Positions 1 to 64,000 of a stretch of DNA of 64,000 bases are shown here, in pieces (within the stretch, counting starts at the first letter, position 1; each line of letters begins with the position of its first letter). This DNA is from Halomonas sp. (lineage in GTDB: Bacteria; Pseudomonadota; Gammaproteobacteria; Pseudomonadales; Halomonadaceae), in contig NZ_DRFS01000006.1 of the NCBI RefSeq assembly GCF_011050415.1, positions 181,539 through 245,538 of the forward strand, written 5' to 3'. Position numbers and translations under genes: made by a program. Under the pieces are notes generated by a model. The model saw nothing but the letters and a program-made list of their open reading frames with translations, had not been told where the DNA came from and did no database searches.

Positions 1-812
1 CGGGCAACGTTGACGGCTGCGCCATGACCAACATGGATGCGCTGACGATTCCCGCCGCCAGTGGCGTCGACTCTACCGCGCTGATTATCAACGACTATTC
101 AGACGGCAATGACGGCATTGTACTAAAGGACAGCGATGACCTTGCCGACATCGAAGGCCGCCGGGTCAATCTCGTTCAGTTTAGTGTCTCCCACTACTTT
201 CTTGCCCGCGCCCTTGAGAGCGTTGGCTTAACCGAGCGCGACATCGAGACGGTGAATACCTCTGATGCGGATATCGTCGGCCTGTTTTCCAGCAGCACGA
301 CCGAAGCCGTGGCCGCCTGGAACCCTCAGTTAAGCGCCATCGCCGAGATGCCGGATGCCAATGTGGTGTATACCTCAGCTGAAATTCCCGGCGAAATCCT
401 CGACATGATGGTGGTCAATACCCAAACCCTGGCCGATAACCCCGCCCTTGGCCATGCCTTGGTAGGCGCCTGGTATGAAGTGATGGGTTTAGTCGAAGCA
501 GACGACGAGAACGCCCTAACCATTATGGCGGATGCAGCAGGCACCAACCTTGAAGGCTACCGCGCCCAGCTAGAAGCCACTTACCTCTACACCGACCCTG
601 CTGAAGCCGTAGCGTTAATGGAAAGTCCCGAGCTGCTCGAAACCATGGAACGGGTTGCCGAGTTCAGCTTTGAACACGGACTGCTCGGCGATATGGCACC
701 CAATGCAGGTGTGGTGGGCATTGAAACGCCCAGCGGCGTATTTGGCGATGAGAGCAACGTACAGCTGCGCTTCGACCCAAGCTTTACCCAGGCTTATCTC
801 GACGCTCAGTAA
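1..812 (+). CDS. ABC transporter substrate-binding protein of the urea/guanidine carboxylase region (5'-truncated by window edge)
   Basis: This is the C-terminal part of a periplasmic binding protein of the NitT/TauT-like family that accompanies urea (guanidine) carboxylase operons. The reading frame is open from base 3, so the annotated ATG at 24 is internal; the residues before it (ending DGCAMTNMDAL) are family-typical. Roughly 90 N-terminal residues, including the signal peptide, lie outside the window. The motif around MTNMDALTIPAASGVD and the stretch GNDGIVLKD match what I know of this family. It is followed by a permease and an ATPase gene, completing an importer. Given the guanidine-II riboswitch-like element downstream, the ligand is inferred to be guanidine rather than urea. 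That substrate assignment is inference; family membership is firm. Confidence 0.85.
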   Translation, partial: GNVDGCAMTNMDALTIPAASGVDSTALIINDYSDGNDGIVLKDSDDLADIEGRRVNLVQFSVSHYFLARALESVGLTERDIETVNTSDADIVGLFSSSTTEAVAAWNPQLSAIAEMPDANVVYTSAEIPGEILDMMVVNTQTLADNPALGHALVGAWYEVMGLVEADDENALTIMADAAGTNLEGYRAQLEATYLYTDPAEAVALMESPELLETMERVAEFSFEHGLLGDMAPNAGVVGIETPSGVFGDESNVQLRFDPSFTQAYLDAQ

Positions 813-837
813 CGGGTTCCTCCTACATTAGCGCGAT

Positions 838-859
838 GGGAGTGGCGCCTGCCACTTCC
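838..859 (+). promoter_or_regulatory. Intercistronic hairpin between binding-protein and permease genes
   Basis: GGGAGTGGC and GCCACTTCC flank a GCCT loop, giving a 9-bp stem with one G-U pair. No T-tract follows, so it is not a standard terminator. Hairpins after a binding-protein gene often protect the upstream mRNA from 3' exonucleases, so that the binding protein is made in excess over the membrane parts. That role is inferred from position. The ORF-track start at 861 lies directly against this stem, which argues for the later start at 888. Confidence 0.5.
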
Positions 860-887
860 TATGCTCTCATCATCTGTGGACACCGCC

Positions 888-1715
888 ATGAAGCGATTTA
901 TTAACTTAGCGCCCTCTCGGGGCGGACGCTGGCTGTTGGGTTTACTGCCTTTTTTGTTACTGGCGATGCTCTATATGAGCCTCTCCAACGCAAGGCTGGC
1001 GGAGAACCCCAACGATCGTCTGCTGCCAACACCCTCTACCATGGCAAGCTCCTTTTACCACTTGGCTACCGCAGAAAACGTGCGCACCGGGCAGATTGTG
1101 CTGTGGACAGACACCTTCGCAAGCTTGGAACGCATTGTGATTGGAGTCGGCATTAGTGCGCTCATAGGCTTGGTCGTGGGCATTTTAAATGGTGGCATTC
1201 CACTTATCCGCGCCAAGCTCTCACCGCTGGTTACGGTCGCCTCGCTGATTCCGCCCATGGCGATACTGCCGATCCTGTTTATTGCTTTTGGCACCGGAGA
1301 AGCTGCCAAAATTGCGCTGATTGTGATTGGGGTAACGCCCTTTCTCATTCGCGACCTTCAGGGCCATGCCCTGCGACTCCCAGACGAACAACTGATCAAA
1401 GCGCAAACCCTGGGCGCCAGCTCCTGGCAAGTGCTGTTAAGGGTTCTGCTGCCACAGTTAACGCCAAGGCTATTAAATGCCACCCGTTTGGCCTTGGGAA
1501 CCGCCTGGCTGTTTTTGATTGCCGCTGAAGCAATTGCCGCCCAGGAAGGGCTTGGCTACCGCATCTTCCTGGTGCGCCGTTACCTCTCCATGGACGTGAT
1601 ACTGCCCTATGTGGCCTGGATTACCCTGCTGGCGTTTCTGCTTGACCAACTGCTGGCCTGGGTCTCGCGGCTGGCTTTCCCCTGGTATCACGCTGGCGAA
1701 GGAGATAACTCATGA
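888..1715 (+). CDS. ABC transporter permease, urea/guanidine carboxylase region
   Basis: This 275-residue membrane protein is the transmembrane subunit of the importer, of the binding-protein-dependent inner-membrane type (BPD_transp_1). Several hydrophobic segments are visible. The segment LGASSWQVLLRVLLPQLTPR fits the EAA cytoplasmic loop that docks with the ATPase. The ORF track begins at 861, but the family-like N-terminus is MKRFINLAPSRGGR at 888, and 861 abuts a stable hairpin with no ribosome-binding site. The gene ends in a 4-base ATGA overlap with the ATPase gene, implying translational coupling. Substrate is inferred from the operon as guanidine (older annotation: urea). Confidence 0.85.
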   Translation: MKRFINLAPSRGGRWLLGLLPFLLLAMLYMSLSNARLAENPNDRLLPTPSTMASSFYHLATAENVRTGQIVLWTDTFASLERIVIGVGISALIGLVVGILNGGIPLIRAKLSPLVTVASLIPPMAILPILFIAFGTGEAAKIALIVIGVTPFLIRDLQGHALRLPDEQLIKAQTLGASSWQVLLRVLLPQLTPRLLNATRLALGTAWLFLIAAEAIAAQEGLGYRIFLVRRYLSMDVILPYVAWITLLAFLLDQLLAWVSRLAFPWYHAGEGDNS

Positions 1716-2506
1716 GCCTGCTAGCGGCTAAACGGTTAGAAAAGCACTACGGCAATCACGCGGTGCTCGAAAACCTTAATTTCAGCGTTGAGCCCGGTGA
1801 GTTTGTCACCTTAGTGGGCGCCTCGGGCTGCGGTAAAACCACCTTTCTAAAAATGCTGCTGGGTACCGAAGCCACCTCCCGTGGCAGCCTAACCCTGGAT
1901 GACCAGCCGATTCCCAATGAACCCGGTCCCGACCGTGGCGTGGTGTTTCAGAAGTACTCGGTTTTCCCCCACCTAACGGTGCTGGGCAACGTCATCATTG
2001 CCGATGAGCTAAGCAGCGCCAAGCTGCTCGGCAAAAGCTTTGGGGCTGCCAAGCGCCAGGCTATCGAGAAGGCCCGTGCCCGTATCGACGAAGTGGGCCT
2101 GAGCCACGCGCTCAAAAAGTATCCCCACGAGCTTTCCGGGGGCATGCAGCAGCGCCTGGCCATTGCCCAAGCGCTGATGATGCGACCACGCATACTGCTG
2201 CTGGATGAGCCTTTCGGGGCACTGGATCCAGGCATTCGCCAAGATATGCACGTGCTGATTAATCGCCTGTGGCAAGAGCAGCAGCTGACCATCTTTATGA
2301 TTACCCACGACTTAAAAGAGGCCTTCGAGCTGGGTACCCGGCTATGGGTCTTCGATAAGACCCGCCACGACCCTCAGGCACCGGAGGCGTATGGCGCCAC
2401 CATCACCTACGACCTACCCATCTCGCGAGACCGCCCATCAACAGAACTCCAAGAAGCGCTTAGCCATGGCGGCTTGAAAACCCACACCCAGGAGACGCTG
2501 CTATGA
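1712..2506 (+). CDS. ABC transporter ATP-binding protein, urea/guanidine carboxylase region
   Basis: This 264-residue NitT/TauT-type ATPase powers the importer. Walker A is GASGCGKTT, the Q-loop lies near VVFQKYSVF, the signature is LSGGMQQRLAIAQAL, Walker B is ILLLDEPFGALD and the H-loop is MITHD. All catalytic motifs are intact. It overlaps the permease gene by ATGA at its start and the first DUF1989 gene by ATGA at its end, so the importer and the catabolic enzymes are one translationally coupled unit. The substrate is inferred from context. Confidence 0.9.
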   Translation: MSLLAAKRLEKHYGNHAVLENLNFSVEPGEFVTLVGASGCGKTTFLKMLLGTEATSRGSLTLDDQPIPNEPGPDRGVVFQKYSVFPHLTVLGNVIIADELSSAKLLGKSFGAAKRQAIEKARARIDEVGLSHALKKYPHELSGGMQQRLAIAQALMMRPRILLLDEPFGALDPGIRQDMHVLINRLWQEQQLTIFMITHDLKEAFELGTRLWVFDKTRHDPQAPEAYGATITYDLPISRDRPSTELQEALSHGGLKTHTQETLL

Positions 2507-3240
2507 CAGACGCTGTTATAAATAGCCAACCCGCTTACTCCACCCATTTACCCGGTGGGCATCACTGGTCGCTGCGCCTGCGCCGCGGCACCACCTTGAC
2601 CCTGACCGCGCAGCAAGCCGACAGCAACGTGGGGCTTTTATGCTATAACCCGGAAAACCTGCTGGAACGCTTAAACCTGCCCGACACTCTGAAGTGCCAG
2701 CACACCTTCAAGCTCACCCAGGGTCACTGCCTTTATTCAGATATGGGGCGTATTTTTGCCTCCATTACCCACGACGACCTAGGTTGGCACGACAGTGTCA
2801 GCGGCAACTTGATGCCCCACCATCTGTTAGCTAAAGGTTGGCAGCCGGTCAGCTATCAGCAGGCCCACAACGACTGGACACGCACCGGCTTCGACGCCTT
2901 TTTGGTCGAGCTGGCCAAGTACGGTCTGGGCCGTCGGGATATGGCCGCCAACCTCAACCTCTTCTCCCGCGTTGAGAGCGACGACGACGGCAAGCTGAGC
3001 TATGTCTCTGGCCACTGCCAACCAGGTAACAGCGTCACGCTGCGCTTTGAGATGGACACCCTGGTGCTGCTGCACACCTGCCCGCACCCGCTTGACCCCA
3101 GCGCAGAGTACCCTCGTCGCGGCGTCGATATTGTCCTCGGCACCGCCGAGCCGCCCACTGAAGACGACCCTTGCTACCGCTCACGGCCTGAAAACGCCCG
3201 TGGCTTTGCTAATAACCGTCTTTATCACCTTGGCCTGTAA
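2503..3240 (+). CDS. DUF1989 protein UAAP1-type; probable carboxyguanidine deiminase subunit
   Basis: This 245-residue protein belongs to the urea carboxylase-associated family 1 (UAAP1, DUF1989). Recognisable stretches are LYSDMGRIFASITHDDLGWHD, split here as the family core, VELAKYGLGRRD with NLNLFSRV, and LRFEMDTLVLLHTCPHPLDP. Published work on guanidine utilisation showed that the two DUF1989 proteins of such operons (CgdA/CgdB) form a deiminase. It converts carboxyguanidine to allophanate, explaining why they travel with a biotin carboxylase. I did not assign A or B because the naming order could not be verified. The start overlaps the ATPase stop (ATGA). UAAP2 follows 15 bases downstream. 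Confidence 0.85.
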   Translation: MTDAVINSQPAYSTHLPGGHHWSLRLRRGTTLTLTAQQADSNVGLLCYNPENLLERLNLPDTLKCQHTFKLTQGHCLYSDMGRIFASITHDDLGWHDSVSGNLMPHHLLAKGWQPVSYQQAHNDWTRTGFDAFLVELAKYGLGRRDMAANLNLFSRVESDDDGKLSYVSGHCQPGNSVTLRFEMDTLVLLHTCPHPLDPSAEYPRRGVDIVLGTAEPPTEDDPCYRSRPENARGFANNRLYHLGL

Positions 3241-3255
3241 GGGGGAACGAACAGC

Positions 3256-3894
3256 ATGATTATTGAAAGCACCCTACGCCCCGAAAACGCCGTCAGCCGC
3301 ACCACGGTAAACGCGGGTGATCACTACATTGGCACCGTCAAGCGAGGCCAAACCCTGCGCATTCTCGACTTAGAGGGCAACCAGGCCGCCGACACCCTGT
3401 TCTTCAGTGCCGCCGATACCAGCGAGCGCTACAGCGCCATGGATACAGTTCGCGAGCAAGGCGCGGTTTATCTCACCGCAGGCACCCCGCTGATCTCCAG
3501 CGAAGGCCGCACCATGCTGACGATTACAGCCGACACCTGTGGCCGCCACGATACGTTGGGGGGCGCCTGCGCCAGCGAAAGCAACACCGTGCGCTACGAT
3601 CTGGAAAAGCGCCATATGCACTCCTGCCGAGATAACTGGATGCAGGCCATCGCCAACTATCCAGATTTCGGCCTGACCAAGCGCGATATCACCCACAACA
3701 TCAACTTTTTTATGAACGTGCCGGTCACCGCGGATGGCGAATTAACCTTTGCAGACGGCATCTCGGCACCGGGTAAATACGTGGAGATGGTCGCCGAAAT
3801 GGACGTCATCGTGCTGGTATCCAACTGCCCTCAGCTCAACAACCCCTGCAACGGCTATAACCCAACGCCCATAGAGCTGTTGGTTTGGGACTGA
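3256..3894 (+). CDS. DUF1989 protein UAAP2-type; probable carboxyguanidine deiminase partner subunit
   Basis: This 212-residue protein is urea carboxylase-associated family 2 (UAAP2, DUF1989), the likely partner of the preceding gene. The segment [16 protein letters not shown] holds the His and Cys residues expected to bind a metal in this fold, and HSCRDN and [10 protein letters not shown] are family-typical. The ATG at 3256 is preceded by a purine-rich AAGGGGG ribosome-binding site. Together with UAAP1 it would deiminate carboxyguanidine made by the carboxylase, giving allophanate for AtzF plus ammonia. Assignment to DUF1989 is firm. The enzymatic role follows from published work on homologous operons, not from this sequence alone. 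Confidence 0.87.
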
Positions 3895-3938
3895 CATGAG
3901 AATAGGCGCTGATCAAATCACGAGAGTAAGTGAAACGT

Positions 3939-4037
3939 CTTTTTCAGGGCCGGAAAGAGCTCCATGCAGTTCCGGCATTCCCGCCATCCATGGCGGTCAG
4001 ATGAAAAAGCCGAGCGCCCATGGATGGGTTCACAGCG
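3939..4037 (+). repeat. Structured intergenic repeat, copy A
   Basis: An outer stem CTTTTTCA/TGAAAAAG (3939-3946/4002-4009) encloses two hairpins: CCGGAA/TTCCGG (3950-3955/3970-3975) and CCGCCAT/ATGGCGG (3981-3987/3990-3996). It is followed by AGCGCCC-ATGGATGGGTTC-ACAGCG at 4013-4037. The same 25-base block, with one mismatch, recurs at 20548-20572. It is non-coding: the 63-residue ORF on the track here lacks support. It sits inside an operon, between the deiminase genes and the riboswitch, and looks like a REP-type dispersed element. Whether the RNA structure has a role in this operon cannot be told from sequence. Confidence 0.6.
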
Positions 4038-4077
4038 TTTTCGCGTCTCTTCTGACTTGACCACAGCACTAAATCCC

Positions 4078-4121
4078 TGGGGACGACCCCACGAGGTTGA
4101 TTCTTCTGCGGGACGACCCGC
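4078..4121 (+). promoter_or_regulatory. Guanidine-II (mini-ykkC) riboswitch candidate
   Basis: Two small hairpins carry identical ACGA tetraloops. P1 is TGGGG-ACGA-CCCCA (4078-4091) and P2 is GCGGG-ACGA-CCCGC (4108-4121), with a 16-base linker. Paired stem-loops with ACGR loops and a short linker are the defining consensus of the guanidine-II riboswitch. The element ends 20 bases before the carboxylase ATG at 4142, a position suited to control of translation. A purine patch GCAGGCAG lies between P2 and the ATG. Because it precedes only the carboxylase and distal genes, it would add a second, internal control point to the operon. No covariance search was run. Confidence 0.88.
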
Positions 4122-4141
4122 CTTTGTTTGCAGGCAGTGCC

Positions 4142-7100
4142 ATGTCCATCAATAAAACGTTTAGCAAAGTCCTGATTGCCAATCGCGGTGCCATTGCCGC
4201 CCGCATTTTACGCACGCTGAAAGCCCTCAAGATTGGCAGCGTGGTGGTTTACGCCGATACGGATCGCGACGCCCCCTATGTTCACCAGGCCGATGAGGCC
4301 TACTCCCTCGGCGAAGGCGGTGCCAGCGATACCTACCTTAATATCGACAAGCTGATCACCATTGCCAAACAGAGTGGCGCCCAAGCAGTGCATCCTGGCT
4401 ATGGTTTTTTGTCTGAAAACACCCGCTTTATCGCCGCCTGCGACGCCGCAGGGCTAGTCTTTCTAGGTCCCACCGTCGAACAGATTCAGCAGTTTGGTCT
4501 AAAGCACGAAGCACGCTCGCTTGCCAAGCAGGCCGGGGTACCGCTAGTGCCCGGCTCGGAGCTTCTTGAAAGCGTTGATGAAGCACTCGAAAACGCCGAG
4601 CAGATTGGCTACCCAGTAATGCTCAAGTCCACCGCCGGTGGTGGCGGCATCGGTATGCAAGTGTGCCACAACGCCGCCGAACTTGAGCGCGCCTTTGACT
4701 CGGTCAAAGGCCTAGGCGAGCGCAACTTTGGCGATGGCGGCGTATTTTTGGAGGCCTATATCGCCCGCGCCCGCCATATCGAGGTACAGCTGTTTGGCGA
4801 TGGCCAGGGCAGTGTAATCGCACTTGGCGAACGGGACTGCTCGACCCAACGCCGACATCAAAAGGTGCTCGAAGAGTGCCCTGCTCCTAATTTGCCGGAA
4901 CAGGTTCGTCAGGCGCTGCACGGCACCGCCGTTCAACTGGGCAAAGCGGTCAACTACCGCAGCGCCGGTACCGTTGAGTTTATTTACGATACCGAGCGCG
5001 AGGCGTTCTATTTCCTTGAAGTGAATACTCGGCTGCAGGTTGAGCACGGCGTCACCGAGATGGTATATGGCATTGATATCGTCGAGTGGATGGTAAAACT
5101 GGGCGCAGGCGAACTGCCTGGCCTTGAGTCACTTAGCAAAGATCTCATCCCCAGCGGCCACGCCGTGCAGGCGCGCCTCTACGCCGAAGACCCCGCCCAC
5201 GATTTTCGTCCCAGCGCAGGTTTGCTGACAGAGGTTGATTTCCCCCAGGCTGACGGCCTACGTATCGACCACGCCATTGAAGCGGGGCTGGAAATCTCAG
5301 CCCTTTTCGACCCCATGCTAGCCAAAGTGATGGTTCATGCCGACAGCCGCGACGCTGCCATCGAACGCTTAGCTGGGACGCTGGATAAGGCCAGCGTTTA
5401 CGGCATTACCACCAACCGCAGCTGGCTTGCCCACGTGCTGCGCGCCGAGCGTTTTCAACGTGCCGACCTGGATACCCACTGGCTTGCCACCCTTGAGTGG
5501 GCCCCCCCGGTTATAGAAGTGATCACGCCTGGCACCATGACCACGATCCAGGACTACCCCGGCCGCCAGGGCCATTGGGATGTGGGCGTGCCGCCCTCGG
5601 GGCCTTTTGATGACTGGTCGTTTCGGCTGGGTAATCGTCTGCTCGACAACCCCAGCGATGCCGCTGGGCTTGAAATCACCCTCACCGGCCCGACGCTGCG
5701 CTTTCACCGCGCCACCCAAATCGTGCTGGCAGGTGCCGAGCTGCCTGCCACGCTGGATGGAGAAGCCGTCGCCTTTTGGCAGGTCGTGGATATACCTGCC
5801 GGTGCCACCCTAACCCTAGGCAAAGCCGCCGCGGGCGCCCGCGCCTATCTATTGGTGCGGGGCGGTATCGCCTGCCCCCGCTATCTTGGCTCCCGCAGCA
5901 CCTTTACCCTGGGCCAATTTGGTGGCCATGGCGGTCGCGCACTGCGCAGCGGCGATATGCTCGATTTGCCTCTGCTCACGCCTACCCCGGCGGCCCAGCT
6001 GGATAAGGCGCTTATCCCCACCTTTGGCAATAAAAGCGGCGGTAAAACCTGGCAAGTAGCGGTACTTTACGGCCCCCACGGCGCACCAGACTTTTTTACC
6101 GATGACGATATCCAGCGCTTCTTTGATCACCCGTGGGAAGTGCACTACAACTCCAGCCGCACCGGTGTGCGGCTGATTGGCCCACGCCCTGAGTGGGCAC
6201 GAGCCGACGGCGGTGAGGCGGGCCTGCACCCCTCCAATATCCACGATAACGCCTACGCCTTTGGCACCATCGACTTTACCGGCGATATGCCGGTCATCCT
6301 CGGCCCCGATGGCCCATCATTAGGCGGCTTTGTCTGCCCCGCCACCGTGGTGCGCGCCGAGCGTTGGAAGCTGGGGCAGCTGGCAGCGGGTGACAGCATA
6401 CGCTTTATGCCGGTGAGCCTCGCCACCGCTCTCGCCCTTGAAGAGCGCCAGCTCGCCCAGCTGGCATCCCTCACCGCAGTGCCCGTCGAAGCGATTCAGC
6501 CAGAGCGCGACACGCCGGTCGTTCGCGATGTCCCCGCCGAGCAGGCCGGTGAGCGCATTGTTTACCGCCGCGCCGGGGATGATTTCCTACTGATTGAGTT
6601 CGGCCCCATGGAGCTGGATATCGCGCTGCGCTTTCGGGTACACGCCTGGATGCTGTGGCTGCGGGAGCATTCGCTGCCCGGTCTGCAGGAATTAACCCCT
6701 GGCATTCGCTCGCTGCAGATTCACTATGAGCCCTTGGAACTGACCCTGGACGAACTGCTCACCCATCTGCAAAGCGCCGAGCAGGCGCTGGTGGATGTGG
6801 AGTCGCTGGAAGTCGAGTCTCGGGTGGTCCACCTGCCGCTCTCCTGGGATGACCCCGCCTGCCAGGAAGCCATTGACAAATATCAACGCAGCGTGCGACC
6901 AGATGCCCCTTGGTGCCCTAGCAACCTCGACTTTATTCGCCGTATTAATGCGCTTGAAAGCAAACAGCAGGTGCGCGATATCGTCTTCGATGCCCGCTAT
7001 TTAGTGATGGGTTTGGGTGATGTCTATCTTGGCGCGCCCGTTGCCACACCGCTTGATCCCCGCCAACGGCTGGTGACCACCAAGTACAACCCCGCGCGCA

Positions 7101-7771
7101 CCTGGACGGCAGAAAACTCGGTGGGCATTGGCGGCGCTTACCTGTGTGTGTATGGCATGGAAGGCCCCGGCGGCTACCAATTTGTTGGCCGTACGCTGCA
7201 AATGTGGAACCGCTACCGCACCACGGCGCACTTCGAGAACCCCTGGCTGCTGCGCTTTTTTGATCAACTGCGTTTTCATGAAGTTAGCCACGACGAGCTG
7301 GAGCAAATTCGCCGCGACTTCCCCCATGGCCGTTACGATTTATCCATTGAAACCGCCCGCTTTCGCTTGGCGGACTACCAGGCCGAAATCGACAAAAATG
7401 CCACGGCGATTGAGGCCTTCCGCTCAAAACGTGAAGCCGCCTTCCAGGCGGAAATGGCCGCTTGGCGGGCCAATGGCCAGTTCACCTTTGAAGATCAGGC
7501 CCCGGAAACCACCGAAGTCACAGCGCTTGATGACAACGAAATAGGTATCGAAAGCCCCGTCACCGGCAGTCTGTGGAAGTTATTGGTGGAAGAAGGTGAT
7601 CAGGTAACCGCTGGCCAGCCGGTAGCCCTGGTGGAGTCGATGAAAATGGAAGTTGAGATTACCGCCCACTGCGCGGGCCGCGTTGCTCGGTTACCCCTTT
7701 CTGAAGGCGCTTCTATCGCGCCAGGACAGCCACTTGTGGTGCTCACCAGTGAACAGGAGGTAAACGCATGA
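4142..7771 (+). CDS. Biotin-dependent guanidine (urea) carboxylase
   Basis: This 1209-residue enzyme carboxylates guanidine (or urea) using ATP, bicarbonate and a swinging biotin. In order it has a biotin carboxylase domain (about 1-450, with the glycine-rich ATP loop STAGGGGIGM and the RLQVEHGVTE motif), a KipA-like AHS2 domain (about 460-790), a KipI-like AHS1 domain (about 800-1030) and a C-terminal biotinyl domain with VESMKMEVE, where Lys1168 would carry biotin. The track start at 4097 is a TTG inside the riboswitch hairpin linker; the true start is the ATG at 4142, beginning MSINKTFSKVLIANRG. The riboswitch and the DUF1989 pair favour guanidine as substrate. A urea preference cannot be excluded from sequence. 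Confidence 0.9.
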   Translation: MSINKTFSKVLIANRGAIAARILRTLKALKIGSVVVYADTDRDAPYVHQADEAYSLGEGGASDTYLNIDKLITIAKQSGAQAVHPGYGFLSENTRFIAACDAAGLVFLGPTVEQIQQFGLKHEARSLAKQAGVPLVPGSELLESVDEALENAEQIGYPVMLKSTAGGGGIGMQVCHNAAELERAFDSVKGLGERNFGDGGVFLEAYIARARHIEVQLFGDGQGSVIALGERDCSTQRRHQKVLEECPAPNLPEQVRQALHGTAVQLGKAVNYRSAGTVEFIYDTEREAFYFLEVNTRLQVEHGVTEMVYGIDIVEWMVKLGAGELPGLESLSKDLIPSGHAVQARLYAEDPAHDFRPSAGLLTEVDFPQADGLRIDHAIEAGLEISALFDPMLAKVMVHADSRDAAIERLAGTLDKASVYGITTNRSWLAHVLRAERFQRADLDTHWLATLEWAPPVIEVITPGTMTTIQDYPGRQGHWDVGVPPSGPFDDWSFRLGNRLLDNPSDAAGLEITLTGPTLRFHRATQIVLAGAELPATLDGEAVAFWQVVDIPAGATLTLGKAAAGARAYLLVRGGIACPRYLGSRSTFTLGQFGGHGGRALRSGDMLDLPLLTPTPAAQLDKALIPTFGNKSGGKTWQVAVLYGPHGAPDFFTDDDIQRFFDHPWEVHYNSSRTGVRLIGPRPEWARADGGEAGLHPSNIHDNAYAFGTIDFTGDMPVILGPDGPSLGGFVCPATVVRAERWKLGQLAAGDSIRFMPVSLATALALEERQLAQLASLTAVPVEAIQPERDTPVVRDVPAEQAGERIVYRRAGDDFLLIEFGPMELDIALRFRVHAWMLWLREHSLPGLQELTPGIRSLQIHYEPLELTLDELLTHLQSAEQALVDVESLEVESRVVHLPLSWDDPACQEAIDKYQRSVRPDAPWCPSNLDFIRRINALESKQQVRDIVFDARYLVMGLGDVYLGAPVATPLDPRQRLVTTKYNPARTWTAENSVGIGGAYLCVYGMEGPGGYQFVGRTLQMWNRYRTTAHFENPWLLRFFDQLRFHEVSHDELEQIRRDFPHGRYDLSIETARFRLADYQAEIDKNATAIEAFRSKREAAFQAEMAAWRANGQFTFEDQAPETTEVTALDDNEIGIESPVTGSLWKLLVEEGDQVTAGQPVALVESMKMEVEITAHCAGRVARLPLSEGASIAPGQPLVVLTSEQEVNA

Positions 7772-8832
7772 GCCAGATCACCGCCGATCAGCGCTTAGCT
7801 GACTTTCAAGAAATACCCGTTATCGACATTAGCGGTTTACTCCATGGTGATGCAGCTGCGCGCCAAGCGGTTGCTGATACCCTTGGTCGCGCCGCGCGGG
7901 AAGTAGGTTTCTTTCAAATGGTGGGGCACGGGATTGATCTACCGCTTCGCGAGGGTTTAATTACCCAAGCCAAACGCTTCTTTGCTCAACCTGAAACAAT
8001 CAAAATGGAGCGCTACATCGGCCTCTATCACCACCACCGGGGCTATGTTCCTCCCGGTGAAGAGTCGCCAGACCCTAAAAAGCCGGACATGAAAGAGGCG
8101 TTTGATCTTGCCTTTGAACTGCCCGGTGACGACCCTGAGGTGTTAGCAGGTACGCCACTCCTCGGCCCCAACCCCTGGCCCGATCTTGAAGGTTTCCGCG
8201 AGCCTGTCGCCGCCTACTACGACGCTGCTTACCAAGTGGGCCGCGCACTCATGAGCGGCTTTGCACGTGCGTTAGGTCTTGATGAGCAGCAGCTACTGCG
8301 CCACGTCACCAAACCGCCTAGCCAGCTGCGATTGATCCACTATCCGTATAACCCTGATGCCAAAGATGCCCAAGGCATCGGTGCCCATACCGACTACGAG
8401 TGCTTTACTCTACTGCTACCCACTGCGCCAGGGCTCGAGGTAATGAACGGTGCGGGCGAATGGATTGATGTCCCGTATCAAGAGGATGCATTAGTCGTCA
8501 ATATTGGCGATATGCTGGAAGTTTGGAGCAACGGCGAATTTGTCGCCACCTCCCACCGGGTGCGTAAAGTAAAACAGGAGCGCTACTCCTTCCCGCTGTT
8601 TTTCGCCTGCGATTACCATACCGAAGTTGCGCCGTTACCCGAATTAGTCGAACGACACGGTAAAGCCCATTACGCACCGCTCAAAGCGGGCGATCATCTT
8701 TATGCCCAAACTATCCAAACCTTCCGCTACCTGCGCGAGCGTTTGGCAAAGGGTGAGATTGCGCTTCCCGAAGGTGCCCGGGAAGTGGGCAGCCTTGGCC
8801 AGCACGGCAAGCATAAGGAGGGCCTCGGATGA
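7768..8832 (+). CDS. 2-oxoglutarate/Fe(II)-dependent oxygenase (isopenicillin N synthase-like)
   Basis: This 354-residue oxygenase has an N-terminal DIOX_N domain (VIDISGL, GFFQMVGHGI) and a C-terminal 2OG-Fe(II) domain. The iron ligands are visible as HTD in GAHTDYECF and the distal His in SHRVRKV. The RYS of QERYSFPLF would bind 2-oxoglutarate. It overlaps the carboxylase stop and the next start by ATGA, so it is a true operon member. Related plant enzymes (2-ODD-C23) hydroxylate homoarginine and release guanidine; I infer a similar role here, producing guanidine for the carboxylase. The exact substrate is unknown; another guanidino compound is equally possible. Confidence 0.8.
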   Translation: MSQITADQRLADFQEIPVIDISGLLHGDAAARQAVADTLGRAAREVGFFQMVGHGIDLPLREGLITQAKRFFAQPETIKMERYIGLYHHHRGYVPPGEESPDPKKPDMKEAFDLAFELPGDDPEVLAGTPLLGPNPWPDLEGFREPVAAYYDAAYQVGRALMSGFARALGLDEQQLLRHVTKPPSQLRLIHYPYNPDAKDAQGIGAHTDYECFTLLLPTAPGLEVMNGAGEWIDVPYQEDALVVNIGDMLEVWSNGEFVATSHRVRKVKQERYSFPLFFACDYHTEVAPLPELVERHGKAHYAPLKAGDHLYAQTIQTFRYLRERLAKGEIALPEGAREVGSLGQHGKHKEGLG

Positions 8833-9527
8833 GCGTCTCCTTGCCTAACATACCTCGCGAATTTCGCGGGGGTTGGCAGCGCACGCTTTATGCAGAACCT
8901 GCCGCCCAGCCTTACCAACACGCCGATACCACCACTCAGGTTGTCTGGCTGCAGGGTGAGCTGTGGCATGCAGATCTACGCCTGCCTGCCAACGGCCCTG
9001 ATTTTTCCGGCATCTCCGGTATAGAGGAGTGCGACCGCCGCCAGCTTAAGTGGCTGGCGGAACTCACTGCCTTTGCCGGTATTACCCAAATCGAAGGCGA
9101 ACGGCGCCCCTCGCTATGCACCTGGCACCGTTTTCAAGATCTATGCCCCGGCTTAGAAAAGGATGTAGGGCTACTGCAATGGATTAACGGCACCACCCTG
9201 GAAGAGCGACACCCTCACGGCCACTACGTTGAGCACTGGCAGCAGATTTCCACGGAGACCGCTGAAGAAGAGATTCGCTGCGACGAGCAGGGGCGCCTTC
9301 GCTGGCTGCAAATAGGCAATCACGCCATGGCGATTACTCCACGAGCTCTAACGGCCAATCCAACAGCCTTATTTGAACCATTAAGTGACTTGACTGACGA
9401 CGCCCTGCGCTGGCGAGCCAGCCTCTGCTTCGACTACTTGCAACGCAGCCAAGACGGTTGGCAGGTAGTGCTATCCACCCAGCCCTGGCGGGTTGGGGAG
9501 CGACTTTCAGCATCAAGTCTTAATTAA
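8829..9527 (+). CDS. Conserved hypothetical protein of the guanidine operon
   Basis: This 232-residue soluble protein has no signal peptide and no membrane segment. I do not recognise a catalytic family with confidence. Features seen are a Trp-rich N-terminal half (VVWLQGELWHADLRLP, then the FAGI stretch near residue 75) and CTWHRFQDLCPG and YVEHWQQIS in the middle. The look is that of a beta-rich lipocalin or HRI1-like fold, offered only as a guess. It starts in an ATGA overlap with the oxygenase and ends 31 bases before atzF, so it is made together with both. A ligand-binding or accessory role in guanidino-compound breakdown is the plain inference. Confidence 0.7.
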   Translation: MSVSLPNIPREFRGGWQRTLYAEPAAQPYQHADTTTQVVWLQGELWHADLRLPANGPDFSGISGIEECDRRQLKWLAELTAFAGITQIEGERRPSLCTWHRFQDLCPGLEKDVGLLQWINGTTLEERHPHGHYVEHWQQISTETAEEEIRCDEQGRLRWLQIGNHAMAITPRALTANPTALFEPLSDLTDDALRWRASLCFDYLQRSQDGWQVVLSTQPWRVGERLSASSLN

Positions 9528-9558
9528 GGTCACCGTTAATACAACTAGGAGTTTGATC

Positions 9559-11379
9559 ATGTTACCCATCGCATCGCTGGATATCGCTAGCCTCCACACC
9601 GCCTACCAGCAAGGTGAACTCACCCCTGCTGGGTTAATTGATGAACTACTCGCCCAAGCAGAAAGCCACGGTAAAGAACCCGCCTGGATCACCCGTTTGA
9701 CGCGTGAACAGCTGGAACCCTATTTGCAGCGTCTGGAAGGCGAAACGCCGCAGACGCTGCCGCTGTTTGGTATTCCTTTTGCGCTGAAGGACAATATCGA
9801 CTTGGCGGGAGTTCCTACCACCGCAGGCAGTCCGGCGTATGCCTATACCCCTACAGAAAACGCCTTTGTGGTGCAGCAGTTGATTGATGCGGGGGCCATT
9901 CCTCTAGGCAAAACCAACCTTGACCAGTTCGCCACCGGCTTGGTGGGTGAGCGCGCCCTGAGTGACTACGGCGTACCGGCCAATGCCTTTAATCCCGACT
10001 ATATTCCCGGCGGTTCCAGCAGCGGCTCGGCGGTGGTCACCGCAGCGGGTATGGTGAGCTTCGCGTTGGGCACCGATACGGCAGGCTCTGGGCGCGTACC
10101 TGCCTGTTTCCATAATCTATACGGCGTTAAACCCAGCCTGGGGCTACTCAGCACCCGCGGCGTGGTACCCGCCTGCGCCACGCTGGACACCATTAGCCTG
10201 TTTACCCTCACCGCCGATGACGCGGCGAAAGTGCTGGATATTACCGCTGCCTATGATGATCAGTGCGCCTGGTCACGCGAACACCACTTTGCCGTGCACG
10301 GTAAACGCTATGGCAAAGCACCTGCTGCGTTCCGCTTTGGTGTGCCGCTGGAATCCCAGTGGCACACCGATGCGGCGTATACCCAGGGCATGCACCAGGC
10401 AATTGCCGAGCTGGAAGCGCTGGGCGGTGAGAAAGTCGAGCTGGACTGTACGCCGTTACTGGCGGCAGCGCGTCTGCTCTATGAAGGCCCCTGGGTGGCT
10501 GAGCGCTACCATGTGATTCGCGATTTGATGCAGAGCCACCCGAATGCGGTGCACCCGGTCACCTTTGAAATTACCCAGGGTGGCGCCACGCCGCTGGCGG
10601 TGGACGCCTTCGATGCACGCTATAAGCTCGCTGAGTATAAACGCCAGGCCGATACGCTGATCAGCCAGGTAGATGTGATGCTTACGCCTACCACGGTTAC
10701 CCACCCCAGCAAGGCCGAGGTGGCGGCGGATCCTATAGGGGTGAACTCGCGTTTGGGCACCTGGACTAACTTTATGAACCTGTTGGACTACAGTGCTCTG
10801 GCAGTGCCGATAGGTTTTAGCGAGCGTAACCTGCCGGTGGGCGTTACGCTATTTGGGCCGGTATTTGCTGATCTAACGCTGCTCTCCCTCGCTCGCGCCC
10901 TTGAAGCGCGTTTCATGCTGCCGCTAGGCGCGACCGGAATTCCACACCTGCCTTTAGCGGGACTCACCGCTCCTGCCCAGGATGGCAGCATGGAACTGGT
11001 GGTGTGCGGAGCGCACCTGCAAGGCCTGCCGCTTAACCACCAGTTGACTGAACGCGGCGGTGTATTGGTTAGCACTACTCAAAGCGCGCCGCGCTATAAA
11101 CTTTTTGCCCTGGCAGGTGGCCCCCCCAAACGCCCGGCAATGCTTCGCGACGAAAATGGTCAAGCTATAGAAGTGGAAGTATGGCGCCTGCCCATCGAAT
11201 CCGTAGGCAGCTTTTTAGCAGGAATTCCCGCCCCGCTAGGTTTAGGCCAGGTGGAGCTTGCCGACGGTAGCTGGAAGTGCGGCTTTATCTGCACCGCAGG
11301 GGCGCTTAATGAAGGCGGTGAAGCAGAAGATGTCACCGAATTTGGCGGCTGGCGGAGATGGCTGGCAAGTCGCCCATAG
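9559..11379 (+). CDS. atzF: Allophanate hydrolase
   Basis: This 606-residue enzyme hydrolyses allophanate to ammonia and CO2, finishing the carboxylase route. The amidase-signature triad is visible: Lys77 in FALKDNID, Ser153 in GGSSSGSAVV and Ser177 in DTAGSGRVPA. The spacing matches characterised AtzF proteins. A C-terminal domain (about 460-606) of the AtzF type follows the amidase domain. The track start at 9493 overlaps the upstream gene and has no ribosome-binding site. The ATG at 9559 has AGGAG at 9547-9551 and begins MLPIASLD, so I chose it. It is the last gene of the operon. Confidence 0.93.
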   Translation: MLPIASLDIASLHTAYQQGELTPAGLIDELLAQAESHGKEPAWITRLTREQLEPYLQRLEGETPQTLPLFGIPFALKDNIDLAGVPTTAGSPAYAYTPTENAFVVQQLIDAGAIPLGKTNLDQFATGLVGERALSDYGVPANAFNPDYIPGGSSSGSAVVTAAGMVSFALGTDTAGSGRVPACFHNLYGVKPSLGLLSTRGVVPACATLDTISLFTLTADDAAKVLDITAAYDDQCAWSREHHFAVHGKRYGKAPAAFRFGVPLESQWHTDAAYTQGMHQAIAELEALGGEKVELDCTPLLAAARLLYEGPWVAERYHVIRDLMQSHPNAVHPVTFEITQGGATPLAVDAFDARYKLAEYKRQADTLISQVDVMLTPTTVTHPSKAEVAADPIGVNSRLGTWTNFMNLLDYSALAVPIGFSERNLPVGVTLFGPVFADLTLLSLARALEARFMLPLGATGIPHLPLAGLTAPAQDGSMELVVCGAHLQGLPLNHQLTERGGVLVSTTQSAPRYKLFALAGGPPKRPAMLRDENGQAIEVEVWRLPIESVGSFLAGIPAPLGLGQVELADGSWKCGFICTAGALNEGGEAEDVTEFGGWRRWLASRP

Positions 11380-11390
11380 CACCGACAATG

Positions 11391-11426
11391 AGGCCCGTGC
11401 GCAAGATTTCACATGCACATGGGCCT
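11391..11426 (+). terminator. Weak hairpin in convergent gap
   Basis: AGGCCCGTGC pairs with GCACATGGGCCT apart from a two-base bulge, giving a stem between the convergent atzF and the minus-strand membrane protein gene. No T-tract follows on either strand, so termination would be inefficient or factor-dependent. It is listed because it is the only structure found in this gap. Confidence 0.3.
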
Positions 11427-11435
11427 GAAGCCAAG

Positions 11436-12569
11436 CTACTCCGGTTGCTCTTGAGTGCGTTTGGCAAAAGAGCGATTAACGGCCCTAAAACACACCCGCA
11501 TCAATGGCATCAATAACCATAGCAGCGGTATGAGCAGCCAGCGGTAGATAAACCGGGTAACGATCAGCACAGGCAGTAGCACGATCAGCCAGATAAGAAA
11601 CTGTCCTAACCATGTTGGCCAGCCGAGCCAGTTAGATAGATTGGCACCAAGTGCGCTGACTAGGCTGGGATGACGAATCACTATATAAGCCGTGCCCGCT
11701 ACCGCTGCGACCTTCGCGATACGCGGCAGCGTGGCGAAGCGCCCGCCAGTAGTTGCTAGCGCTCCTTGGCGCAATCCAGTACGCGCTCCTTGAGCTTCTA
11801 TGCTGCCTACTCGAGCGGTTCGAGCGGCTCTTCCAGCCCGCAACACCTTGACGGTGCTAGCCATCACCAGCAGATCGACACCGGCCCAGCCCAAATCGGC
11901 TGCGCCAATGGCATCGCCGCGCCGCCACTGGCTTTCAAGATCACGTAAACCGCTGGTAAAGAAATCCCCTACACCCGCGACTACACGCTCTCCTTGTAAC
12001 CACTCCACTTCGCCTTTGTCACTCATTACAAACTGATTGAGCAGCCCGTGGCCATTGGCATCCAGTAGCGCAATGCCCATCTGGCCACGTCGATAAGGCG
12101 TTAATTCAGCCATCGCTGCCACTACATCCGTGTCATCTCCCTCTTCCGAACGTTCGTCGCTCCACCAACGGCTGACCTGCTGATAGCGCTCACCAATCCA
12201 GTGCTGTGCACGCAGCGTGGTAACGTCGTGATCGCGGAAGTAGCTGATGGGCAGCACAGCATCTGCGCCAAAGCGCACCAACACATCCTGAAACTGTGGA
12301 GAGAGACCGTAATCAACCAGTGTGCTGCGGGCTATGTCACCATGGCGCAGAATCGCCAAAGAGGCGCTCATCCACAAAGCCTGATCGGCGGCGTAGCTAA
12401 GAAACAGTGCGTTGAGCTCTGCTGACTCCTGCTGAAGCTCAAGCGATGGAAGCGCCCGCGCTGCTTCCAGGCGCACCAGCTTGGACTCAAATGGCTCGTG
12501 AGAGGCCACCGCTGATGCTAACCCAGCGATAACAACCGCCGTTAACACGATGATTAGCCAGGGCCGCAT
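11436..12569 (-). CDS. Hypothetical membrane protein
   Basis: This 377-residue protein is of unrecognised family. An N-terminal hydrophobic segment (LIIVLTAVVIAGLASAVAS) looks like a signal anchor. A long soluble region follows, and the last 100 residues hold two or three hydrophobic helices (about 283-305, 325-365) ending in a basic tail. The middle contains a small-residue-rich stretch similar to those seen around channel-like or toxin-like segments, but no known motif. The track start at 12575 is GTG; the ATG at 12569 is better spaced from GAGG. It lies downstream of and opposite to the guanidine operon and 47 bases from leuA. No function is proposed. Confidence 0.65.
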   Translation of the reverse strand: MRPWLIIVLTAVVIAGLASAVASHEPFESKLVRLEAARALPSLELQQESAELNALFLSYAADQALWMSASLAILRHGDIARSTLVDYGLSPQFQDVLVRFGADAVLPISYFRDHDVTTLRAQHWIGERYQQVSRWWSDERSEEGDDTDVVAAMAELTPYRRGQMGIALLDANGHGLLNQFVMSDKGEVEWLQGERVVAGVGDFFTSGLRDLESQWRRGDAIGAADLGWAGVDLLVMASTVKVLRAGRAARTARVGSIEAQGARTGLRQGALATTGGRFATLPRIAKVAAVAGTAYIVIRHPSLVSALGANLSNWLGWPTWLGQFLIWLIVLLPVLIVTRFIYRWLLIPLLWLLMPLMRVCFRAVNRSFAKRTQEQPE

Positions 12570-12616
12570 GGACACACCTCAATAAGCACTATTCAACTAT
12601 TTACCTCAGCGGCGCC

Positions 12617-14320
12617 TTACCCCAACGATGCCGCCGTGACATTCGCAGCGGGTGCTTGGGTAGAGTGGTGACGATTGATGGCACTCAGTACACCCTTCAT
12701 AGAGGCGCTGGTAATGCTTTCATCCGTGCCCACGCCAAACACCGATTTTCCATCGATACGCACTTCCACATAGGCAATGGCTTCGGCATCGGCGCCCTGC
12801 CCACGGGCGTGCTCGTGGTAGTCGATAATTTCCACATCCTGCCCACTTGCCACCAACGCTTTAATAAAGGCGGCTAACGGGCCATTGCCTTCGCCTTTTA
12901 GCGTCTGGCGACTGCCGTCAGTTTCGACTACCGCTTCTAATGCCACCTTGGGGCTATCGGGTTCAGAAGAGAGCCGATGGCTAACAAGTCCAAACGGTGC
13001 GCGTTTCTCAAGATACTCATCCAAGAACGCTTGATAGATCATCTGCGCAGTGATCTCTTTACCGGTGCGCTCCGCTACTTCCTGTACAACCTGGCTGAAT
13101 TCAATAGAGAGGCGACGCGGCAACTCAATCCCGTGCTCCTGCTCAAGCAGGTATGAAACACCGCCTTTACCCGACTGGCTGTTAACGCGAATCACCGCCT
13201 CGTAGCTACGGCCAACGTCGAGAGGGTCGATAGGCAGATAAGGCACATCCCACACCGCATCAGGGTTTGCGCGGCGATCCGCCATGCCTTTTTTAATCGC
13301 ATCCTGATGAGAGCCTGAGAACGCGGTAAACACCAAATCGCCCACATAGGGATGACGCGGATGCACGGGCAACTGGTTGCAGTACTCCACTTCACGCATC
13401 ACTGGCGTGATATTGGAGAAGTCAAGCTGCGGATGGACGCCTTGGGTAAACATATTCATCGCCAAGGTGACGATATCAACGTTACCGGTACGCTCGCCAT
13501 TACCAAACAGCGTCCCTTCCACGCGGTCAGCCCCCGCCATCAGGGTCAGCTCGGCTGCTGCTATACCGGTACCGCGGTCGTTATGGGGATGAACGCTGAC
13601 AATCAGGTGGTCTCGGTTTTTAACGTGGCGGCAGAACCATTCAATTTGATCGGCGTAGTTGTTAGGTGTGGCGACTTCAACCGTGGCGGGTAGGTTGACG
13701 ATCATGCGCTTACTGGCATTAGCACCATAAGCATCCATTACGGCTTCGACGATCTCTACCGCAAAATCCATCTCGGTCGTGGTAAACAATTCGGGCGAGT
13801 ATTGAAACGTCCAGTTAGTTTCTGGCGCAGCTTCCATTTGCGCGCGGATCTGCTGAGTGGCTTCCACAGCGATTTGCACGCATTCAGGCTTATTCACGTT
13901 GAACACCACGCGACGGAACATCGGGTCAGTGGCGTTATAGACGTGGACAATCGCGTTTTTGGCGCCTTTCAGCGCTTCAAAGGTGCGCTCGATCAAGTGC
14001 GGGCGAGCCTGGGTCAGCACTTGAATAGTGACATCGTCAGGGATCTTATTCTGCTCAATCAGCGAGCGCACAAAGTCAAAATCCGTTTGCGATGCAGACG
14101 GAAAACCTACTTCAATTTCTTTAAAGCCGACATTAAGCAGCATGGCGAAAAAGCGTTCTTTACGCTCCTGATCCATCGGATCAATCAACGACTGATTGCC
14201 ATCGCGTAGGTCTACGCTGCACCAGGAAGGCGCTGTTTCAATACGCTTACTTGGCCATTGACGATCAGGCAAATCAACGGCCACAAAGGGGCGATATTTT
14301 TTGGAAGGATCAGTCAACAT
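12617..14320 (-). CDS. leuA: 2-isopropylmalate synthase
   Basis: This 567-residue enzyme condenses acetyl-CoA and 2-ketoisovalerate, the first committed step of leucine synthesis. The HMGL-like barrel carries DLRDGNQSL near the N-terminus and HPHNDRGTG for metal binding. A C-terminal LeuA dimer/allosteric domain follows (about 440-560), so feedback by leucine is expected. Its length fits the longer LeuA class (about 550-570 residues). The track ORF is 29 residues longer, but [12 protein letters not shown] at 14320 has AGGAG ten bases upstream and a family-like start. It lies 19 bases after the sodium-channel gene on the same strand, so it may share a transcript with serB and the channel. Confidence 0.93.
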
Positions 14321-14339
14321 AATAGCGGCTCTCCTAAAA

Positions 14340-15245
14340 TCAGTCTGTCGTCGGCTTATCGATGTGCTTGCCGCCCACGTCGCTTTGGGTTGAAGCTGAG
14401 GGTACATGAGACTGAGTCAACACGGCTTCCATTCGGTTAAGCTGATCGCGTAACTCTCTTACATCTGTGCGTAAGCCCTGTAGTTCAGCGGCCTCCCCCT
14501 CTCCACTCTCTAAATCAATCAGTGCGCTCTCTTTCTGCATAACATCAAGCACAATGCCGATCATCATATTGAGAAACACAAACGCATTTAAAAAGATAAA
14601 GGTTAGAAAGTAGATCCACGCATAGGGGTAAACATCCATGACGGGATAAAGCACCGCGGTTGCCCAACTCTCAAACGTCGCCACCTGAAAAAGCGTCAGC
14701 ATCGCCAGAGCAATATTACCCCATAGATCCTCATTAACGTTATGAAATAGGAAACTACCGATCGCGCCATAGATGTAGAAGATGATAAACATCAGCAGGA
14801 CGACATAGCCCATGCGAGGGATCGACTTAACCAGGGCGACGAGCAACAAGCGTAGTTCAGGAATCATCGACACCAGGCGCAAGACACGGAAGATCCTGAG
14901 CAGGCGCGCCAGCAGCACCATTTCCGACTCGTCCATGGGGATCAAGCTGGCCGTCACGATCAAGAAATCAAAGACGTTCCAACCCTTTTTAAAAAAGTTG
15001 ATCAAATTGCGCTCGGCGGCCATGCGAATTAACAGCTCCACCAAGAAGAAGACCGTGACCGCCACGTCTAGATACATCAACCACTGTTCGAAACTGCTTA
15101 CCTCATCATACGTACGTGCGCCGATCATCAGCGCGGACAAAACGATGATTGAGATTACGACCGTTTCAAAAAATTTATTACTGCGCAGCCGCTCCAGGCG
15201 TGCCTGCCATTTTGCAAAAGGCGCCTGACTTCCTGCTTCACTCAC
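14340..15245 (-). CDS. Prokaryotic voltage-gated sodium channel homologue (BacNav-like)
   Basis: This 301-residue protein has six transmembrane helices plus a pore loop. S4 carries four regularly spaced arginines ([13 protein letters not shown]), so it should sense voltage. The pore reads [12 protein letters not shown] where classic BacNav filters read TLESW, so the filter Glu is kept and one residue differs. The C-terminus is acidic and then a heptad-like coiled coil ([19 protein letters not shown]), as in tetramerising BacNav tails. Such channels pass sodium in alkaliphiles and marine bacteria and have been linked to motility and pH balance. It sits between serB (3 bases away) and leuA, an odd neighbourhood for a channel. 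Confidence 0.85.
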
Positions 15246-15248
15246 CGT

Positions 15249-16175
15249 TTAGCCCTCCAAGTCGATGTGGCGATAGCCCATCAAATAGAGCACGCCATCA
15301 AGACTCACCGTAGATATTGCCTGGCGCGCTTGGGCACGCACTAGAGGTTTAGCCCGAAACGCAATGCCCATACCCGCCTTGGCAAGCATCTTAAGATCGT
15401 TGGCGCCATCACCTACGGCGATGGTCTGGTCAAGCGTAAAACCTTCTCGCAAGGCAATGGATTCTAATAGCGCAGCTTTGCGCTCGGCATCGACGATTGG
15501 TTCGCTAACTTCGCCGGTTACCTTGCCATTTTCGATAACCAGTTCATTGGCATGGATCTCATCAAAGCCAAGCTTCTCCTGCAAGTGGCGAGCGAAGTAG
15601 GTAAAGCCGCCGGAGAGGATCGCGGTGCGGTAGCCCAATCGCTTTAGGTTAACCATCAACCGCTCAACGCCCTCCATCAGCGGTAGCTCATTAGCTATAT
15701 CCGACAGTACAGATTCATCTAATCCGGCTAACTTGCTCATGCGTTCGCGAAAGCTTGCTTTAAAATCGAGCTCGCCGCGCATGGCGCGCTCGGTTACTTC
15801 GGCCACCTCATCACCGACGCCATGGCGTCGCGCCAATTCATCAATGACTTCGGCTTTGATCAGCGTGGAGTCCATATCAAAACAGACCAAACGGGGCTGA
15901 ACATGATCGCGAGTATCTTTCTGAATAACGATATCAACGCCAAGCGTTTCACTTAACACCAGCGCGGCATCGCGCACTGCGACAACATCCACCTCACCGA
16001 CGAGACGATATTCAATGCAGTCAATATGTTCATTTTGCTGTAGTGAGGCGTCTGCCAGTCGCAGGTTACTCTTCTCATGCAGGCCAAAGCGCGCCACCAG
16101 GACCGCTACCTGGGATTGAATGTCCTCGGTTAATCGCGACGCTAGTACAGTCAGAATAAAATCACCGCGTGCCAT
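15249..16175 (-). CDS. serB: Phosphoserine phosphatase
   Basis: This 308-residue HAD-family enzyme makes the last step of serine synthesis. An N-terminal ACT-like region (about 1-95) precedes the catalytic domain. Motif I is FDMDSTLI, motif II is ILSGGF, and motif III/IV is AVGDGANDLKML. All are intact. The track start is a GTG at 16178, but the following ATG at 16175 is seven bases after AGGAG and gives MARGDFILTV. It is 20 bases downstream of parC on the same strand. The channel gene follows almost directly, suggesting one transcript parE-parC-serB-channel-leuA or a part of it. Confidence 0.95.
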   Translation of the reverse strand: MARGDFILTVLASRLTEDIQSQVAVLVARFGLHEKSNLRLADASLQQNEHIDCIEYRLVGEVDVVAVRDAALVLSETLGVDIVIQKDTRDHVQPRLVCFDMDSTLIKAEVIDELARRHGVGDEVAEVTERAMRGELDFKASFRERMSKLAGLDESVLSDIANELPLMEGVERLMVNLKRLGYRTAILSGGFTYFARHLQEKLGFDEIHANELVIENGKVTGEVSEPIVDAERKAALLESIALREGFTLDQTIAVGDGANDLKMLAKAGMGIAFRAKPLVRAQARQAISTVSLDGVLYLMGYRHIDLEG

Positions 16176-16195
16176 CACTTAACTCCTGCCATTAT

Positions 16196-18448
16196 TTATT
16201 CCCCTGCTTCTAAGCGGTCAACTTTTTGGAAGCCACGTGGCAGCTTGCTACCCCGTCGGCCGCGCTCGCCGCGATAATAAGCCAGATCGTCAGCTTTTAG
16301 GGTTAGTTTGCGCTTACCCGTATGAATTATCAGCGCATCGCTAGAGGCCAGCACTGCAAGACCACACACAAACTCTTCCCTACGCGCTGCCCGTGGCCCC
16401 GGAATATCGAGCATTTTATTGCCTTTACCTTTGGACATCTCGGGCAGTTGATCCAAGGGGAACAGCAGCAGTCGTCCCTCATTTGAAACAGAAGCCACCC
16501 ACAACTCATCACCCTGCGGCACCTCAACCGGCTCCATGACGTTACAGCCCTTAGGCAGGCTAAGCACGGCTTTACCAGCTTTGTTTTTACCGGTAAGCGT
16601 ATCAAGCCGCGCCACAAAGCCATAGCCACCGTCGGTGGCGAGCACAAAGCGTCGCTCAGGAGGGGCAAACATTAGCCCCGCCATTTTCGCCCCTGCAGCA
16701 ACGTTAGCACGCCCTGTCACCGGCTCACCCTGCCCCCTGGCGCTCGGGAGATTATGCGCCGACAAGGTATAGGCCCGTCCGGTATCATCCAGCAGCACCA
16801 GTGGCTGATTGGTTTTACCCCGCGCCGCCAGGAGGAAGCTATCACCGGCTTTATAGGAGAGCCCTTCGGGGTCAATATCGTGCCCCTTGGCCGCTCGTAT
16901 CCAGCCTTTATCCGACAGCACCACGGTAATCGGATCAGCACCCATCAGCTCGACTTCAGACAGCGCCTTGGACTCTTCACGCTCTACCAGCGGTGAGCGG
17001 CGAGCATCGCCATGCTCTTTACCCGCTGCACGGATCTCTTTTTCGATCAAAGTAGTCAGCTTGGCTTCGCTGCCTAACAGACCTTCTAAATATTTACGCT
17101 CTTTTTCCAGCTCATCCTGCTCGCCGCGAATTTTCATCTCTTCGAGTTTGGCAAGGTGACGCAGGCGCAACTCTAGAATAGCTTCCGCTTGGCGATCAGA
17201 GAGCTTGAAAGTCGCCATCAACGAGGCTTTAGGGTCATCCTCTTCGCGAATAATGCGGATCACTTCGTCAAGATCCAGGTACGCAATCAACAGGCCTTCC
17301 AGGATATGCAGACGATCTTCGACCTTGCCTAGCCGGTGCTCTAACCGGCGGCGTACCGTGCTGCGACGGAACTGCAGCCACTCACCCAGCATTTCGGGTA
17401 ACGGCATCACCCGTGGTCGGCCGTCCAGGCCAATCACGTTCATATTCACCCGCACGTTCTTTTCAAGGTCGGTGGTGGCAAACAGGTGTGCCATCAGCGA
17501 CTCAACGTCGATGCGGTTGGAACGCGGTTCGATCACCAGGCGGGTCGGCTCTTCATGGGTCGACTCATCGCGCAGGTCTGCCACCATAGGCAGTTTTTTG
17601 GCCTGCATTTGCGCTGCAATCTGCTCTAGTACCTTGGCACCGCTTACCTGATAGGGCACGGCGGTAATCACGATATTGGCTTCTTCGCGAATGTATCGCG
17701 CACGTAGTTTTACTGAGCCTCGACCGCTTTCGTAGAGCTTCCTAAGATCTGCAGGCGGGGTAATGATTTCTGCATCAGTGGGGAAGTCCGGTGCGGGCAC
17801 AAATTCCATCAAATCGGCAGTCGTGGCCTTGGGATTGCGCAGCAAATGGCAGGTTGCTTCCACTATTTCCGAGACGTTATGCGGTGGAATATCGGTGGCC
17901 ATGCCAACCGCAATCCCGGTGCCACCATTGAGCAGCACATGGGGCAGCTTTGCAGGCAGTACCAGCGGTTCCTGCATGGTGCCGTCAAAGTTAGGTACCC
18001 AATCAACCGTGCCCTGGCCCAGCTCGCCAAGCAGCACTTCGGCAAACTTGGAGAGCTTGGCCTCGGTATAACGCATGGCAGCGAAGGATTTAGGGTCATC
18101 TGGGCTACCCCAGTTGCCCTGGCCATCTACCAGCGGGTAGCGGTAGCTAAATGATTGCGCCATCAGCACCATGGCTTCGTAGCAGGCGCTGTCGCCATGG
18201 GGATGGAACTTACCCAGTACGTCACCGACGGTACGCGCCGACTTTTTGTACTTGGCATTGGCGTGCAGCGCCAGCTCGCGCATAGCGTAAATAATCCGCC
18301 GCTGCACGGGTTTCATGCCGTCGCCAACATTGGGCAAGGCACGGTCAAGAATCACGTACATCGAGTAGTCGAGGTACGCTTTTTCGGTGTAGTCGCGCAG
18401 GGAGAGACGTTCGACGTCGCCCTCCGCTACTTGAATATCCATGGTCAT
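16196..18448 (-). CDS. parC: DNA topoisomerase IV subunit A
   Basis: This 750-residue subunit cuts and rejoins DNA to decatenate chromosomes. The catalytic tyrosine lies in AMRYTE. The quinolone-resistance region reads [12 protein letters not shown], with Ser and Glu at the two usual mutation sites, so no classic resistance change is seen. The C-terminal part holds the blade-like repeats of the DNA-wrapping domain. Translation probably uses GAGG in the last codons of parE, six bases upstream. Length matches the E. coli protein (752). Confidence 0.96.
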
Positions 18449-18454
18449 CGGGGG

Positions 18455-20350
18455 TTATACCTCAATGTCTGCGAGGTTGCCGTAATCTTCCAGCCACTTT
18501 TTGCGGTCACCGGCGCGTTTTTTGGCCAGCAGCATATCCATCATTTCCATGGTGCCGTCACCATCCGTCAACGTGAGCTGCACTAGGCGGCGAGTTTCGA
18601 TCGCCATGGTGGTTTCTCGCAGCTGTAGCGGGTTCATTTCACCCAAGCCTTTAAAGCGCTGCACGTTAGGCGTGCCGCGCTTGTTGGCCAGCTGCTTGAG
18701 AATGGCGGCTTTTTCACTCTCATCAAGGGCATAGTGCACCTCTTTACCCAGGTCAATGCGGTAAAGGGGCGGCATTGCCACATAGACGTGCCCGGCATCT
18801 ACCAAGCTTGGGAAGTGGCGCACGAACAACGCACACAGCAGCGTGGCGATGTGTAGTCCGTCGGAGTCGGCATCGGCGAGAATACAAATTTTATGGTAAC
18901 GAAGTTTCTCCAGGCCATCGCTACCCGGGTCAGCGCCAATAGCAACAGCAATATCGTGCACTTCCTGGGAGCCATAGATATCGTGGGTATCGACTTCCCA
19001 GGTATTCAGGATTTTACCGCGCAGGGGCAGAATCGCCTGGGTTTCACGGTTGCGCGCCTGCTTGGCACTGCCGCCCGCCGAATCCCCTTCGACCAAAAAC
19101 AGCTCGCTTTGCGCAGGGTCCTGGCCGGAGCAATCCGCAAGCTTACCGGGCAGAGCGGGGCCGGAAGTAACCTTTTTACGGAGCACTTTTTTGGCTTTTT
19201 TCTGACGATTTTGCGCCGCGTTGATAACCAGTTCGGCAATCGCTTCGGCCTGTTCCACGTGGTGATTTAACCACAGCGAAAAAGCGTCTTTGACGACGCC
19301 GGACACAAAGCCTGCAATGGTGCGCGATGAAAGCCGCTCTTTGGTTTGACCGGCAAACTGGGGGTCGAGCATTTTTACCGAGAGCACAAAGGAGGTGCGC
19401 TCCCAAAGATCATCGGCGGTCAGTTTGATGCCCCGGGGCAGCAGACTGCGGTATTCGCAAAACTCACGCAGTGCGTCCAGTAGCCCAGAACGGAATCCGT
19501 TGACATGGGTGCCGCCCTGGGGGGTCGGAATCAAGTTAACGTAGCTCTCCAACAGCGCTTCACCGCCCTCCGGCAGCCACTGAATCGCCCAATCGACGCC
19601 GTGTTCGTCGTCGTTGAAGTGGCCTACAAAAGGCTCCCGGGGCAGCACTTCGTAGCCATCCGTCGCTTCCACCAGATAGTCGCGCAGGCCATCGGCAAAC
19701 GCCCACTCGGTGGAGGTGCCGTCGGGTTCTCGCAAGGTGACTTTCAAGCCTGGGCAGAGTACCGCTTTGGCACGCAGCAAATGCTTTAACCGGGTGAGCG
19801 CTAACTTGGGACTATCGAAGTAGCTTTCATCCGGCCAGAAGCGCACCAGGGTGCCACTTGCCCGCTTGGGGGCTTTGCCAATTTCATGCAATTCTTCAAC
19901 TTTTTCGCCAAACTCGAAAGCCATGGCGTGGCGTGCGCCGTCGCGGGTAACTTCGACATCTAAGCGGCGCGAAAGCGCATTAACAACCGAGACACCGACG
20001 CCGTGTAGGCCACCCGAGAAGCGATAGCTGGTTGAGGAGAACTTTCCCCCGGAGTGCAGCTTGGTAAAGATCAGCTCAACGCCCGATAAGCCATGCTCGG
20101 GGTGCATGTCGATGGGCATACCACGACCGTTATCCTGTACCTCAATGCCGCCGTCGCTATGCAGCACGACGTTGATCTCGGTGGCATGGCCCGCCAGCGC
20201 CTCATCGACGCTGTTATCAATCACTTCCTGAGCAAGGTGATTGGGGCGTGTGGTGTCGGTATACATACCGGGACGCTTACGTACCGGCTCGAGCCCGGAC
20301 AGGACTTCGATGGAACTCGCGCCGTACTGAGAGGCATCAAACTGGGTCAT
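18455..20350 (-). CDS. parE: DNA topoisomerase IV subunit B
   Basis: This 631-residue ATPase subunit pairs with ParC. The GHKL ATP site shows DNSVDEALAGHA, DNGRGMPIDMHPEHG and GLHGVGVSVVNALS. The Toprim region shows EGDSAGGSA and DADSDGLHI. The track ORF begins 29 residues earlier; the ATG at 20350 (MTQFDASQYGASSIEVLSGL) gives a length equal to the E. coli protein. It is followed six bases later by parC. The upstream gap of 276 bases to pgi holds a structured repeat but no gene. Confidence 0.96.
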   Translation of the reverse strand: MTQFDASQYGASSIEVLSGLEPVRKRPGMYTDTTRPNHLAQEVIDNSVDEALAGHATEINVVLHSDGGIEVQDNGRGMPIDMHPEHGLSGVELIFTKLHSGGKFSSTSYRFSGGLHGVGVSVVNALSRRLDVEVTRDGARHAMAFEFGEKVEELHEIGKAPKRASGTLVRFWPDESYFDSPKLALTRLKHLLRAKAVLCPGLKVTLREPDGTSTEWAFADGLRDYLVEATDGYEVLPREPFVGHFNDDEHGVDWAIQWLPEGGEALLESYVNLIPTPQGGTHVNGFRSGLLDALREFCEYRSLLPRGIKLTADDLWERTSFVLSVKMLDPQFAGQTKERLSSRTIAGFVSGVVKDAFSLWLNHHVEQAEAIAELVINAAQNRQKKAKKVLRKKVTSGPALPGKLADCSGQDPAQSELFLVEGDSAGGSAKQARNRETQAILPLRGKILNTWEVDTHDIYGSQEVHDIAVAIGADPGSDGLEKLRYHKICILADADSDGLHIATLLCALFVRHFPSLVDAGHVYVAMPPLYRIDLGKEVHYALDESEKAAILKQLANKRGTPNVQRFKGLGEMNPLQLRETTMAIETRRLVQLTLTDGDGTMEMMDMLLAKKRAGDRKKWLEDYGNLADIEV

Positions 20351-20516
20351 GTAACGTCGATTCCCTGAAAATCGTACTTGGCAAATAGTGCTGGCAAGCC
20401 GAACTAAATACTTAAATGAGTGATTGGCGGCTGGCAAAGTGGCACAGGATAGCGGAAAAGCAAAAAGCTGTATATCTAGCCATGTTTATTACCAGGGGCG
20501 CCGGGGATAGGTCGTA

Positions 20517-20579
20517 GAGGAGGTCATTTGCCATGGCCTGCAAATGTAGCGCCCATGGATGGGTTCCCAGCGCCTCCTC
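20517..20579 (+). repeat. Structured intergenic repeat, copy B
   Basis: An outer stem GAGGAGG/CCTCCTC (20517-20523/20573-20579) encloses hairpin CATTTGC/GCAAATG (20525-20531/20540-20546) and a 25-base block AGCGCCC-ATGGATGGGTTC-CCAGCG (20548-20572). That block is the same as in copy A at 4013-4037 apart from one base. The fold would be a three-way junction. It lies between pgi and parE, both minus strand. Downstream at 20591-20615 are further GC-rich inverted repeats (CCGGG/CCCGG) that may serve as the pgi terminator, though without a T-tract. Confidence 0.6.
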
Positions 20580-20626
20580 ATAAGCCTATAGCCGGGGTAG
20601 TCCCGGCGGCTAGCCACCGGGGTAAC

Positions 20627-22309
20627 TCACTCCTGCTCAGCCGCCCAAAATGCCTCAATCAACCCCTTACTGGAAGCATCCATCCGTGACATATCACCCT
20701 GGTGATCGATGATTTTCTGAGTATCGGTGGCAATTTGCTTGCCTAACTCGACGCCCCACTGATCAAACGGATTGATATCCCAGATGACGGCTTGAACAAA
20801 CACTTTGTGCTCGTAAAGCGCAATAAGCGCGCCGAGCGTCGCCGGAGTCAGTTGATCAAGCAGCACCGTTGTGGACGGCTGATTGCCACGGTAGCGCTTA
20901 TGCTCTGGCCGTGGGCCGTCATCTTCCAAGGCATCGTCGCCAAGCATTAATACACGGGATTGAGCAAAACAGTTGGCCAGCGCCAGACGGTGCTGGGTTT
21001 TAAGATGACGGCGGGTATCAGGATCCGCCACTTCGTCGTAGCGTTTAAGCGGCGCGATAAAATCACACACGACTGGCTGAGTACCCTGATGCAATAACTG
21101 ATAAAACGCATGTTGAGCGTTGGGGCCAAGTTGCCCCCAGAGCACCGGGCAGGTGGAGTAATTGACCGGCTGCCCCTGGCGGGTGACCGATTTACCGTTG
21201 GACTCCATCTCGAGCTGCTCAAGATAAGCAGCGAAATACTCTAACCGTCCGTCGTAGGGAAGAATGGAGTGCGCGCGAATATCCAGAAAATTAACATTCC
21301 AGATACCTGCCAAGCCAAGCAGTATTGGTAAGTTATCTTCCATGGGCGCCTCAGAAAAATGGCGATCCATGGCGTGGGCACCGGCTAAAAATTCACGGAA
21401 ATTGTCCATACCCACGACTAGCGCAATCGGTAAACCAATAGTGCCCCACAGTGAATAGCGCCCACCCACCCACTCCCAAAAAGTTAGCTGGTGATCAGGC
21501 GTGATTCCCCACTCGGTCATTTTGTCAGGGCTGGCTGACACCCCGATAAAGTGCTGACGCACCACCAATTCAGCGCTAATCGGTGTCGCACCATGCTGAG
21601 TCAAACGACCCAATAGCCACTCGCGTGCAGTATTAGCGTTAGAGAGCGTATCAATAGTGGTGAACGACTTGGATGACAGCACAAAAATAGTCGTTTCTGG
21701 GTTTAGCCGACTGAGATAATCCGCTAACTGCGAGCCATCCATGGTAGAGGCAAAATGCACCTCAACCGGATGAATATCTTTAGGTCGGCAGTCCGCCAAC
21801 GCATGGGTAACCATTAACGGGCCAAGGTCAGAACCTCCAACGCCCAGATTGACCACATGGCGGATAGGCTTACCGGTCGCCCCGCGCCACTGCCCGGCAT
21901 GCAGCTTGTTCACCAAACTCTCCATTTGGGCAAGACTTTCATGCACCGCAGCGACGATATCTTCACCCTCGACTTCAAGGGTGGCATCGGCTGGCAAGCG
22001 TAACGCTGTATGTAATGCCGGGCGATTTTCACTAACATTCACCCGCTTACCACTTAGCAGCGCCTCAATTGCCGAAGGCACACCCGCCTCGCTAGCCAGC
22101 GTAAACAGATGTTCGAGCGTATCGTCATCCCAGCGCTGCTTGGAGAGATCTAGCGTTAAGCCCGCCACCTGGCGAGTAAAGTTTTCCCAGCGCGAAGGCT
22201 CGGTGCCAAACAGCGTTTTCAAGTGAACGTGCTGCAGTGTTTCAGCGTGATGCTTTAACGTCTGCCATGCGGGCAGCGTATCGGGGGTAGCGCTTGATGC
22301 TGAGGCCAT
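20627..22309 (-). CDS. pgi: Glucose-6-phosphate isomerase
   Basis: This 560-residue enzyme interconverts glucose-6-phosphate and fructose-6-phosphate. Family marks include VVNLGVGGSDLGP, FVLSSKSFTTIDT (phosphate-binding serines) and SPDKMTEWGI with WVGGRYSLW. The C-terminal VQAVIWDINPFDQWGVELGK is cut here to its family core. The track ORF extends 41 residues upstream through the cmoA promoter; the ATG at 22309 has GGAG seven bases before it and starts MASASSATPD. The gene is divergent from cmoA, with about 120 bases between the chosen starts. Confidence 0.95.
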   Translation of the reverse strand: MASASSATPDTLPAWQTLKHHAETLQHVHLKTLFGTEPSRWENFTRQVAGLTLDLSKQRWDDDTLEHLFTLASEAGVPSAIEALLSGKRVNVSENRPALHTALRLPADATLEVEGEDIVAAVHESLAQMESLVNKLHAGQWRGATGKPIRHVVNLGVGGSDLGPLMVTHALADCRPKDIHPVEVHFASTMDGSQLADYLSRLNPETTIFVLSSKSFTTIDTLSNANTAREWLLGRLTQHGATPISAELVVRQHFIGVSASPDKMTEWGITPDHQLTFWEWVGGRYSLWGTIGLPIALVVGMDNFREFLAGAHAMDRHFSEAPMEDNLPILLGLAGIWNVNFLDIRAHSILPYDGRLEYFAAYLEQLEMESNGKSVTRQGQPVNYSTCPVLWGQLGPNAQHAFYQLLHQGTQPVVCDFIAPLKRYDEVADPDTRRHLKTQHRLALANCFAQSRVLMLGDDALEDDGPRPEHKRYRGNQPSTTVLLDQLTPATLGALIALYEHKVFVQAVIWDINPFDQWGVELGKQIATDTQKIIDHQGDMSRMDASSKGLIEAFWAAEQE

Positions 22310-22430
22310 GTGGCATCTCCAGTGGCGTCGTTCCATGCAGGGTCTGTTCTGGCTTACTGTTCTGACATGCTGTTCTGACATACATAGGACGCGTAAACTA
22401 CGCAGTCTTATTAATAATTCTGGCCTGACC

Positions 22431-23174
22431 ATGAGTGATGCATCTTACCGTGACGCTATCTTTTCGACACCCCTTGACCGAGTGGCAAGGTTCTCGTTCG
22501 ATGAAAAGGTGGTCGCATGCTTTCCCGACATGATCCGTCGATCCGTGCCTGGCTATGGGCAAATTCTAGGCATGCTGAGTCTGATTGCCCAGCGCCATCT
22601 GCGCCACGGCGCCCATGTCTATGACCTAGGCTGCTCGCTCGGCGCCTCGGGGCTTGCTTTGGCCGGCACGCTTGCGCCTGATGCTTTTCGCTACACCGGG
22701 GTTGATCTCTCCCCCGCGATGGTGGCCAAGGCACGGCAAACCTTTGCTGATGAGTGCCCAGCGTACGCGATGCAGGTGGAAGAAGCCGATATCCGTACCC
22801 TGGAGTATGCGCCTTCCGGCATGATCATTCTCAACTTTACGCTGCAGTTTCTGCCCGCGGCGGACCGTGATGCACTGTTGGCACGGCTTTACGCAGCGCT
22901 GGAACCCGGCGGCGTGCTGATTCTTTCGGAGAAAACCGTCGATGCCGATGAGCGCGATAACGCTTGGCGGGTTGAACGCTACCATGATTTTAAGCGAGCC
23001 AACGGCTATAGCGATTTAGAAATTAGCCAAAAACGTACCGCCCTTGAGAACGTATTGGTACCTGACACGCTTGATACACTGCATGGCCGTTTGAAGCAGG
23101 CAGGTTTTCCACGTTCCATGACGTGGTTCCAGTATTTGAACTTCGCGTCCATCATTGCTTTTAAGGAGGAGTGA
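22431..23174 (+). CDS. cmoA: Carboxy-S-adenosyl-L-methionine synthase
   Basis: This 247-residue enzyme makes carboxy-SAM from SAM and prephenate for the wobble-base modification cmo5U34 in tRNA. The SAM-binding motif is VYDLGCSLGASG. Family marks are FDEKVVACFPDMIRRSVPGY near the N-terminus and NFTLQFLP. The track ORF starts 41 residues too early; the ATG at 22431 (MSDASYRDAIFSTPLD) matches the family. cmoB begins two bases downstream with its ribosome-binding site inside the end of cmoA, so the pair is tightly coupled. Confidence 0.95.
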   Translation: MSDASYRDAIFSTPLDRVARFSFDEKVVACFPDMIRRSVPGYGQILGMLSLIAQRHLRHGAHVYDLGCSLGASGLALAGTLAPDAFRYTGVDLSPAMVAKARQTFADECPAYAMQVEEADIRTLEYAPSGMIILNFTLQFLPAADRDALLARLYAALEPGGVLILSEKTVDADERDNAWRVERYHDFKRANGYSDLEISQKRTALENVLVPDTLDTLHGRLKQAGFPRSMTWFQYLNFASIIAFKEE

Positions 23175-23175
23175 G

Positions 23176-24183
23176 GTGGATCTACCTGAACATCATCGCG
23201 CCCTGTATCAAGCTTTTCTAGATCAAGCTGTGCTCGACCAATCCCTCACCGCTTGGCTAGCCAAGCTACCCGAGCAGCTAGCCAATGGGCTCGACAGAAA
23301 TCGCCATGGCGATTTACCTGCCTGGGAAAAGGCGGTAGCCAAACTACCTCCCCTGCCCACTGAAAGGCGTGTTCAGTTGGACAGCGACACCGTCAGCGTT
23401 GAGCTGAATATCAGCGATAGCCAGCAGCGCCAGTGCTTTAACCTGCTAAGAAAGCTCGCGCCATGGCGCAAGGGGCCTTTTCAGCTGGGTGGCATTCAGA
23501 TTGATACCGAGTGGCGTTCTGACTGGAAATGGCAACGAGTCGCTCCGCATTTAGCACCGCTTAAGTACCGCAAAGTGCTTGATGTTGGCGGTGGTAGCGG
23601 TTATCACGCCTGGCGTATGGCGGGAGCAGGCGCAGCGTTTGTGCTGGTCATTGATCCTTCCCCGCGCTTCTATTGGCAGTTTCAGGCAGTACGCCACTTC
23701 GTGGGTGATGCTGACAGTGGCAGAACACAGTTCTTGCCGATAGGTATAGAAGATGTCCCGGAGAACCTAGCTTTCTTCGATACCGTCTTTTCCATGGGCG
23801 TGCTCTACCATCGCCCAGCACCGCTTGAACACCTTCAGCAGCTGAAGGCCGCGTTGAAACCGGGCGGCGAGCTAGTATTGGAAACCTTAGTCGTTGAAGG
23901 CGATGAGCAAACGGTATTTGTGCCCGGCGAACGTTACGCATCCATGCCGAATGTCTATTTCCTGCCCTCTTCCAAAGCGCTCTGCCACTGGCTTGAGCGC
24001 TGCGGCTTTACTAATGTGCGTGTGGTCGATGAAGCAGTCACCACACTTGAAGAGCAGCGCTCAACAGAGTGGATGACCTATCAATCGCTGGCGGATTTTC
24101 TTGATCCTAACGACCGCACCCGCACTATCGAAGGCTATCCTGCACCGCGCCGGGCTGTGATTTTGGCGAATAAGCCGAGCTAA
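23176..24183 (+). CDS. cmoB: tRNA U34 carboxymethyltransferase
   Basis: This 335-residue enzyme moves the carboxymethyl group of carboxy-SAM to 5-hydroxyuridine at tRNA position 34. The SAM/Cx-SAM site is VLDVGGGSGYHAWRM and a second mark is FSMGVLYHRPAPLEHL. E. coli CmoB is 323 residues. I chose GTG at 23176 rather than the TTG at 23155, because AAGGAGGAG sits at 23163-23171 and the family starts near here (MDLPEHHRALYQ). The third gene of the pathway, cmoM, is 18 kb away on the other strand. Confidence 0.95.
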   Translation: MDLPEHHRALYQAFLDQAVLDQSLTAWLAKLPEQLANGLDRNRHGDLPAWEKAVAKLPPLPTERRVQLDSDTVSVELNISDSQQRQCFNLLRKLAPWRKGPFQLGGIQIDTEWRSDWKWQRVAPHLAPLKYRKVLDVGGGSGYHAWRMAGAGAAFVLVIDPSPRFYWQFQAVRHFVGDADSGRTQFLPIGIEDVPENLAFFDTVFSMGVLYHRPAPLEHLQQLKAALKPGGELVLETLVVEGDEQTVFVPGERYASMPNVYFLPSSKALCHWLERCGFTNVRVVDEAVTTLEEQRSTEWMTYQSLADFLDPNDRTRTIEGYPAPRRAVILANKPS

Positions 24184-24355
24184 CCAAAATGCTGGTGGGG
24201 CTGGCGCTTGATAGGCTGATTCTGGGCGCGCTGCGTAAGTTCCGAGAGTCGCTATGCATGGCCCAATGCGGAAGAGTGCGCCGTTACCACTATGCTATAT
24301 AGGATCGAGTGAGTGGCACACGTCACCACCATCTTGAAAAAGGGGAAAGGACGCC

Positions 24356-25003
24356 ATGTGGAATAACGCAGCGACGCTCTGGGAGCACAGGCTAAGCGAT
24401 TTTCGTGACACCGTGGCCCGCGAGCCGATGCCTGGCTGCGGCGCTGTTGCCGTGATCAGTGCCGACCTGGGCCTGGCGCTCGTGCTCAAGGGGCTGCATC
24501 TTAGCCAGCATCATGATGCCACGGCGGCGCGCCAAGTGCTGATCGATGAAGGCGCGGCGCTTAAGCAGCACCTGGCGCCGCTGGCACAGGAGGATGTGAC
24601 TGCCTTTGAGGCGTTCATGGCAGCCGTCGGCCGCGATGAAGAAGATGAAGGACGTAACGAAGCTATTCATGCTGCGGCCGAAACTGCCGTTGAGGTACCG
24701 CTGAAAACAGCGCAGCTGTGTGAGGCGGCGCTAGTACTGACCCAGCAGGCAAGGGAACACATCGAACAGCAGTTTGTCAGTGACGCGCTCGCCGGGGCGC
24801 GATTGATTCACGCCGCGCTGCACAGTGTGCTGCTCAATGTGGATGTTAATGCCAGCCATCTTGGCAGTGACGCCTCCCGTGTCCGGTTCAGGCTTTGCCG
24901 TGATGGCCTCGCGCAGCGCGCCGATAGGCTTTTGTCGGCCATTACCGATACAGCCGCAGGGCGAGATCCCAAGTCAAAGCCTAATTCAGCGACAAGGGAA
25001 TGA
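24356..25003 (+). CDS. Cyclodeaminase/cyclohydrolase family protein
   Basis: This 215-residue helical protein belongs to the formiminotransferase-cyclodeaminase C-terminal family (FTCD_C, FchA-like). Such proteins act on folate C1 derivatives, either removing ammonia from 5-formimino-THF or opening methenyl-THF. The N-terminal GCGAVAVISADLGLALVLKGL matches the family's glycine-rich PGGGSVAA-type segment, but with an acidic/hydrophobic variation, so the folate-binding residues may differ. The ATG follows AAAGGA. It stands alone on the + strand between cmoB and a convergent peptidase gene. The 172-base gap before it contains a promoter-like TATATAGG but nothing else that I can support. Confidence 0.72.
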   Translation: MWNNAATLWEHRLSDFRDTVAREPMPGCGAVAVISADLGLALVLKGLHLSQHHDATAARQVLIDEGAALKQHLAPLAQEDVTAFEAFMAAVGRDEEDEGRNEAIHAAAETAVEVPLKTAQLCEAALVLTQQAREHIEQQFVSDALAGARLIHAALHSVLLNVDVNASHLGSDASRVRFRLCRDGLAQRADRLLSAITDTAAGRDPKSKPNSATRE

Positions 25004-25019
25004 TGAGGAGTATCGTTAC

Positions 25020-25694
25020 TTACCTTCGCAAAATCACCAGCCAGCGACCTAAGTTCATCACACTGGCGAGCGATGCCGCGACATAGGTAAAAGCGCAGGC
25101 GGTGAGTACATGCCGCGCCCCTGCCATATCGGCAGGCGGTACGTACTCTTTCAATAATGGCAGTGCCCGATTAAAGCTGGCATCGAACTCTACCGGTAGC
25201 GTCACCAGATGCACCAGAGCGGCCGTGCCAAAGCTGATCACCGCCATAACAATGACGATCGCCAGGCCCCCGGGTAAACGCGTTAATAGAAACAAAAAAG
25301 GGGCTGCCATCATTAAAATGGCACCCAATTTTTCGGCTTTTTGTGCGACACCCACCAAGCGGCTGCGCGCCAAAAGCGGCGTATAGCCTTCGTGATGCTG
25401 AATAGCATGCCCCACTTCATGGGCAGCCACCGTCACGGCGGTTAGCGAACGACCATCATAGTTATCGGGCGAAAGACGCACGCAGCGGGTTTCGGGATCG
25501 TAATGATCACCGTACTCGGTACGCTCTACGTTTACGCCCTCAACACCTAAGCGGCGCAGGAGATGATCAGCGAGTTCCGCGCCGGTACCTGGGTAATCGT
25601 CACGCCCACGGGTATGCCGTTTGAGCACCCATTTGGCCCACATATTAGGTAATACAAAAACGGCCAGCGCGAAAATGACCAGCAGAACAACCAT
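25020..25694 (-). CDS. Membrane zinc metallopeptidase (YugP/DUF232-like)
   Basis: This 224-residue membrane protein has a single N-terminal hydrophobic helix, a zincin motif AAHEVGHAIQHHEGY, and further helices around residues 130-160 and near the C-terminus. The HExxH with the flanking residues is typical of the neutral zinc metallopeptidase family that includes B. subtilis YugP. Substrate and role are not known for most members; membrane-protein quality control is a common guess. It is transcribed toward the cyclodeaminase gene, with ends 17 bases apart. Upstream at 25729-25748 are two TATGACCG direct repeats. Confidence 0.85.
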   Translation of the reverse strand: MVVLLVIFALAVFVLPNMWAKWVLKRHTRGRDDYPGTGAELADHLLRRLGVEGVNVERTEYGDHYDPETRCVRLSPDNYDGRSLTAVTVAAHEVGHAIQHHEGYTPLLARSRLVGVAQKAEKLGAILMMAAPFLFLLTRLPGGLAIVIVMAVISFGTAALVHLVTLPVEFDASFNRALPLLKEYVPPADMAGARHVLTACAFTYVAASLASVMNLGRWLVILRR

Positions 25695-25815
25695 GGCAAC
25701 ACCTATGAGTAAAAACGCCGCTACGATTTATGACCGCATGTATGACCGTAAAAAGTCTCTTTTCGGCCACGGCGTAAGGTGTATTTTTACCATGATGGTC
25801 AGCTAGGCTAAAGCA

Positions 25816-26934
25816 TTATGCAGGATCGTTACGCTGCTCTTCTACATCCCGCTTTACTGACGCTAATCCCTGCGCAGAGATATCACCCTGCGAATAGGCA
25901 TGCTCGGCAATTAATACGCTATCAGCAGCAAGCACCAAGTCGCACTGGGTGCCCACTAACTCATCGCGCAAACGCTGAATGGCCTGCTCACGCTTAGGGT
26001 CTTTATCTACACGACGGATATAGATGGCTTTAATACGATCCGGATAGGCTTTTACGATTTCGATATACACTTCAGGGTCGTGTTGCCCACTATCACCAAT
26101 CAAAATACATGGCAAATCGTCATAAAGAGTCAGCATGCGGTCGATCAATTCACGCTTATGCTCTTCTGCCTTGCGCGGCCAGGGACGACGCCACGAGATT
26201 CCCCACTCGCGTAAAAACAGAATAGGGCCGACGGGTATACGGTTAATTTGAAAAAAGGTTTCAAGCATTTCATAAATGGCCCACGGTGCCCGTGAAACAT
26301 ACAGAATGGGCCGCTCGGCACGTTCGCTAACGCCGCGATGAAGTGCCTGGTAAAGCGACGCTACACCAGGGAAGGCAGTGCGGCGATGGGGCTTTTTAAC
26401 AAACAAGCGGTAAAGCATTTTGAGCTTTTCCGCCACGCCGGTGAACATTACCGTGTCGTCAATATCGCTAATGATCAGTAAATCAGCCTCTGGAGGCGGC
26501 ACGTAAACCTCTACGTGGGTTCGCACCGGGGTTTGGCCGGGACAGTGCACCATAATATCAGCACGATGCCACGAAACATCAATGGGCAGCGCATGACTGA
26601 TCGGCAAGTGCACATCGAAATAGCCATAGCGATCGGTGCCCACGCACAGCTGGTTTTCGCCAAGATGAATTTCTACCTGCGCGTTGGCCAGGCCTCGACG
26701 GAAAATGCGCCGTGTCACATCTGCGGTATCTCGCAGCATGCCATGGCGAGGAATAGCACGACCTAGCGCGGCTTGACGAAAAACCCGCCCCATAACGAAA
26801 ACTTCTTTCTGGGAGCCATAGCCGCGGTAAGGATGGACGACCATCCCCCCACGGCTACTGTCGCCTTTAATCGGTTTGGCAACAACATGGACAAGCCTTT
26901 TGACAAAACTTGCCCACTCACGCAATAGACTCAT
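25816..26934 (-). CDS. App1-type phosphatase (DUF2183)
   Basis: This 372-residue protein has a DUF2183 phosphatase domain in its second half with LIISDIDDTVMFTG, the DxDxT HAD-like signature of yeast App1 phosphatidate phosphatase. PCILIGDSGQHDPE is the conserved downstream motif. The first half resembles a beta-sandwich domain. Bacterial members are assumed to act on lipid phosphate, without proof. The track TTG start was replaced by the ATG at 26934, which overlaps the stop codon of the DJ-1 gene by one base (TGATG), so the two are translationally coupled. Confidence 0.82.
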   Translation of the reverse strand: MSLLREWASFVKRLVHVVAKPIKGDSSRGGMVVHPYRGYGSQKEVFVMGRVFRQAALGRAIPRHGMLRDTADVTRRIFRRGLANAQVEIHLGENQLCVGTDRYGYFDVHLPISHALPIDVSWHRADIMVHCPGQTPVRTHVEVYVPPPEADLLIISDIDDTVMFTGVAEKLKMLYRLFVKKPHRRTAFPGVASLYQALHRGVSERAERPILYVSRAPWAIYEMLETFFQINRIPVGPILFLREWGISWRRPWPRKAEEHKRELIDRMLTLYDDLPCILIGDSGQHDPEVYIEIVKAYPDRIKAIYIRRVDKDPKREQAIQRLRDELVGTQCDLVLAADSVLIAEHAYSQGDISAQGLASVKRDVEEQRNDPA

Positions 26935-27500
26935 CAAGCGTGTTGTCCGGAGTGACGCCCTTCCTGAAGCTCTTCGAGTAACTTGGCGTTAAAAGCATCC
27001 AAGTCTTTCGGTGTGCGGCTGGTAACAAGGCCACTATCAACAACGACAGGCTCATCTACCCACTCAGCACCGGCGTTGCGAAGATCTTGCTCAACGCTGG
27101 GCACAGACGTCATACGACGACCCTCAACCACACCTGCATTAATTAAAATCCAAGGCGCATGGCAAATAGCCGCGACTGGCTTGCCAGCCTCGAAAAATGC
27201 CTTAACGAAACTTAAGGCCTCATGATTAGTCCGTAACTCATCAGGATTAAACAAACCACCTGGCAGTACTAATGCGTGGTAGTCAGAAGAGTTCGCCTCA
27301 GCAAGGGCCTTGTCGGACTCGTAGGTATCGCCCCACTCGGTTTCTGCCCACGCACGAATACCGTTTCCATCAGGAGTCACCACGTGAACATCGACGCCCT
27401 CTTTTTGAAGGGCAGCCCGCGGCACACTAAGCTCTGACTCTTCAAAACCATCGGCGGCTAAAATGGCCACTCGTTTACCGTTTAGTGCTTGTTTCATCAT
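26934..27500 (-). CDS. DJ-1/PfpI family protein
   Basis: This 188-residue protein belongs to the DJ-1/PfpI superfamily, of the YhbO/YraA branch often linked to stress protection, deglycase or glyoxalase-like activity. The nucleophile elbow reads AICHAPW, with the reactive Cys, and the acidic residue is in DGFEESEL. Two in-frame ATGs (27500, 27497) follow AGGAG; the second has the more usual spacing. It is coupled by a one-base overlap to the App1-type gene. Whether it has protease or deglycase activity is unsettled for the family. Confidence 0.88.
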   Translation of the reverse strand: MMKQALNGKRVAILAADGFEESELSVPRAALQKEGVDVHVVTPDGNGIRAWAETEWGDTYESDKALAEANSSDYHALVLPGGLFNPDELRTNHEALSFVKAFFEAGKPVAAICHAPWILINAGVVEGRRMTSVPSVEQDLRNAGAEWVDEPVVVDSGLVTSRTPKDLDAFNAKLLEELQEGRHSGQHA

Positions 27501-27613
27501 GCTCTCCTTTTCGTGATGATTTGCGTTTGTAACGCTCCACTAGTGTGGCGCATACAGCAACAGCGTCAAGCTATCCTGCTAACGAATGTGGTTATCCAAT
27601 CGACTATAAGCAC

Positions 27614-28504
27614 CTAGGCATTATAGATAACCTTGCCTAGCTCGCTTATATCATAACCACCCAATGCTTCTGCTCGATGTATAAAGCGCGCCTGAAGAGT
27701 GAATGCGAATAGCCGTTGGACAGCAGGTTCGAAGTAGTTGCGCCGCTGCATGATTAAATCAAATGGCTCTTCGCATAAAGGAATAAACCCCAACTGCTGT
27801 CTATGGGCAGCGGCTTCTACACCTAATCCAACATCGGCCTCACCTTGGCAAATACTAAGCGCCAAATCGTCTTCACTAAGCGAGGGATGAGATGTCCAAT
27901 CTATTGCCGAGCTATCAATTCCGGCTTGCTCAAGCAAATAGTTAAGTAATTTTGCAGCCCCTGCATCCGGCTGGCGGTGAGCTACACGCACATTAGATTG
28001 TTGCAAATCTTTGAGCGCATTAATTTTCAATGGATTATCAGCACGAACCAATAAGCCTTGGCGACGTTTGGCCCAACGCACTATAAGGAGGTCACGCATG
28101 CCGCTGAGTCCTAACACGCTGGGTTCATTATAACGCTGAGTAGCGGCATCTAGCAGGTGAATGCCTGCTAACATTGCTTTGCCATCGAGTAAGCGTCTAA
28201 CACCATCACCACTACCTTGACAGAGCGTAGCCAAATCAGAGCCGCTTTCCCTAATTGACCACTCTAGCAGTGGGTCTTGGCTGCCCGCGACCACCAAAGG
28301 CACCGATAAACGCTGGACTTGATCACCTTCCAAGTGACTCAGTACCCATAAATCAATTTGCTGGAGAGGAAACAACAGCTTTCCGGTTACCCGGCTACAC
28401 GGGATCTGGCCTTGGCTGACCAAATCATACACTTTGCGTTCTTTAAGCCGCAGGTAGGTAGCAACTTCTGCAGTGGTTAAATAAGCATGGGTGCTGGTGA
28501 CCAT
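27614..28504 (-). CDS. One-component regulator: excisionase-type HTH plus periplasmic-binding-like domain
   Basis: This 296-residue protein starts with an excisionase/MerR-like helix-turn-helix (TTAEVATYLRLKERKVYDLV) of about 60 residues. A PBP-like sensor domain (about 80-290) follows, of the sort found in molybdate/tungstate-responsive regulators. It is divergent from the tungstate importer operon; the gap of 142 bases carries three CTGCAT repeats that could be its operator. I infer that it senses tungstate (or molybdate) and controls tupBCA. The arrangement HTH plus a solute-binding fold differs from ModE, which uses TOBE domains. The ligand is inferred from location only. Confidence 0.78.
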   Translation of the reverse strand: MVTSTHAYLTTAEVATYLRLKERKVYDLVSQGQIPCSRVTGKLLFPLQQIDLWVLSHLEGDQVQRLSVPLVVAGSQDPLLEWSIRESGSDLATLCQGSGDGVRRLLDGKAMLAGIHLLDAATQRYNEPSVLGLSGMRDLLIVRWAKRRQGLLVRADNPLKINALKDLQQSNVRVAHRQPDAGAAKLLNYLLEQAGIDSSAIDWTSHPSLSEDDLALSICQGEADVGLGVEAAAHRQQLGFIPLCEEPFDLIMQRRNYFEPAVQRLFAFTLQARFIHRAEALGGYDISELGKVIYNA

Positions 28505-28552
28505 AATGTTGTCCTAGGTTTAACTGTATACAGAGATGCTCAACCGATTTTA

Positions 28553-28583
28553 CTGCATATAGCTGCATGCATTTCAGCTGCAT
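28553..28583. promoter_or_regulatory. Candidate operator for tungstate regulator
   Basis: Three CTGCAT hexamers at 28553, 28563 and 28578 (spacings 10 and 15) lie within TGCATATAGCTGCATGCA and a following AGCTGCATG. They are on the same side or half-turn offset of the helix and sit in the divergent gap between the regulator and tupB. This is the arrangement expected for a repressor or activator of both genes. No -35/-10 pair stands out. Binding is inferred. Confidence 0.45.
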
Positions 28584-28646
28584 GTGCAATCAGTTAGATT
28601 CCAGTACATCATGCCAAACTCAACATAATAATGATGTAGCCGCTTA

Positions 28647-29351
28647 ATGCCGATTAATGACAATGCCTTTAGCACCGCCCTTTCCTTGATCCTGAGCATG
28701 GACAGTGCACTAATCTCAATTGTGATGCTGTCGCTTCAGGTATCGCTAATGGCGGTATTGATTGCCAGCCTATTAGCACTGCCGTTAGGCGCCGCTCTCG
28801 CCCTTTGGCATTTTCCCGGCCGTAATGCGGTCATTGTTGCGCTTAATGCACTGATGGGTTTACCGCCGGTCGTTGCCGGGCTATGCGTCTATTTACTACT
28901 TTCTCGTGCGGGGCCATTAGGTGAATGGGGATTGTTGTTTAGCCCCACCGCAATGGTCATCGCTCAAGTGATTTTGGTGCTGCCGATTATTGCCGCCCTT
29001 ACTCGCCAGCAGATTGAAGCTCTTCACAGCGAATATGCCGAGCAGCTGAACTCCTTGGGCCTGTCGCGTCAACGCATGATCCCAACACTACTCTGGGATG
29101 CACGCTTTGCATTATTAACCGTCATTTTGGCAGGCTTTGGCCGGGCCAGCGCGGAAGTAGGGGCGGTAATGATTGTAGGCGGCAATATCGATGGCGTAAC
29201 ACGAGTGATGACGACCAGCATTGTGCTTGAAACCAGCAAAGGCAACCTGCCAATGGCACTCGGTTTAGGGATTATTTTGCTCGCTTTGGTCACCATGATT
29301 AATGCCATTGCCCACATGATCGGCGAAACGGCAAAGAGGCGGCTGGGATGA
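28647..29351 (+). CDS. tupB: Tungstate ABC transporter permease
   Basis: This 234-residue inner-membrane protein has about five or six hydrophobic helices. The EAA-like cytoplasmic loop AEQLNSLGLSRQRMIPTLLWD contacts the ATPase. GRASAEVGAVMIVGGNI is typical of the TupB/ModB-type permeases. The start is uncertain because no strong ribosome-binding site precedes 28647; an internal ATG at 28698 is the alternative. The gene overlaps tupC by ATGA. Tungstate specificity comes from the TupA downstream and is a family inference. Confidence 0.87.
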   Translation: MPINDNAFSTALSLILSMDSALISIVMLSLQVSLMAVLIASLLALPLGAALALWHFPGRNAVIVALNALMGLPPVVAGLCVYLLLSRAGPLGEWGLLFSPTAMVIAQVILVLPIIAALTRQQIEALHSEYAEQLNSLGLSRQRMIPTLLWDARFALLTVILAGFGRASAEVGAVMIVGGNIDGVTRVMTTSIVLETSKGNLPMALGLGIILLALVTMINAIAHMIGETAKRRLG

Positions 29352-30079
29352 ATGCACATCATATCCCCCCTGTAACAACCCTTGAGCTAGATAGCGTAGG
29401 CTTTATTCACCGCGACCAAACACTGCTCAAACCCACTTCGCTGCGCTTAGCAGGCTGCCAGCGAACGCTCATTATGGGACCTAACGGGGCTGGCAAAAGT
29501 CTGTTAATGCGGTTGGCTCATGGCTTATTAACACCCACTAGCGGCAAAGTTCGTTGGCAAGGCGAGCAACCTGCACAGGCCATGGTATTTCAACGCCCCG
29601 TGCTATTACGCCGTTCCGCCCTGGACAATCTCACCTATGTACTAGCGATCATCAAAACGCCTCGGCCAGAACTTAAGCTATTAGCGCGAAAAGCGCAGGC
29701 AATGAGTGCGCTTGAGAAGTTTGGTTTGACTCATTTAGCTAAACGTCCCGCACGAGTGCTGTCAGGAGGCGAACAGCAGCGTTTAGCGCTAGCCAGGGCT
29801 TGGCTGCTCAATCCACGAGTGCTGTTTTTAGACGAGCCTACTTCCGCACTAGACCCAGCCGCCATCAAAGCGGTTGAAGATGCTGTGCTTGAGTTTCATC
29901 ACAGCGGTACACGCATTGTCATGACCACCCACGACTTACACCAAGCGCGCCGCTTAGCCGATGACGTGCTGTTTATGCATAACGGTGAGCTGCTTGAGCA
30001 TACGCTCGCTAACGACTTTTTTACCGCGCCCACCTCTAGCGAGGCAGCCGCGTTTATTCGGGGTGAGCTGGTTTGGTAG
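29348..30079 (+). CDS. tupC: Tungstate ABC transporter ATP-binding protein
   Basis: This 243-residue ATPase has Walker A MGPNGAGKS, signature LSGGEQQRLALARAW, Walker B VLFLDEPTSALD and H-loop MTTHD. It lacks the C-terminal TOBE domain of ModC, which fits the TupC class. It overlaps tupB by ATGA. tupA follows after a 52-base gap with its own ribosome-binding site. Confidence 0.88.
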   Translation: MNAHHIPPVTTLELDSVGFIHRDQTLLKPTSLRLAGCQRTLIMGPNGAGKSLLMRLAHGLLTPTSGKVRWQGEQPAQAMVFQRPVLLRRSALDNLTYVLAIIKTPRPELKLLARKAQAMSALEKFGLTHLAKRPARVLSGGEQQRLALARAWLLNPRVLFLDEPTSALDPAAIKAVEDAVLEFHHSGTRIVMTTHDLHQARRLADDVLFMHNGELLEHTLANDFFTAPTSSEAAAFIRGELVW

Positions 30080-30131
30080 CCCTTGAACTGATGACGCCAG
30101 CACTAATCAACAACGATCTAGGAGCAACTTG

Positions 30132-30941
30132 ATGATGAAAACCACCGCATTTATCACTGCAGGCACATTAGCACTAGGCTGGAGCAGTACACTCATAGCG
30201 GCTGATGGCTACATTACACTGGCCTCTACCACCTCTACCGAAAATTCTGGCTTGTTTGGCGCTATTATCCCGGCATTTACCGAAGAGTCGGGAATCGAAG
30301 TACGCGTGGTGGCCGTGGGCACCGGCCAAGCATTTGAAATTGCTCGGCGCGGCGATGCCGACAGCCTGCTGGTACACGACACTGTTGGCGAAGAGCAGTT
30401 TGTGGCCGATGGCTACGCTACCCAGCGCCTTGATGTGATGTACAACGACTTTGTTATCGTTGGTCCGAGCGATGATCCTGCTGACATCAGCGAAAGCGAA
30501 ACGGTTTCCGATGCCATGCAACGCATTGCTGAGAGCGAATCGCCCTTCGCCTCACGGGGCGATGATAGCGGCACCCACCGTGCTGAACTGCGCTTATGGG
30601 AAGATGCTGGTGTTACGCCGCAGGGCGGGTGGTACCGCGAGCTGGGTAGCGGCATGGGCCCCACCCTAAATACCGCTGCGGGCATGAATGCCTATTCATT
30701 TACTGATCGTGCTACTTGGGTGGCGTTTGAAAATCCCCAGGATTTAAAGCTGCTGTTTGAAGGTGATGAAGCGCTGTTCAATCAGTACGGCAGCTTATTG
30801 CTCTCAGAAGAGCAGCATCCGCACTTAAAACATGCGCTCGCCGCGCAGTGGCACGAATGGCTAGTCTCTGAACAGGGCCAGCAGGCCATTGCTGATTTTG
30901 AGGTAGCCGGTGAGCAGCTGTTTTTTCCTAACGCTGAATAA
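30132..30941 (+). CDS. tupA: Tungstate-binding periplasmic protein
   Basis: This 269-residue protein has a signal peptide cut near AADGY and the binding loop STTSTENSGLF, matching the TTS-T-SGL oxyanion motif of TupA. YNDFVIVGP and RGDDSGTH are further family marks. It captures tungstate for the TupBC pump. The track start is a TTG at 30129; the ATG at 30132 is seven bases after AGGAG and is preferred. Tungsten is used in some formate and aldehyde oxidoreductases; no such enzyme is in this window. A terminator follows. Confidence 0.92.
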   Translation: MMKTTAFITAGTLALGWSSTLIAADGYITLASTTSTENSGLFGAIIPAFTEESGIEVRVVAVGTGQAFEIARRGDADSLLVHDTVGEEQFVADGYATQRLDVMYNDFVIVGPSDDPADISESETVSDAMQRIAESESPFASRGDDSGTHRAELRLWEDAGVTPQGGWYRELGSGMGPTLNTAAGMNAYSFTDRATWVAFENPQDLKLLFEGDEALFNQYGSLLLSEEQHPHLKHALAAQWHEWLVSEQGQQAIADFEVAGEQLFFPNAE

Positions 30942-30960
30942 TATTTGAACCTATCCAACG

Positions 30961-30996
30961 ACAACTGCCCGCTTTAAAAGCGGGCAGTTGTTTTAT
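30961..30996 (+). terminator. Rho-independent terminator after tupA
   Basis: ACAACTGCCCGCT pairs perfectly with AGCGGGCAGTTGT around a TTAAA loop, and TTTTATT follows. It ends the tupBCA transcript and separates it from the convergent cysN. On the minus strand no T-tract is present, so it mainly serves the + strand. Confidence 0.9.
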
Positions 30997-31050
30997 TATG
31001 CACAGTTGTTATACACAGCTTCAGTGAGCTTCTGCTTACAAAAATATTAT

Positions 31051-32493
31051 TTAGCGGTTAAATAGCCCGCTGATATCCTTGGCTTCCCAGTGGGGAAAAT
31101 GCTTGCGCACCAGCGCATTCAGGTCACGCTCAAACGCCACCCAGTCGGTAGCGCTAGCAACGCTGCCCGGTACACTCGCCGTGCCACGAATCATCCCGGC
31201 ACCCACAGTCACGTTAGTTAGTCGATCCACAATAATAAAGCTGCCGGTACCCGGGCTGGTGCGGTAATCATCTACCGGAATCGCGGCGGTTAGCTCAACG
31301 TCGCAGCGGGCGATGGTGTTCAAGCCCAGGGAGTGAGTGGCATGTTTCTCCAGTGTATTGACGTCAATTTGGTAATCAATCGCGCTCACCTGTCCGGAAA
31401 GGTCCCGCGTCGCCAGCTTGAAATCGTAAAGCTTGCCTGGCGCTAACACCTCTTCATGCATCCAGACAATATCGGCTTTAAAGGTGTTGGAGAGCGGCAG
31501 TTCGCTATCCGCAGCCACCAGCCAATCACCGCGGGAGATATCGATCTCATCTTCCAAGGTGACCGTTATTGCCTGACCAGGGTAGGCGGCGGCTAGGTCG
31601 CCATCAAAGGTAACAATCCTAGCGACGTGTGATGTTTTACCCGATGGCAGTACTTTAACGGCTTGCCCCGGGCGCAACACGCCAGCGGCCAGTGTCCCGC
31701 AGTAACCGCGAAAATCGAGGTTCGGGCGGTTCACATACTGAACCGGCAAGCGCAGGTCGCTAAGGTTTTGGTCGCGACTTATTTCCACACTCTCGAGCAA
31801 CTCGATCAGTGTCTGCCCTTGATAACCCCCAGTAAAATACCACGGGGTTTGCTCACTGCGATTCACCACATTGTCGCCATTCAGTGCAGACATTGGCACA
31901 AAGCGAATATCTGGCGCTTGCAGATTAGTGGCAAAGGCGCGGTACTCTTCAACTATCTCGTTGTAGCGTTGCTCAGAGAAGTCCACCAAATCCATTTTAT
32001 TAACCGCAATTACTAGGTGTTGAATACCCAGCAGGTCGGCAATAAAACTGTGGCGACGGGTTTGGGTCTGCACACCGTAACGGGCGTCAATTAGGATAAT
32101 CGCCAGGCTAGCCGTTGAAGCCCCTGTCGCCATATTGCGGGTGTACTGCTCATGCCCAGGCGTATCAGCGATTATAAATTTGCGCTTATCGGTGGAGAAA
32201 AAGCGGTACGCCACATCGATGGTAATACCTTGCTCCCGCTCGGACTGAAGACCATCCACCAACAGCGCCAAATCAACGGTATCGCCGGTGGTGCCGCTGG
32301 TTTTGGAAGCCTGGGTGATGGCTGCCAACTGATCTTCAAAGATCATCTTCGAGTCGTGGAGCATGCGACCAATCAGCGTCGATTTGCCGTCATCGACGCT
32401 GCCGCAGGTAATAAAACGCAGCAGGTCTTTGTTTTCGTGCTCGTGCAGGTACTGCTCGATATTGTCGGCGATTAAATTGGATTGATGTGACAT
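31051..32493 (-). CDS. cysN: Sulfate adenylyltransferase subunit 1 (GTPase)
   Basis: This 480-residue GTPase drives ATP sulfurylase in sulfate assimilation. The G motifs are [18 protein letters not shown] and NKMDLVD. No APS kinase (CysC) is fused, and the length matches E. coli CysN (475). Its start overlaps the cysD stop by one base (TGATG). Together CysDN make adenylylsulfate from sulfate and ATP. The rest of the pathway (cysC, cysH, cysIJ) is not in the window. Confidence 0.95.
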
Positions 32494-33488
32494 CAGAAGT
32501 ACCCCTCGCGCTTTTTCTTCTCCATCGAACCAACCTGATCGCGATCAATGGCACGGCCACTGCGCTCACTGGTACGGGTCAGCAGCATCTCTTGAATAAT
32601 TTCCGGAAGCGTCGCCGCTTCAGATTCCACGGCGCCTGTGAGTGGATAGCAACCCAGCGTTCTAAACCGCACCGACTTCTGCTCAGGCACTTCACCAGGG
32701 GCTAACGGCATACGGTCGTCATCGACCATAATTTGCATACCGTCGCGTTCGACCACCGGCCGTTTGGCTGAGTAGTAAAGCGGCACAATGGGGATCGACT
32801 CTAAATAGATGTATTGCCAGATATCCAATTCGGTCCAATTCGACAGCGGGAACACGCGGATCGACTCGCCTTTATTAACCTTGGCGTTATACACGTTCCA
32901 CAGCTCGGGACGCTGATTTTTGGGGTCCCAACGGTGATATTTATCGCGAAAAGAGTAGACGCGCTCTTTGGCTCGGGAAGCTTCTTCATCGCGACGGGCG
33001 CCGCCAAAGGCCGCATCAAATCCATACTTATCCAGCGCTTGCTTGAGCGCTTGGGTTTTCATGATATCGGTGTACTTGGCGCTGCCGTGATCGAAGGGGT
33101 TGATATTAGCTGCCCGCCCCTCTTCGTTGGTATGCACGATCAACTCCATGCCTGCTTCCGACGCCATGCGGTTACGAAACTCGATCATCTCGCGGAACTT
33201 CCACGTGGTGTCCACATGCATCAGCGGAAATGGCGGCGTACCGGGATAAAAGGCTTTGCGCGCCAGATGCAGCATGACGGAGGAGTCTTTACCAATCGAG
33301 TACATCATTACCGGGTTGGCGAACTCGGCTGCGACTTCACGAATAATGTGAATAGACTCAGCTTCTAATTGCTTGAGGTGGGTCAGGCGCGCAGCATCGG
33401 GAGCAGCAATACTGGATTCCCGCTTCGACGGCGAAGAAGTTGACGCTGATGAAAGCGTCTCTGAAGAAACAGCGGACAATTGGGTCAT
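32493..33488 (-). CDS. cysD: Sulfate adenylyltransferase subunit 2
   Basis: This 331-residue catalytic subunit belongs to the PAPS reductase/PP-loop family. The PP-loop is in [30 protein letters not shown] lies near the C-terminus. E. coli CysD (302 residues) starts at the equivalent of [12 protein letters not shown], so this protein has about 30 extra N-terminal residues rich in Ser and Thr. The ATG at 33488 follows AAGGGG closely and no better internal start exists, so the extension seems real. cysN overlaps its stop. Confidence 0.95.
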
Positions 33489-33533
33489 GGCCCCTTACCT
33501 CACAAGAACAAGCTCGTCACACAAGAAGAGCAG

Positions 33534-33557
33534 TGTACGTTCTAAAAATGTACGTTC
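33534..33557. repeat. Direct repeat upstream of cysD
   Basis: TGTACGTTC occurs at 33534-33542 and again at 33549-33557, a period of 15 bases, in the cysD upstream region (minus-strand gene starting at 33488). Tandem sites at this spacing suggest a binding site for a regulator, possibly CysB or an unrelated factor. The 172-base gap also ends the cpdA operon, with no clear terminator. Confidence 0.4.
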
Positions 33558-33660
33558 GAATGAAGATAGGGTAACGCCGAGTCGATAATAACCCAAAAGA
33601 ATTAATAACTATCTTTTTATTCCTTTATCGCCTAACGAACTATTGATAGCGACAAAAAAG

Positions 33661-34410
33661 CTAAACAGCAATGCGCTCTATCCATGTCTGCCACTCGCTG
33701 CCAAGTAGCTCACTCCATTCTAAATCTACAATGCGATAACCAGGACGGGAGGCCTCATCAACAGCGAACTCCTCTGCATTGGGTAGAAACTGATCGGCCA
33801 TAGCAGGACAGCCATAAATATTCACCATTGCATCCCCCACGGCACGTCGCTCGGCGTAAGCTTGATGCGCATGACCAAAGAGAATGATCTTGACCTGAGG
33901 GTAGCCACTTAACAGCCGCCAAAAAGCATCGCGATCTTGAAGGCCAATGGCATCCATCCACACTGCACCAACGTCTACAGGCGGATGATGCATGGCAATT
34001 AGGGTAGGACGATCATCTTTTTCTAATTGAGCGGCCAAGTTAGCCAGTTGCTCGCTGCCTAGCTCGCCGTAAGGTTGACCCTCCACTCGGGTGTTGAGCA
34101 GCAGTAAACGCCAGGCATCAAGATCCACTTCATCTACGAAAACGCGCTCGGCTGTCATCAACGCAAGCTGATCGTGATTCCCTGGCAGCCAATACCATGG
34201 GCAAGATAACGACGCCATGGCTTGTACCGCTAAGGAATATGAAGCGGCGGATTCGTCTTGACTGATATCCCCAGTAAAGACCACCATATCGGGTTGTTCG
34301 GCATTAACAGCGCTTAGCACCTGTTGAAACTGCCGCCAGGGTACGCCAGCGCGGGAGCGCGCCTCGATATCAGCGTAGAGATGGGCGTCGGTAATCTGAA
34401 TGAGCCGCAT
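33661..34410 (-). CDS. cpdA: 3',5'-cyclic AMP phosphodiesterase
   Basis: This 249-residue calcineurin-like phosphoesterase is CpdA/Icc, which breaks down cAMP. The metal ligands are visible in order: TDAHL (DxH), FTGDIS, GNHDQ, MHHPP and FGHAHQ. It starts in a one-base overlap with yqiB (TAATG). The order nudF-yqiB-cpdA is the same as in E. coli, which supports the assignment. The N-terminus has no insert and the length is a little below E. coli CpdA (275). Confidence 0.92.
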   Translation of the reverse strand: MRLIQITDAHLYADIEARSRAGVPWRQFQQVLSAVNAEQPDMVVFTGDISQDESAASYSLAVQAMASLSCPWYWLPGNHDQLALMTAERVFVDEVDLDAWRLLLLNTRVEGQPYGELGSEQLANLAAQLEKDDRPTLIAMHHPPVDVGAVWMDAIGLQDRDAFWRLLSGYPQVKIILFGHAHQAYAERRAVGDAMVNIYGCPAMADQFLPNAEEFAVDEASRPGYRIVDLEWSELLGSEWQTWIERIAV

Positions 34411-34856
34411 TAAGGCATCTCCGGCACATCAACAGCGTGACCATAAGCAAGGCCATGCGCCAACCACTCACCTAAGAAGCGATTAAGCTGAAGTTTCTCA
34501 TCCGGCTGGTGCATCCGGGCATTAGGATATCGGTAGCGGCCATTGAAGTGGCGTTCGCGCTGGAAGTCGGTCACTTCCGCCATGCGCACATCATGATAAA
34601 GATGCACACGCATACGCGGCCCCTCCATCACGCTATCCAGTGGGCCACTCTGAGAGACATCTACCATGGTGGTGTAAGGCGCCTGCTCGTAGATATAGAG
34701 ATGCAAATCACCAAAATGCTGCTTATTGCCTTTCAGGGCAATATCACGGCGCTGGCCGGCCTCCATATCGCCCACCAGCCGCACCAAACGTAAATAGTTG
34801 GCGCTGCACTCCCCTTGGAGCGATTTTAAATCGGTGACATAGGCCATTCTCGCCAT
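34410..34856 (-). CDS. yqiB: DUF1249 protein
   Basis: This 148-residue protein is the DUF1249 family member YqiB, of unknown function. Conserved stretches are CSANYLRLVRL, DLHLYIYEQAPYTT and RVHLYHDVRMAEV. The track ORF runs 14 residues upstream into nudF; the ATG at 34856 is preceded by AAGGAG five bases earlier. The gene lies two bases after nudF and overlaps cpdA, the same order as in E. coli. Linkage to cAMP and ADP-ribose turnover is constant across gammaproteobacteria, but no role is proven. Confidence 0.88.
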   Translation of the reverse strand: MARMAYVTDLKSLQGECSANYLRLVRLVGDMEAGQRRDIALKGNKQHFGDLHLYIYEQAPYTTMVDVSQSGPLDSVMEGPRMRVHLYHDVRMAEVTDFQRERHFNGRYRYPNARMHQPDEKLQLNRFLGEWLAHGLAYGHAVDVPEMP

Positions 34857-34858
34857 GT

Positions 34859-35563
34859 TCACTCCTTGTCTGTTTCGCTTTGCGTCTGCGCACGCCAAGC
34901 GGCGGCGCGTAATGAAGCTCGCTGGCTATTCAGCCAATGTAGACCAATCAAACTCATGGCGTTGTCGAGTCGTCCTTGCTCTAAGAGTTCCCAGGCATTA
35001 GCAAACGGCAAGACACGCACGAGAATGTCTTCATGCTCTTCATCTAAGCCATGAATACCGCCTAAGCCATGGGTATCTACCAAACCACAAAAAAGGGTTA
35101 CTTGCTCGTTGCAGGCACCTGGGCTTGGATAATATGTATGAAGTTTGGTCAGTTGGCCCACTTTACAACCGGCCTCTTCCCACGCTTCACGGCGAGCCAC
35201 CTCTTCCGCTGACTCGCCCTCTTCCACTAATCCAGCGACAAATTCAAGTTTCCAGGGAGAGACAGGATCATCAACCGCACCTGCACGAAACTGCTCAATA
35301 AGCACTAGGGAGTCGCGTGCAGGGTCGTAAAGCATGACCCCTACCGCATCAAAACGATCATGCACTTCGCGGCGCATTGGTTTGCTCCAACCACCTGCAA
35401 ACAGACGATGGCGAAGCTCTAGGGCTTCCAATCGGAAAAACCCTTGATGCAGCGTTTCTCGCTTAAGCAGCTCAACATCGTCACGTGTTAGCTTAGGAAC
35501 ACCAAGCGTCGTGCTACGAAAGGGCACCTTTCGTTCAGAAGCGTTCTTGGGGGTGGACGCCAT
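34859..35563 (-). CDS. nudF: ADP-ribose pyrophosphatase (Nudix)
   Basis: This 234-residue Nudix enzyme hydrolyses ADP-ribose to AMP and ribose-5-phosphate. The Nudix box GLVEEGESAEEVARREAWEE followed by AGCKVG matches the GX5EX7REUXEEXGU pattern in full. The ATG at 35563 has GGGAG seven to eight bases upstream, and the GGG of that site lies in the 3' arm of a long hairpin (next entry). In E. coli tolC precedes nudF; here a TPR gene takes that place. Confidence 0.93.
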   Translation of the reverse strand: MASTPKNASERKVPFRSTTLGVPKLTRDDVELLKRETLHQGFFRLEALELRHRLFAGGWSKPMRREVHDRFDAVGVMLYDPARDSLVLIEQFRAGAVDDPVSPWKLEFVAGLVEEGESAEEVARREAWEEAGCKVGQLTKLHTYYPSPGACNEQVTLFCGLVDTHGLGGIHGLDEEHEDILVRVLPFANAWELLEQGRLDNAMSLIGLHWLNSQRASLRAAAWRAQTQSETDKE

Positions 35564-35571
35564 AAGGCACT

Positions 35572-35614
35572 CCCGGTGGTGATAATCGCTCTATTATCAG
35601 TGCTTGCCACCGGG
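35572..35614 (-). promoter_or_regulatory. Hairpin overlapping the nudF ribosome-binding site
   Basis: On the minus strand CCCGGTGG pairs with CCACCGGG, and inside it TGATAAT pairs with ATTATCA around AGAGCG, with a seven-base bulge. The 3' arm ends in CCGGG, and GGGAG there is the nudF Shine-Dalgarno sequence, so the stem would limit ribosome access. It also lies 22 bases after the stop of the TPR gene, so it could alternatively help end that message. Confidence 0.55.
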
Positions 35615-35635
35615 AATGCCAATTCAGCAGTTAGA

Positions 35636-36295
35636 TTACAGCTGATTAAGCAGCGCCTCGGCGTCGCGACGCAGCGCCTCATCGGAGGCTTGACGGTTCT
35701 CCCGAGCGGTACCGTTAACCGCACGTTGAGCATGCTCACGGGCAGCCTGCGCATTGCCCTCTTCTTTCAGAAAAGCGGCATAGTAGTAGTTAACATCAAT
35801 GCCGTCGGGGCGGATCTCTAAGGCACGCTGAAACATGCGCTCGGCGGTGTTGCTATTACCAAAACCGAGTGGGCGTCCTGGGGCGCGATCATAGAGCGCG
35901 CCTAGCGTCACATAAGCCGAACCATTCAGCCCCTCAGGATCGATCTCAATCGCTTTTTCTAACGCGTCGCGGGCATCTCCAGCGGTTCCTAAGGCGCCTA
36001 AACCACCACGCTCACGCGCATAAGAGGCCAAAATAATCCCCTGCCAAACTAGCACCTCCGCTTCATCACTGTACTGACCTGCGAGCTGCCTCGCTTCATC
36101 GGCTAGTGATTTAAGGGTACTTTCGCGCTGATTGGCTGGCAGTGCCGTGACAGTGTGTTCCCAGCGGTTCTTCAGTGAGAATAGTTCACCTTCAAAAGCA
36201 ATCGCCGTGATAGGTGATAGCATCAGCGTGCCGCCAATGGCTGCAGTGATTATTAGATGTGATAAAGATTGACGTGAAAAAGCGAGAGTTTGCAT
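35636..36295 (-). CDS. Secreted TPR-repeat protein
   Basis: This 219-residue protein begins with a signal peptide ending near PITAIAFEGE and then shows tetratricopeptide-like repeats (for example ARDALEKAIEIDPEG and AERMFQRALEIRPDG). The segment LGFGNSNTAERMF with YDRAPGRP resembles the small family of periplasmic TPR proteins related to TRAP-associated TatT components. Interaction scaffold in the periplasm is the likely role. The ATG follows AGGAG. It precedes nudF and may be cotranscribed. Confidence 0.75.
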   Translation of the reverse strand: MQTLAFSRQSLSHLIITAAIGGTLMLSPITAIAFEGELFSLKNRWEHTVTALPANQRESTLKSLADEARQLAGQYSDEAEVLVWQGIILASYARERGGLGALGTAGDARDALEKAIEIDPEGLNGSAYVTLGALYDRAPGRPLGFGNSNTAERMFQRALEIRPDGIDVNYYYAAFLKEEGNAQAAREHAQRAVNGTARENRQASDEALRRDAEALLNQL

Positions 36296-36455
36296 GGATG
36301 CTCCTGAATTATTGTTGTCCTGCTAAGACCTACGAATGGCGGGCCTCCCACATAATGTAACGAACGTTTGATTGATTCGCTAGTAGCATGTTCCTTGGTA
36401 TGCTTCGCTCAATTAACGTAAGCTGGTTAGTTCCAGACATAATAGGGAAACGGTA

Positions 36456-37007
36456 ATGAAAGGCCGCAACATGACCCGCTGGCGCGATCCAGCAAAAGAT
36501 CCGCGTCAAGCCCCTAAAAGCAATTTGATTACTGCAGAGGGGGCGGCCCGCTTGCGCGCTATTCTGGACCACCTTTCGCGAGTAAAGCGCCCGGCTATTT
36601 CAGAGAAGGTAGGTGAAGCGGCGGCCCAGGGCGACCGCAGTGAAAACGCAGATTACACCTACAACAAGAAAGAGCTAAACCGAGTGATCGCTCGGATTAC
36701 CTACCTGACGAAACGCCTGGACGAGCTACAGATTGTCGATCGCCTACCCGCCGACACTAGCAAGGTATTCTTCGGCGCCTACGTCAGCCTGGAAGACGAA
36801 AACGGCGTGCAGGTATATCTTCGGATTGTTGGCCACGACGAAATCGACACCAAAAAGCGCTGGATCAGTATCGATGCCCCCATGGCCAAAGCGCTGCTTG
36901 GCAAGCAAGTGGGTGACGATGCGAAAGTGCTAACGCCCAACGGTGATATGTTTTATACCATCACCGAAATTGACTATACGGGCAAACCTTCCTCTTCAAG
37001 CAAGTAA
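36456..37007 (+). CDS. greB: Transcription elongation factor GreB
   Basis: This 183-residue factor rescues backtracked RNA polymerase by stimulating transcript cleavage. The coiled-coil tip reads GDRSENADYTYNKKELNRV, the GreB form. KVFFGAYVSLEDENGV and RIVGHDEIDTKKRWISIDAP (core quoted) are the C-terminal FKBP-like domain. It is about 25 residues longer than E. coli GreB because of an N-terminal and a C-terminal Ser-Lys tail. A second in-frame ATG at 36471 is possible; the first has GGGAAACG upstream. Confidence 0.93.
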   Translation: MKGRNMTRWRDPAKDPRQAPKSNLITAEGAARLRAILDHLSRVKRPAISEKVGEAAAQGDRSENADYTYNKKELNRVIARITYLTKRLDELQIVDRLPADTSKVFFGAYVSLEDENGVQVYLRIVGHDEIDTKKRWISIDAPMAKALLGKQVGDDAKVLTPNGDMFYTITEIDYTGKPSSSSK

Positions 37008-37033
37008 CCTTGCAGGGCGTGATTCTCTAGCGG

Positions 37034-37762
37034 CTAATCTTGCAAGGCATAGTCCACCGTCGTAACGACACGTACGCGCTTGGTTTGTGGTGTATAGCTA
37101 TCCAAGTCTTCGATGGAAAAGTAGCCCTGTGTCGCCTGACGAATTTGGCCCACTTGGCTACCGGAATCTTCAGCAAACTGCTGAGCGGCATTACGCGCAT
37201 CAGCCGTGGCCGCCGCGATCATTTCGGGTTTGATCGCATCAAGACCGGTAAACAAAAATTCCGTGCGGTATTCATAGCTAGGGGATAGCAATACGCCTTC
37301 ACGCACCAATGATGTCGCGCTTGGGATCGCTGCAATCACGCCCTCCACATCGGGCGTGCGAAGCAGTAATGTTGCTTCAGCACGGTAGCGCTCATCGGGG
37401 CGTTGATTACCGTATAGGTTGCTGAACTGATCGGTAATCCGCGGTGGTGTCGAGTTGATATGTTCTGGCGCAAAGCCCTGGGATTGAAGGAAATCGCGGA
37501 TCGACTGCTCGTCTTCAGAAAGCTGCTGCTCCAGGTCACTCAGGCTATTGGCACTGACGCTGTAATTAAACGGCCACAGCACTAGATCTGCCGCCACCTC
37601 ACGCTCGGCCAAGCCACGCACCGTTACGCTACGCGATGACTGCTGCCATACCTCAGCGGCTCCCTTGATATAGCTACCGCTCCAGACCAGCCCTAGCGCT
37701 AGCAAACCGCCTAGTAAAACGGCGCTTCCCAATACCGCTGTATTACGAATACTTCCTGCCAT
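37034..37762 (-). CDS. SIMPL-domain (DUF541) protein
   Basis: This 242-residue protein has one N-terminal hydrophobic helix (about 12-32) and then a SIMPL/DUF541 domain starting with SVTVRGLAEREVAADL, typical of E. coli YggE-like proteins. It is likely anchored to the inner membrane and faces the periplasm. Members have been linked to oxidative stress; the mechanism is unknown. The track GTG start at 37777 was replaced by ATG 37762, which has GGGAG eight bases upstream. It converges with greB. Confidence 0.85.
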   Translation of the reverse strand: MAGSIRNTAVLGSAVLLGGLLALGLVWSGSYIKGAAEVWQQSSRSVTVRGLAEREVAADLVLWPFNYSVSANSLSDLEQQLSEDEQSIRDFLQSQGFAPEHINSTPPRITDQFSNLYGNQRPDERYRAEATLLLRTPDVEGVIAAIPSATSLVREGVLLSPSYEYRTEFLFTGLDAIKPEMIAAATADARNAAQQFAEDSGSQVGQIRQATQGYFSIEDLDSYTPQTKRVRVVTTVDYALQD

Positions 37763-37893
37763 TGCAGCCACTCCCACTCACAACCGTTAAATTAACGGCT
37801 ACTGATTTGCATCATAGTCCTTAACGATAGCCCCTTAAAGGTGACTTTATCGGTGGCTGATTGTGGCAAGTTTGAGGAAATGGCGACCAAATA

Positions 37894-38916
37894 TTAAACC
37901 TCAATCGAGATCATCGCCTTTATAACTTGGTTGGCTGGGTCACACCACTGGGGCATTTGGGTGGGAACCTCAGCAAGTGGTGCCCGGTGAGTAATCATGG
38001 CTTCGGCGTTAATGTCACCGCTCTCCATCAGGGCCACCACGGTATTGAAGTCTTCATGGGTGGCATTACGGCTCCCCATGAGAGTCAGCTCTTTCTTGTG
38101 GAAATCAGGGTCGCTAAAGGTAATATCGGCTTTAACCACACTTACCAGCACATAGCGCCCGCCATGGCCTGCCAGATCGAACCCCGCCTGCATGGCACGC
38201 GGGCTGCCGGTGGCATCGAACACCACGTCTGCTAGTGCGCTGCCATTTAATTGGCTGATTAGCTCAGCCATATCGGCGTCCTGAGGGTTCGCCACCGCAT
38301 CAGCGCCGAGTACATCGCGGCAAAAATCCAATCGGGAAGCATTGGTATCGACCATCAGGGTGCGTGCACCTCGGCTTTTAGCTACCTGCAGCACGCCCAT
38401 ACCAATTGGGCCCGCGCCAACGATCACGGCAAGCTCATCCGCTTGTAGCGCGCTACGTCTTACCGCATGAGCGCCAATCGCCATGCACTCCACTAGCGCT
38501 AGTTGATCGATATTCAGTGTTTCCGATACCACCAAATGGGTAGTCGGAACAGACAAATACTCCGCCATACCCCCATCTTGATGAACGCCTATTACCTGCA
38601 TGTTCTGGCAGCAGTTGGTTTTATGCTGCTGACAGGCGCGGCAAGCACCGCAATGCAGATAAGGAATAACGTAAACCTGCCTGCCCAATAAATGTTGGGC
38701 TTGATCATCAGCGACCTCGACTACCTCACCAGCTAGCTCGTGCCCCAGCACGCGCGGGTATTCAAAATAGGGCTGGTTGCCGCCATAAGCATGGATATCC
38801 GTACCACAGATGCCGATACGGCGAATTCGCACCACGGCATGCCCAGGCGAACACTCAGGCTTATCAGCGTGAGCAAGCTCCAAATGATGCGGTTTGGTAC
38901 AGACAAGCACCTGCAT
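37894..38916 (-). CDS. Zinc-dependent alcohol dehydrogenase, L-gulonate/L-galactonate 5-dehydrogenase-like
   Basis: This 340-residue medium-chain dehydrogenase has the catalytic zinc Cys in GICGTDIHAYGG and His/Glu in GHELAGE. The structural-zinc cysteines are in CGACRACQQHKTNC. The Rossmann motif is VGAGPIGMG. Sequence style is that of the RspB/YjjN group, which includes enzymes that oxidise L-gulonate or L-galactonate at C5. With uxuB and mannonate dehydratases nearby, a role feeding D-fructuronate or tagaturonate into the hexuronate route is plausible. It is the third gene after an SDR and a hydrolase (23 bases away), so it might instead serve an L-fucose-type route. Exact substrate is open. 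Confidence 0.75.
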   Translation of the reverse strand: MQVLVCTKPHHLELAHADKPECSPGHAVVRIRRIGICGTDIHAYGGNQPYFEYPRVLGHELAGEVVEVADDQAQHLLGRQVYVIPYLHCGACRACQQHKTNCCQNMQVIGVHQDGGMAEYLSVPTTHLVVSETLNIDQLALVECMAIGAHAVRRSALQADELAVIVGAGPIGMGVLQVAKSRGARTLMVDTNASRLDFCRDVLGADAVANPQDADMAELISQLNGSALADVVFDATGSPRAMQAGFDLAGHGGRYVLVSVVKADITFSDPDFHKKELTLMGSRNATHEDFNTVVALMESGDINAEAMITHRAPLAEVPTQMPQWCDPANQVIKAMISIEV

Positions 38917-38939
38917 GTGTGCGCTCCTCTTAGCCGTAA

Positions 38940-39782
38940 TTAGGCCTGTACGACCCGCTGCTGCTGTTCACCCAGGCCTTCAATTCCTAAGCGCATTTGT
39001 TGTCCATTGCGAAGATAAACAGGAGGCTTCTGCCCCATGCCAACCCCTGGGGGCGTTCCGGTTGAAATCACATCACCGGGCTGTAGGCTCATAAAGCGAC
39101 TCAAGTAACTAATCAAAAAAGGCACTTGATAGACCATGGTGCGGGTATTGCCATCCTGATAACGGTGGCCGTCAACCTCTAGCCACATACTCAACTGGTG
39201 GGGGTCTGCGACTTCATCCCGCGTTACCAGCCAGGGGCCTAGAGGGCCGAACGTATCGCAACCTTTGCCTTTATCCCAGGTACCGCTGCGCTCTAGCTGG
39301 AACTCGCGTTCAGACACATCGTTGACCACACAGAAGCCCGCCACATGGGACATCGCATCGGCTTCATCAATATAACGGCCACCTTTGCCAATAATGACCC
39401 CAAGCTCCACTTCCCAATCGGTTTTCTTGGAATTGCGTGGAATTTCAACGTCGTCATTAGGGCCGCAGATCGCGCTGGTCCATTTGTTGAAAATAACCGG
39501 CTCCGGTGGCACTTCAGCCCCGGTTTCAGCCGCATGATCAGAGTAGTTAAGGCCAATACAGATAAACTTGCCAACCTGCCCCACGCAGGGCCCAAAACGT
39601 GTATCGGCTGCCACTTCCGGCAGTGTGGTCAGATCGACATTACGCAGTGTATTTAAGCCATCATCGCCCAATACATCGCCAGCGATATCGCCCACGATGG
39701 AAGAGAGATCACGCACCTTACCCTGACTATCCAAGATGCCCGGCTTTTCCTGCCCCGGTAGGCCAAAACGTACAAGTTTCAT
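38940..39782 (-). CDS. Fumarylacetoacetate hydrolase-family protein, probable 2,4-diketo-3-deoxy-L-fuconate hydrolase
   Basis: This 280-residue FAH-family enzyme shows the metal-binding pattern in DWEVELGVIIG and the family marks IGLNYSDHAAETG and GDVISTGTPPGVG. Close relatives act in the non-phosphorylated L-fucose/L-rhamnose routes, splitting a 2,4-diketo-3-deoxy acid into pyruvate and lactate. Paired with the upstream SDR of the matching type, that role is well supported by context. Databases may label it ureidoglycolate lyase, which I consider less likely here. The start has GAAGGT upstream. Confidence 0.75.
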   Translation of the reverse strand: MKLVRFGLPGQEKPGILDSQGKVRDLSSIVGDIAGDVLGDDGLNTLRNVDLTTLPEVAADTRFGPCVGQVGKFICIGLNYSDHAAETGAEVPPEPVIFNKWTSAICGPNDDVEIPRNSKKTDWEVELGVIIGKGGRYIDEADAMSHVAGFCVVNDVSEREFQLERSGTWDKGKGCDTFGPLGPWLVTRDEVADPHQLSMWLEVDGHRYQDGNTRTMVYQVPFLISYLSRFMSLQPGDVISTGTPPGVGMGQKPPVYLRNGQQMRLGIEGLGEQQQRVVQA

Positions 39783-39854
39783 ATTGTTATACCTTCTAAA
39801 GTGATTAGGCTTTGGCTGAAAAGTCGGCGAACGCAGCCAGTTTTCAGACAGAGC

Positions 39855-40595
39855 CTAGTTAGCCCAGCCGCCATCAATCAATTGTGCAGTCCCGGTAATA
39901 AACTCAGCTTCATCACTGGCCAGGAAGGTCGCTAATGCGGCGACCTCCTCCACTCGCCCTAACCTACCCATTGGCTGGCGGGCAATAAACGACGCCAGCA
40001 CATCGGCATCGCTGCGCCCCTCTTTACGCGCCTGCTCGGCGATACGCTGCTTTAATGAGGGCGATTCCACCGTACCAGGGCAGATAGCATTGCAACGAAT
40101 GCCTTGGGTCATAAAGTCAGCAGCTACCGATTTGGTGAGACCAATCACCGCCGCTTTGGAAGCGCCATAAGCACAGCGATTCGCCACTCCTTTAACGCTG
40201 GATGCCAGGGAAGCCATATTGATGATACTGCCTCCCCCATTGACCAGCATGCCCGGTAAAAAAGCCTGCAAGGTATGGAACATGGAGGTGACATTAAGAT
40301 CCAGTGAACGCTGCCAAGTCGCTTCATCACACTCAAGTACAGATCCCCCCGCCACCATGCCCGCACAGTTGAAGAGTATGTCTAGGTTAGGCAATGAGCT
40401 AGCCAGTTCATGAATTGCTTTGCTATCTGTTACATCCAGACAGTAGGCTTCAACGCCCTCCACACTTTCTAGCGTGGCAATATCGATATCTGTTGCAAAT
40501 ACTCGCGCCCCTTCAGCTACAAAGCGTTCAGCGGTAGCGCGTCCAATACCGTTCGCAGCAGCGGTGACCAGTGCAGTTTTATTGTTGAGTCGCAT
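39855..40595 (-). CDS. Short-chain dehydrogenase, 2-keto-3-deoxy-L-fuconate dehydrogenase type
   Basis: This 246-residue SDR has the cofactor motif TAAANGIG, the NCAGM element, a catalytic Ser in NMASLAS and YGASK. Long matches to the Burkholderia 2-keto-3-deoxy-L-fuconate dehydrogenase type are recalled, such as RCNAICPGTVESPSLKQRI. It would oxidise the C4 hydroxyl, giving the substrate of the hydrolase that follows 72 bases later. The track ORF extends 47 residues upstream; the ATG at 40595 (MRLNNKTALVTAAA) is the family start. Fuconate dehydratase and fucose dehydrogenase are not in the window. Confidence 0.8.
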   Translation of the reverse strand: MRLNNKTALVTAAANGIGRATAERFVAEGARVFATDIDIATLESVEGVEAYCLDVTDSKAIHELASSLPNLDILFNCAGMVAGGSVLECDEATWQRSLDLNVTSMFHTLQAFLPGMLVNGGGSIINMASLASSVKGVANRCAYGASKAAVIGLTKSVAADFMTQGIRCNAICPGTVESPSLKQRIAEQARKEGRSDADVLASFIARQPMGRLGRVEEVAALATFLASDEAEFITGTAQLIDGGWAN

Positions 40596-40708
40596 CGTAT
40601 GGCACATCCCTGGTAGCGGCATGATCCAGAATGGTAGGAACATGCTCAAAGTCAGAACATCTGAATGTATGACAGCTTGACCAATAAATCGAGTATGGAT
40701 GAGCCACT

Positions 40709-40736
40709 TTGCTCCTGGCAAGCTTGCCAAGGGCAA
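40709..40736. promoter_or_regulatory. 28-bp imperfect palindrome upstream of the SDR operon
   Basis: TTGCTCCTGGCAAG is followed directly by CTTGCCAAGGGCAA; 12 of 14 positions are symmetric and the central TGGCAAGCTTGCCA is a perfect 14-bp palindrome. It lies 114 bases upstream of the SDR start and 50 bases past the rsmC stop (both minus strand). No T-tract follows, so an operator for a dimeric regulator of the sugar-acid operon is more likely than a terminator. A smaller AGTCGC/GCGACT stem at 40763-40780 is closer to rsmC. Confidence 0.5.
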
Positions 40737-40785
40737 AATAGCGTCTTATGAGTACCAACTTTAGTCGCCGGTTAGCGACTGAGGG

Positions 40786-41799
40786 CTAGCGGCCTGGCTT
40801 AATCGCACCATAAACCTTAAAACGGCGATTATCCGCCAGCGTGTGAAAGTCTTGAAAAGCGCGTTGCAAGTGTTCTGGATAGGGTAAAAATCCATTGGCA
40901 ACAATGACCAAGCGACCGCCGGTGGTTAAATGCTCAGGCGCTTGGCTAATCAAGCGCTGGCTTGGCCCATAGCTGATATCGCGCTCTTTATGGAAGGGAG
41001 GATTGCTGATAATCCAGTCGAACTGCTCACCTTCAAGGGCACTAAACACATCGCTACAGAGTACTCGCCCCTTGAGTTCATTGGCGGCTAATGTGCGCTT
41101 ACAGGCTTCTACTGCAAAAGCGCTGATGTCGACTGCCGTCACATGATGGCCTCGCTTTGCTAGCCAAGCGCTAACAATGCCGTCGCCACAGCCCATATCC
41201 AGCACCTTGAGCGGTGTTTTTGGCAAGCTACTTTCCAAGCTCTCCAGCATTAATAGCGTGCCCTCATCGAATTTGCCGTGGCCAAAGACGCCGGGGTGGC
41301 TTACTAACGTTAAACCTAGCGTTTCAAACGACTGCCAAGCTGTATCGCTTGCCCCACTGGCGGAATCTAAGGTAGCGGTATGAGAGGCAAATAACGTACA
41401 GCGCCGGGCGTTATCACGCTTGTCCCAAGGCAAGCCGAGCTCCTCAAGCATTTTGGGCACCCGCTTAATGCCCCCCTGGTGCTCGCCCACAATCTCAAAC
41501 GGCGTTCCACTAGGCAGCTGTTCGCATAACCACTTTAGCCACCAAATACCTAACTGGTGCGCTTTTGGCCAAAATAGCACCACTTCCTTTCCTAAGGGCT
41601 CGCCTTTAGCGACATCAAAAGGGCTGTACGCCTGTTTGCCTTTAGCAGTCCACTCCGCCAGCACTTCATGATCGCCACTTATCACGCCCGTAGCGCGGTC
41701 ACTAAGCCAGCTATCCATTGGGGGGCCAATGACCCACAGCGCTGTATAATTATCCTGTTGGCGCTCCAGTAACTGACACGCTGGGGATTGAGCACTCAT
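40786..41799 (-). CDS. rsmC: 16S rRNA m2G1207 methyltransferase
   Basis: This 337-residue enzyme methylates G1207 of 16S rRNA. It has the two-domain layout of RsmC: an inactive N-terminal methyltransferase-like half and an active C-terminal half with VLDMGCGDGIVSAWL for SAM and the base-flipping motif ISNPPFH. The start overlaps the cmoM stop by ATGA, so both RNA-modifying genes are coupled. Confidence 0.92.
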   Translation of the reverse strand: MSAQSPACQLLERQQDNYTALWVIGPPMDSWLSDRATGVISGDHEVLAEWTAKGKQAYSPFDVAKGEPLGKEVVLFWPKAHQLGIWWLKWLCEQLPSGTPFEIVGEHQGGIKRVPKMLEELGLPWDKRDNARRCTLFASHTATLDSASGASDTAWQSFETLGLTLVSHPGVFGHGKFDEGTLLMLESLESSLPKTPLKVLDMGCGDGIVSAWLAKRGHHVTAVDISAFAVEACKRTLAANELKGRVLCSDVFSALEGEQFDWIISNPPFHKERDISYGPSQRLISQAPEHLTTGGRLVIVANGFLPYPEHLQRAFQDFHTLADNRRFKVYGAIKPGR

Positions 41800-42602
41800 T
41801 TATCGGCCTCCGGTTTAATTAATGTATAAAGTAGGTAACGGCCTAAACGCCAGTGAGGGTCTTGGCGGCAGTACTGCTTTTCCAAGGCAATCAGGGTTTC
41901 ATTTTCTAGCGGCGTGGTGGGCGGTTTGCGTAAGTAGTCTTGAAAAATCCGAATGCCCGCGACGGATGCTATTTGCAGGTCATTGGCTTTACTCCACTGC
42001 TCAATCTCAGCATGGGAGACAGGTGAAATCGGCGTTAATCGTTGACGCTTGCCCTTGCCGGCCAATCGATCACTCAGCGCCTTCTCAAGATTGCCTTTCA
42101 CTACATTAGAAAAGCGCAGCGCATCGCGGTTGAAAACCATCAAACTAAGCTGACCGCCTGGAGCCAATAAATGGCTCAATTTAGCCAGTGCCGCTTGCGG
42201 GTCACCTAACCACTCTAATACCGCATGGCAGGTAATTAACGGCCATGGCCCTGCCGCTTGTTGGCCAAGCGTTTGTAGCGGTGCTTGTAGGTAGGTAATC
42301 AATTCATGAGGTAATGCGGGGTCGTCCTGGTGCCACTGCTTCGCGTGGTTAAGCATATCTTCTGAGGGCTCAGCCATGGTCACCGCATGCCCACACTTGG
42401 CAAACCACGCCGCCTGCTGGCCTAAGCCACCGCCTATATCGAGTACGGGCTGCTCTTTTAACTGCAGCATTTGCGGCAACAAATAGTCGAGCATCGCCAA
42501 ACGCAGCTCACCGCGTGGCGCTTGATAGAGTGAACGGGAAAATTTATCAACCAGGCCATCAAAGTAACGGTCGCCAGCCTGAGTTAATTCATAATCTGCC
42601 AT
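41796..42602 (-). CDS. cmoM: tRNA 5-carboxymethoxyuridine methyltransferase
   Basis: This 268-residue SAM enzyme methylates cmo5U34 to the methyl ester. It matches E. coli CmoM (SmtA) in layout: FDGLVDKFSRSLYQAPRGEL, the SAM motif VLDIGGGLGQQAAWFA, HAVLEWLGDP and LEKQYCRQDPHWRLGRYLLY. The track ORF runs 44 residues into the amidase gene; the ATG at 42602 (MADYELTQAGDRYFDGL) is chosen by homology, though its ribosome-binding site is weak. It acts after CmoA and CmoB, encoded at 22.4-24.2 kb. Confidence 0.88.
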   Translation of the reverse strand: MADYELTQAGDRYFDGLVDKFSRSLYQAPRGELRLAMLDYLLPQMLQLKEQPVLDIGGGLGQQAAWFAKCGHAVTMAEPSEDMLNHAKQWHQDDPALPHELITYLQAPLQTLGQQAAGPWPLITCHAVLEWLGDPQAALAKLSHLLAPGGQLSLMVFNRDALRFSNVVKGNLEKALSDRLAGKGKRQRLTPISPVSHAEIEQWSKANDLQIASVAGIRIFQDYLRKPPTTPLENETLIALEKQYCRQDPHWRLGRYLLYTLIKPEADK

Positions 42603-42694
42603 TTCGCTTTTTTTCAATTCACGGCTTTTTGGTTCATCGTTGAGGGGCATGCATAAGACCAGGCGTCGAATCAGAGGCGCGTAGTCTACCCTGG

Positions 42695-44203
42695 TTAAGC
42701 ACGAAACGCCTGCCGAGGGAGGTGGCATTGCCACTCCTCATGCTGCTCTAAAGCCGCCGCCAACTGAAGCAGTTGCTTATCCTCTCCTAAGCGGCCGACG
42801 ATCTGCACGCCCACTGGCAACCCATTGGCCGCAATATGCATAGGCACCGACATTGCTGGCTGCCCGGTGAGATTGGCTAGCTGGGTGAACGGCGTGCGGC
42901 GTAGCGCATCTACCGCCAAGCGCTTAAGCATTCCCACCCTTAATGCCAAAGAGGGTACCCCTGGAATTGCCAGCATCCCCATTATCCTTTCTCGCGATTC
43001 GGAGGGGTAAAGTTCGCCAATTTGTGGTGCGCAATCCGCCGTCACCGGCATGACCAATACGTCATAGCGCTGATGAAAGCGGCTCATCTTTTCCGCCGCC
43101 ACATGCCAGTGCCGCTTGGCTAACTCGTAATCCAGCGCCGAAAGCTTAGCGCCCAATCGACCAATCGCACGGGTTGAAGGCTCAATATCGAGCTTGTGGA
43201 CAGGCACACCTGTTTGCTGACTGATCCAGGTTAGATCGGCAGCCAAGTGGCCCAAGTAAAGAGTGAGGTAACTATCGGCCAGCACTTCTCCTTCAACGGG
43301 TGGCTCACACCACTCCACCTCATGGCCCATCGCTGCTAATGCTGCCGCCGTTTTCTCAACCGCCAGTTTAACCTCAGGATTTATCGTCGTTCCCAGGCCT
43401 CGGCTTAGTGACTCGCCTAACGAGACGGCGATGCGCAAGGGCTTAAGCGGTGACGATAAAGCAGCCATATAGCCTGTTTCACGCGGCACGGGATAGGGCC
43501 CGGACGCCGCCATACCGTTAATCTGCTCAAGCAAGGCGGCACTATCGCGTACGCTGCGCGTCAATGCATGCTCAATCACCGCCCCCTGCCACACCTCACC
43601 ATGAGCAGGCGCAAGGGGCACACGTCCACGAGAGGGTTTAAAACCAAACAGACCACAATAGCTGGCAGGAATACGAATAGAACCGCCGCCATCCCCGGCC
43701 AGTGCCATGGGCACCATACCGCTGGCCACGGCTGTAGCGGCACCACCACTGGAGCCCCCAGGAGAGAAGCCCGACCGCCACGGGTTTTGTGGGTGTGGGA
43801 AAGCCTTTGGCTCGGTAATCCCCATCAACCCAAGCTCAGGAGTTGCTGTTTGCCCCAGGATGATCAAGCCGGCTGCACGTGTGCGCTGAATCAACAATGC
43901 ATCTTCCTGTGGGCACCAGTGGGCTAGCGATGCGCTACCGAAGGCCAAAGGCTCCTCCGCCATTCCCATTAGAAGATCTTTGCTCAGGGTGGGAACACCG
44001 GCAAAAATAGTATTCGTTGCTAGCCGCTGACTCTCTTGTCGGGCACGCTCAAAACGGGTTCTCACCACAGCCTTTAGTAGAGGATTATATTTCTCAATAG
44101 CCGTTATAGCCGCTTCAAGTACCTCTTCTCGACTTACTTCACGGCGCTGGATCAACTCAGCAAGGCCGGTGGCGTCGAACGCTTGATACTCATCGAGATG
44201 CAT
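42695..44203 (-). CDS. Amidase-signature enzyme
   Basis: This 502-residue amidase has the Lys of LSKDLLMG, the glycine-serine loop FSPGGSSGGAATAVASG and the nucleophile region GDGGGSIRIPASYCG. Sequence style is that of 6-aminohexanoate cyclic dimer hydrolase-like and related amidases, but these names rarely predict substrate. The ATG at 44203 has GAGGG upstream. It ends 92 bases before cmoM, and the promoter region faces an AT-rich gap. No substrate is proposed. Confidence 0.85.
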   Translation of the reverse strand: MHLDEYQAFDATGLAELIQRREVSREEVLEAAITAIEKYNPLLKAVVRTRFERARQESQRLATNTIFAGVPTLSKDLLMGMAEEPLAFGSASLAHWCPQEDALLIQRTRAAGLIILGQTATPELGLMGITEPKAFPHPQNPWRSGFSPGGSSGGAATAVASGMVPMALAGDGGGSIRIPASYCGLFGFKPSRGRVPLAPAHGEVWQGAVIEHALTRSVRDSAALLEQINGMAASGPYPVPRETGYMAALSSPLKPLRIAVSLGESLSRGLGTTINPEVKLAVEKTAAALAAMGHEVEWCEPPVEGEVLADSYLTLYLGHLAADLTWISQQTGVPVHKLDIEPSTRAIGRLGAKLSALDYELAKRHWHVAAEKMSRFHQRYDVLVMPVTADCAPQIGELYPSESRERIMGMLAIPGVPSLALRVGMLKRLAVDALRRTPFTQLANLTGQPAMSVPMHIAANGLPVGVQIVGRLGEDKQLLQLAAALEQHEEWQCHLPRQAFRA

Positions 44204-44501
44204 ATACGTCCCTCTGTTTTTTCCCTAGCCTAGCAGAGAGCCTGTGCGCCACCTGGGTTATTGCTCAGTCATACCCATAACCCGATATCGGCCGCAACGA
44301 AAGAGGCATTGCAAAAAACAATTTTGATTTGCAACCAATTGAAAAACCATCGCTAATTAATTGATTTATTTTTTCATTACTATCAATTCTTAACCACTCA
44401 GACTATCTTAAGCTGGAGATACGCAAACGTTAAAAACATATAGAAACATATAAATATAAAATTATTCAAAAAATTACACAAAATAACGTGGCGGAATAAA
44501 T
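44204..44501. other. AT-rich divergent gap between amidase and PilZ gene
   Basis: The 298 bases between the divergent amidase and PilZ genes hold no ORF or RNA gene that I can support. The right two-thirds are strikingly AT-rich, with repeated ACATATA units near 44437-44455 and two TTGCAA blocks near 44308-44332. The AT-rich stretch continues into the PilZ gene, unlike its neighbours, and probably carries promoters for both genes. Confidence 0.5.
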
Positions 44502-46235
44502 ATGATAAAAGATGCAACCGCTCAAAATACTACCAGCGTGATAATGAGGTCTTTATTCAATAAAGATAACACTATCACTATTTTTTCTAAGGAAGCTGCT
44601 CATTCCTTAGAAGCGACCGTTATTAAGATTGAACCTGATAATCGAAAAGTCACGTTAGAGATCAATTATTCGGGCCTTTCACTATCTCCTTATCTAAATA
44701 ACGACACGGTGTCGTTTGATATAGAGGCTTCAAGGCATGGGCATGACTCAGAAGAAATTTATAATATTGAGCATGTTCCTGCCCATATTATTAAAATAGA
44801 CAACTACACTTATCACCTTGATTGTATACTGCCTCACTCCATCTTCTCCTCAGATAACCGTGGCGCACTAAGAGTCCCCTTTATTCTTGGTATGAGCGCC
44901 CGATCGCACATCGAAGTTTTTTCCCACGAACTTAATATAGAAGGCAAATTACGTAATCTTTCAATAACGGGCTGCATGGTGGATATAAGTCTGGAAGATA
45001 GCGCTGCCCTCTCAATAAATCAGCTACTTCCAGGTATAACGCTGGAATTTCCAAACGGGGAAACGTTTAAATCCCAAGCGCAGATCCGTCATATGCGTCC
45101 TTTTGGCAACCATGGGCATGCTGCCGTTGGCATAGAGTTCATTAACATGGATGCCATTTCAACTGAAGCACTTTTCCATTACGTATCAGAAGCTGAATTC
45201 GAAGTCGCTTTACGCTCCGGCACACAAAATATTTCACGGGCGAGATCAAGACTATTTATAGCAGATGCTAAAGAGAAAAAAATCCAGCATCAAGAAGAGC
45301 TTAGCCAACTTGAAAATACGCAAAACACCCCTCTTTTACGAGGGGTGATAGAAATTGCACAACAGCTACAAATTATTTTCATGTTCATGAAAAACAAGGA
45401 GTTTGTCCCTTCGGAAATATTATATGAGTGTGTCGATAGCATACTGTACATGGTCAACCATGACCGCAAAGCCTTACAGTTTGCACTCACTTACTTACAT
45501 GATGAACCAGAGTGGGTACGCCACGCCATTCAAGTAGCCAGCCAGCTTGCGATGGTGCTAATCAGCCGCGATCCACATGCTTATAAAACACGCGAAGCAG
45601 TGGCAGGCGCACTACTACATACGATGGGTAAACCGTTACTGATTAGTGAGCAATTACCCTCACTGAAAATACATATGTCACCGTCGCAAGGAGAGCTGCT
45701 TAAGGAGCATGTATATGCTCTCAATAACAAGCTGACCAGCCTTAATTGGACACCCAGCCCAACATGCCGCGACATTATCCACAATGCTAACGAACGACTT
45801 GATGGTAGTGGCTACCCAGCAGGTAAGCGAGCAGAAGAATTATCAGAATTTGTTCGCTTAATTAGCGTTATTAAAATAATTAACAAGCTAACCCATGAGC
45901 GAAATGGACAACCACCACGGCAACCTTTAGATGCCTATCGATGGGTAAATCAACGTCCTGGACTCTACGAAAAATCCTTGCTTGTGGAATATATTCAACA
46001 CTTTGGTCTCTACCCAATAGGCAGTTTGGCTAAATTTTCAAATGGTTTTCTAGCATGGATTATGGATGTCGATGCGAAGGGAATGCCCTGCAAAGTAGAT
46101 GTTGTTAAGAACTTAGCCTTTAGAGACACCTCTATTGATACGATATTATTTAGAAACGACTTTAACCAAATTGGTCGATTAGAAGGGACTGTCAATCCTA
46201 CTGAATATCATGTGAGTATGAAAAAGCACAACTAA
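44502..46235 (+). CDS. YcgR-like/PilZ c-di-GMP receptor with degenerate HD-GYP domain
   Basis: This 577-residue protein begins with a YcgR-N-like beta domain (about 20-110). A PilZ domain follows (about 120-240) with both c-di-GMP motifs: RxxxR in DNRGALRVPF and NxSxxG in RNLSITGCMVD. The C-terminal part (about 280-500) has HD-GYP character with LDGSGYPAG, but the catalytic HD is HT in ALLHTMGKP and the HHE-type motif is NANE. The phosphodiesterase is therefore probably dead and the domain a sensor or interaction part. The gene is much more AT-rich than its neighbours. It likely binds c-di-GMP and controls motility or surface traits; the target is not evident. Confidence 0.82.
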   Translation: MIKDATAQNTTSVIMRSLFNKDNTITIFSKEAAHSLEATVIKIEPDNRKVTLEINYSGLSLSPYLNNDTVSFDIEASRHGHDSEEIYNIEHVPAHIIKIDNYTYHLDCILPHSIFSSDNRGALRVPFILGMSARSHIEVFSHELNIEGKLRNLSITGCMVDISLEDSAALSINQLLPGITLEFPNGETFKSQAQIRHMRPFGNHGHAAVGIEFINMDAISTEALFHYVSEAEFEVALRSGTQNISRARSRLFIADAKEKKIQHQEELSQLENTQNTPLLRGVIEIAQQLQIIFMFMKNKEFVPSEILYECVDSILYMVNHDRKALQFALTYLHDEPEWVRHAIQVASQLAMVLISRDPHAYKTREAVAGALLHTMGKPLLISEQLPSLKIHMSPSQGELLKEHVYALNNKLTSLNWTPSPTCRDIIHNANERLDGSGYPAGKRAEELSEFVRLISVIKIINKLTHERNGQPPRQPLDAYRWVNQRPGLYEKSLLVEYIQHFGLYPIGSLAKFSNGFLAWIMDVDAKGMPCKVDVVKNLAFRDTSIDTILFRNDFNQIGRLEGTVNPTEYHVSMKKHN

Positions 46236-46320
46236 ACTTCACTCAAAATCATTGCGATTGAATGTTCAACTGTCCAAAATTGGCCAGATACCATTATGTA
46301 AAGCAGGCCCTTTCGTACCC

Positions 46321-47325
46321 ATGCGTCGCTCCACCATCCTTGAAGTTGCTCACCTTGCAAGTGTTTCTAAAACTAGCGTCTCTCGCTATTTTGGCGATGA
46401 ACGGGCCCGGCTGTCGCCTGCCCTTCAGGCACGCATCGCCCAAGCCGCTCACACGCTTGGCTACCAACCCAACCAAATGGCGCGTGGCTTAAAAGGTGGG
46501 CGCTCGAAACTTGTGGGCATGCTGGTAGCCGATATCCGCAATCCATTTTCAGTCGCCATTACTCACGGGGTGGAGCAAGCCTGCCGGCAGTATGGCTACT
46601 CATTATTGATAGGTAATACTGACAACGATCCTGAACAGGAGCGCCAGCATTTAGCGGTTCTAGGTGCCTATCAAGTGGAAGGTTTAGTGATTAATGCGGC
46701 GGGTAGCCCAGAGCGCCAGCTTCACACCTTTATCCATCAGGGAACACCGATTGTACTGCTAGACCGTGAGGTCAACCATGTGGATGCTGCTGTGGTCGGC
46801 CTGGATAATCATCAAGCGGTTGATATGGCGCTTGATCACTTAGCTGAACAGGGCTACCAAGCCGTCCTCTATGCCAGCGAAACACCTGAACAATCAAGCA
46901 CGCGCCAACTACGGTTAGCGTACTTTAATCAGAGTGCCAAACAACGGGCGCTAAGCCACTCAACGTTACTGCTTACCCCGTCAGACGACACTGCAACGCT
47001 TAAAGCATTGGATCACTTTATCGCCGACCACAAGCACCTCCCTTGCGCCGTTCTATGTGGCAACGGCAATGCAACGCTCTCAGTAACGCGCCTTTTTCAG
47101 CAGCTTGGCTTGTCGCTTGGCAAGGTTGGCCTTATGGGGATTGATGAGCTCGACTGGTGCAGCTTAGTGCTTCCTGGCATTACCACGCTTGCCCAACCCA
47201 CGGATGCCATTGGTCAAACGGCAATTCACTGCCTGATGCATCAAATTGCGCCTCATACGACACCTATGCCGACAGACCTGAGTTTTGCACCTACCTTGAT
47301 CAAACGAGGCTCCACTCACCAATAA
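46321..47325 (+). CDS. LacI-family transcriptional regulator, KdgR-like
   Basis: This 334-residue repressor has a LacI helix-turn-helix (STILEVAHLASVSKTSVSRY) and a sugar-binding domain (VGMLVADIRNPFSV). The track ORF starts 23 residues earlier; ATG 46321 gives MRRSTILEVA, the family start. It precedes kdgK and an 18-base operator-like palindrome at 47360, and one half of that site (AATGGTATC in reverse) occurs in its own upstream region at 46287-46295. It probably represses kdgK and associated genes and itself, responding to 2-keto-3-deoxygluconate or a related compound. The effector is inferred. Confidence 0.83.
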   Translation: MRRSTILEVAHLASVSKTSVSRYFGDERARLSPALQARIAQAAHTLGYQPNQMARGLKGGRSKLVGMLVADIRNPFSVAITHGVEQACRQYGYSLLIGNTDNDPEQERQHLAVLGAYQVEGLVINAAGSPERQLHTFIHQGTPIVLLDREVNHVDAAVVGLDNHQAVDMALDHLAEQGYQAVLYASETPEQSSTRQLRLAYFNQSAKQRALSHSTLLLTPSDDTATLKALDHFIADHKHLPCAVLCGNGNATLSVTRLFQQLGLSLGKVGLMGIDELDWCSLVLPGITTLAQPTDAIGQTAIHCLMHQIAPHTTPMPTDLSFAPTLIKRGSTHQ

Positions 47326-47359
47326 AATTGTATAGCGCTATCCAAAAACCACCGCTACA

Positions 47360-47377
47360 AATGGTATCGTTCCCATT
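47360..47377. promoter_or_regulatory. LacI-type operator candidate upstream of kdgK
   Basis: AATGGTATCGTTCCCATT is an 18-base imperfect palindrome centred on CG, the layout of LacI-family operators. It lies 36 bases before the kdgK start and 35 bases after the LacI gene stop. The left half, AATGGTATC, recurs inverted as GATACCATT at 46287-46295 in front of the LacI gene, hinting at autoregulation. Confidence 0.6.
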
Positions 47378-47412
47378 GTTAGAAAATAAACAACTCAAAG
47401 AGATTATTTGCC

Positions 47413-48396
47413 ATGCTTCCTTCGTTCTCTAACCCTCCTGAAATTCTCACTTTTGGCGAAGCCATGACCATGTTCGTGGCAGGCTCGCCTGGCAAGCTCT
47501 CCGACATTGAGCACTTTCAGCGCCGTATTGCGGGGGCGGATACCAATGTGGCGATCGGCTTGGCACGTTTAGGATTTCATGTGGGTTGGTTAAGTCGTGT
47601 CGGCAGCGACAGCTTTGGGGACTTTATCCGGCATACCTTGGAAAGCGAGGGACTTGATTGCCGACACCTACATACCGACCCACAGCACCCTACTGGGCTA
47701 CTTTTCAAAGAGCGCGCGCTGGGTGGTGTGGATCCCAAAGTGGAGTACTTCCGGCGTGGCAGCGCCGCCAGCCACTTAACCACAGAAGATGCCAGGAATA
47801 TCGACTTCACTGCGCTGCGCCATATACACGCCACGGGTATTCCACCAGCCTTGTCCGCGTCTGCCCGTGAACTCGCTTTTCATACGCTCGAACAAGCCCG
47901 CAACAGCGGCGCCAGTATCTCCTTCGACCCGAATTTACGCCCCAGCCTTTGGGCTAGCGAAGCTGACATGCGTGATACGCTAAATGCCCTTGCCGCGCGC
48001 TCAGATTGGGTATTACCTGGGCTTTCCGAAGGCCAACTGCTGACAGGGCAGAAGACACCCTATGACGTAGCAGGCTACTATCTGGATCAAGGTGCCTCTG
48101 CCGTGATCATTAAACTAGGACCTGAAGGCAGCTATTATCGCGGCAAACTAGACGGACAAGAGGAGCATTTCACAGTGCCCGGTTGCCGCGTAGCAGAGGT
48201 GGTAGATACCGTAGGTGCAGGCGATGGCTTTGCTGTGGGTGTGATTAGTGCGTTACTGGATGGCTACTCGGCTCGCCACGCCACCCAGCGGGGTAATTTG
48301 ATTGGTGCTCAAGCTATCCAGGTGGTGGGTGACATGGAAGGTTTGCCAAATCGCAACCAGCTTCAAACCCTTGAAGCCAGCCAGCCGACTGTTTAA
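47413..48396 (+). CDS. kdgK: 2-keto-3-deoxygluconate kinase (PfkB family)
   Basis: This 327-residue ribokinase-family enzyme phosphorylates 2-keto-3-deoxygluconate. The PfkB signatures are GADTNVAIGLARLGF near the N-terminus and DTVGAGDGFAVGV with the catalytic Asp near the C-terminus. It would use the product of UxuA/ManD from the hexuronate operon of this window. The LacI regulator upstream and the adjacent operator suggest induction by uronates. The following reductase gene is 38 bases away. Substrate is inferred from context; other sugar kinases of this family look alike. Confidence 0.85.
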   Translation: MLPSFSNPPEILTFGEAMTMFVAGSPGKLSDIEHFQRRIAGADTNVAIGLARLGFHVGWLSRVGSDSFGDFIRHTLESEGLDCRHLHTDPQHPTGLLFKERALGGVDPKVEYFRRGSAASHLTTEDARNIDFTALRHIHATGIPPALSASARELAFHTLEQARNSGASISFDPNLRPSLWASEADMRDTLNALAARSDWVLPGLSEGQLLTGQKTPYDVAGYYLDQGASAVIIKLGPEGSYYRGKLDGQEEHFTVPGCRVAEVVDTVGAGDGFAVGVISALLDGYSARHATQRGNLIGAQAIQVVGDMEGLPNRNQLQTLEASQPTV

Positions 48397-48434
48397 ACGA
48401 ATGTTAATAAAAGCTTTGTGACCAGGAGATAACA

Positions 48435-49409
48435 ATGAAAAAACGCCTATTGGTTCAAGGAAGGCTTAACGATGCTCAGGTAGCGGAACTTAGCGACTTA
48501 TTCGAGGTAACAGAGCTACCTAAATCGTCGTCGCTGGCAGATGCTGAGAACAGCGCCCTATTGGCCGAAACCCACGGCATTATTGGTTCAGGCCTGCCGA
48601 TCACTGCTCAGCTTTTAGATGCAGCGCCAAACCTAGAGGCTGTTGCCACTATCTCAGTCGGCTACGACACCATACCGGTGGATGAACTCACTAAGCGCGG
48701 TATTATGCTGTGCAACACGCCCGATGTGCTCACCGAAACCACCGCAGATACGGGCTTTGCACTGATCATGGCCACTGCACGCCGCGTGGTGGAACTCGCT
48801 GAGCTGGTCAAAACCGATAACTGGAAGGCTGGTATTGGCCCCGCGCTATTTGGCAGCGATGTGCATAGCAAAACCCTAGGCATGGTCGGTTTTGGACGCA
48901 TCGGGCAGGCGGTAGCAAGGCGCGGTGCCCTGGGTTTTGGCATGAAGGTGCTTTACTCCAACGCATCACCCAAGCCCGATGTAGAAAGCAGGCTGGGCGC
49001 CGAGCGGCGGGAACTCAATGAACTATTGGCAGAGGCCGATTTCGTCTGTGTTACGGTGCCGCTCACCGCCGAAACCGAACGCCTGATCGGGTCCCAAGAG
49101 TTCGCGAAGATGAAGCCATCTGCCATTTTCATCAATATCGCCCGTGGCAAAGTCGTCGACGAAGCGGCGTTGATAAAGGCCCTTGAGAATGGTGTTATTC
49201 AAGGAGCCGGGCTGGATGTATTTGAGCAAGAGCCGCTACCCGCTTCGTCCCCTCTGACCAAAATGACGAATGTTGTTGCCCTGCCCCATATTGGCTCCGC
49301 CACCCATGAAACCCGCCATGCCATGGCCCAACGGGCGGTGGATAACATTCGCTTAGCGCTTCAGGGTGAACGTCCTATCAGCTTAGTTAACGAGGAAACC
49401 TATCGATGA
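48435..49409 (+). CDS. D-2-hydroxyacid dehydrogenase, GhrB/2-ketogluconate reductase type
   Basis: This 324-residue NAD(P)-dependent enzyme has the Rossmann motif GFGRIGQAVARR, NIARGKVVDEAAL with the catalytic Arg, DVFEQEPL with Glu and LPHIGSATHETR with His. Sequence style fits glyoxylate/hydroxypyruvate reductase B (GhrB), which also reduces 2-ketogluconate. In an operon with kdgK and a sugar-phosphate phosphatase, reduction of a 2-keto sugar acid is the likely job. The ATG follows AGGAG. It overlaps the HAD gene by ATGA. Confidence 0.84.
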   Translation: MKKRLLVQGRLNDAQVAELSDLFEVTELPKSSSLADAENSALLAETHGIIGSGLPITAQLLDAAPNLEAVATISVGYDTIPVDELTKRGIMLCNTPDVLTETTADTGFALIMATARRVVELAELVKTDNWKAGIGPALFGSDVHSKTLGMVGFGRIGQAVARRGALGFGMKVLYSNASPKPDVESRLGAERRELNELLAEADFVCVTVPLTAETERLIGSQEFAKMKPSAIFINIARGKVVDEAALIKALENGVIQGAGLDVFEQEPLPASSPLTKMTNVVALPHIGSATHETRHAMAQRAVDNIRLALQGERPISLVNEETYR

Positions 49410-50086
49410 AGCACAGCGCCAAGCCTCTCTGCCTACTGTTTGACTGCGATGGCACCCTGGTGGATAGCGAAATACTGCTTGCCGAGGTGATGGGCGACAT
49501 TCTTCCAGAGTTCAGCCTGCCCTTCTCCGCACAGCAGTATATGGAGGAGTTTAGAGGCGTACGTTTTCATACCATCGTTCAAACGCTGGAAAGCCGTTTT
49601 CAAGCGCTGGCTGAAGGTGAATTTGCCAACCTAGAGGCAGGCATGCGGGCGCGCATGGAAGCACGCATGCGAGCCGAGCTTGTGGCCATTCCTGGCATGC
49701 CTGCCGCACTTGAGCAGCTAAACCTCCATCCCAAAGCAGTAGTGTCGAATGGCCCTGAGCGCAAAATACGCTGCGCCTTGGAAAGTACCGATCTAGGCCA
49801 CCATTTTGCTGACAAGCTATTTAGCGCCTACACACTGAACGTGTGGAAGCCTGATCCAGAACTGTATCGTAAGGCCGCTGCCGCGATGGGTTACCCGCCA
49901 GAAGCGTGTGTCGTGATTGATGATGCGGCAGTGGGTGTGGAAGCGGGGTTAGCGGCAGGCATGCATGTGATTCATCTCAACCACTTTCCTAATGAAGAAG
50001 TAACGCCTGAGGGGGCGATTGGTATCCACCATGCCAGCGAACTTCCCGCCGCTATCGCGCGCGTATCGACAGCCGTTACCGCTTAG
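49406..50086 (+). CDS. HAD-family phosphatase, YieH-like
   Basis: This 226-residue HAD hydrolase has motif I LFDCDGTLVDSE, motif II VVSNGPERK, and motif IV VIDDAAVGVEAG. The layout and VWKPDPELY resemble E. coli YieH, a 6-phosphogluconate phosphatase. In the kdgK-reductase operon it might dephosphorylate 6-phosphogluconate or KDPG-like compounds as an overflow valve. It overlaps the upstream stop by ATGA and converges on the D-amino-acid gene 24 bases on. Substrate is inferred. Confidence 0.8.
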   Translation: MKHSAKPLCLLFDCDGTLVDSEILLAEVMGDILPEFSLPFSAQQYMEEFRGVRFHTIVQTLESRFQALAEGEFANLEAGMRARMEARMRAELVAIPGMPAALEQLNLHPKAVVSNGPERKIRCALESTDLGHHFADKLFSAYTLNVWKPDPELYRKAAAAMGYPPEACVVIDDAAVGVEAGLAAGMHVIHLNHFPNEEVTPEGAIGIHHASELPAAIARVSTAVTA

Positions 50087-50110
50087 CGGCAGGAAGGAAC
50101 AAGGCAGCTC

Positions 50111-51319
50111 TTAAAAGCAGGTCGCCAAGTGCTCTTTAACGTTTAATTGATCGTCGACAAGCAGCAGCTGGCGCCATTTATCAAACGTCAGGCAAGGGTG
50201 CGAGGCGCCAAAAGCAACGATATCACCCACTTCAATACCCTGGGCCTCTTCTGGAAGTCGCACGAAAGTGTGCTGATCCATGATTTTAGTCACTTCCCAA
50301 CCAGTGACTGACAAAGGTTGCGAAATCTCACCGCCCTCCCGGTAGCGGCGCAGGGGGATAGGCAGCTGGTCGTAGCCAATATCGCGCTTACCCAGCGCCA
50401 CAATGGCAAGCCCAGGCTCAGGCAGTGACTGCACCTGGGCAAACACCTCTAGCGCAGGCTCAAGCCCCTGGTTCAAATCAGGTCGGCGCGCCATGACTGC
50501 GCTCTGCGCTTCACGATACAGGCCATGGTCGTGAACCACGTAGCAGCCAGGGCGAAGCACCGGGGTAAATCGCCCCTGCAGCGGCGCCCCACGGAAAGCT
50601 TCCGCGATCACGTCATACCAAGCTGAGCCGGAGGCTGTCACGATGGGGTTGGGCTCAGAGAAACGCTGAGCGGTCTCAAGCTCCACGGCAACATCCACTA
50701 AATATTGTGCATACGCACGAATACCTGATTCAGGATTATCGCCGTGAACCACCCCTTCATAGCCTTCAAGCCCCGCTAATGAAAGTGCAGGCTGTTCAGC
50801 AATCGCCTCCGCTAGCGAAACAATCTCCTGCTGATTACGACAGCCACAGCGGCCACCCTCTACGCCGACCTCAATAAGCACCGATAGCCTCAAGCCCCTT
50901 TCAGCAAAGAAGCGCCCCAGCTGCCGCACGTTCTCCTGGCTATCCACCACACAGTAAAACGTAGCGCCCTGCTCAATCAGACTGGCGATGATGGCCATAT
51001 TGGCGTTGCCGACCAGTTGGTTGGCCATGAGCAACCGGGTAACGCCATGGGCGAAGGCCGCACGACACTGCGGGGCAGTCGCTAAGGTGATTCCCCACGC
51101 CCCCGCCTGAAGCTGACGGTGGAAAAGCGCCGGGGTCATGGTGGTTTTGCCATGAGGTGCCAGACGGGCGCCATGAGCTTCAGCGAAGCGCTGCATCCAC
51201 TCTACGTTATGGGTGAGCGGGTCTTCATACACGACCGCCGCAGGCAGGCTGACACCCGACAGTACATTGGGCACCAGTTCGACACTCCCCTTATCCACCG
51301 TTAACGACGTCGTTTGCAT
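50111..51319 (-). CDS. DSD1-type PLP enzyme (D-serine dehydratase/D-threonine aldolase-like)
   Basis: This 402-residue fold-type III PLP enzyme has the cofactor lysine in APHGKTTMTP and the zinc ligands His and Cys in GASHPCLTFDKW. That pattern is typical of eukaryote-like D-serine dehydratase and D-threonine aldolase. It would act on D-serine or D-threonine released by the deacylase of the divergent operon; a D-serine dehydratase would form 2-aminoacrylate, the substrate of the RidA encoded nearby. Databases often call this 'amino acid deaminase'. It is divergent from the RpiR gene with an operator-like repeat in between. Confidence 0.8.
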   Translation of the reverse strand: MQTTSLTVDKGSVELVPNVLSGVSLPAAVVYEDPLTHNVEWMQRFAEAHGARLAPHGKTTMTPALFHRQLQAGAWGITLATAPQCRAAFAHGVTRLLMANQLVGNANMAIIASLIEQGATFYCVVDSQENVRQLGRFFAERGLRLSVLIEVGVEGGRCGCRNQQEIVSLAEAIAEQPALSLAGLEGYEGVVHGDNPESGIRAYAQYLVDVAVELETAQRFSEPNPIVTASGSAWYDVIAEAFRGAPLQGRFTPVLRPGCYVVHDHGLYREAQSAVMARRPDLNQGLEPALEVFAQVQSLPEPGLAIVALGKRDIGYDQLPIPLRRYREGGEISQPLSVTGWEVTKIMDQHTFVRLPEEAQGIEVGDIVAFGASHPCLTFDKWRQLLLVDDQLNVKEHLATCF

Positions 51320-51360
51320 TCGCCCACTTCCTCTCTGTTTCTGTTTAAATAAAATTAATC

Positions 51361-51412
51361 ATGTTAGTTATTTTCACAACTATTGACTTCAAGTTAGAAA
51401 CTAACATATTTT
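51361..51412 (+). promoter_or_regulatory. Promoter with RpiR operator candidate
   Basis: TTGACT at 51383-51388 and TATTTT at 51407-51412 (18 bases apart) form a plausible promoter for the RpiR operon. The spacer holds GTTAG-AAA-CTAAC (51393-51405), and ATGTTAGTT at 51361-51369 is repeated inverted as AACTAACAT at 51399-51407. Three half-sites in a divergent gap of 122 bases fit a regulator that binds both promoters, most likely the adjacent RpiR protein. Confidence 0.65.
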
Positions 51413-51441
51413 TTAAGTGAGGCAACCATCAGGAGTCCACG

Positions 51442-52305
51442 GTGAGCCAAGAAATAGACATTTTGTCACGCATTACCACTGATTTTGCCGCGCTGCGCGA
51501 CGCAGAAAAGAAAGTTGCGGAGCTGATATTCGCTGATATTGAGTTTGTTACCGAAGCCAGCATTGGTGATATTGCCCAGCGCGCCGGGGTGAGCGACGCC
51601 AGCGTCACCCGATTTGCCCGCGCTATCGGCTGCACTAACGTACGCGACTTAAAAACACGCTTAACCCGTGCCTTGGCCGCTGGCCGTCGTTTTATTCAAG
51701 AGGCAACGCCAGAAGACAGCTCAAGCGTGGTGTATGACATTGCCACCCAAACCCTGGCACTTAACCGTGACTTGCTCGCCCAGGCCGACGTAGCAGGCGC
51801 GGTTGAACAGTTGGATCAAGCCCGCCAGATACTAGTGTTTGGTGCTGGCGGCGGTTCTAGCATGCTAAGCCAAGAATTACAGTTTCGTTTGGTACGCCTT
51901 GGTTATGCGATCAGTGCTTACCCGCAAGCACTGCTACCCCGCATGGTGGCATCAACTCTTGACCCCGAAGATGTCGTGGTTGTGCTCTCTGCCACCGGCT
52001 ACACCCCTGAGATGGTGGAGTCTGCACAAATTGCCAGACAGTACGGCGCCAAGGTGATCGCCATCACCGCGATGAATTCTCCATTGGCCGCAACATCCGA
52101 CATCGTGCTGCCGGTGACCTCCCGGGAGACCGACTTTATTTTCCATCCTTCCGCCTCCCGCTACGCCATGCTCGCCGTTATCGATGTGCTGGCACTTGAA
52201 CTTGCCATGCGCCATCGCGAGCGTTCGCGTACCAAATTGCGCCGACTCAAGCTGAGCCTCGATGACCATCGCGGTGGCGACAACCGCCAGCCGCTAGGAG
52301 ATTAA
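51442..52305 (+). CDS. RpiR-family transcriptional regulator
   Basis: This 287-residue regulator has an N-terminal HTH_6 domain (SIGDIAQRAGVSDASVTRFA) and a C-terminal SIS domain that usually binds phosphosugars (VFGAGGGSSMLSQELQ, VLSATGYTPEMVE). It begins with GTG, supported by AGGAG. It lies first in an operon with a D-aminoacylase gene one base downstream. In this context it would sense a D-amino-acid-related metabolite or a sugar phosphate of the amino-sugar type. The effector is unknown. Confidence 0.88.
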   Translation: MSQEIDILSRITTDFAALRDAEKKVAELIFADIEFVTEASIGDIAQRAGVSDASVTRFARAIGCTNVRDLKTRLTRALAAGRRFIQEATPEDSSSVVYDIATQTLALNRDLLAQADVAGAVEQLDQARQILVFGAGGGSSMLSQELQFRLVRLGYAISAYPQALLPRMVASTLDPEDVVVVLSATGYTPEMVESAQIARQYGAKVIAITAMNSPLAATSDIVLPVTSRETDFIFHPSASRYAMLAVIDVLALELAMRHRERSRTKLRRLKLSLDDHRGGDNRQPLGD

Positions 52306-52306
52306 G

Positions 52307-53791
52307 ATGGTTTACGACCTGTTAATTCGTAACGCCAATGTGCTGGATGGCTCAGGCGCTGCTCATTTCCGTGCCGATGTGGCTATTCAAGGCGAGCGTA
52401 TCTGCGCTATCGGCACCATGCCCTATGCCACCGCAACAACAATCATCGACGCCGAAGAGCGCTATTTAGCCCCAGGCTTTATCGATGTTCACACCCACGA
52501 CGATACCAATGTGATTCGTGCCCCCGAGATGCTGCCAAAGCTGACCCAAGGGGTAACCACCGTCGTCGTGGGCAACTGCGGCATCAGCGCAAGTCCGGTC
52601 ACACTCACAAGCGAAGTACCCGACCCAATGAACCTATTGGGTAACGTAGAAGACTTCCGCTACCCAAGCTTCGCCGCCTACGCCAACGCGGTAGACGCCG
52701 CCCAACCAAGTATTAATGTCGCCGCCTTAGTAGGGCATACCAGTCTGCGCAGCCAGGTAATGGATAGCTTTGCCCGCCCCGCTTCCGCAGAAGAAGTCGC
52801 CAAAATGGAAGCCCTGTTACGTCAAGCGCTAGAGGAAGGTGCGCTGGGGCTGAGTTCAGGGCTTGCCTACCGTAATGCGATAAGTGCACCGACTACCGAA
52901 ATGGCCCCTCTGGTGGCGGCCGTTGGGGAGTCAGGCGGGGTCTATACCACCCACCTGCGTGATGAGTTTGCTGGCCTGCTGGAGGCCATGGACGAAGCCT
53001 TTACCACCGCTCGGGATGGGCAAGTACCATTAGTGATCTCGCATCTTAAGTGTGCAGGCGCAGGTAATTGGGGCGGCGCGGGCAAGGCGCTGAGTAAATT
53101 AGAAGCCGCCGCTCAGCATCAACATGCCCACTGCGACTGCTACCCCTACACCGCAGGCTCCTCCACCCTCGACTTAGGACAGGTAACGGACGAGATTGAG
53201 ATAACGATTACCTGGTCGACCCCTCACCCAGAGCAGGCGCGTCGCCCACTAAAAGAGATCGCCGCCGAGTGGAATGTGCCACTGCTAGACGCCGCCCGGA
53301 AGCTACAGCCAGCGGGGGCGGTTTACCACAATATGAGCGAAGCGGATATGCAGCAGGTATTAGCGCATCCGCTCTCCATGGTGGGCTCCGATGGCTTGCC
53401 GAATGATCCGCACCCACATCCGCGCCTGTGGGGAGCATTCCCACGTGTGCTGGCTCACTACAGCCGCGACTTAAAGCTAATGCCACTGGCCGAAGCGGTG
53501 CGCAAGATGACCAGCCTCTCGGCGGCCAATTTTGGCCTAACCGATCGCGGTGAGATCCGTATTGGCGCCTATGCAGACCTCACCCTGTTTGATCTCGCGG
53601 TGCTGGAAGATACCGCCAATTACGAGACCCCCATCGCGGCCGCTAAAGGCATCGATCTGGTGGTGGTGAACGGCAAGATCGCCTATCACCAGGGTGCTAT
53701 TAGCGACCAGCGCGCTGGCCGAATGCTACGCAGAACAGAACGTATTTCTCATACCACTTCTTTTACATCCAACAAGGAGCAAACCCCATGA
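52307..53791 (+). CDS. N-acyl-D-amino-acid deacylase
   Basis: This 494-residue amidohydrolase frees D-amino acids from N-acyl derivatives. The metal site is PGFIDVHTHDDTNV. The bridging-Cys region is VVVGNCGISASPV and the C-terminal GSDGLPNDPHPHPRLWG holds the catalytic Asp. These marks fit the D-aminoacylase family rather than dihydropyrimidinases. Its ATG follows AGGAG, one base after the RpiR stop. The overlap with ridA by ATGA couples the two. Confidence 0.9.
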   Translation: MVYDLLIRNANVLDGSGAAHFRADVAIQGERICAIGTMPYATATTIIDAEERYLAPGFIDVHTHDDTNVIRAPEMLPKLTQGVTTVVVGNCGISASPVTLTSEVPDPMNLLGNVEDFRYPSFAAYANAVDAAQPSINVAALVGHTSLRSQVMDSFARPASAEEVAKMEALLRQALEEGALGLSSGLAYRNAISAPTTEMAPLVAAVGESGGVYTTHLRDEFAGLLEAMDEAFTTARDGQVPLVISHLKCAGAGNWGGAGKALSKLEAAAQHQHAHCDCYPYTAGSSTLDLGQVTDEIEITITWSTPHPEQARRPLKEIAAEWNVPLLDAARKLQPAGAVYHNMSEADMQQVLAHPLSMVGSDGLPNDPHPHPRLWGAFPRVLAHYSRDLKLMPLAEAVRKMTSLSAANFGLTDRGEIRIGAYADLTLFDLAVLEDTANYETPIAAAKGIDLVVVNGKIAYHQGAISDQRAGRMLRRTERISHTTSFTSNKEQTP

Positions 53792-54180
53792 GTATTACTC
53801 GATACGGCACCGAAGGCGGTGTGGGAACCGGTGGCCAAAAACTGCCCTTTGCCCGCGCCGTTGAAGCCGGTGGCTGGCTTTACGTCTCTGGCCAAACGCC
53901 TATGACCAATGGCGAAGTGGTTGAGGGCGGCATTGTTGAGCAGACCCGCCTCGCCTTCGACAACTGCCTGGCCATTATGCAAGAAGCCGGTTACGGCGTT
54001 GAGGACGTTGTGCATGTCACCACGGTGCTGACCGACGCGCGCTACTTCACCTCGTTTAACAAGGTGTTCAAGGAGATCTTTGGCGACAACCCACCGGCGC
54101 GTATCTGTAGCGTTCAAGACCTGGTGGTGGATTGCAAAGTAGAAGTTGATGTGAAGTGTTACCGCGCCGATCGCGCTTAA
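53788..54180 (+). CDS. RidA-family enamine/imine deaminase
   Basis: This 130-residue RidA (YjgF/UK114) protein has the catalytic Arg in PPARICSVQDLVVD and the family VEVDVKCY end. RidA removes 2-aminoacrylate by hydrolysis to pyruvate and ammonia. Its place next to a D-serine dehydratase-like gene makes direct sense, because such enzymes release this reactive enamine. The ATG overlaps the deacylase stop (ATGA) and AAGGAG lies upstream. The SSS gene follows after 156 bases of structured DNA. Confidence 0.9.
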   Translation: MSITRYGTEGGVGTGGQKLPFARAVEAGGWLYVSGQTPMTNGEVVEGGIVEQTRLAFDNCLAIMQEAGYGVEDVVHVTTVLTDARYFTSFNKVFKEIFGDNPPARICSVQDLVVDCKVEVDVKCYRADRA

Positions 54181-54199
54181 ACAGCCAATTTTAAGTACC

Positions 54200-54304
54200 A
54201 AAAAAAGCGCCGCGCCCCGGCAAGGGCGCAGCGCCAGATTACCGCGCGATTAGGATAAAAAAGCCTCGCGGCAATCGCTTCCATTGCCTATTTCCAGCCG
54301 CGGC
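54200..54304 (-). terminator. Tandem terminator-like hairpins on the minus strand, without a minus-strand gene
   Basis: Read on the minus strand, two GC-rich stems end in T-tracts. One is GCGC-GCGCCC/GGGCGC-GCGC (54207-54234, loop CGGCAA on +) followed by seven Ts (54200-54206). The other is formed by GCCGCGGC (54297-54304) and GCCGCGAGGC (54263-54272), followed by six Ts (54257-54262). No minus-strand gene runs into them in the 1.7 kb upstream. They may shield ridA from antisense transcripts or end a small RNA. Confidence 0.55.
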
Positions 54305-54336
54305 AACGGCCGGATAAACAACGACAAGAGGTTAAC

Positions 54337-55836
54337 ATGAACAGTCAAATATTCCTCGTCACCTTCGTGCTCTATATTGTCGCAATGATTGCCTTTGGAT
54401 GGTGGGTTTCAAGGCATAAGCGCGGCAACGGAGATGACTTTCTACTCGGCGGGCGAAGCGTTCCACTCTTTCTCACCGTGGGAACCACCGTGGCGACGAT
54501 GGTAGGCACCGGCTCCAGCATGGGTGCCGTCGGATTTGGTTATGCGAATGGTTGGGCAGGCGCTTTGTACGGTATTGGTGGCGCGGTTGGGGTGCTGTTA
54601 CTTGCCGTCTGCTTCTCCTCAGTACGTAAGCTGCGCTTTATGACCATGAGTGAAGAACTCGCCTACTACGTCGGCGCGAACCGGCTGGTGCGCAATGTGG
54701 TCGCGCTGCTGATCTATATCGCCTGCATCGGCTGGCTGGGCGCCCATATTCTCGGTGGTGGCCTCTACCTTTCCTGGATGGCGGGTATTGATCTAACCAC
54801 TGCGCGCATTTTGGTTGCGCTAGGCTTTGGTATTTACTGTGTCGTAGGCGGTTACTTCGCGGTTATCTGGACCGACACCATTCAAGCGGTGGTGCTGTTC
54901 GCAGGCTTTATTTTGATGGCCATTTTGGCACTAGTGGAAGTTGGCGGCTTCTCAGGCCTGACCGCAGGTATGGATGCGGGCGCCACCAGCTTTCTAGGTA
55001 TCGGTCAAATTGGTGCACTGCCAGCGCTATCATTAGCTGCTGTTATTGCCATTGGCGTATTGGCAACACCCTCTTTTCGCCAACGCATTTACTCGGGCGA
55101 ATCGGTTGGTTCGGTGCGCCGTTCGTTCTTAATCACTGGCGTTCTTTATCTAGGCTTCTCAATTATTCCTGCCATTATCGGTATGGCCACCCACGCGCTT
55201 AATCCCGGGCTTGAAAACAGCAACTACGCCTTCCCTTTTCTAGCCACTGAAATCATGCCGCTAGGGTTGGGTCTGCTACTGTTGGTAGCGGGCCTCTCCG
55301 CGACGATGTCCAGCGCAAGCTCCGATGCGATTGCCGGGGTTTCTACCCTGATTCGCGACTTGTATGTACTGGCAACGGGACGCACGCCGTCAGCGCGCAA
55401 CGTAGTACGCTTCTCGCGTATCGCCCTAGTGGCAACGATCGGTCTGGCGCTGCTGTTCGCACTGGCCTCAGACAATGTCATCACCTACATCACCCGCATG
55501 ATCTCAACGATTCTATCAGGGCTGTTTGTGAGTGCCATGCTCGGTCGCTTCTGGCCCCGCTACAACTGGCAGGGCGCTATCGCAACGCTTATTTGTGCGT
55601 CAGCCACCTCCTTAACGATTATCGCCAATAGCGATTGGACAGCCTTCTGGGGCAACCCAAGCATCCCCGCGGTACTGGTAGCACTGCTAGCGGGTGTGGT
55701 GGTGAGTCTAGTAACGCCCGCTTCCCGGGTTACCTCTGAGCAGGCGCTAGCGATTCTTGACCAAGAGCGCCAGCGTATGGAGCAAGTGCCTGAACCGACA
55801 CTGACCAGTGCTGAAGCGCCCTCTGCGCCTCGCTAA
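54337..55836 (+). CDS. Sodium:solute symporter (SSS family)
   Basis: This 499-residue protein has about 13 hydrophobic helices and belongs to the SSS family. The marks are GGRSVPLFLTVGTTVATMVG near helix 2 and WTDTIQAVVL around helix 5. It fits the sodium-driven uptake systems for amino acids, sugars or nucleosides. Its place in the D-amino-acid operon suggests import of N-acyl-D-amino acids or D-amino acids. AGAGG lies five bases before the ATG. A strong terminator follows. Confidence 0.87.
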   Translation: MNSQIFLVTFVLYIVAMIAFGWWVSRHKRGNGDDFLLGGRSVPLFLTVGTTVATMVGTGSSMGAVGFGYANGWAGALYGIGGAVGVLLLAVCFSSVRKLRFMTMSEELAYYVGANRLVRNVVALLIYIACIGWLGAHILGGGLYLSWMAGIDLTTARILVALGFGIYCVVGGYFAVIWTDTIQAVVLFAGFILMAILALVEVGGFSGLTAGMDAGATSFLGIGQIGALPALSLAAVIAIGVLATPSFRQRIYSGESVGSVRRSFLITGVLYLGFSIIPAIIGMATHALNPGLENSNYAFPFLATEIMPLGLGLLLLVAGLSATMSSASSDAIAGVSTLIRDLYVLATGRTPSARNVVRFSRIALVATIGLALLFALASDNVITYITRMISTILSGLFVSAMLGRFWPRYNWQGAIATLICASATSLTIIANSDWTAFWGNPSIPAVLVALLAGVVVSLVTPASRVTSEQALAILDQERQRMEQVPEPTLTSAEAPSAPR

Positions 55837-55855
55837 TCGTTAGCCATTACTTCGC

Positions 55856-55890
55856 AAAAAAGCCCCGCTGATTTAATCAGCGGGGCTTTT
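55856..55890. terminator. Bidirectional rho-independent terminator
   Basis: AGCCCCGCTGA pairs with TCAGCGGGGCT around TTTAA. An A-tract (55856-55861) lies on the left and a T-tract (55887-55890) on the right. It ends the symporter transcript on the + strand and the uxuA operon on the minus strand. Confidence 0.92.
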
Positions 55891-55893
55891 CTA

Positions 55894-55945
55894 TTTTGAA
55901 GAGCTTTTTTGAAGAGCAGGTTTTGAAGAGCCGTTTTTAAAGAGC
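55894..55945. repeat. Four-copy tandem repeat TTTTGAAGAGC at the uxuA 3' end
   Basis: TTTTGAAGAGC occurs at 55894, 55907 and 55921, and as TTTTAAAGAGC at 55935, with periods of 13, 14 and 14 bases. The last copy contains the uxuA stop codon and its last codons (GCTCTTTAA on the minus strand). The others fill the space up to the terminator. It looks like duplication by slippage of the gene end. Confidence 0.7.
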
Positions 55946-57136
55946 AATGGCTTGATAGGTTATCTCCGTTAACTGCCTCACCGCTAGCTCCACACCGCGC
56001 AGTTCGGCCAAGCCGCGCAGGCGTCCGTAGAGTGGGTAACCGGGCGCCGTGTTGCGCTGTTGATCATCAAGCAGCTGATGGCCGTGATCAGGACGTAGCG
56101 GCAAACGCGCCCCGCCCTCACGCTCCCGGCGCCGCTCTTCATCGACTAGGGCATGTATCACCCCCACCATATCCACATCGCCAGCCAAGTGCGGCGCCTC
56201 GTGGAACGAAAGCATATCCGCTTCACGCTTCGTAGCGCGTAGGTGGATAAAGTGAATATGCGGGGCAAAATGGCGGGTCATGGCCACCAAATCATTGTCT
56301 TCACGAACGCCGTAAGAGCCCGTGCAAAGCGTTAAGCCATTGGCGGGGCTAGGCACAAGATCAATAATCCACTGGGCATCTTCGCGAGTCGAAACCACCC
56401 GGGGCAGCCCGAGCAGTGGTCGTGGCGGGTCATCAGGATGAATCGCCATACGAATGCCTACTTCTTCCGCGACCGGAATCACCGCCTGAAGAAAGTAGCC
56501 TAGGTTCTCCCGCAATTTAACGGCATCAATCTCGGCGTACTCTTCCAATACCGCGCGAAACTGTTCAAGGGTGTAGTGCTCCTCTGCCCCAGGCAGCCCT
56601 GCGATCAGCGTATTAACCAGCTTGTCACGGCCAGCGCTATCTAGCCCCTCAAGATAGCGGCGCGCTTGTGCTTGCTCCTTGGCGCTGTACTCGGTCCCTG
56701 CCGCGGGTCTATTGAGCAGGTAAAGATCAAAAGCAGCAAACGCGGTTTGGTCGAAGCGTAGCGCCAAGGCCCCATCTGGCAGCGCATACATCAGATCCGT
56801 GCGCGTCCAGTCCAGCACCGGCATAAAGTTGTAGCAAACGGTGTCGATACCACAGGCCGCCAAATTGCGCAGTGTCTGGCAGTAGGTGGTGATCAGTGCA
56901 TCCCGCTCGGGCAGGCCTTTTTTGATCGACTCATGTACCGGCACGCTCTCTACCACCGACCATCTCAGGCCAGTGGCTTCGATCATTTGCTGTCGCTCAC
57001 GGATCGCCTCAACCGACCATACCTGATCATTAGGCACCTCATGCAGTGCCGTAACGATACCGGTGGCGCCTGTCTGACGAATCTCTTCAAGCCGAATAGC
57101 ATCGTTAGGGCCAAACCAGCGCCAAGTATGCTCCAT
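55937..57136 (-). CDS. uxuA: D-mannonate dehydratase (UxuA)
   Basis: This 399-residue enzyme removes water from D-mannonate to give 2-keto-3-deoxygluconate. Family marks shared with E. coli UxuA are [46 protein letters not shown] and [11 protein letters not shown]. The track ORF overruns the uxuB end; the ATG at 57136 ([12 protein letters not shown]) has AGGAG five bases upstream. It is the last gene of the operon. A second, unrelated mannonate dehydratase (manD) lies two genes upstream. Confidence 0.94.
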
Positions 57137-57149
57137 GGGATCTCCTCTT

Positions 57150-58649
57150 TTAGTTGCGCTCAAGCGCCGCGAGCGCCCCATCCAATCCGTCTTGGGTCAG
57201 CGTTAGATACGCCGCTAGGACGGACTGAGCAAACGCTTTATCCGCTGCCAAAGCGCTAGGCACCACATCGTCCATGGCTAAAAAAGCAGCGACCAACGCA
57301 CTGGCATCGGCGCCATGGGTGTGGTGTAAATCGGCAAAGCGCTTGGCTAGCGGGTCATCGACGGTATAGCGATTTCCCGATAGATCTTCGCCTAGTGTGT
57401 AGCGAATCCAGGCAGCCACTCCCAACGCTACACAGGAAGATAATTGCCCTGCGGCGCTGCGTTTGAGCGTGCCGGAAAGCCAGCGCTGCGGAAGCTTTTG
57501 GCTGCCATCCATGGCAATTTGCTGCAGGCGATGGCGCAGGCTGTCATTGGCAAAACGTACCAGCAGGGAGTCAGCGTAAGCGTCTAAGTCGATGCCTTTC
57601 GGCATTTCAAGCGTAGGTGCGGCCTCTTCAAGCATATAGCGGCGCAATAGAGCGCGAAGCTTGGTGTGATTTACACCGTCATAAACTGTTTCGATACCTG
57701 CGATCGCGCCAAGATAGGCAAGCAAAGAGTGGCTGCCGTTGAGCATACGCAGCTTCATGGTTTCAAACGGCGCCACATCGGCCACCATCTCAACGCCCTC
57801 CACTTCCCAGCTTGGGCGCCCCATGGGGAAGTTATCTTCCACCACCCACTGAGAGAAAGACTCGCATACCACCGCATTGGAATCATTAACCCCCAGCGCC
57901 GTCAATCGCTCGAAATCCACGTCGGTCATGGCAGGTACGATGCGATCGACCATACTGCAAGGGAAGGCAACTTCACTGGCAATCCAGCTCGCCAGAGATG
58001 CATCGCGCTGCTCAGCCAGTTGGATCACCGCCTGGCGTGTACGCTTACCGTTATCCGGCATGTTGTCGCAGGAGAGCACCGTAAAGGGGGCGATGCCGGC
58101 TTCGCGCCGTCGAGCTAACGCTTCCACGATTAGCCCTGGCGCGGTACGCGGCTGTAGGGGCGAGGCGATATCGCCGATGATCATCGGATCATCAACTCTT
58201 AACTCACCGCTGGCTGGATTTAAAAAATAGCCCTTCTCGGTCACCGTTAAGGTCACCATTCGTGTATCGGCGGAAGCCATTCGCGCTAACATTGCTTCTC
58301 GGTCACGGCCCCAGCTATCCACACTATCGTCCTCACTATTTCCAGAGCTATCACGGCCAGAGAACAACGTCTCTTCGATCACGCCAATTTCGCGCAGCGT
58401 AACGCTGTCGCTATCGGTGTACTCGGCTACCTGATAACGGTAGTTAGCATCACGCAGGCTATCAACCAAACCTACGCTTGAGCGCAAGTTCGCGCTACAT
58501 ACGCCCCACTCACCGTCGTTGCTGCGCTGTCGATAGCGCTCTAAATATACTGCTTGGTGGGCTCGGTGGAAGGCGCCCAGGCCCAAGTGGACAATCGCTA
58601 TTTTACTCGCTTGCTTGTTTGATGACGGAAAGTGTTCAACGTTCGGCAT
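57150..58649 (-). CDS. uxuB: Fructuronate reductase (mannitol dehydrogenase family)
   Basis: This 499-residue polyol dehydrogenase reduces D-fructuronate to D-mannonate with [18 protein letters not shown] is the N-terminal cofactor motif, [17 protein letters not shown] the catalytic region with Lys and His. The ATG at 58649 ([11 protein letters not shown]) has AAGGAG six bases upstream. The gene lies between manD (10 bases) and uxuA (13 bases). Mannitol or tagaturonate reductase are alternatives within the family, but the operon makes UxuB the clear choice. Confidence 0.92.
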
Positions 58650-58659
58650 TGTTTGCTCC

Positions 58660-59871
58660 TTACCAGTGCCACAGAGTGCCATCTTCCAACCGGTTCACCG
58701 GCAGGCTGGCACGCTTGTAGGGGTACTGCTTGGCTAACGCCTCATCGATATCCACGCCGTGCCCTGGGGTTTCGCCAACAATAAAGTGGCCATCGACAAA
58801 CTGGTAATCATGGGAAAACACCGTATCCACTATCGCTTCGTGGGGCATATGCTCCTGAATACCAAAATTAGGAACCCAGGTATCAAAATGGATCGCGGCG
58901 CCTAAGCACACTGGAGATAGGTCCGTCGCGCCATGAAAACCGGTGCGCACATGGTAAAGCGAGGCTAAATCAGCAATTCTGCGCACATGGGTAATGCCAC
59001 CACCATGGCTAAGCGGAGTTCGAATATAGTCAATCAACTGCCCTTCCAGTAGCTCACGATAGTCATGTATCGAGTTAAACACCTCGCCCACCGCTAACGG
59101 TGTGGTTGAGTGCTGTCGAATTAGCCGGAAGCTCTCCTGGTTCTCAGCGGGCACACAATCTTCCAGCCAAAACAGATGGTAAGGCTCAACTTCTTTAGCC
59201 AGCCTGGCTGCTTCAATGGGCGTCAAACGGTGGTGAACATCATGCAGAATATGTATATCGTCACCGAACTGATCGCGTACCGCGGCAAACAGTTTAGGCA
59301 CATGATTCAGGTATTTTTCAGTACTCCAGACATTCTCGCTGGGCAGCTCTGCATCGGCGGGTTCGTAACGCTCCCCGTCCTTTTTGGTAACACCATAAGT
59401 GGTGGGAATGCCCGGCACCCCCGCCTGCACCCGAACCGCCCGGTAGCCAAGTTTTAGATGTTTTTCGACCTCGCTGAGGCAGGCATCGATGTCCTTACCG
59501 GTACAGTGGGCATAGGTCATCACCCGCTCACGGCTTTTGCCCCCCAGCAGCTGATACAGCGGCATACCGGCCGCTTTCGCTTTGATATCCCATAGGGCTA
59601 AATCCACTGCCGCAATGGCCGACATGGTGACCGGCCCCCGCCGCCAGTAAGCACCGCGATAAAGAAAGTGCCAGATATCTTCAATGCGGCTGGCATCGCG
59701 GCCAATGAGGGTCGGCAGCACATGCTCTTCCAGGTAGGCGACCACCGCCAGCTCGCGGCCATTTAAGGTGGCATCACCTATTCCATAAACGCCTGACTCG
59801 GTAACAATTTTAAGCGTGACAAAGTTGCGGCCTGGAGACGTTACAATTAAATATGCATCGCTAATGATCAT
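58660..59871 (-). CDS. manD: D-mannonate dehydratase, enolase superfamily (ManD)
   Basis: This 403-residue enzyme of the ManD subgroup dehydrates D-mannonate (and sometimes D-gluconate). Marks are [49 protein letters not shown] with metal-region residues, [14 protein letters not shown] and the end [11 protein letters not shown]. It is very like the Chromohalobacter-type ManD as I recall it. The residue after FHG is Ala; from memory, published work linked Ala here with efficient enzymes and Pro with inefficient ones, which needs checking. It shares the operon with the unrelated UxuA. Confidence 0.92.
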
Positions 59872-59901
59872 GGTAAATCCATCACAGGAAGTAAGAAAAA
59901 A

Positions 59902-61320
59902 TTAACGCTCAAATAAGTAGCGCTGCACATTGTGGTAACACACCGCACGAACCAGCTCGCCGACGCGATCGATATCGTTGGGTAATTCACCGCGGGCCAT
60001 TTGGGCGCCTAGCATTTGGCAAAAAATACGTCGGAAGTAGTCGTGGCGGGAAAAAGAAAGCAGGCTACGCGAATCCGTCAGCATGCCCACAAAGTGACGC
60101 AACAGGCCAAACTGCATTTGGGTCGTCAGCTGGCGCTCCATACCATCCCGCTGATCGTTAAACCACCAAGCGGCGCCAAACTGCACCTTGCCGGGGATGC
60201 CATCGCCTTGAAAGGAGCCCGCCAGCCCAGCGAGCATTTCGTTATCCCGCGGGTTGAGGTTATAGAGCACCGTGCGTGGCAGTTGATGCTCGCTATCCAG
60301 CGCATCTAACAGCGCCGCCAAGGGTTCTGCGTAAGTGATATCGCCAATCGCATCGAAACCACTGTTAGCGCCTATTTCGCGCCGACCACGCTGGCTTAAA
60401 TCGCGCAGAGCGCCAATATGAAGCTGCATTACCCAGCCTCGCCGGGCGTACTCCTTGCCAAGCCATAGCAGTACGGCGGTGGTAAAGCCGTGGGCCTCGT
60501 CGTGGCTCAGCTCTTTTTCACGCATTCTGCTATCTAGTATCCGATCCAGCTCCTGGGCCGAAGGAGGCGCAACAAACACAGGCTTCTCCAGGCTATGGTC
60601 GGAGAGGCAGCAACCTAGGCTGGCGAAATGCTCAAGACGCTGGAACAGGGCCGCCAGCAAGTCATCGAAGCCCTTAATCGTGACGCCACTGGCGACTTCA
60701 AGCGTGGCAAGGTAGTCAACAAAAGTTGGCTGCTCTATTTTGAGCACCGTATCGGCCCGAAATGTCGGCAGCATAGTCGGCCCAGTGTTCGCCTGCGCAT
60801 GGCGTTGGTGGGTTTCCAAGCTGTCGACGGGGTCATCGGTGGTACAAATAGTACGCACGTTAAAGCGCTCCAAAATACCCTGGGCACTAAGCTGTGGGGT
60901 CGCTAATCGCTGTTGAGACAGGTGCCAAACTTCCTCAGCTGTCTGGGGTGAAAGCAGCAGATTGTCGATTCCCAACGGTTTTTTCAGCTCAAGATGCGTC
61001 CAGTGATAGAGCGGATTACCCAGGCAATCGGGTACTGTTTCCGCCCAGGCTTGAAAGCGCTCTCGGTCACTGACATCGCCGGTAATTCGCTGCTCGGCAA
61101 TGCCTGCACAGCGCATGGCGCGCCATTTATAGTGATCCCCTTTGAGCCATAGCTGGGTTAAATTATCGAACTGGGTATTATTAGCGATTTCAACCGGATC
61201 TAAGTGTGAGTGATAATCGCAAATCGGCATAATGGCCGCATGTTCATGGTAAAGCCGTCGGGCTGCTTCATTTTCTAACAGGAAATCTTTACCCATGAAC
61301 TCAATATTATCGTTAAACAT
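59902..61320 (-). CDS. uxaC: Glucuronate (uronate) isomerase
   Basis: This 472-residue amidohydrolase-fold isomerase converts D-glucuronate to D-fructuronate and D-galacturonate to D-tagaturonate. CDYHSHLDP is the N-terminal motif. WRAMRCAGIAEQRITG and FNVRTICTTDDPVDSL are family marks. AGGAG lies eight bases before the ATG. It is the first catabolic gene after the TRAP transporter. With uxuB and uxuA/manD it gives a complete path from glucuronate to 2-keto-3-deoxygluconate; a galacturonate branch (uxaA/uxaB) is not seen. Confidence 0.94.
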   Translation of the reverse strand: MFNDNIEFMGKDFLLENEAARRLYHEHAAIMPICDYHSHLDPVEIANNTQFDNLTQLWLKGDHYKWRAMRCAGIAEQRITGDVSDRERFQAWAETVPDCLGNPLYHWTHLELKKPLGIDNLLLSPQTAEEVWHLSQQRLATPQLSAQGILERFNVRTICTTDDPVDSLETHQRHAQANTGPTMLPTFRADTVLKIEQPTFVDYLATLEVASGVTIKGFDDLLAALFQRLEHFASLGCCLSDHSLEKPVFVAPPSAQELDRILDSRMREKELSHDEAHGFTTAVLLWLGKEYARRGWVMQLHIGALRDLSQRGRREIGANSGFDAIGDITYAEPLAALLDALDSEHQLPRTVLYNLNPRDNEMLAGLAGSFQGDGIPGKVQFGAAWWFNDQRDGMERQLTTQMQFGLLRHFVGMLTDSRSLLSFSRHDYFRRIFCQMLGAQMARGELPNDIDRVGELVRAVCYHNVQRYLFER

Positions 61321-61360
61321 TATTGTTTCTCCTTTTATTATGTGAGTGTCACAGGTCGTT

Positions 61361-62650
61361 TTAACCCAGCAGTAAATTAGGCAAAAAAAGCACTACACTG
61401 GGGAAAAATATAATACCCAGCACTACCGCAAATACCGCTAAAGCAAAGGGCAATAGTTCACGACTATAATCATAAAAAGAGCAACGTAAGATGCCACACA
61501 CCGTATACATTGAAATGCCTACTGGGGGTGTCATGCCACCAAAGGTAACCAGCGTCATCATTAGTAGCCCAAAATGCACGGGATCAACACCCGCTGCTTT
61601 AATAACAGGCACCAAAATAGGCGTTAACAACATTACAACGACCGTAGCTTCTAATAGCATGCCTAGAAAAATAAGTAGCACAGCCAAAGTAAGCAGCAAC
61701 GTTATTTGACTAGAGAATACGCCTAGCGTGAGCTCAGCTATTGTTTGTGGCACTCTTTCGAATGAAACGACATAGCCAATGATGCCGGAGAACATAATAA
61801 TCAGCATGATCATGCCAATATCTCTAACGCTGGCACGCATAGCGTTAAGGATTTCTTTAATCCCCATTTCCCGATGTATAACGCAGCCGATAAATAGTGC
61901 ATAAGCCACTGCAAACGCGCCCGCTTCTGAAGGCGTAAACAGGCCATAGCGAATACCTACTAATAACCATACCGGGAAAAGAATTGCCCAAATGCTACTA
62001 CGCAGGGCCTTTAAAACCTCGCTACCCGTGGGAAGGTTCTCCCTTACTGGAAGGTATCCCCGCCGCTTGGACACAATATACGTGGTCACCATGAGCGCCA
62101 CCATTAACAGGAACCCCGGCACAAGACCTGCAATAAACAAACGCCCGATGGAAACTTCACCCAGGTAGCCGTACAGGATCAAGCCAATACTAGGCGGTAT
62201 CGTCGCGGTGATTAACCCTCCTACAGAGAGCACAGCACCTGTAAAGCCAGGTGAATACCCACCTTTAATCATGCTTTTACCTAGCACACGAGATTGCATA
62301 GCGGCATCCGCCACGGCTGAACCTGACACACCGCCCATCAAGGTGCTCAATACGATACTTGCCTGGGCTAAACCACCGCTCATCCATCCCGCCAGTAAGG
62401 TAGAAAGATGAACCAAGCGTGGGGTAATACCACTGGCGTTCATCAGGTGGCCAATGAAAATAAATAGCGGGACAGCTAACAGGGGAAATGATTGTGTTGA
62501 TGAGACTATTCGCTGCACCGCGATGCTAGTAGGTAAAAAGGTATCCGGTAGTAAAAAGTAAGAAAAACCAGCAATACCAATGGCGAAAGCAACGGGCATG
62601 CCAATGGCCATGAGGAGTAAGCCGAAGCCCAGCAGTAAAACAGCTGTCAT
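61361..62650 (-). CDS. dctM: TRAP transporter large permease (DctM)
   Basis: This 429-residue membrane protein is the large TRAP subunit with about twelve hydrophobic helices. Marks include the GVSGSAVADAA loop, GGYSPGFTGAVLSVGGLI, IPPSIGLILYG and TPPVGISMYTVCG. It overlaps dctQ by ATGA at its start. It works with DctQ and DctP as a sodium-coupled importer. The operon context points to hexuronates or related sugar acids such as glucuronate as cargo. Confidence 0.93.
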   Translation of the reverse strand: MTAVLLLGFGLLLMAIGMPVAFAIGIAGFSYFLLPDTFLPTSIAVQRIVSSTQSFPLLAVPLFIFIGHLMNASGITPRLVHLSTLLAGWMSGGLAQASIVLSTLMGGVSGSAVADAAMQSRVLGKSMIKGGYSPGFTGAVLSVGGLITATIPPSIGLILYGYLGEVSIGRLFIAGLVPGFLLMVALMVTTYIVSKRRGYLPVRENLPTGSEVLKALRSSIWAILFPVWLLVGIRYGLFTPSEAGAFAVAYALFIGCVIHREMGIKEILNAMRASVRDIGMIMLIIMFSGIIGYVVSFERVPQTIAELTLGVFSSQITLLLTLAVLLIFLGMLLEATVVVMLLTPILVPVIKAAGVDPVHFGLLMMTLVTFGGMTPPVGISMYTVCGILRCSFYDYSRELLPFALAVFAVVLGIIFFPSVVLFLPNLLLG

Positions 62651-63141
62651 AGCGCTTCCTCCACAATCTCATCATCGTCAGTCACCAAACTACCGATGAT
62701 GCCGTTTGCGACAACCCGACGTATTAGGGTTAGCAGCATTAATGAAGCACCAACTGGCAACGCTAGCGTGATATAACCGTAGCTCAGCCCAGCTACCCCC
62801 ATAGGCCGCTGCCAATTTGAGGTGGCTAAAGCAAAGCCATACCAGATGAGAAGAACGAGAAAGAGCGCCATCATCGCAAGGCAAAGGCTTGTCACGACCC
62901 ATTGCAGCTTGGCTGGCATTCGAACTACAAATGCATCGATTCGCACCTGCCCGCCCCGCCGCAAGGTAATATCGGCGCCTAATACCGCGGTCCAGATAAA
63001 TAGAAATTGAGCCAGCTCAGCACCACCAGCAAAGGGTTGCCCAATGGCTCTAGCCGTTGAACTTACTAACATGGAAAGAGACGTACCACCGAGTAGCGTA
63101 ATGGCTAGCCACTCCTCACCTTTATCGTACCAATACCACAT
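62647..63141 (-). CDS. dctQ: TRAP transporter small permease (DctQ)
   Basis: This 164-residue protein has four hydrophobic helices and the DctQ marks FLFIWTAVLGADITLRRGGQ and RIDAF. It pairs with DctM. Its ATG follows a GAGGA site. A GC-rich hairpin precedes it at 63199-63224, downstream of dctP. Confidence 0.92.
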   Translation of the reverse strand: MWYWYDKGEEWLAITLLGGTSLSMLVSSTARAIGQPFAGGAELAQFLFIWTAVLGADITLRRGGQVRIDAFVVRMPAKLQWVVTSLCLAMMALFLVLLIWYGFALATSNWQRPMGVAGLSYGYITLALPVGASLMLLTLIRRVVANGIIGSLVTDDDEIVEEAL

Positions 63142-63198
63142 ACAGCATTCCTCGCCCCATGGGGCATGCGGATTGTTAGAAACTAGCGAAAAGGAAGT

Positions 63199-63224
63199 AC
63201 CCCCACCTTAAAACATGTGGGGGT
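63199..63224 (-). promoter_or_regulatory. Intercistronic hairpin between dctP and dctQ
   Basis: On the minus strand ACCCCCAC pairs with GTGGGGGT around a ten-base loop, 15 bases after the dctP stop. The following bases (ACTTCCTTTT) are only weakly T-rich. Partial termination or mRNA protection here would let the binding protein be made in excess over the membrane parts, as at 838-859. Confidence 0.5.
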
Positions 63225-63239
63225 GGGGGTTGGTGCTGA

Positions 63240-64000
63240 TTACTCCTCAGTCAGCAGTTGTTCGCGGTATTGGTCGTAACCTAGTCCCTCATAGACGCTC
63301 CCCACCCGCTCACGAAAAACATCGAGATCAACATCATTAAACGTTACGCCAGCGGCTTCCATACGCTCGCGGACGCCCTCTTGCTCATCGGCCGTCGCCT
63401 GACTAGCAACTTCTCCGGCTTTTAGTAACTCCTCATCAAGAATGGTGCGTAACTCTTCAGGCAAGGATTGATACCACTGCTCAGAGGTGGCGATACCTGT
63501 CATTAAGTGAATATGATTCGTCAATGCTATATGGGTGATTACCTCGTGGAGGTTTTGCCCTTCAGCACCGGTAAGCTGCGCTTCTGCACCATCAATGGAG
63601 CCTAGCTGTAGAGCGGAGTAAACCTCCGACCATGGTAATGGGGTGGCAGTAGCCCCCATGGCTTCAATGGTATTCACCCAGACAGGCGAGTTAATGGTTC
63701 GCACACGCACACCCCGCAAATCACCGGGTGTATTAACTTCCTTTTGGGTCAACATCTGTCGAGTGCCCTGGAACCAGTTATAATTAAGCAGCCGCAAACC
63801 GCTTGAGTCGGCCAAACTCTCTACCCAATCCAGGTAAAGTGGTGAGTTGGTGATTTGATGATAATCACTATAGTCTTCAACTAAATAAGGGGCGCTTAAA
63901 ATCCCCAGTTCTGGCTGGTACTCTGATAAACGCCCAGCATCAATAAGGATCGCAATATTGGCACCACTACGAATTTGCTCTACCACATCTTCATCTGAGC
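63240..64000 (-). CDS. dctP: TRAP transporter solute-binding protein (DctP), 5'-truncated by window edge
   Basis: This is the C-terminal part (about 250 residues) of a DctP-family periplasmic binding protein. The frame is open to the right edge (residues SDEDVVEQIRSGANI), so the GTG start on the track at 63986 is internal. Family marks are GVRVRTINSPVWVNTIEAMGATATPLPWSEVYSALQLGSIDGAE, here only named by its core LRGVRVRT, and the IDGAEAQ motif. The fixed Arg in VRVRT binds the ligand carboxylate. The cargo is inferred to be a hexuronate from the operon. The signal peptide is missing. Confidence 0.9.
   Translation of the reverse strand, partial: SDEDVVEQIRSGANIAILIDAGRLSEYQPELGILSAPYLVEDYSDYHQITNSPLYLDWVESLADSSGLRLLNYNWFQGTRQMLTQKEVNTPGDLRGVRVRTINSPVWVNTIEAMGATATPLPWSEVYSALQLGSIDGAEAQLTGAEGQNLHEVITHIALTNHIHLMTGIATSEQWYQSLPEELRTILDEELLKAGEVASQATADEQEGVRERMEAAGVTFNDVDLDVFRERVGSVYEGLGYDQYREQLLTEE

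Follow-up and report, generated by a model that had tools for sequence, protein, structure and literature searches.

A putative c-di-GMP receptor of Halomonas combining YcgR-N and PilZ domains with a degenerate HD-GYP half

Introduction

Binding of c-di-GMP is established for YcgR and PP4397, and c-di-GMP reception by degenerate GGDEF and EAL domains is likewise well known. Apart from DvhD in 2026, however, natural receptors of the pseudo-HD-GYP kind have, to our knowledge, hardly been described. DvhD of Desulfovibrio vulgaris (PDB 9rbz and 9rc0) is a natural HD-GYP protein in which HD is replaced by SQ and HH by MN, and which binds c-di-GMP without metal (Kd of approximately 99 nM), dimerizes upon binding and does not hydrolyze its ligand (Nat Commun 2026, PMC13090378). 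It is a membrane-located dCache-PAS protein of an adhesin system, whose c-di-GMP ligand residues are L577, K582, Y621, M646, R650, Y652, and E668 (PMC13090378).

The gene considered here is located at positions 44502 to 46235 on the plus strand of the window, i.e., the whole 64,000-nucleotide stretch of Halomonas DNA that was analyzed. As defined by its open reading frame, Pfam matches, orthologs, and dN/dS ratios, it encodes a 577-amino-acid (aa) protein composed of YcgR-N, PilZ, and pseudo-HD-GYP domains. Nothing relevant to PilZ/HD-GYP fusions in Halomonas was found in literature searches.

Results and Discussion

The N-terminal half resembles YcgR and PP4397

The query protein displays YcgR-N followed by PilZ, as judged by profile and fold matches (all features described below are on the plus strand). 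The YcgR-N-like domain (approximately residues 12 to 115; 44535 to 44846) was delineated by means of the family profile A2, built from 22 sequences, together with Foldseek and a weak, sub-threshold Pfam PilZN match (residues 13 to 72; E = 0.017). The PilZ domain (approximately residues 119 to 235; 44856 to 45206) was identified by a Pfam PilZ match above the cut-off (residues 131 to 228; E = 1.6e-7) and by a Foldseek fold match. Both c-di-GMP motifs of this domain are intact, RxxxR being represented by RGALR (R120 to R124; 44859 to 44873) and NxSxxG by NLSITG (N152 to G157; 44955 to 44972). Residues R120, R124, S154, and G157 are invariant in the 22-sequence family alignment, position 152 being occupied by Asn or Asp, and the conservation among orthologs of these motifs, as well as of the HD-GYP motifs described below, shows that they represent neither a chance occurrence nor a sequencing slip.

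The A2 profile matched PP4397 (PDB 2gjg) across both domains (positions 15 to 242; E = 6.2e-10) and YcgR with an E value of 0.004. The full-length AlphaFold model, which was generated from an 11-sequence alignment with a pLDDT of 53, is usable in its N-terminal half only, and this half matches PP4397 in complex with c-di-GMP (PDB 3kyf; E = 8.9e-10) and YcgR (PDB 5y6f; E = 1e-7) in Foldseek comparisons, the further top PDB matches of the model being MrkH, VCA0042, and MotI. Because its motifs are intact within a YcgR frame, the PilZ domain is likely to bind c-di-GMP.

The C-terminal half is a degenerate HD-GYP domain

A degenerate HD-GYP domain, spanning approximately residues 333 to 487 (45498 to 45962), is predicted from a Pfam HD_5 match above the cut-off (residues 345 to 486; E = 4.1e-9) and from matches of the A2 profile to the HD-GYP structures PmGH (PDB 4mcw; E = 9e-14), DvhD (PDB 9rbz; E = 2.1e-10), and V-cGAP3 (PDB 5z7c). 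According to translation and alignment, the HD dyad is replaced by HT (H373 and T374; 45618 to 45623) within the motif HTMGK, which ends at K377, while xHHExxDGxGYP is replaced by NANERLDGSGYP (45783 to 45818), comprising N428-A-N-E431 and DGSGYP at residues 434 to 439. The last metal-ligand Asp of canonical HD-GYP proteins (xxxDxxDA) is occupied by K458 (45873 to 45875). Four canonical metal-ligand positions have thus been lost, namely, the His pair (HH to AN), the HD Asp (T374), and the last Asp (K458), with the Glu and GYP kept and with H341, H373, and H403 remaining. Across the 22-sequence alignment, a core of H373, G376, K377, H403, N430, and E431 is kept, GYP being conserved in at least 90%. 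With the His pair and both Asp ligands gone, c-di-GMP hydrolysis by the known metal-dependent mechanism is very unlikely; it may be speculated that K458, situated in the old metal site, could replace the charge of the metal.

The HD-GYP core is followed by a C-terminal domain of about 90 residues (YPIGSLAKFSNGFLAW...; approximately residues 488 to 577; 45963 to 46232), which is homologous across the whole family and is shared with the stand-alone HD-GYP proteins of the order. An AlphaFold model of the HD half alone, likewise derived from an 11-sequence alignment, was of low confidence (pLDDT of 46) and returned no significant PDB match in Foldseek; with both models being poor, the assignment of an HD fold to this half rests on sequence homology.

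The original prediction had described a YcgR/PilZ c-di-GMP receptor with intact RxxxR and NxSxxG motifs, fused to a one-time phosphodiesterase now serving as a partner or sensor module, which keeps GYP and carries HT for HD and NANE for the His motif. The receptor assignment is borne out by matches to FlgZ/PP4397 and YcgR at the level of both profile and fold, and the motifs were read correctly in both halves, although the loss at K458, the C-terminal domain, and the membership in a large family with a flagellar-cluster copy had been missed. A receptor with a former phosphodiesterase as partner or sensor module remains the best reading.

Metal-site loss is graded across the family

The HH pair preceding the Glu of HHE was present in none of the 81 fusion rows versus all 17 stand-alone HD-GYPs, with one of the two His residues kept in two rows of the divergent f38 group. 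HD and the last Asp are kept in the copies located in flagellar clusters and in two intermediate clades, whereas the query clade and its sisters carry HT (rarely HN, HS, HV, or HA) and, in most cases, have Lys in place of the last Asp; L041 retains HD. In a phylogeny of the HD part, from which the motif columns had been removed and which was the product of a quick search with some long branches, the flagellar copies formed a single clade (support of 100) and the minimum number of changes was three for D374, two for H430, and two for D458, i.e., few.

One family member (L052:6813-8537), which adjoins a PAS-GGDEF-EAL gene, has lost its DGSGYP segment (NNNER followed by a gap) and keeps RxxxR and NxSxxG. 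YcgR-HD-GYP proteins of approximately 600 to 650 aa from other Halomonadaceae genera (L155 to L159 and L165) keep HD and the last Asp, carry NCE or NTE for HHE, and are found in a non-flagellar neighborhood in the stretches read.

The family is widespread in Halomonadaceae

A match to the query was obtained in 70 of the 82 genus genomes searched. A close ortholog (73 to 81% identity) is present in 16 of these 82, the window's genome included, while many hold sister copies at 50 to 55% identity and most hold a copy at about 26 to 30% identity to the query. When spread was judged from the best matches listed in the class (369 genomes) and phylum (399 genomes) samples, full-length fusions were seen only in Halomonadaceae, f44, f207, and f227, the last two being isolated families among the fusion carriers listed; the order sample adds the f38 group. 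Full-length relatives occur throughout Halomonadaceae, and the query is a member of a large, conserved, and expanded family rather than an anomaly that is in decay or was newly acquired.

Other genera of the same family (g3, g5, g22, and g24) possess a short YcgR of approximately 250 to 270 aa, as revealed by PilZN searches, whose neighborhood includes a CheW-like gene, probably encoding CheV, in three of the four cases read; these genera also carry a 610- to 647-aa YcgR-HD-GYP relative elsewhere. In genus g10, a 273-aa YcgR-type relative (L164:6214-7032) with a good family-profile score is without the HD half, possibly through secondary loss. A TMGK/NANE-type copy in f227, another family of the class (L201, genome G1066), suggests horizontal transfer.

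Genomic neighborhoods of flagellar and accessory copies

In the window's genome, this low-identity copy, a paralog 24 to 29% identical to the query, is embedded in the flagellar cluster, being preceded by fliL-K-J-I-H-G-F, fliE, and flaG and followed by fliS, fliT, and, further along, flhD, flhC, motA, motB, cheA, and cheW (gene names were assigned by reading the sequences). The flaG-fliS slot also holds a copy in five other genus genomes, and in three genomes of f44, a second family, the copy occupies the same neighborhood, one of these being viewed from the fliS-to-motB side only (flagellar-cluster loci: L042, L057 to L061, and L109 to L111). Only three PilZ proteins were found in the window's genome, in which PilZN (PF07317) was not detected, and the flagellar copy occupies the place where YcgR would be expected. 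This genome (G000) yielded 40 GGDEF matches and two HD_5 matches; as both of the latter belong to the degenerate family, the HD_5 search detected no canonical HD-GYP protein. The query locus itself has neither a flagellar nor a GGDEF/EAL gene neighbor in the stretch read, and any role of the query in motility would, therefore, be extrapolated from its paralog. Upstream of the query and of the flagellar copy, a scan for FliA-type promoters found no clear site (10 and 11 of 16 bases, respectively).

The accessory sister copies are frequently located close to genes of c-di-GMP turnover: a GGDEF and/or EAL gene lies within 500 bp at 20 of 34 such loci and within 3.2 kb at 26 of 34, and at three loci it is spaced by 9 to 27 bp on the same strand. 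Approximately 2% would be expected by chance on the basis of 40 GGDEF genes per genome, and the corresponding binomial value of 1e-25 is only indicative because the sister loci share ancestry. The neighboring genes encode varied architectures (GAF-PAS-GGDEF-EAL, phytochrome-GGDEF, Cache-PAS-GGDEF, and GAF-GGDEF-EAL), which suggests that the association with GGDEF/EAL genes arose repeatedly. No GGDEF/EAL neighbor was observed for the query clade, the flagellar copies, or the copies L053 to L055 in the stretches read.

Base composition, selection, and history of the locus

The query gene has a GC content of 0.417 versus 0.547 (z = -4.9 against the window ORFs) and a GC3 of 0.381 versus a mean of 0.578 (standard deviation, 0.062; 53 other window ORFs; z = -3.2), so that the base composition is indeed distinct from that of both sides, as had been predicted. 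All alleles of the ortholog clade are AT-rich (GC of 0.42 to 0.47, with flanks of 0.53 to 0.58), while most sister copies elsewhere are much nearer to the GC content of their host. The slot is identical in 10 of 10 related records, with methyltransferase or amidase genes on one side and a LacI-type regulator gene on the other. As this slot is kept in all ten records and all alleles are AT-rich, the low GC content is older than the window's genome and has long characterized the locus. A second AT-rich stretch is present in the window at 61001 to 62000 (GC of 0.445).

The gene is under purifying selection, its dN/dS of 0.081 to 0.095 being similar to that of the adjacent genes (four relatives with a converged estimate, at a dS of 1.2 to 1.4, which is near saturation). 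An amidase gene and the query gene appear to form a block exchanged by recombination (42594 to 46400, boundaries approximate), as indicated by the identity profile against V. neptunia (L006), the nearest relative as judged by neighboring genes. Identity to V. neptunia is mostly 86 to 95% up to 42593 and 83 to 91% from approximately 46.4 kb, whereas the query gene is 64 to 79% identical and the amidase gene is absent from V. neptunia. On the HD-part tree, the window allele groups with that of the H. ventosae type, which also carries the amidase gene. The identity drop, this grouping, and the shared amidase gene together point to an exchange of the block within the genus. Of the two causes originally offered for the unusual composition, relaxed selection is contradicted by the dN/dS values, and transfer holds only in part, in the form of allele exchange: the low GC content predates the genome, while the block of approximately 42.6 to 46.4 kb looks exchanged. 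An ortholog split by a frameshift in H. olivaria TYRC17 (L009) was set aside as a likely assembly or sequencing artifact, since the adjoining amidase gene is also split and other neighbors look shortened.

Proposed role and alternative explanations

We propose, as the probable explanation, that the query acts as a YcgR/FlgZ-type c-di-GMP effector with a pseudo-HD-GYP domain as its regulatory half, and that the flagellar copy is a brake. Judging by the intact motifs, c-di-GMP would bind to the PilZ domain and shift it against YcgR-N, as in YcgR. The pseudo-HD-GYP domain, its metal site being dismantled, would no longer hydrolyze c-di-GMP and would act as a regulatory module which dimerizes or holds a partner; it may also bind a cyclic dinucleotide without metal. 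The flagellar-cluster copy would represent the flagellar brake in these bacteria, with accessory copies such as the query being paralogs linked to other c-di-GMP circuits.

Other functions of the HD half may be considered. That it is purely a protein-protein platform, for dimerization or for docking of a cyclase or phosphodiesterase and with no nucleotide bound, is a tentative possibility to which the location of sister copies beside GGDEF/EAL genes of several architectures lends weight, as does the copy that lacks the GYP segment and still presents its PilZ motif; however, the near-invariance of NERLDGSGYP elsewhere exceeds the conservation anticipated for a pure scaffold. Somewhat more doubtful is a DvhD-type function of the HD half as second c-di-GMP receptor, which would endow the protein with two sites of different affinity and in which K458 and T374 would replace the metal site. 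DvhD binds c-di-GMP without metal (PMC13090378), has suffered a comparable loss of ligands, and is matched by the family profile (E = 2.1e-10). In the profile alignment, its ligands Y621 and R650 are clearly kept as Y438 and R467, similar residues (M392 and L463) occupy further ligand positions, and K377, H403, and E431 are invariant. The base-clamping Tyr and the Glu of DvhD are, however, not kept, the position of Y652 being Gly (G469) and the Glu position also differing, and the position of K582 is Gly (G397) in the query and Lys in the family consensus.

It appears improbable that the HD half has remained an enzyme whose metal site or substrate has changed: H341, H373, K377, and H403 remain and the flagellar copies retain HD and the last Asp, but in the query HHE is without both of its His residues, the Asp of HD as well as the last Asp are gone, and DvhD with comparable losses is inactive (PMC13090378). 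Still harder to sustain is the notion that the gene was acquired recently or is decaying, with selection on it relaxed. The deviating GC content (z = -4.9 versus window genes) and the block exchange relative to V. neptunia would fit such a history, yet dN/dS is on par with that of the neighbors, the slot is identical in ten records, and the entire orthologous clade has a GC content of 0.42 to 0.47, whereas most sister copies follow their hosts. Extending the proposed effector reading, one may imagine, albeit as an unlikely scenario, that in many Halomonadaceae the brake has been replaced by a two-site receptor (YcgR plus a metal-free, c-di-GMP-binding pseudo-HD-GYP) which was copied repeatedly beside cyclases and phosphodiesterases as a local effector, the window gene being a copy that now stands alone.

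Comparison with known systems

The story at the family level is of more interest than the single gene. A whole family with graded metal-site loss is evident, in which HD and the last Asp are present in flagellar copies and lost in accessory copies, and in which the pseudo-HD-GYP domain is fused to a PilZ receptor with intact motifs, one copy residing in the flagellar cluster. How an HD-GYP enzyme turned into a regulator, and what serves Halomonas as its flagellar brake, thereby become directly testable questions.

The query shares YcgR-N, PilZ, and both c-di-GMP motifs with the flagellar brake YcgR/FlgZ (PP4397), and the family resembles that system in having one paralog within the flagellar cluster, although the query gene itself lies outside it; unlike YcgR/FlgZ, the query carries a pseudo-HD-GYP half of 330 aa. 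Homology to PmGH and the stand-alone HD-GYP proteins of the order extends to K377, H403, GYP, and the C-terminal extension, whereas the query differs from these in possessing HT, AN for HH, Lys for the last Asp, and an N-terminal YcgR module. V-cGAP3 (5z7c) shares the HD-GYP profile match and is, unlike the query, a cGAMP phosphodiesterase without PilZ. DvhD likewise represents an HD-GYP protein without HD and HH, but its dCache/transmembrane/PAS architecture is missing from the query, in which no such Pfam match was found and which instead presents its degenerate HD-GYP domain fused to YcgR-N and PilZ.

Follow-up and report, generated by a model that had tools for sequence, protein, structure and literature searches.

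The antisense RNAs that control copy number in IncI/IncB plasmids and in plasmid R1 have stable hairpins with fixed hexaloops, complementary strands and, nearby, sequence complementary to the loop. On the chromosome of Escherichia coli, the antisense RNA GadY is about 105 nt long and is not known to have two hairpins sharing an identical hexaloop. GadY lies opposite the gadX-gadW junction, where RNase III is recruited to split the mRNA (PMC3634460); it is itself bound by Hfq and dependent on sigma-S. ArrA of Bacillus subtilis is antisense to the 5′ leader of dnaA and represses this gene (PMC12112137). AsflhD (PMC9600491) and aMEF (PMC8749433) are also antisense RNAs encoded on chromosomes, and each modulates the gene that it overlaps.

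Here, we examined a 64,000-nt stretch of Halomonas sp. DNA (the window), from a host judged by its closest named relatives to be a Vreelandella (Halomonadaceae). The 156-bp gap between a ridA gene and a sodium:solute symporter gene houses a conserved element, which probably encodes in cis an antisense RNA that would be expressed over the intercistronic leader and would tune the symporter separately from ridA. GadY would be the nearest known way of working, by analogy: it too is short, similar in size and complementary to an intercistronic region of an operon. The two differ in that no sequence relation was found (no Rfam match here) and neither sequence nor structure matched. Like ArrA, the candidate overlaps the untranslated region just upstream of the presumed target and is conserved in some relatives; phylum, gene and promoter differ, and ArrA was shown by experiment whereas the Halomonadaceae RNA is proposed from sequence. 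AsflhD and aMEF are likewise chromosomal and antisense to the overlapped gene, with other genes as targets.

The features of the locus are collected in Table 1. Judged by protein families, the rpiR, amidohydrolase, ridA and symporter genes look like an operon for D-amino-acid use. The element consists of hairpin P1, a variable P2, a linker and hairpin P3, followed by ACAAnnAYAAGAGG and the symporter start codon, and P1 and P3 have in common a near-invariant hexaloop (CGGCAA; UUGCCG on the minus strand).

Table 1. Genes, structural parts and predicted signals at the ridA/symporter locus (window positions).
Feature	Position	Strand	Remark
D-serine dehydratase/hydroxyaspartate aldolase-like gene	50111-51319	-	opposite orientation to operon
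RpiR/HexR-like regulator gene	51442-52305	+	5′ of amidohydrolase gene
Amidohydrolase gene, D-aminoacylase type	52307-53791	+	5′ of ridA
RidA-family protein gene	53788-54180	+	upstream gene, same operon as symporter
Putative antisense RNA, about 115 nt	54200-54314	-	from promoter position, P3 and P1 terminator
T7 tract after P1	54200-54206	-	intrinsic terminator, predicted RNA 3′ end; terminator scan, relatives
P1, 11-bp hairpin, hexaloop UUGCCG (plus CGGCAA, 54218-54223)	54207-54234	-	strong covariation; 3′-terminal hairpin of RNA
P2, GATTACCGCG/CGCGGCAATC helix (54237-54246 with 54267-54276)	54237-54276	-	folding; conservation by eye
Conserved linker, plus CCATTGCCTATT	54281-54292		YUGYY in nearly all relatives
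P3, hairpin with same hexaloop (54301-54306)	54293-54314	ambiguous	covaries; also in symporter leader
Candidate -10 position	54321-54326	-	TGTCGT; weak in this genome
Shine-Dalgarno AAGAGG of symporter	54326-54331	+	overlaps minus-strand promoter site
Sodium:solute symporter (SSF) gene	54337-55836	+	presumed target of antisense RNA
Candidate -35 position, TTGACT	54343-54348	-	within symporter codons 3-4 (AGT CAA)

An initial annotation had read two minus-strand stems with T-tracts as tandem terminators; we find only one terminator. The first stem (P1, with its T7) stands: a terminator scan gave it 13 pairs, 10 of them G-C, and it has the GC-rich stem and following T-run of an intrinsic terminator, although the T-run is weak in some relatives. 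The 9 nt after P1 hold 6-8 T in Vreelandella, 3-7 in most others and 2-4 in Billgrantia, Litchfieldella and Franzmannia, where the tract is poor. Of the 10 terminator-like sites in a 10-kb scan, P1 and one other had the longest stems (13 and 15 pairs); as 9.7 such sites are expected by chance, P1 stands out by strength alone. The second stem was rejected as a terminator since no adequate stem precedes its T6: in this genome no stem of at least 5 bp (at most one mismatch, loop under 30 nt) ends within 2 nt before 54262-54257, and the best one in relatives reaches -3 to -9 kcal/mol, compared with -22 to -25 for P1. This T6 instead sits in the apical loop of P2, a helix kept in Vreelandella and made of other sequence in the Billgrantia and Salinicola groups (read by eye). 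Over the whole gap, the minus strand is more stable than its shuffles (z = -3.7; plus strand, z = -1.0). The same annotation was right that no minus-strand gene reads into the stems, the nearest of annotated size ending at 55937, past the symporter terminator hairpin. This strong hairpin (55858-55890), with an A-run before and a T-run after it, lies between the symporter and a convergent uxuA-type gene and is probably a bidirectional terminator.

We took the gap from all relatives having the ridA/symporter pair; 70 distinct sequences contain the element. Across P1 and P3, 98.2% of cells are paired and 9 of 17 pairs have double changes; doubly changed cells number 63, whereas shuffles averaged 16.7, none of 500 reached that figure, and slid versions of the structure gave 8 at most. 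RNAalifold, run on the minus strand, recovered both helices, P1 without a broken pair. The two strands can be distinguished, since what pairs as G.U on one of them reads as an A.C mismatch on its complement. At P1 pairs 3-10, the non-Watson-Crick cells, read on the plus strand, are all A.C or C.A (G.U on the minus) and never G.U, the sole exception being row L093, which a bulge shifts out of register. When changes were mapped on a phylogeny of ridA and symporter DNA, P1 showed 40 from one Watson-Crick pair to another, and departures from Watson-Crick pairing numbered 25 to A.C and 1 to G.U (plus strand), whereas in these two genes the four-fold degenerate sites favour the G.U-type direction 686 to 421 (binomial P about 5e-10). 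Running 25 to 1 against the neutral direction, these changes show that P1 is maintained as minus-strand RNA, that is, on the strand opposite the ridA-symporter mRNA, as expected of an antisense RNA. P2 leans the same way in Vreelandella (5 to 3) and is probably also kept as minus-strand RNA; P3 has no strand preference by parsimony (4 to 1 toward plus over 8 pairs, few events). Folding favours the minus strand for the whole element in 69 of 70 sequences and for P1 in 62 of 70. We are highly confident that minus-strand RNA structure is under selection at this locus.

A promoter-like signal lies where such an RNA would begin. The best minus-strand sigma-70 site has a constant position in 66 of the 71 sequences, 13 nt ahead of the inner stem of P3; it reads xTGACT, 16 bp, then TATAAT, TATACT, TATCGT or TGTCGT, with +1 at the first P3 pair (54314). 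With TATAAT or TATACT, the site is very good in Salinicola, Chromohalobacter and Halomonas s.s.; this genome has a mediocre version, and many Vreelandella have TATCGT. Of 58 element-bearing rows, 50 have AGT as symporter codon 3, against an AGT share of 8% of Ser codons in these genes, and the same serine is AGC in all four element-lacking Pseudomonas. A general AT bias near start codons would not account for this choice, because codon 2 is AAC in 56 of 58. The promoter site also overlaps the Shine-Dalgarno sequence and start codon, themselves conserved for other reasons. On the plus strand at 54317-54331, an A-rich AACAACGACAAGAGG adjoins the Shine-Dalgarno sequence and appears as AACAACAACAAGAGG in some relatives, like an Hfq/Crc catabolite-repression site; a Crc/Hfq site of this kind (AACAACGATAAGAGG in relatives) could be a partial cause of the conservation of the promoter region. 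Within the Vreelandella/Billgrantia part of the tree, the second -10 position changed at least 9 times, so that the promoter there would be weak, different or elsewhere, and the Vreelandella 5′ end is uncertain; an alternative candidate (TTGAAA-16-AATCAT) lies 64 bp further into the symporter gene. P3 is predicted to form the 5′ end of the minus-strand RNA, and a discrete transcript of about 115 nt starting there is more likely than not.

The element occurs in about 75 Halomonadaceae genomes, one copy each, in Vreelandella, Billgrantia, Litchfieldella, Franzmannia, Halomonas, Modicisalibacter, Salinicola, Chromohalobacter, Aidingimonas and others; it is absent from Kushneria and Pseudomonas, which have both ridA and the symporter. 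A covariance-model search of the genus returned one strong match in 24 of 82 genomes, exactly those with the ridA/symporter region, and none in the genus genomes that lack the operon. In the family, about 76 of 275 genomes gave one strong match each. All strong matches whose surroundings were fetched lie directly upstream of the symporter, an adjacency partly built in for loci found through RidA and not for the whole-genome model searches; the weak family matches do not precede the symporter, except for a partly masked one (L185). Apparent copies at other sites of the genome, or in other orders, turned out to be weak generic terminators of 24-37 bits, lacking P3 and the operon, and were rejected. 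We also discarded a small peptide encoded in the minus-strand RNA, as T-run length shifts the frame between relatives and no open reading frame is conserved (by eye).

Some loci have been rearranged. In Litchfieldella anticariensis, an insertion of about 146 bp downstream of P3, ahead of the Shine-Dalgarno sequence, parts the hairpins from the promoter site, and several Salinicola have GC-rich repeat-like stretches upstream of P1 that resemble it. Longer, mutually similar, mobile-looking inserts lie between ridA and P1 in L023/L066 and L082, which are Vreelandella/Halomonas olivaria and Salinicola rhizosphaerae. The symporter gene of L044 and L066 is spread over two or three frames, with tblastn pieces split near residue 171, and ridA of L066 is incomplete; the broken genes may be either pseudogenes or assembly errors.

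The reading that we favour is a short minus-strand RNA running from the symporter leader to the first terminator, one of two possibilities raised by the initial annotation and the best supported by the wobbles, the covariation, the fixed promoter-like site and the single locus. Transcription would start next to the symporter Shine-Dalgarno sequence and end in the T-tract at 54200, and in the folded RNA P3 would be the 5′ hairpin, P2 the helix in the middle and P1 the hairpin of the terminator. Over its full length the RNA would be complementary to the part of the operon mRNA that lies between ridA and the symporter, directly ahead of the ribosome-binding site of the latter, and pairing would probably begin at the exposed UUGCCG loops. 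Since the RNA ends about 12 nt short of the Shine-Dalgarno sequence, it would not mask that sequence directly; the outcome may be RNase III cleavage after pairing, collision of polymerases, or both, which would set symporter expression apart from that of rpiR, the amidohydrolase gene and ridA. The near-invariance of the loop in both hairpins goes beyond what complementarity requires and may reflect rapid pairing between loops, or a protein or second RNA that binds there. That the element keeps to the symporter and is missing wherever the operon is missing speaks for action in cis rather than in trans, and we consider regulation of the symporter in cis somewhat better than an even proposition, whichever sign the effect may take.

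The invariant loop is also the main point in favour of a small RNA that acts in trans and is antisense to the leader by chance, its twin UUGCCG loops acting on other mRNAs. Two hairpins with the same near-invariant loop would suit such an RNA; an antisense RNA can match its own target with any loop sequence, and the invariance asks for more, for example seeds or a bound protein. Nevertheless, among 82 genomes of the genus and 275 of the family the element was never found away from the symporter, and it is missing from all genus genomes without the operon, which a global regulator should sometimes outlive; we therefore regard action in trans as unlikely. The loop likewise bears on the other possibility raised at the outset, a simple barrier in which the P1 terminator would keep stray antisense transcripts from running on into ridA and the amidohydrolase gene. 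The strong stem with T7 in this genus and the lack of a minus-strand gene upstream of P1 would fit a barrier, for which an invariant hexaloop and a second hairpin with the same loop are superfluous, and P1 is retained in lineages without a T-tract. A pure barrier is accordingly the less likely of the two possibilities, and we give it only a slim chance.

Other explanations place the function on the plus strand or in the DNA. A structured symporter leader, binding a protein or sensing a ligand through two CGGCAA hairpins and a loop-linker pseudoknot, would be well positioned just upstream of the Shine-Dalgarno sequence, and P3 wobbles slightly more on the plus than on the minus strand. Linker UUGCC (54284-54288, plus strand) is complementary to GGCAA of both loops (54219-54223 and 54302-54306), and C to U changes in the YUGYY of relatives preserve this predicted pairing as G.U on the plus strand only, a complementarity hinting at a plus-strand pseudoknot. 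Against such a leader, both P1 and the whole element are more stable on the minus strand and the P1 changes run 25 to 1 against the plus strand, which makes it improbable. A twin-hexaloop leader of the ANTAR type was rejected, as the element loop lacks the A1/G4 pattern of that motif and the hairpins lie far apart. It is also doubtful, but conceivable, that both strands of the 115-bp element act as RNA, with twin hairpins and complementary invariant hexaloops (CGGCAA/UUGCCG). This arrangement would recall the plasmid copy-control RNAs, which share the stable fixed-hexaloop hairpins, the complementary strands and the loop-complementary sequence nearby; the element differs in being chromosomal and placed before a transporter, in its loop (UUGCCG rather than UUGGCG), and in that kissing and pseudoknot are hypothetical here. 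If true, competition between loop-loop kissing and a loop-linker pseudoknot would control a chromosomal transporter as plasmids control copy number. GC-rich palindromes within an intergenic gap could, finally, be dyads that work as DNA alone, either as palindromic sites for a protein or as a REP-like repeat. Yet the arms covary and the loop is fixed, the reverse of a protein-binding dyad, and the wobble asymmetry is strand-specific; with one copy per genome a REP-like repeat was rejected, and a DNA-level role as a whole is very improbable.

Returning to the cis-encoded antisense RNA, the candidate would be an RNA family new to Rfam 15, within an antisense mechanism class that is already known. 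No Rfam 15 family matched the element at gathering score, a permissive search giving weak matches far below threshold, and none of the known Rfam riboswitch or leader families scored above gathering there; elsewhere in the window, a Guanidine-II riboswitch (mini-ykkC; 4075-4121, plus strand) scored above it. Literature searches on Halomonas antisense or small RNAs gave no paper that describes this locus.

For want of conservation, most antisense RNAs proposed in bacteria have been dismissed as noise. Here, covariation and strand-specific wobbles across about 75 genomes show selection on minus-strand RNA structure ahead of expression data, and such wobble asymmetry offers a cheap, general means of assigning a conserved hairpin to the strand whose RNA is functional. 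For the Halomonadaceae, the element provides a clear test of how an operon uncouples its transporter from its enzymes.
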